Assembly (NCBI GenBank): GCA_024278215.1
Contig: JAJRTR010000114.1
Span: 1 to 8,202 of the forward strand
Origin: a bacterium
GTDB lineage: Bacteria; UBP15; UBA6099; JAJRTR01
Reading direction: 5' to 3'
DNA length: 8,202 bases
Position numbers and translations under genes: made by a program. Positions 1-8,202 of this stretch are shown one piece after another (position 1 is the first letter of the stretch; each line of letters begins with the position of its first letter). The notes under the pieces are model-generated. The model was not told where the DNA came from, searched no databases, and worked only from the letters and a program-made list of their open reading frames with translations.

Positions 1-141
1 CGAAATTGTTCAGAGCAAGGCGGAGGTGTAAAATCCTCGCAGGCGTACTTGTAGAGTACGTCGAGGACGATTTCGCGCCGACAACGCAGCTATGGACAAT
101 AGCAGCCGACCGCAGCAGAATCAGAATTTTGCAATTGGCTC
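1..141 (+). repeat. MITE-like palindromic interspersed repeat, copy 1 (left end cut by window)
   Basis: Bases 1-97 match 7008-7104 in the same orientation with 6 mismatches by eye (about 94% identity). The core is an imperfect palindrome: CGTACT (45-50) and AGTACG (55-60) form the inner stem around TGTAG, and AAAATC/GATTT elements lie further out. The right end, 126-141, reads ATTTTGCAATTGGCTC, the exact reverse complement of the left end of copy 2 (6971-6986), so the element seems to have 16-bp terminal inverted repeats. Copy 2 has 37 bp left of the shared core, so a complete element should be about 178 bp. No protein is encoded; the open frame through it is incidental. Such palindromic elements are usually moved in trans by a transposase. 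A target duplication cannot be checked because the left end lies outside the window. Confidence 0.8.
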
Positions 142-452
142 TATTATCTACCGGCAATATGGGGACGGCGGTAAAGCCTTTTGCGGCATTAAAACCTTTG
201 TGCGGATGTGGCTGTGTCATGTATAGCTTCCGCATTGGAGACGGCGCGCACACTGCTCTGAAAACGTGTGGCAGGATATGTGCATCATTCATCGTCCTGG
301 CATAGTTGAGCACGTGAGCAACTTGTGTGGTCTTTGAATGCTCGTTTCAGGAACAGGTCGGTTATGCGTGGTGGCATCCCATTCGTACCGGACTCGCGAC
401 CGAACCGGCTTAATAATGTGATTTGCGTGTGGACATAAATGAATATGAACTA

Positions 453-480
453 TCCCCGACTGAATTCCGGGGAATTCTTT
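453..480 (+). terminator. Possible rho-independent terminator or hairpin
   Basis: TCCCCG (453-458) and CGGGGA (468-473) form a 6-bp stem around a 9-base loop, followed by ATTCTTTT. A competing palindrome, GAATTCC-GG-GGAATTC, occupies 462-477, so the site could equally be a protein-binding palindrome. No gene ends just before it in this window, which weakens the terminator reading; it could insulate the flagellin gene from transcription entering from the repeat side. Confidence 0.3.
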
Positions 481-554
481 TATATCGCATCCATCGTCCA
501 CGGTGGAAATATATAGACTGAGCGCGCTCGCGCTTACAGCAACTTTTACGACAA

Positions 555-583
555 CACCCTGTTGCTTACGTCGAATCAGGGTG
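555..583 (+). promoter_or_regulatory. Hairpin upstream of the flagellin gene
   Basis: CACCCTG (555-561) pairs perfectly with CAGGGTG (577-583) around a 15-base loop, about 80 bases before the flagellin start. If transcription starts upstream of this point it would be a 5' leader structure; otherwise it could be an operator. The function is unknown and only the inverted repeat is seen. Confidence 0.3.
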
Positions 584-621
584 ATATGGAGAATACGTGA
601 GATTCAGGTCTCGATCATTCC

Positions 622-653
622 CGGGGTAGTCCCCGTTAGCGAGTGCAAAGGAG
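622..653 (+). promoter_or_regulatory. GC hairpin just before the flagellin ribosome binding site
   Basis: CGGGG (622-626), TAGT, CCCCG (631-635) forms a tight 5-bp, 4-base-loop hairpin that ends 12 bases before the Shine-Dalgarno sequence AAGGAG (648-653). The ribosome binding site lies 8 bases before the ATG at 662 and decides that start over the upstream in-frame GTG at 503. The hairpin could protect the mRNA 5' end or tune translation, as leaders of abundant filament proteins often do; this is inference. Confidence 0.4.
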
Positions 654-661
654 ATGTCAGT

Positions 662-2215
662 ATGAAAATCAACACTAACATCAGCGCAATGATGGCAAGG
701 AATGTTCAGCGACTTCATTCCAAAAGCCTTTCGTCTTCTGTTGAAAGGTTGTCTAACGGACTGAAATTGAATCGCGGCGCGGACAACCCTTCGGGACTCG
801 GCACATCAGAAGTCGTGAAAGCCCAGGTGAAGGGCACGAACACAGCGATTCATAACGTGGAGGAATCCATCTATCTATATTCGCTCCGGGATGATTATTT
901 CCAAGAACTCGAGGAGATGCTCAACAGGATGCGCGACCTGGCTGTGAGGGCATCGAACGAAGCCACTCTCACAACGAGAGACCTTGGGAAGATGGACGAA
1001 GAAGTGCAGGCGATGAAACGTGAAGTCAACAGGAAGGCACTGGCATCTTATCAGGTAGATGGCGGCAGACTGCTGTTCAACCCGACAGACCTTGATGTAA
1101 TATGGGTGCTCGACGACACCGCCAGCATGGGCCCCTACGCAAACTCGCTTAAGAATGATGCCCCGTCGATGTTCAGTCAACTGGCGAAAGCCGGTTTCGA
1201 CTTGAGAATGGGGGTCGTAGGTTTCGACAGTATACTGAGAAATTACGGCTCCACGTCATTTCAGAAAAGCGCAACCGATTTCACTACCGACGTGGATGCT
1301 ATATTGACGGCAATCGGAGCCCCGTTAAGCGGCGTGGAGAACGGAATCGACGCGGTAAACTCCGCACTTGCGCTCGGTACGCTGGGTGGAGATTTCAGGG
1401 CGAACGCTGAAAAGATGGTGATCCTTCTGACCGACGAGGACTCGGACGATTTTGAATATACGAGATGGAGCCCCGCCGAGTGGTGGGCGCCCCCGGCGGA
1501 CCCCGGACTGTCCAGCGCGCCGAATGCGGCCGCGGCGGACGCGATACGCAACGCCTGTATTGCCAATCTCGTGGCGGCCGACGCAACTCTGCATGTCGCC
1601 GGGGTTGTAAAGGACTCCTCGGGCACTCTCCAGAATACACCGGACGACGACTACCAGGTCATTGCAAGTGACCCGACCATCAACGGCGGCGTGTACACTC
1701 TCGACACCGGCGGCGCGTGGGTGACAAGCATTACCAGCGCGATGCTCGCTCAGGGCGACGACTGGACTGTTGATTTCCAGGTCGGACCCGACTCCAATCA
1801 TTCCCTCACTGAAACTTTCAAATCCGTTACAACGGAATCCCTCGGCATAGACAGCGTCAATCTTGCCGCCGTCTCCTCCGCAATGAACTCTATTGACGTC
1901 GTAGATCGCGCAAAAGAGAATCTTTCGAACATGCGCCTGCGGACAGCCAATATCGTTTCCCGCCTTCAGCATATCGCCAACGACCTCGCTCATCAGAACA
2001 TAAACAACTCCGACTTCAGTTCACGTCTTAAAGATGCCGATATGGAAGAGGAAATCGTTCAATTCACAAAAACACAGCTTCTTTCCGACACCGCGACGTC
2101 CGCACAGGCACATGCCGACAGCAACATAGAATCGGCAATGCAGCTTATAGATGTCGTAAAATCAGCCAGGCACATCGCTCGATTCAATGACGCTTTTTAT
2201 AATCGAAACATGTGA
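662..2215 (+). CDS. Flagellin with a von Willebrand factor A domain in place of the variable region
   Basis: This encodes a 517-residue flagellin-type filament protein. Residues 1-140 are a typical flagellin N-terminal region: an MKINTNISAM start, ERLSNGLKLN at 28-37, ADNPSGLG at 40-47 and NRMRDLAVRASN at 88-99. Residues about 366-490 are the C-terminal core, with FQVG at 372-375, a helical stretch RTANIVSRLQHIANDL and the hallmark RLKDADMEEEIVQFTK at 455-470. Between them, about 145-360, lies a VWA fold: a strand VIWVL, then DDTASM at 151-156 (D151, T153, S155 as the MIDAS DxTxS), GVVGFDS at 184-190, a candidate third MIDAS residue near S223, and VILLTDED at 253-260 with D258. A Pro/Ala-rich loop sits at 270-295, and about 25 residues extend past the usual C-terminus. 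The ATG at 662 is chosen for its AAGGAG site and flagellin start. Family knowledge: termini pack into the filament core and the middle faces outward, and MIDAS VWA domains bind ligands through a metal ion. A role as a displayed adhesin or sensor is inference. No flagellar genes or chaperone lie nearby, so it may be a secondary flagellin. Confidence 0.93.
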   Translation: MKINTNISAMMARNVQRLHSKSLSSSVERLSNGLKLNRGADNPSGLGTSEVVKAQVKGTNTAIHNVEESIYLYSLRDDYFQELEEMLNRMRDLAVRASNEATLTTRDLGKMDEEVQAMKREVNRKALASYQVDGGRLLFNPTDLDVIWVLDDTASMGPYANSLKNDAPSMFSQLAKAGFDLRMGVVGFDSILRNYGSTSFQKSATDFTTDVDAILTAIGAPLSGVENGIDAVNSALALGTLGGDFRANAEKMVILLTDEDSDDFEYTRWSPAEWWAPPADPGLSSAPNAAAADAIRNACIANLVAADATLHVAGVVKDSSGTLQNTPDDDYQVIASDPTINGGVYTLDTGGAWVTSITSAMLAQGDDWTVDFQVGPDSNHSLTETFKSVTTESLGIDSVNLAAVSSAMNSIDVVDRAKENLSNMRLRTANIVSRLQHIANDLAHQNINNSDFSSRLKDADMEEEIVQFTKTQLLSDTATSAQAHADSNIESAMQLIDVVKSARHIARFNDAFYNRNM

Positions 2216-2285
2216 TTCCCCTGACGATTCCATGCCCCATCTTTTCCGATACCAACTATCCTTACCGTTGCCGCCGCCCCGCCAC

Positions 2286-2315
2286 TTGCCTTTAAAAGAA
2301 ATCTACAGCTATAAT
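2286..2315 (+). promoter_or_regulatory. Sigma-70-type promoter for the beta-sandwich/HEAT gene
   Basis: TTGCCT (2286-2291) and a perfect TATAAT (2310-2315) are separated by 18 bases, just after the flagellin stop. Transcription would start about 2322, leaving a leader of about 20 bases before the ATG at 2344. This suggests that the downstream gene is expressed independently of the flagellin gene. Confidence 0.55.
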
Positions 2316-2343
2316 TCTGTAATGTCTTAAGGTGACGTGGAAA

Positions 2344-3303
2344 ATGAAAACAGCAGGCCCGATGAAAACAATCCCTCAGGTTTGTATTAGCGTTTTGCTA
2401 TTCCTTTTTGTAGCTGTTCCGGCGGCGCACTGCCGGCCCATCGAGTCTTTCCTTTACATCAATAACGATACTCTCAACATCGGGGACCCCCTGTTTGTAA
2501 ACATCGAAGTCGAGAATCGCACATCGGCTGATGTCCGGCTGCCTCTTAACTTTTTCACTATGAATGAAAAGGGACGAACCGGCCTTTTTTTCTCTCTTTC
2601 AGACCCCGCCGGTATCGAGCTTGCGAACAGTTGTTCTCCGGAATCGCCCCCCGACAGCGACATGCCGCTTGTCCTCGCACCAGGCGAGTTCCATGGCCGC
2701 AAGAACATAAAACTCTCGGAATGCTTCAATATGAAACCCGCCGGTGTCTACTCACTTACTGCGATATTCACTTCTGCGGACACAGACGATCAAGTGTGGG
2801 CGGGTACCCTTAAGTCGCAAACGCTTGCAATCACTGTGAAAGAAAGCGAAGTGCGAATAAAACAAAAACAGGCCGCGAAACTCGTCAACCAGTGGATTGA
2901 AAACTATAAACTGTCCACAGCGATGGCATACAGGAGCAATATAGCATCGCTGGGCACACCCGCCGTCCCCGCAATAATCAAAGCACTCGACAAGAGCGAC
3001 AATTACTCTATGGCCAGTGACCTCCTGGCTCTGCTTGGCGAACTCCCATGCCGCGAAGCGGGTGACGCGCTGATAGAATTCATGCGCTCGGCAGACGACA
3101 GAAAATTCAAATCAAATGTTCCCGGCGGATTCTCAGCCTCCGGAATGCTGTCGGGCGCTGCCATTCGATCTATGGAAAAACTCGCCGGCTATAACCTTAT
3201 GCGCGAGAAAAAAATGTTCGTCGGCACAGATGTCGCCGTCCTGTGGAGCAACTGGTGGAAAAATAATCGACCGGCATATCCCAGGGCTGTCCCCGAAGAT
3301 TGA
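2344..3303 (+). CDS. Exported protein with N-terminal beta-sandwich and C-terminal HEAT-like repeats
   Basis: I do not recognise a named family. The 319-residue protein starts with a signal peptide (residues 1-30: positive MKTAGPMK, a hydrophobic stretch ISVLLFLFVAV, then PAAHC). The Cys at 30 lacks a proper lipobox because His precedes it, so ordinary signal peptidase I export is likelier than a lipoprotein. Residues about 35-168 look like an Ig-like or BsuPI-type beta-sandwich (NDTLNIGDPLFVNIEVENRT; SLSDPAG; LVLAPGE; GVYSLTAIF). Residues about 172-300 are helical, with one clear HEAT-like pair (LGTPAVPAIIKAL; LLALLGEL), and the chain ends in WSNWWKNNR, a Trp-rich tail I associate with exported HEAT-repeat proteins of PVC-type bacteria. 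ATG 2344 is preferred over GTG 2332 because AAGGTG at 2329-2334 is well placed for it; ATG 2362 is a further option. It faces the Rrf2 gene tail to tail, 29 bp away. The role is unknown; extracytoplasmic protein binding is a guess. Confidence 0.85.
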   Translation: MKTAGPMKTIPQVCISVLLFLFVAVPAAHCRPIESFLYINNDTLNIGDPLFVNIEVENRTSADVRLPLNFFTMNEKGRTGLFFSLSDPAGIELANSCSPESPPDSDMPLVLAPGEFHGRKNIKLSECFNMKPAGVYSLTAIFTSADTDDQVWAGTLKSQTLAITVKESEVRIKQKQAAKLVNQWIENYKLSTAMAYRSNIASLGTPAVPAIIKALDKSDNYSMASDLLALLGELPCREAGDALIEFMRSADDRKFKSNVPGGFSASGMLSGAAIRSMEKLAGYNLMREKKMFVGTDVAVLWSNWWKNNRPAYPRAVPED

Positions 3304-3332
3304 GGTTTTTCATGGCCGCGGAAGCCTTTTAT

Positions 3333-3791
3333 TTATTTTTGACAACCCGCCTTGATGTCCTGCAGCGACTTGATGGTATTCGCTTCTTCCTTCAACTGAT
3401 CCAGAGAGACTGAATCGAGAAAACCTTCCATTCTCTCTTCAAGACGCTTCCACAACTGGTGCGTGACACAATTCTTTTCTCTCGGGCATTTCCCCTTCGC
3501 GCATTTTTCATCCAGGCAATACACAGGCGCAATCGGGCCTTCAACCGCACGGATTACATCACCGATGCTTATTTCTTTCGCATCCTCGGCAAGTAAATAA
3601 CCACCGCCGAGCCCTTTCTTGCTCTTCACAATATTCTGTTTCTTCAGTTTGTGAAAAATCTGTTCCAGATAATGCAGGGATATATCCTCCCTTTGTGATA
3701 TTGCCTGAAGTGATACATATCCCTGTTCCATGTGCAGAGTCAGATCAAGCAATGCCCGCACTGCATAGCGCCCTCGTGTTGAAAGCCTCAT
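3333..3791 (-). CDS. Rrf2/IscR-family transcriptional regulator with cysteine cluster
   Basis: This is a 152-residue winged-helix regulator of the Rrf2 family, usual length. The N-terminus RLSTRGRYAVRALLDL, the recognition-helix region ISLHYLEQIFHKLKKQNIVKS and the wing KGLGGGYLLA (residues about 59-68) closely follow IscR. Four cysteines occur at 92, 97, 102 and 108, followed by THQLW; Cys92 and Cys108-x2-His correspond to the cluster ligands of E. coli IscR (C92, C98, C104, H107), though the spacing differs and one cysteine is extra. An iron-sulfur cluster sensing iron, sulfur, oxygen or NO is therefore likely, but no isc, suf or nif genes lie next to it, so the targets are unknown. ATG 3791 is chosen because AAAGGAG stands 6 bases before it; an in-frame TTG two codons earlier is too close to that site. 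It lies 179 bp downstream of coaBC on the same strand and probably has its own promoter. Confidence 0.93.
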   Translation of the reverse strand: MRLSTRGRYAVRALLDLTLHMEQGYVSLQAISQREDISLHYLEQIFHKLKKQNIVKSKKGLGGGYLLAEDAKEISIGDVIRAVEGPIAPVYCLDEKCAKGKCPREKNCVTHQLWKRLEERMEGFLDSVSLDQLKEEANTIKSLQDIKAGCQK

Positions 3792-3811
3792 TTGCAACTC
3801 CTTTCGGCGAC

Positions 3812-3831
3812 AAGCCTATACAATATGGCTT
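3812..3831 (-). promoter_or_regulatory. Candidate autoregulatory operator of the Rrf2 gene
   Basis: AAGCC-N10-GGCTT is an inverted repeat located 21-40 bases before the Rrf2 start codon and just downstream of the predicted transcription start. Rrf2 regulators commonly bind dyads of this size in their own promoters. The spacing between CC and GG (10) does not match the IscR type 2 site, so this would be a site of its own type. Only the dyad is seen; binding is inference. Confidence 0.35.
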
Positions 3832-3842
3832 ATTCTTTCCAT

Positions 3843-3870
3843 ATCATAATGTTTTTTTTGAACTTTTAAA
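3843..3870 (-). promoter_or_regulatory. Possible promoter of the Rrf2 gene
   Basis: On the minus strand TTTAAA (3870-3865) and TATGAT (3848-3843) are separated by 16 bases that include an 8-base A tract. Start would be near 3836, about 45 bases before the ATG. The -35 box matches the consensus at four of six positions, so confidence is moderate. Confidence 0.4.
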
Positions 3871-3970
3871 GGGATTCCCGTATTTCATTCTTTTTTAGTA
3901 GGATTTTATATTATGGTTTATGCAGAAGAATTGTGCGCTTCTTTTCAGCATGGCTCGAGATTCAGCAGGT

Positions 3971-5239
3971 TTACTTTTCCCTGTTATTTCTCTCTATCAT
4001 CTCTATCACTTTTCCAACAAGCTTTTCCGCTATAGCGTGTTTGCTCATGAGCGGCGTAGCATCAATGGCTACGTGCAGTCCGTCGACATCCTTCACATAT
4101 TCCCTACCTGTTTCGGAGACGTCGTTTTCTGTTTTTTTTCGTATGAACATAACCCTGTTTGTGTCGACTTCGAAGCCGCTGTCGCATGCGGCCACATCAT
4201 TCAAAACAATCATATCAAGATTTTTCTTTTTGAGTTTCTTTACCGAGTTCCGTATATGGTTCTGTGTTTCGGCGGAAAACCCTATCAGTATCTGCGATTC
4301 CGGTTTATTCTTCCCCAGTGTGCCCAGTATATCCCGAGTTCGCTTGAGATTCAGCGTCAGCCCACCTTCGGCTTTCTTGAGTTTCTGTTCGCTGACATCC
4401 GCTGGTGTGTAGTCGGCTACCGCTGCGGCCTTGACAATGATGTCCTGATCCGCGCTCACGGCGGTAACTTCTCTGTACATATCTTCGGCAGATGTGATTC
4501 CGACAACTTCGGCGCCGGGCGGGGGATATAGACTTGTTGCGCCCGTAACCAGAGTAACGGCAGCGCCATATTTCAGAAACGCTTCAGCAACGGCATACCC
4601 CATCTTCCCCGACGATCTGTTTGTGATGAACCTTACGGGGTCGATGTATTCACGTGTGGCTCCGGCCGTGACCAGCACACGTTTGCCGCCGAGCGCCGAT
4701 ATTTCCGAGAAGTACATCATCGTCCGCTCGACAATCTCTTCCGGCTCGGCCATCCGGCCCGGACCCACAGTGCCGCAGGCAAGGTATCCTGTCCCCGGCC
4801 GCACAACAGAAGCACCTTCGGCACGCAGTATATTCAGATTTTTCCCTACTGTGTGGTCGGTAAGCATACTGTCGTTCATTGCGGGAGCGACGACTACCGG
4901 ACACTTGATAGCCACATACAAAGTGGAGAGCAGATCATCGGCAACGCCTGTCGCAAACTTTGCAATTGTGTTTGCCGTAGCAGGCGCCACCACCAGCGCA
5001 TCGGCCCATTGCGAAAGTTCGATATGCTGGTAATTGTTTTCCTGTTTTTCGAACATGCGGTCATAAACAGGAAAACCTGTTATAGCTTCCAGTGTCAGCG
5101 GGGTAACGAATTTGAGGGCGTTCTCAGTCGCAACAACCTTCACCCTGATGTTGCGCTGCTGGAAAAGCCTGATCAGGGTGGGTGCCTTGTACGCAGCGAT
5201 ACCTCCGGTTATTCCAAGCAGGAGGTTATGTTCTTTCAT
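3971..5239 (-). CDS. coaBC: Bifunctional phosphopantothenoylcysteine decarboxylase / phosphopantothenate-cysteine ligase
   Basis: This carries out two steps of coenzyme A synthesis in the cytoplasm: CTP-dependent coupling of 4'-phosphopantothenate with cysteine (CoaB), then FMN-dependent decarboxylation to 4'-phosphopantetheine (CoaC). At 422 residues it is full length. The CoaC half (1-about 180) has the flavin-binding start GITGGIAAYK (9-18), the catalytic His72 in HIELSQWAD, PAMN (119-122) and the proton-donor Cys155 in GYLACG. The usual PxMNxxMW ends in Leu126 instead of Trp. The CoaB half (about 186-420) has TAGATREYIDPVRFITNRSSGKMG (starting at 191, with N207), KAAAVADYTP (270-279), KLKK (286-289) with the catalytic Lys, and GFSAET (320-325). 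The start is 2 bp after the rpoZ stop, so the two genes are probably translationally coupled; the ribosome binding site is weak (GCGGA inside rpoZ). It is the last gene of the remA-gmk-rpoZ-coaBC cluster. I saw no strong terminator behind it. Confidence 0.97.
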   Translation of the reverse strand: MKEHNLLLGITGGIAAYKAPTLIRLFQQRNIRVKVVATENALKFVTPLTLEAITGFPVYDRMFEKQENNYQHIELSQWADALVVAPATANTIAKFATGVADDLLSTLYVAIKCPVVVAPAMNDSMLTDHTVGKNLNILRAEGASVVRPGTGYLACGTVGPGRMAEPEEIVERTMMYFSEISALGGKRVLVTAGATREYIDPVRFITNRSSGKMGYAVAEAFLKYGAAVTLVTGATSLYPPPGAEVVGITSAEDMYREVTAVSADQDIIVKAAAVADYTPADVSEQKLKKAEGGLTLNLKRTRDILGTLGKNKPESQILIGFSAETQNHIRNSVKKLKKKNLDMIVLNDVAACDSGFEVDTNRVMFIRKKTENDVSETGREYVKDVDGLHVAIDATPLMSKHAIAEKLVGKVIEMIERNNREK

Positions 5240-5241
5240 TA

Positions 5242-5592
5242 TTATTCCGCATCGCCGAACTCGGCTTCAAAGTCGATGTCTTCTATTTCGAAAGCATCGT
5301 CGTCTTCGAGATCGAACTCGCCTTCGAGATCGATCATTTCGTCGAACCTGAAACTTGCTTCCTGCATTACATCTTCCTCTTCAGGTTCAGACTCTCCGAT
5401 TGTGTAATGTATTCTTTCAGCCGCTATCTCTTCCAAGGCGATCTGTAGCGGGTGGTGGCTTTTCGATTTTACATAGACCTCCACACCTTCGTTTATCTGT
5501 CTCGCCCTGTAGGATGAAATATTCACAAGCAAATATTTGTTGTTTTCAATTTTGAATAACTTTTCATCTGCGACGAAGCTGGTTTCGCTCAT
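5242..5592 (-). CDS. rpoZ: DNA-directed RNA polymerase omega subunit with long acidic tail
   Basis: Omega clamps the C-terminus of the beta' subunit and helps assemble RNA polymerase; in many bacteria it forms part of a ppGpp site. The 116-residue product has the family pattern KYLLVNISSYRARQIN (residues 19-34, with the conserved RAR at 29-31) and HPLQIALEEIAAERI (47-61), and sits in the classical position between gmk and coaBC. It is longer than the usual 70-90 residues: residues 66-116 form a tail with 25 Asp/Glu and a single Arg, interspersed with regular Phe and Ile. Start: ATG 5592 follows AGGTGAGG closely and directly precedes the domain; an in-frame start at 5640 would overlap gmk and add unconserved residues. 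The small family is hard to call by sequence alone, but the motif and context agree. Confidence 0.9.
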   Translation of the reverse strand: MSETSFVADEKLFKIENNKYLLVNISSYRARQINEGVEVYVKSKSHHPLQIALEEIAAERIHYTIGESEPEEEDVMQEASFRFDEMIDLEGEFDLEDDDAFEIEDIDFEAEFGDAE

Positions 5593-5629
5593 TTCCTCAC
5601 CTCTGATTTTTCCGGGCCTATGCCAAACA

Positions 5630-6256
5630 CTAAGAAACACGGCTTCTTTCAGCCCTTATAATACATATAATCAATTCGACACATTCGTCAAGTGTTTCGT
5701 TTTTTACCACGTAGTCATATTCAGGAATACTCTCGATTTCCTCGAGCGCATTTTTCATTCTCAGCTCAACGGTTTTCTTGTGTTTCTCTCCTTTTTCGTT
5801 TGTCGGCCTGCCGGCGAGCCTGCTTCGTATCTCATCGAGTGGCGCAGTGATAAAAATCATTATTGCTTCAGGTTTTCTCTGCTTTATCTGTTTCGCCCCT
5901 TTAACGTCTATCTCGAGCACGAGGTCTTTTCGCCTCGAGAAGGCTTCTCTCAAGTTGGATGCCGGTGTGCCGTACATTTCGCCATGCACATGAGCCCATT
6001 CCAGAAATTCGTCTTTTTCGACAAGCTCTTCGAATTGCGATCTTTCCATAAAATGGTAATTGACGCCATTCTCTTCACCGGGCCTCGGCTGCCTGGTAGT
6101 TGCCGAGATCGAAAACTCAAGCGTACCGGCTGTTACAGGATGATTCAGCAACCTGCCGACAACTGATGATTTTCCGACTCCCGAAGGGCCGGAAAGAACG
6201 ATCACCAAGTTTTTTCTTTCATCACTTTTTTCGCTATAGTCCGGGAGCGTACTCAT
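5630..6256 (-). CDS. gmk: Guanylate kinase
   Basis: This converts GMP and ATP to GDP and ADP, an essential cytoplasmic step of purine nucleotide supply that also links to (p)ppGpp metabolism. The 208-residue product is of normal length. The P-loop is GPSGVGKSS (23-31). The GMP-binding region follows with SISATTRQPRPGEENGVNYHFM (from 49), then the VHGEMYGTP motif (90-98) and the Walker B-like LVLEIDVKGAKQIK (112-125). The lid runs about 145-172 (RSRLAGRP ... LRMKNALEEI) and is a little extended by a Lys/Glu-rich stretch. ATG 6256 has GGAG at a 7-base spacing. It lies 123 bp after remA and 37 bp before rpoZ on the same strand, in the expected operon order. Confidence 0.97.
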   Translation of the reverse strand: MSTLPDYSEKSDERKNLVIVLSGPSGVGKSSVVGRLLNHPVTAGTLEFSISATTRQPRPGEENGVNYHFMERSQFEELVEKDEFLEWAHVHGEMYGTPASNLREAFSRRKDLVLEIDVKGAKQIKQRKPEAIMIFITAPLDEIRSRLAGRPTNEKGEKHKKTVELRMKNALEEIESIPEYDYVVKNETLDECVELIICIIRAERSRVS

Positions 6257-6318
6257 TTTGATTCTCCAGCATAGAGTATTTCAGTTTCGCCGCTTTGCCG
6301 CGCCATCTCCGGAATCGA

Positions 6319-6370
6319 CCGGCGACATCTGCCGGCCCATCTGCATCCCGAGCAAAACGTGAAACTCGGG
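6319..6370 (-). promoter_or_regulatory. Two tandem hairpins in the remA-gmk spacer
   Basis: In the 123-bp spacer two GC-rich hairpins can form in the operon mRNA: CCCGAG/CTCGGG (6347-6352 with 6365-6370, 12-base loop) and CCGGC/GCCGG (6319-6323 with 6331-6335, 7-base loop). No T run follows, so they are not simple terminators. They could be an mRNA processing or stability element between the two genes. Function is not known. Confidence 0.35.
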
Positions 6371-6379
6371 GCCGTCACA

Positions 6380-6652
6380 TTATTCCTTGTCGCGATGTAT
6401 ATGCGGGCCTTCTTTTTCAGCAAACCTGTTTGCAATTGTTTCAGGCTGAAGAGCGGAAAGAACGATGTGGCCGCTGTCCATGACGACAATCGCGCGCGTC
6501 CTTCTTCCACATGTCGAAGCAATCAGCGTACCCTTTCCTTTTGCCTCCTGCATCAATCTTTTGATAGGTGCTGATTCAGGCGAAACTATTGCGATTACTC
6601 GATCCGCGGAAATTATGTTCCCGAATCCTATATTTATAAGTCTCGTTTTCAA
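6380..6652 (-). CDS. remA: RemA-type DUF370 regulatory protein
   Basis: The 90-residue product is nearly a match to the RemA/YlzA family through its whole length: [21 protein letters not shown] (5-25), [10 protein letters not shown] (28-37), [12 protein letters not shown] (49-60) and [14 protein letters not shown] (64-77). In Bacillus subtilis RemA is a ring-forming DNA-binding activator of biofilm matrix operons; Arg18 and Pro29, positions I recall as altered in the original mutants, are present here at the same numbers. I chose TTG 6652 as start: GGGAGGT stands 5-6 bases upstream and the N-terminus then begins in family register. In-frame alternatives at 6709 (ATG) and 6730 (TTG) would add 19 or 26 unconserved residues with poorer ribosome binding sites. 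It is first in the cluster with gmk, rpoZ and coaBC. Its target here is unknown; a link to surface or matrix genes is inference. Confidence 0.92.
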
Positions 6653-6970
6653 TATGACCTCCCTGACCTCTTCGTTTGCACTTTTCTTGAATTCTTCCTT
6701 AAACAACATGCTTCCAGGGTTTTCGCTCAACCACTAACCCGTTATATTTCACCAATGCGGGTAAAAATGCTGTATTTACCTGTTCTATCGTCGGCGAACT
6801 CTTGCCTGCTTTTATAGCATTATTCTATTATCTCGCAACAAAAATGCAATAAAAACCATGACTTTTTGTGAAAAACATAAGAATATCTTCAATATTCTAC
6901 CTTCAGCTGTCTCTTTCGTTGCATAACGGGGGAAATCACAATTCGCCACCGGTCAGAACCGTATACTATC
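6653..6970. other. Leader and upstream region of the remA cluster
   Basis: No gene is seen here. From right to left it contains a stretch of unclear origin next to the repeat (6900-6970), the promoter at 6811-6838, and a leader of about 150 bases before the TTG of remA. yicC, which precedes remA in many Firmicutes, is absent. Confidence 0.5.
6811..6838 (-). promoter_or_regulatory. Promoter of the remA-gmk-rpoZ-coaBC cluster
   Basis: On the minus strand TTGCGA (6838-6833) and TATAAA (6816-6811) are separated by 16 bases, with TGC directly before the -10 box as in extended -10 promoters and A/T-rich DNA upstream. Transcription would begin near 6804. Confidence 0.55.
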
Positions 6971-7104
6971 GAGCCAATTGCAAAATCATGTTCGTAGCGA
7001 GGTCGAGCGAAATTGTTCAGAGCAAGGCGGAGGTATAAAATCCTCGCAGGCGTACTTGTAGAGTACGTCGAGTACGATTTTACACCGACAACGCAGCTAT
7101 TGAC
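6971..7104 (+). repeat. MITE-like palindromic interspersed repeat, copy 2 (right end lost)
   Basis: The left terminal repeat GAGCCAATTGCAAAAT is at 6971-6986. From 7008 to 7104 it matches bases 1-97 with 6 mismatches; then homology stops sharply where copy 1 continues for 44 more bases to its right terminal repeat. The palindromic core is at about 7028-7090, with the inner stem CGTACT (7051-7056)/AGTACG (7062-7067), ATAAAATCCTCG on the left arm and CGAGTACGATTTTACA on the right. The right end was lost by whatever event joined it to the recombinase fragment. Confidence 0.8.
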
Positions 7105-7135
7105 TTTATGTAAAGCAAAGAGTTGTGTAAAGTCA
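7101..7135. repeat. Short inverted repeat at the junction of repeat and recombinase fragment
   Basis: TGACTTTA (7101-7108) and TAAAGTCA (7128-7135) are perfect 8-bp inverted copies around 19 bases, at the very edge of repeat copy 2. The position fits an element end or a recombinase core site of the inserted element, but this is speculation from position alone. Confidence 0.4.
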
Positions 7136-7180
7136 TTGTGCATTCCTCCTTTCTACACTACATGTTGTGGTCACCCACTT

Positions 7181-7378
7181 GATTCCCGGATGCCCCTTCT
7201 TTTTCTTCGCTTCTGTCGTGATGTAGATAACATTCCTCCGGAAAAGTTGACTATTGAAGATGTGGAATATGAAACATTCACGAGATTCCTTGAATACTTG
7301 AAAACAGATCGCGGGTGCGGGACACGAACAGTGAACAACAGGCTGGCTGCTTTTCATTCGTTTTTTCGTTACGTCCAG
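7181..7378 (+). pseudogene. Fragment of a tyrosine recombinase/integrase (N-terminal core-binding domain)
   Basis: Read from 7181, about 66 codons translate as a SAM-like core-binding domain of transposon-type tyrosine recombinases: LLFLRFCRDVDNIPPEKLTI, then a middle part with FTRFLEYLKTDRG, and TVNNRLAAFHSFFRYVQ at the end. This is the pattern of the XerC-like integrases found in groups on mobile elements. The start of the domain (about 20-30 residues) is missing or scrambled, there is no ribosome binding site, and similarity stops at Gln (7376-7378). The catalytic domain with its Arg/His/Tyr residues is absent. The frame remains open into flanking DNA at both ends, but those parts are non-homologous. 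It is a dead remnant of a mobile element. Confidence 0.8.
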
Positions 7379-7381
7379 AAG

Positions 7382-7483
7382 TTGCGTTGCGGACCGCAAT
7401 GTTATTTCAGCGGCTGCCGCGCATACCAGGAATATCATAGCGAATAATAGAAAAGAAAAAATAAATTTCTTTTTTCCGGACAT
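7382..7483 (-). pseudogene. 5' stump of a membrane-anchored gene cut by the recombinase fragment
   Basis: Codons 1-34 from ATG 7483 encode a Lys-rich start (MSGKKKF), one hydrophobic segment (residues about 7-24) and AAAAEITLRS. A single membrane anchor followed by an E..LR motif is common at the start of exported SGNH/GDSL-type hydrolases, so such an enzyme is possible but not proven. The gene starts 7 bp after the stop of the upstream Ig-like gene and was likely co-transcribed with it. At about 7379-7384 it meets the recombinase fragment head to head. The frame runs on to 7133 only as antisense of that fragment, and no continuation of the original gene is visible up to the repeat. Confidence 0.55.
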
Positions 7484-7490
7484 AATTATT

Positions 7491-8202
7491 CTATTCTTTA
7501 TTCGCCGGTTCGATCACAGCCTCGGCTTCGACAGGTTCGCTGTACATCTTTGTTTTGTCTTTGGCCTGGAAGCGGAAGTGATAATCACCCGGCGGGAAGA
7601 GATCGGGGATCGAGAAGTCCTGCTTGACGACACCGTCCTTGTCCGGCGGCATCGAGAGTGTCAGTCCTATCTCGTCGATGGTAATAAGAATCTGCGTCAG
7701 GTCGCCGTCCGGGTCGTCGGCGTGTATCTCGAAATGGATTTTCTCGCCGATCTTTATTTTTTCGGGCAGGTCCAGCTTTGTGATCACCGGGGCGTGTGCA
7801 CCTTCGGGATACTTGATAGGCAGTACGTCGATTTCGGCGGTGAGTTCATTGCTGGTTTCGCCCCAGCGGTCGACGGCCACGGCGCGAACAAGAGATTTGC
7901 CAAGCGCGGCTTTTTCATAAATCCTGTATCTACCTGTATAGACGCCGTCCTTTTTAACTTTGTCGCCGCCGTTTTTTCCGTCATCATAAAGCAACGCCAT
8001 ATCGTTGCCGCAGTCGAGCCGCACCTTTACAAATATTATGTCTCTGTTGGGGTCCTCGGCCTTGACGCTGGACTTTATCAATTTGTTCTGCCGGGCTTCG
8101 CCGTCTACGCTCACCTCGAAGTCTGAAACCTTCGGTGGCATGTTCTTCGATTCGTCCCTTGCCCAGGGCGGGTGATATTCTTTGCGCTTCAGATACTTAT
8201 TA
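7491..8202 (-). CDS. C-terminal part of an extracellular protein with two Ig-like domains
   Basis: The frame is open to the window edge (236 visible residues); ATG 8141 has no good ribosome binding site and the 20 codons upstream are open, so the gene very likely continues outside. Counting from Met at 8141, residues 1-107 form one beta-sandwich with LLYDDGKNGGDKVKKDGVYT (50-69), an Asp/Gly-rich loop typical of calcium-binding surface Ig-like modules. Residues about 115-212 form a second one, with PVITKLDLPEKIKIGEKIHF (118-137) and ADDPDGDLTQ (141-150), similar to PKD/cadherin-like modules. No enzymatic motif or C-terminal anchor is seen; it ends in EPANKE. Cell-surface or secreted location is inferred from the domains; the signal peptide would lie beyond the window. 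The following gene on the strand is the truncated membrane-anchored stump. Confidence 0.8.
   Translation of the reverse strand, partial: NKYLKRKEYHPPWARDESKNMPPKVSDFEVSVDGEARQNKLIKSSVKAEDPNRDIIFVKVRLDCGNDMALLYDDGKNGGDKVKKDGVYTGRYRIYEKAALGKSLVRAVAVDRWGETSNELTAEIDVLPIKYPEGAHAPVITKLDLPEKIKIGEKIHFEIHADDPDGDLTQILITIDEIGLTLSMPPDKDGVVKQDFSIPDLFPPGDYHFRFQAKDKTKMYSEPVEAEAVIEPANKE

Follow-up and report, generated by a model that had tools for sequence, protein, structure and literature searches.

A flagellin with an integrin-like VWA domain in its middle and a putative metal-dependent binding site

Introduction

The flagellin gene at 662–2215 of the window, the whole 8,202-nucleotide stretch of DNA analysed here, which comes from a little-studied bacterial lineage, raises the question of why a flagellum subunit should carry a VWA domain. 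In ordinary flagellins the middle of the protein is the hypervariable part, and some flagellins are known to have functional enzymes as domains. VWA domains are used by many cells for gripping, and non-adhesive roles are also known for them. An earlier note on this DNA had drawn attention to the combination; here its claims are examined against domain profiles, predicted structures, related genomes and the literature.

Results

Domain order of the protein

The gene is a single open frame of 517 amino acids on the plus strand, running from the ATG at 662 to a stop codon at 2213–2215 (Table 1). The earlier note placed both flagellin termini in one frame and this was confirmed, the Pfam matches to Flagellin_N (residues 3–124, E 8.9e-17, 61.9 bits against a cut-off of 26.6) and Flagellin_C (residues 411–495, E 1.4e-7, 32.2 bits against a cut-off of 23) both lying above their cut-offs. 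These scores are about half or less of those of plain flagellins. A VWA domain had been proposed for the middle from the motifs DDTAS (residues 151–155) and VILLTDED (residues 253–260), and both the PF00092 match (residues 145–270, E 1.7e-5, 25.6 bits against a cut-off of 23.8) and the predicted fold agree with this. Matches to Fez1 and other weak Pfam matches in the protein were below cut-off and fell on helices. The nearest sequences of solved structure were flagellins, which matched at the two ends only.

Comparison with plain flagellins of the same genome delimits the insert. The N-terminal part ends with '..VDGGRLLF' where the plain flagellins have '..FNTKVMFSG', and the protein restarts with 'FQVGPDSNHSL' where they have 'LQIGADNGALL', the FQVGPDSNHSLTETF hairpin aligning with their LQIGADNG. 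By this alignment the VWA insert sits at the standard insertion place of flagellins, and homology likewise supports the description of the VWA domain as an outer one, which would be placed outside the filament. At the other end of the protein, the C-terminal tails in the window's own clade align as ...FNDAFYNRNM, ...FNDIFTIT and ...FSGIFTVQQTL; the tail ends near an F(N/S)(D/G)xF motif common to this clade and absent from normal flagellins. A search by eye upstream of this gene and five other flagellin genes found no convincing shared sigma-28-like promoter.

Table 1. Features of the VWA flagellin gene and other module-bearing flagellins of the same genome
Feature	Position in window	Strand	Description	Basis
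Ribosome-binding site AAAGGAG	647..653	+	8 nt 5' of ATG	Read from sequence
VWA flagellin gene	662..2215	+	517 aa + stop	
Flagellin_N (PF00669), residues 3-124	668..1033	+	D0 + D1 N-terminal helices	Pfam; D1 part backed by model
VWA domain, residues ~143-363	1088..1750	+	Replaces D2/D3	PF00092 match, AlphaFold model, fold matches
MIDAS motif 1, D151-D-T153-A-S155	1112..1126	+	DxT/SxS	11-sequence alignment
E226	1337..1339	+	Invariant, near MIDAS motif 2; putative role	Alignment
MIDAS motif 3, T257-D258 of TDED	1430..1435	+	(T/S)D in 11/11 sequences	Alignment
D1 beta-hairpin FQVGPDSNHSLTETF, residues 368-386	1763..1819	+	Flagellin core restarts	Model strands 368-373, 381-386
Flagellin_C (PF00700), residues 411-495	1892..2146	+		Pfam
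C-terminal tail	2150..2212	+	~20 residues past usual flagellin end	Alignment with closest relatives
Other module-bearing flagellins			Contigs C90, C187, C115, C22, C142 (L019, L027, L023, L021, L024)	

Predicted structure

A full-length AlphaFold model was built on a five-sequence alignment (mean pLDDT 63.7, pTM 0.44). It showed the alternation of strands and helices of a VWA-type fold at residues 143–363, between the flagellin D1 helices, with pLDDT mostly 65–88 in this region and weaker loops at 190–194, 240–242 and 265–286. The D0 ends were of low confidence (pLDDT <50 for 1–49 and 480–517), the D0 sequence motifs being present. When the model was compared with the PDB using VIA-align, flagellar filaments matched with Z of 17–19 (best 18.8) over residues 42–487 minus the insert, the D1 rod aligning to filament subunits over ~190–217 residues with an rmsd of 2.3–3.0. 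Residues ~139–367 of the same model matched integrin beta I domains with Z 17.4 and VWA subunits of TFIIH within Z 16–17. Modelled alone, the VWA domain gave a pTM of 0.74 and matched integrin and TFIIH VWA domains with Z 16–17 over 173–204 residues; integrin alpha I, the vWFA domain of LapA and the pilus adhesin SpaC were further fold matches. The monomer prediction called for by the earlier note thus found the expected fold, with integrin-like matches, and the protein is predicted to be a flagellin D1 rod bearing an integrin-like VWA domain.

Also among the top fold matches was the cell-surface flagellin of Sphingomonas sp. A1 (3k8v), which has the flagellin fold, a role other than that of bulk filament and no VWA domain. 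This bears on the possibility that the window's protein, like those Sphingomonas homologues, sits at the cell surface or is associated with the hook or tip and does not polymerise along the filament. The C-terminus of normal flagellins lines the filament channel, where a tail of ~20 residues would be unusual, and the ends that form D0 are degenerate or lost in related proteins. However, the match to 3k8v is common to all flagellins, and the protein keeps the ERLSNGLKLN and ADNPSGL of assembling flagellins at its N-terminus and SRLKDADM at its C-terminus. Such a location is considered unlikely.

The metal site

Eleven VWA flagellin sequences from two phyla, 28–52% identical, were aligned to examine the MIDAS motif claimed in the earlier note. 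D151 and S155 were invariant, position 153 was T or S and positions 257–258 were (T/S)D in every one of the sequences, so that motifs 1 and 3 of the claim stand. Motif 2 does not stand in its usual form. The second MIDAS motif usually has a Thr; this residue was not conserved, the nearby E226 being invariant in 11/11 instead. Only 9 of 100,000 random sets of four columns from the VWA region equalled columns 151, 153, 155 and 258 in conservation. Since motifs 1 and 3 are kept and the Thr of motif 2 is not, binding of a divalent metal by the VWA domain appears likely though not assured.

The VWA part was at least as similar to the window's protein as the termini were in eight of ten relatives (58 versus 47% and 43 versus 33% identity, for example). 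Recalling that the middle is usually the hypervariable part of a flagellin, the natural reading of this conservation would be selection on the domain's own function.

Distribution of VWA flagellins

Contig C170 of the window's genome encodes another VWA flagellin (527 aa, with DRTGS and TDEDSDD), and a profile of the family matched all seven genomes examined from the phylum, which include the public MAGs USCA_metabat.19_sub, DeMMO6_30 and RA.bin91. VWA flagellins themselves were present in five of the seven: G002 has four, the window's genome and G006 have two each, and G001 and G005 have one each. Another small phylum supplied one more (G035, 480–489 aa, VWA E 6.7e-12). Some relatives missed the PF00092 cut-off, though they are homologues from end to end, and two keep the MIDAS without flagellin termini recognisable to Pfam. 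In RA.bin91 a VWA flagellin stops just past MIDAS motif 3 (L031:236-1183, L067:3113-4060), for which frameshift, truncation and assembly error are candidate explanations.

These genomes also bear on whether the gene is an assembly chimera, a pseudogene or a chance similarity. The window comprises an entire contig of 8.2 kb that begins at a dispersed repeat, and the relative in G005 is broken by an in-frame stop in its VWA region. Against this, the window's gene has an open frame, a good ribosome-binding site and conserved metal-site residues, and the same architecture recurs on C170 and in several genomes that were assembled separately. The objection of a chimera, which the earlier note had raised against itself, therefore fails, and an artefact of this kind is rejected as highly improbable. 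The dispersed repeat (~97 nt) is found at 1–97 and 7008–7104 of the window, its two copies 94% identical, and in at least 40 copies at 97–100% identity in the genome; since it is often at contig ends, it probably breaks the assembly. Next to one of the copies, at 7013–7447, lies part of a tyrosine recombinase (Phage_int_SAM_4, 27.2 bits).

In a survey of 386 genomes of many families, full-length matches were found only in the window's phylum and the one other small phylum. Two more samples (388 and 395 genomes), which held no positive control, gave no match. The survey supports the rarity of VWA flagellins, and sampling of this kind does not establish absence elsewhere. Six VWA matches were obtained among viral contigs, five in records with no flagellin and one in a phage-size record with a flagellin in a separate gene ~70 kb away, and plasmids gave matches to ordinary flagellins only, none covering 80% of the query. 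Matches on contigs of Myxococcota, Archaeoglobus, Planctomycetota and others were rejected, the VWA match being shorter than 200 residues with no co-located flagellin match reported; the genomes behind matches of this type had no flagellin or had flagellins as separate genes.

A tree of the flagellin termini gave strong support (99) to the window's own clade. The VWA flagellins of the phylum grouped together with weak support (43) and the member from the second phylum was placed outside, again with weak support. The VWA insertion may have had a single origin or several.

A paralogue lacking D0 and the metal motif

Each of the seven genomes examined from the phylum encodes a paralogue of ~435–446 aa (contig C34 in the window's genome, L025:6149-7468; orthologues L106-L111). 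Its homology to the VWA flagellins spans 341 columns (99.9% probability in hhalign), and it has neither a recognisable D0 nor an intact DxSxS, the motif reading DRNRW, SRAKS, SRSAS or DRREN. The one member searched with Pfam gave no flagellin match. The scaffold of the VWA flagellins appears from these sequences to have diversified in this lineage. As two relatives keep the MIDAS without flagellin ends and the paralogue lacks D0 and has a broken motif, polymerisation and metal binding do not seem to be strictly tied to each other.

Flagellins of the window's genome

About 15 flagellin genes were found in the window's genome, ~7 of which have extra central modules. Besides the VWA domain these modules comprise a domain resembling the sugar-binding type of GH2/rhamnosidase enzymes (below the Pfam cut-off) and PD40 beta-propeller repeats (a fragment at a contig end); three further flagellins have inserts that Pfam did not name, and the insert flagellins reach 911 and 880 aa. 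Four plain flagellins lie in tandem with 84–93% identity, and the genome also has genes for the hook and rings and for FlgK, FlgL and FliD. The VWA flagellin genes are solitary, scattered and outside the flagellar operons. The tandem plain flagellins are likely the bulk subunit. Given these four near-identical genes, the VWA flagellin is probably a minor subunit mixed with plain flagellins, and a filament built of it, as pictured in the earlier note, is only one option.

Two neighbouring genes were also noted. A gene at L016:16509-17849 and L064:1969-3561, 61% identical between the two, lies beside the VWA flagellin loci of two genera and has no Pfam match. Downstream in the window, the gene at 2332–3303 has a start resembling a signal peptide and a sub-threshold match to HEAT_PBS, and belongs to no known family.

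The arrangement of the flagellin genes bears on a role in the architecture of the filament, where VWA domains would bind each other or neighbouring subunits to give stiffening, a sheath-like outer layer or bundling, the MIDAS then acting as a glue within or between filaments rather than as a receptor for something external. According to PMC10256154, the outer domains of several flagellins assemble into ordered networks on which motility in viscous media depends, and the same genome's insert flagellins, 911 and 880 aa long, imply that bulky outer layers are tolerated. However, the VWA flagellin genes occur singly at scattered loci and have diverged termini, whereas the plain flagellins in tandem resemble a bulk subunit; a continuous network could not be made by a minor subunit. 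A role of this kind is judged improbable.

Discussion

Relation to known systems

The earlier note suggested that VWA flagellins were new to the literature. That suggestion is wrong, since vWFA is already listed in Table 1 of Eckhard et al. 2017 (PMC5595980), as the eighth most frequent domain of the hypervariable region, occurring in 21 of 26,587 flagellins. Compared by table entry, those proteins have the same stated architecture, with vWFA occupying the hypervariable region between flagellin N and flagellin C. They were counted only, the main text of that paper containing no analysis of their sequences, taxonomy or function. Searches of the open literature found no study of a VWA flagellin. 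The architecture is therefore filed as already known though uncharacterised, and the window's protein adds to it.

Flagellinolysins, the metallopeptidase flagellins, resemble the VWA flagellin in having a functional domain in the hypervariable region, displayed on the filament, and in accompanying plain flagellins as a diverged second or minor type. They differ in that the VWA flagellin has no HExxH and no peptidase domain. A protease flagellin was rejected on these grounds and because the match to the flagellinolysin profile NF033876, far below its cut-off (29.2 versus 205 bits), is confined to profile positions 322–381, the C-terminal part of flagellin.

The closest tested analogue is PilB of S. 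sanguinis, a type IV pilin whose VWA domain binds Mg or Mn and requires its MIDAS for adhesion (PMC8179133). Both are filament subunits onto which a MIDAS-bearing VWA domain has been grafted, and lectin and other modules are found on sister pilins. In contrast, PilB belongs to a type IV pilus, its VWA domain is joined via a pilin loop and modelled at the tip, and its secretion and assembly are unrelated (PMC8179133). The large VWA adhesins LapA, with its vWFA domain, and SpaC also expose a VWA fold with a metal site at the cell surface, but are not flagellins and differ in anchoring and export.

Proposed function

We lean slightly towards the view that the protein is a specialised flagellin which displays a metal-dependent binding site for an external ligand on the filament. 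Through its N- and C-terminal helices it would become part of the flagellar filament, or of the filament surface, with the VWA domain facing outward at the D2/D3 place of other flagellins. The domain would hold a divalent metal at the MIDAS and thereby bind an acidic group of an outside ligand; candidates are a polymer, a neighbouring filament and a protein that is bound to mineral or lies on a cell surface. The flagellum would then double as a multivalent binding organelle. We infer that the VWA flagellin is exported and assembled and that it binds metal and ligand. Display of this kind is supported by the FlgK, FlgL, hook, ring and FliD genes of the genome and by the related paralogue family, in which loss of D0 goes with loss of the metal motif. 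That it assembles into a filament cannot be taken for granted, because the Flagellin_N and Flagellin_C scores are low and two relatives with the MIDAS have no recognisable flagellin termini.

The display reading can be extended, more tentatively and with the balance leaning against it, to a modular flagellum. Sister flagellins bearing different extracellular modules would be mixed with a plain core to make a programmable binding surface, combining metal-dependent VWA domains, the sugar-binding-like domain, beta-propeller repeats and the large unassigned inserts, and the universal paralogue with its missing D0 and broken MIDAS would be a non-polymerising partner or regulator. A flagellum of this type would be the counterpart of the modular type IV pilins.

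New here are a phylum-wide family of VWA flagellins with a conserved metal motif, a natural paralogue without D0 and with a broken motif in 7/7 genomes examined from the phylum, and a genome in which ~7 of 15 or so flagellins bear extra modules. The isolated domain with its conserved metal motif, the motif-broken close paralogues and the several module-bearing sister flagellins provide material for tests. If the binding function is true, flagella as well as type IV pili would be decorated by bacteria with grafted adhesive modules, and the finding would bear on the link between motility and attachment in uncultured subsurface bacteria.
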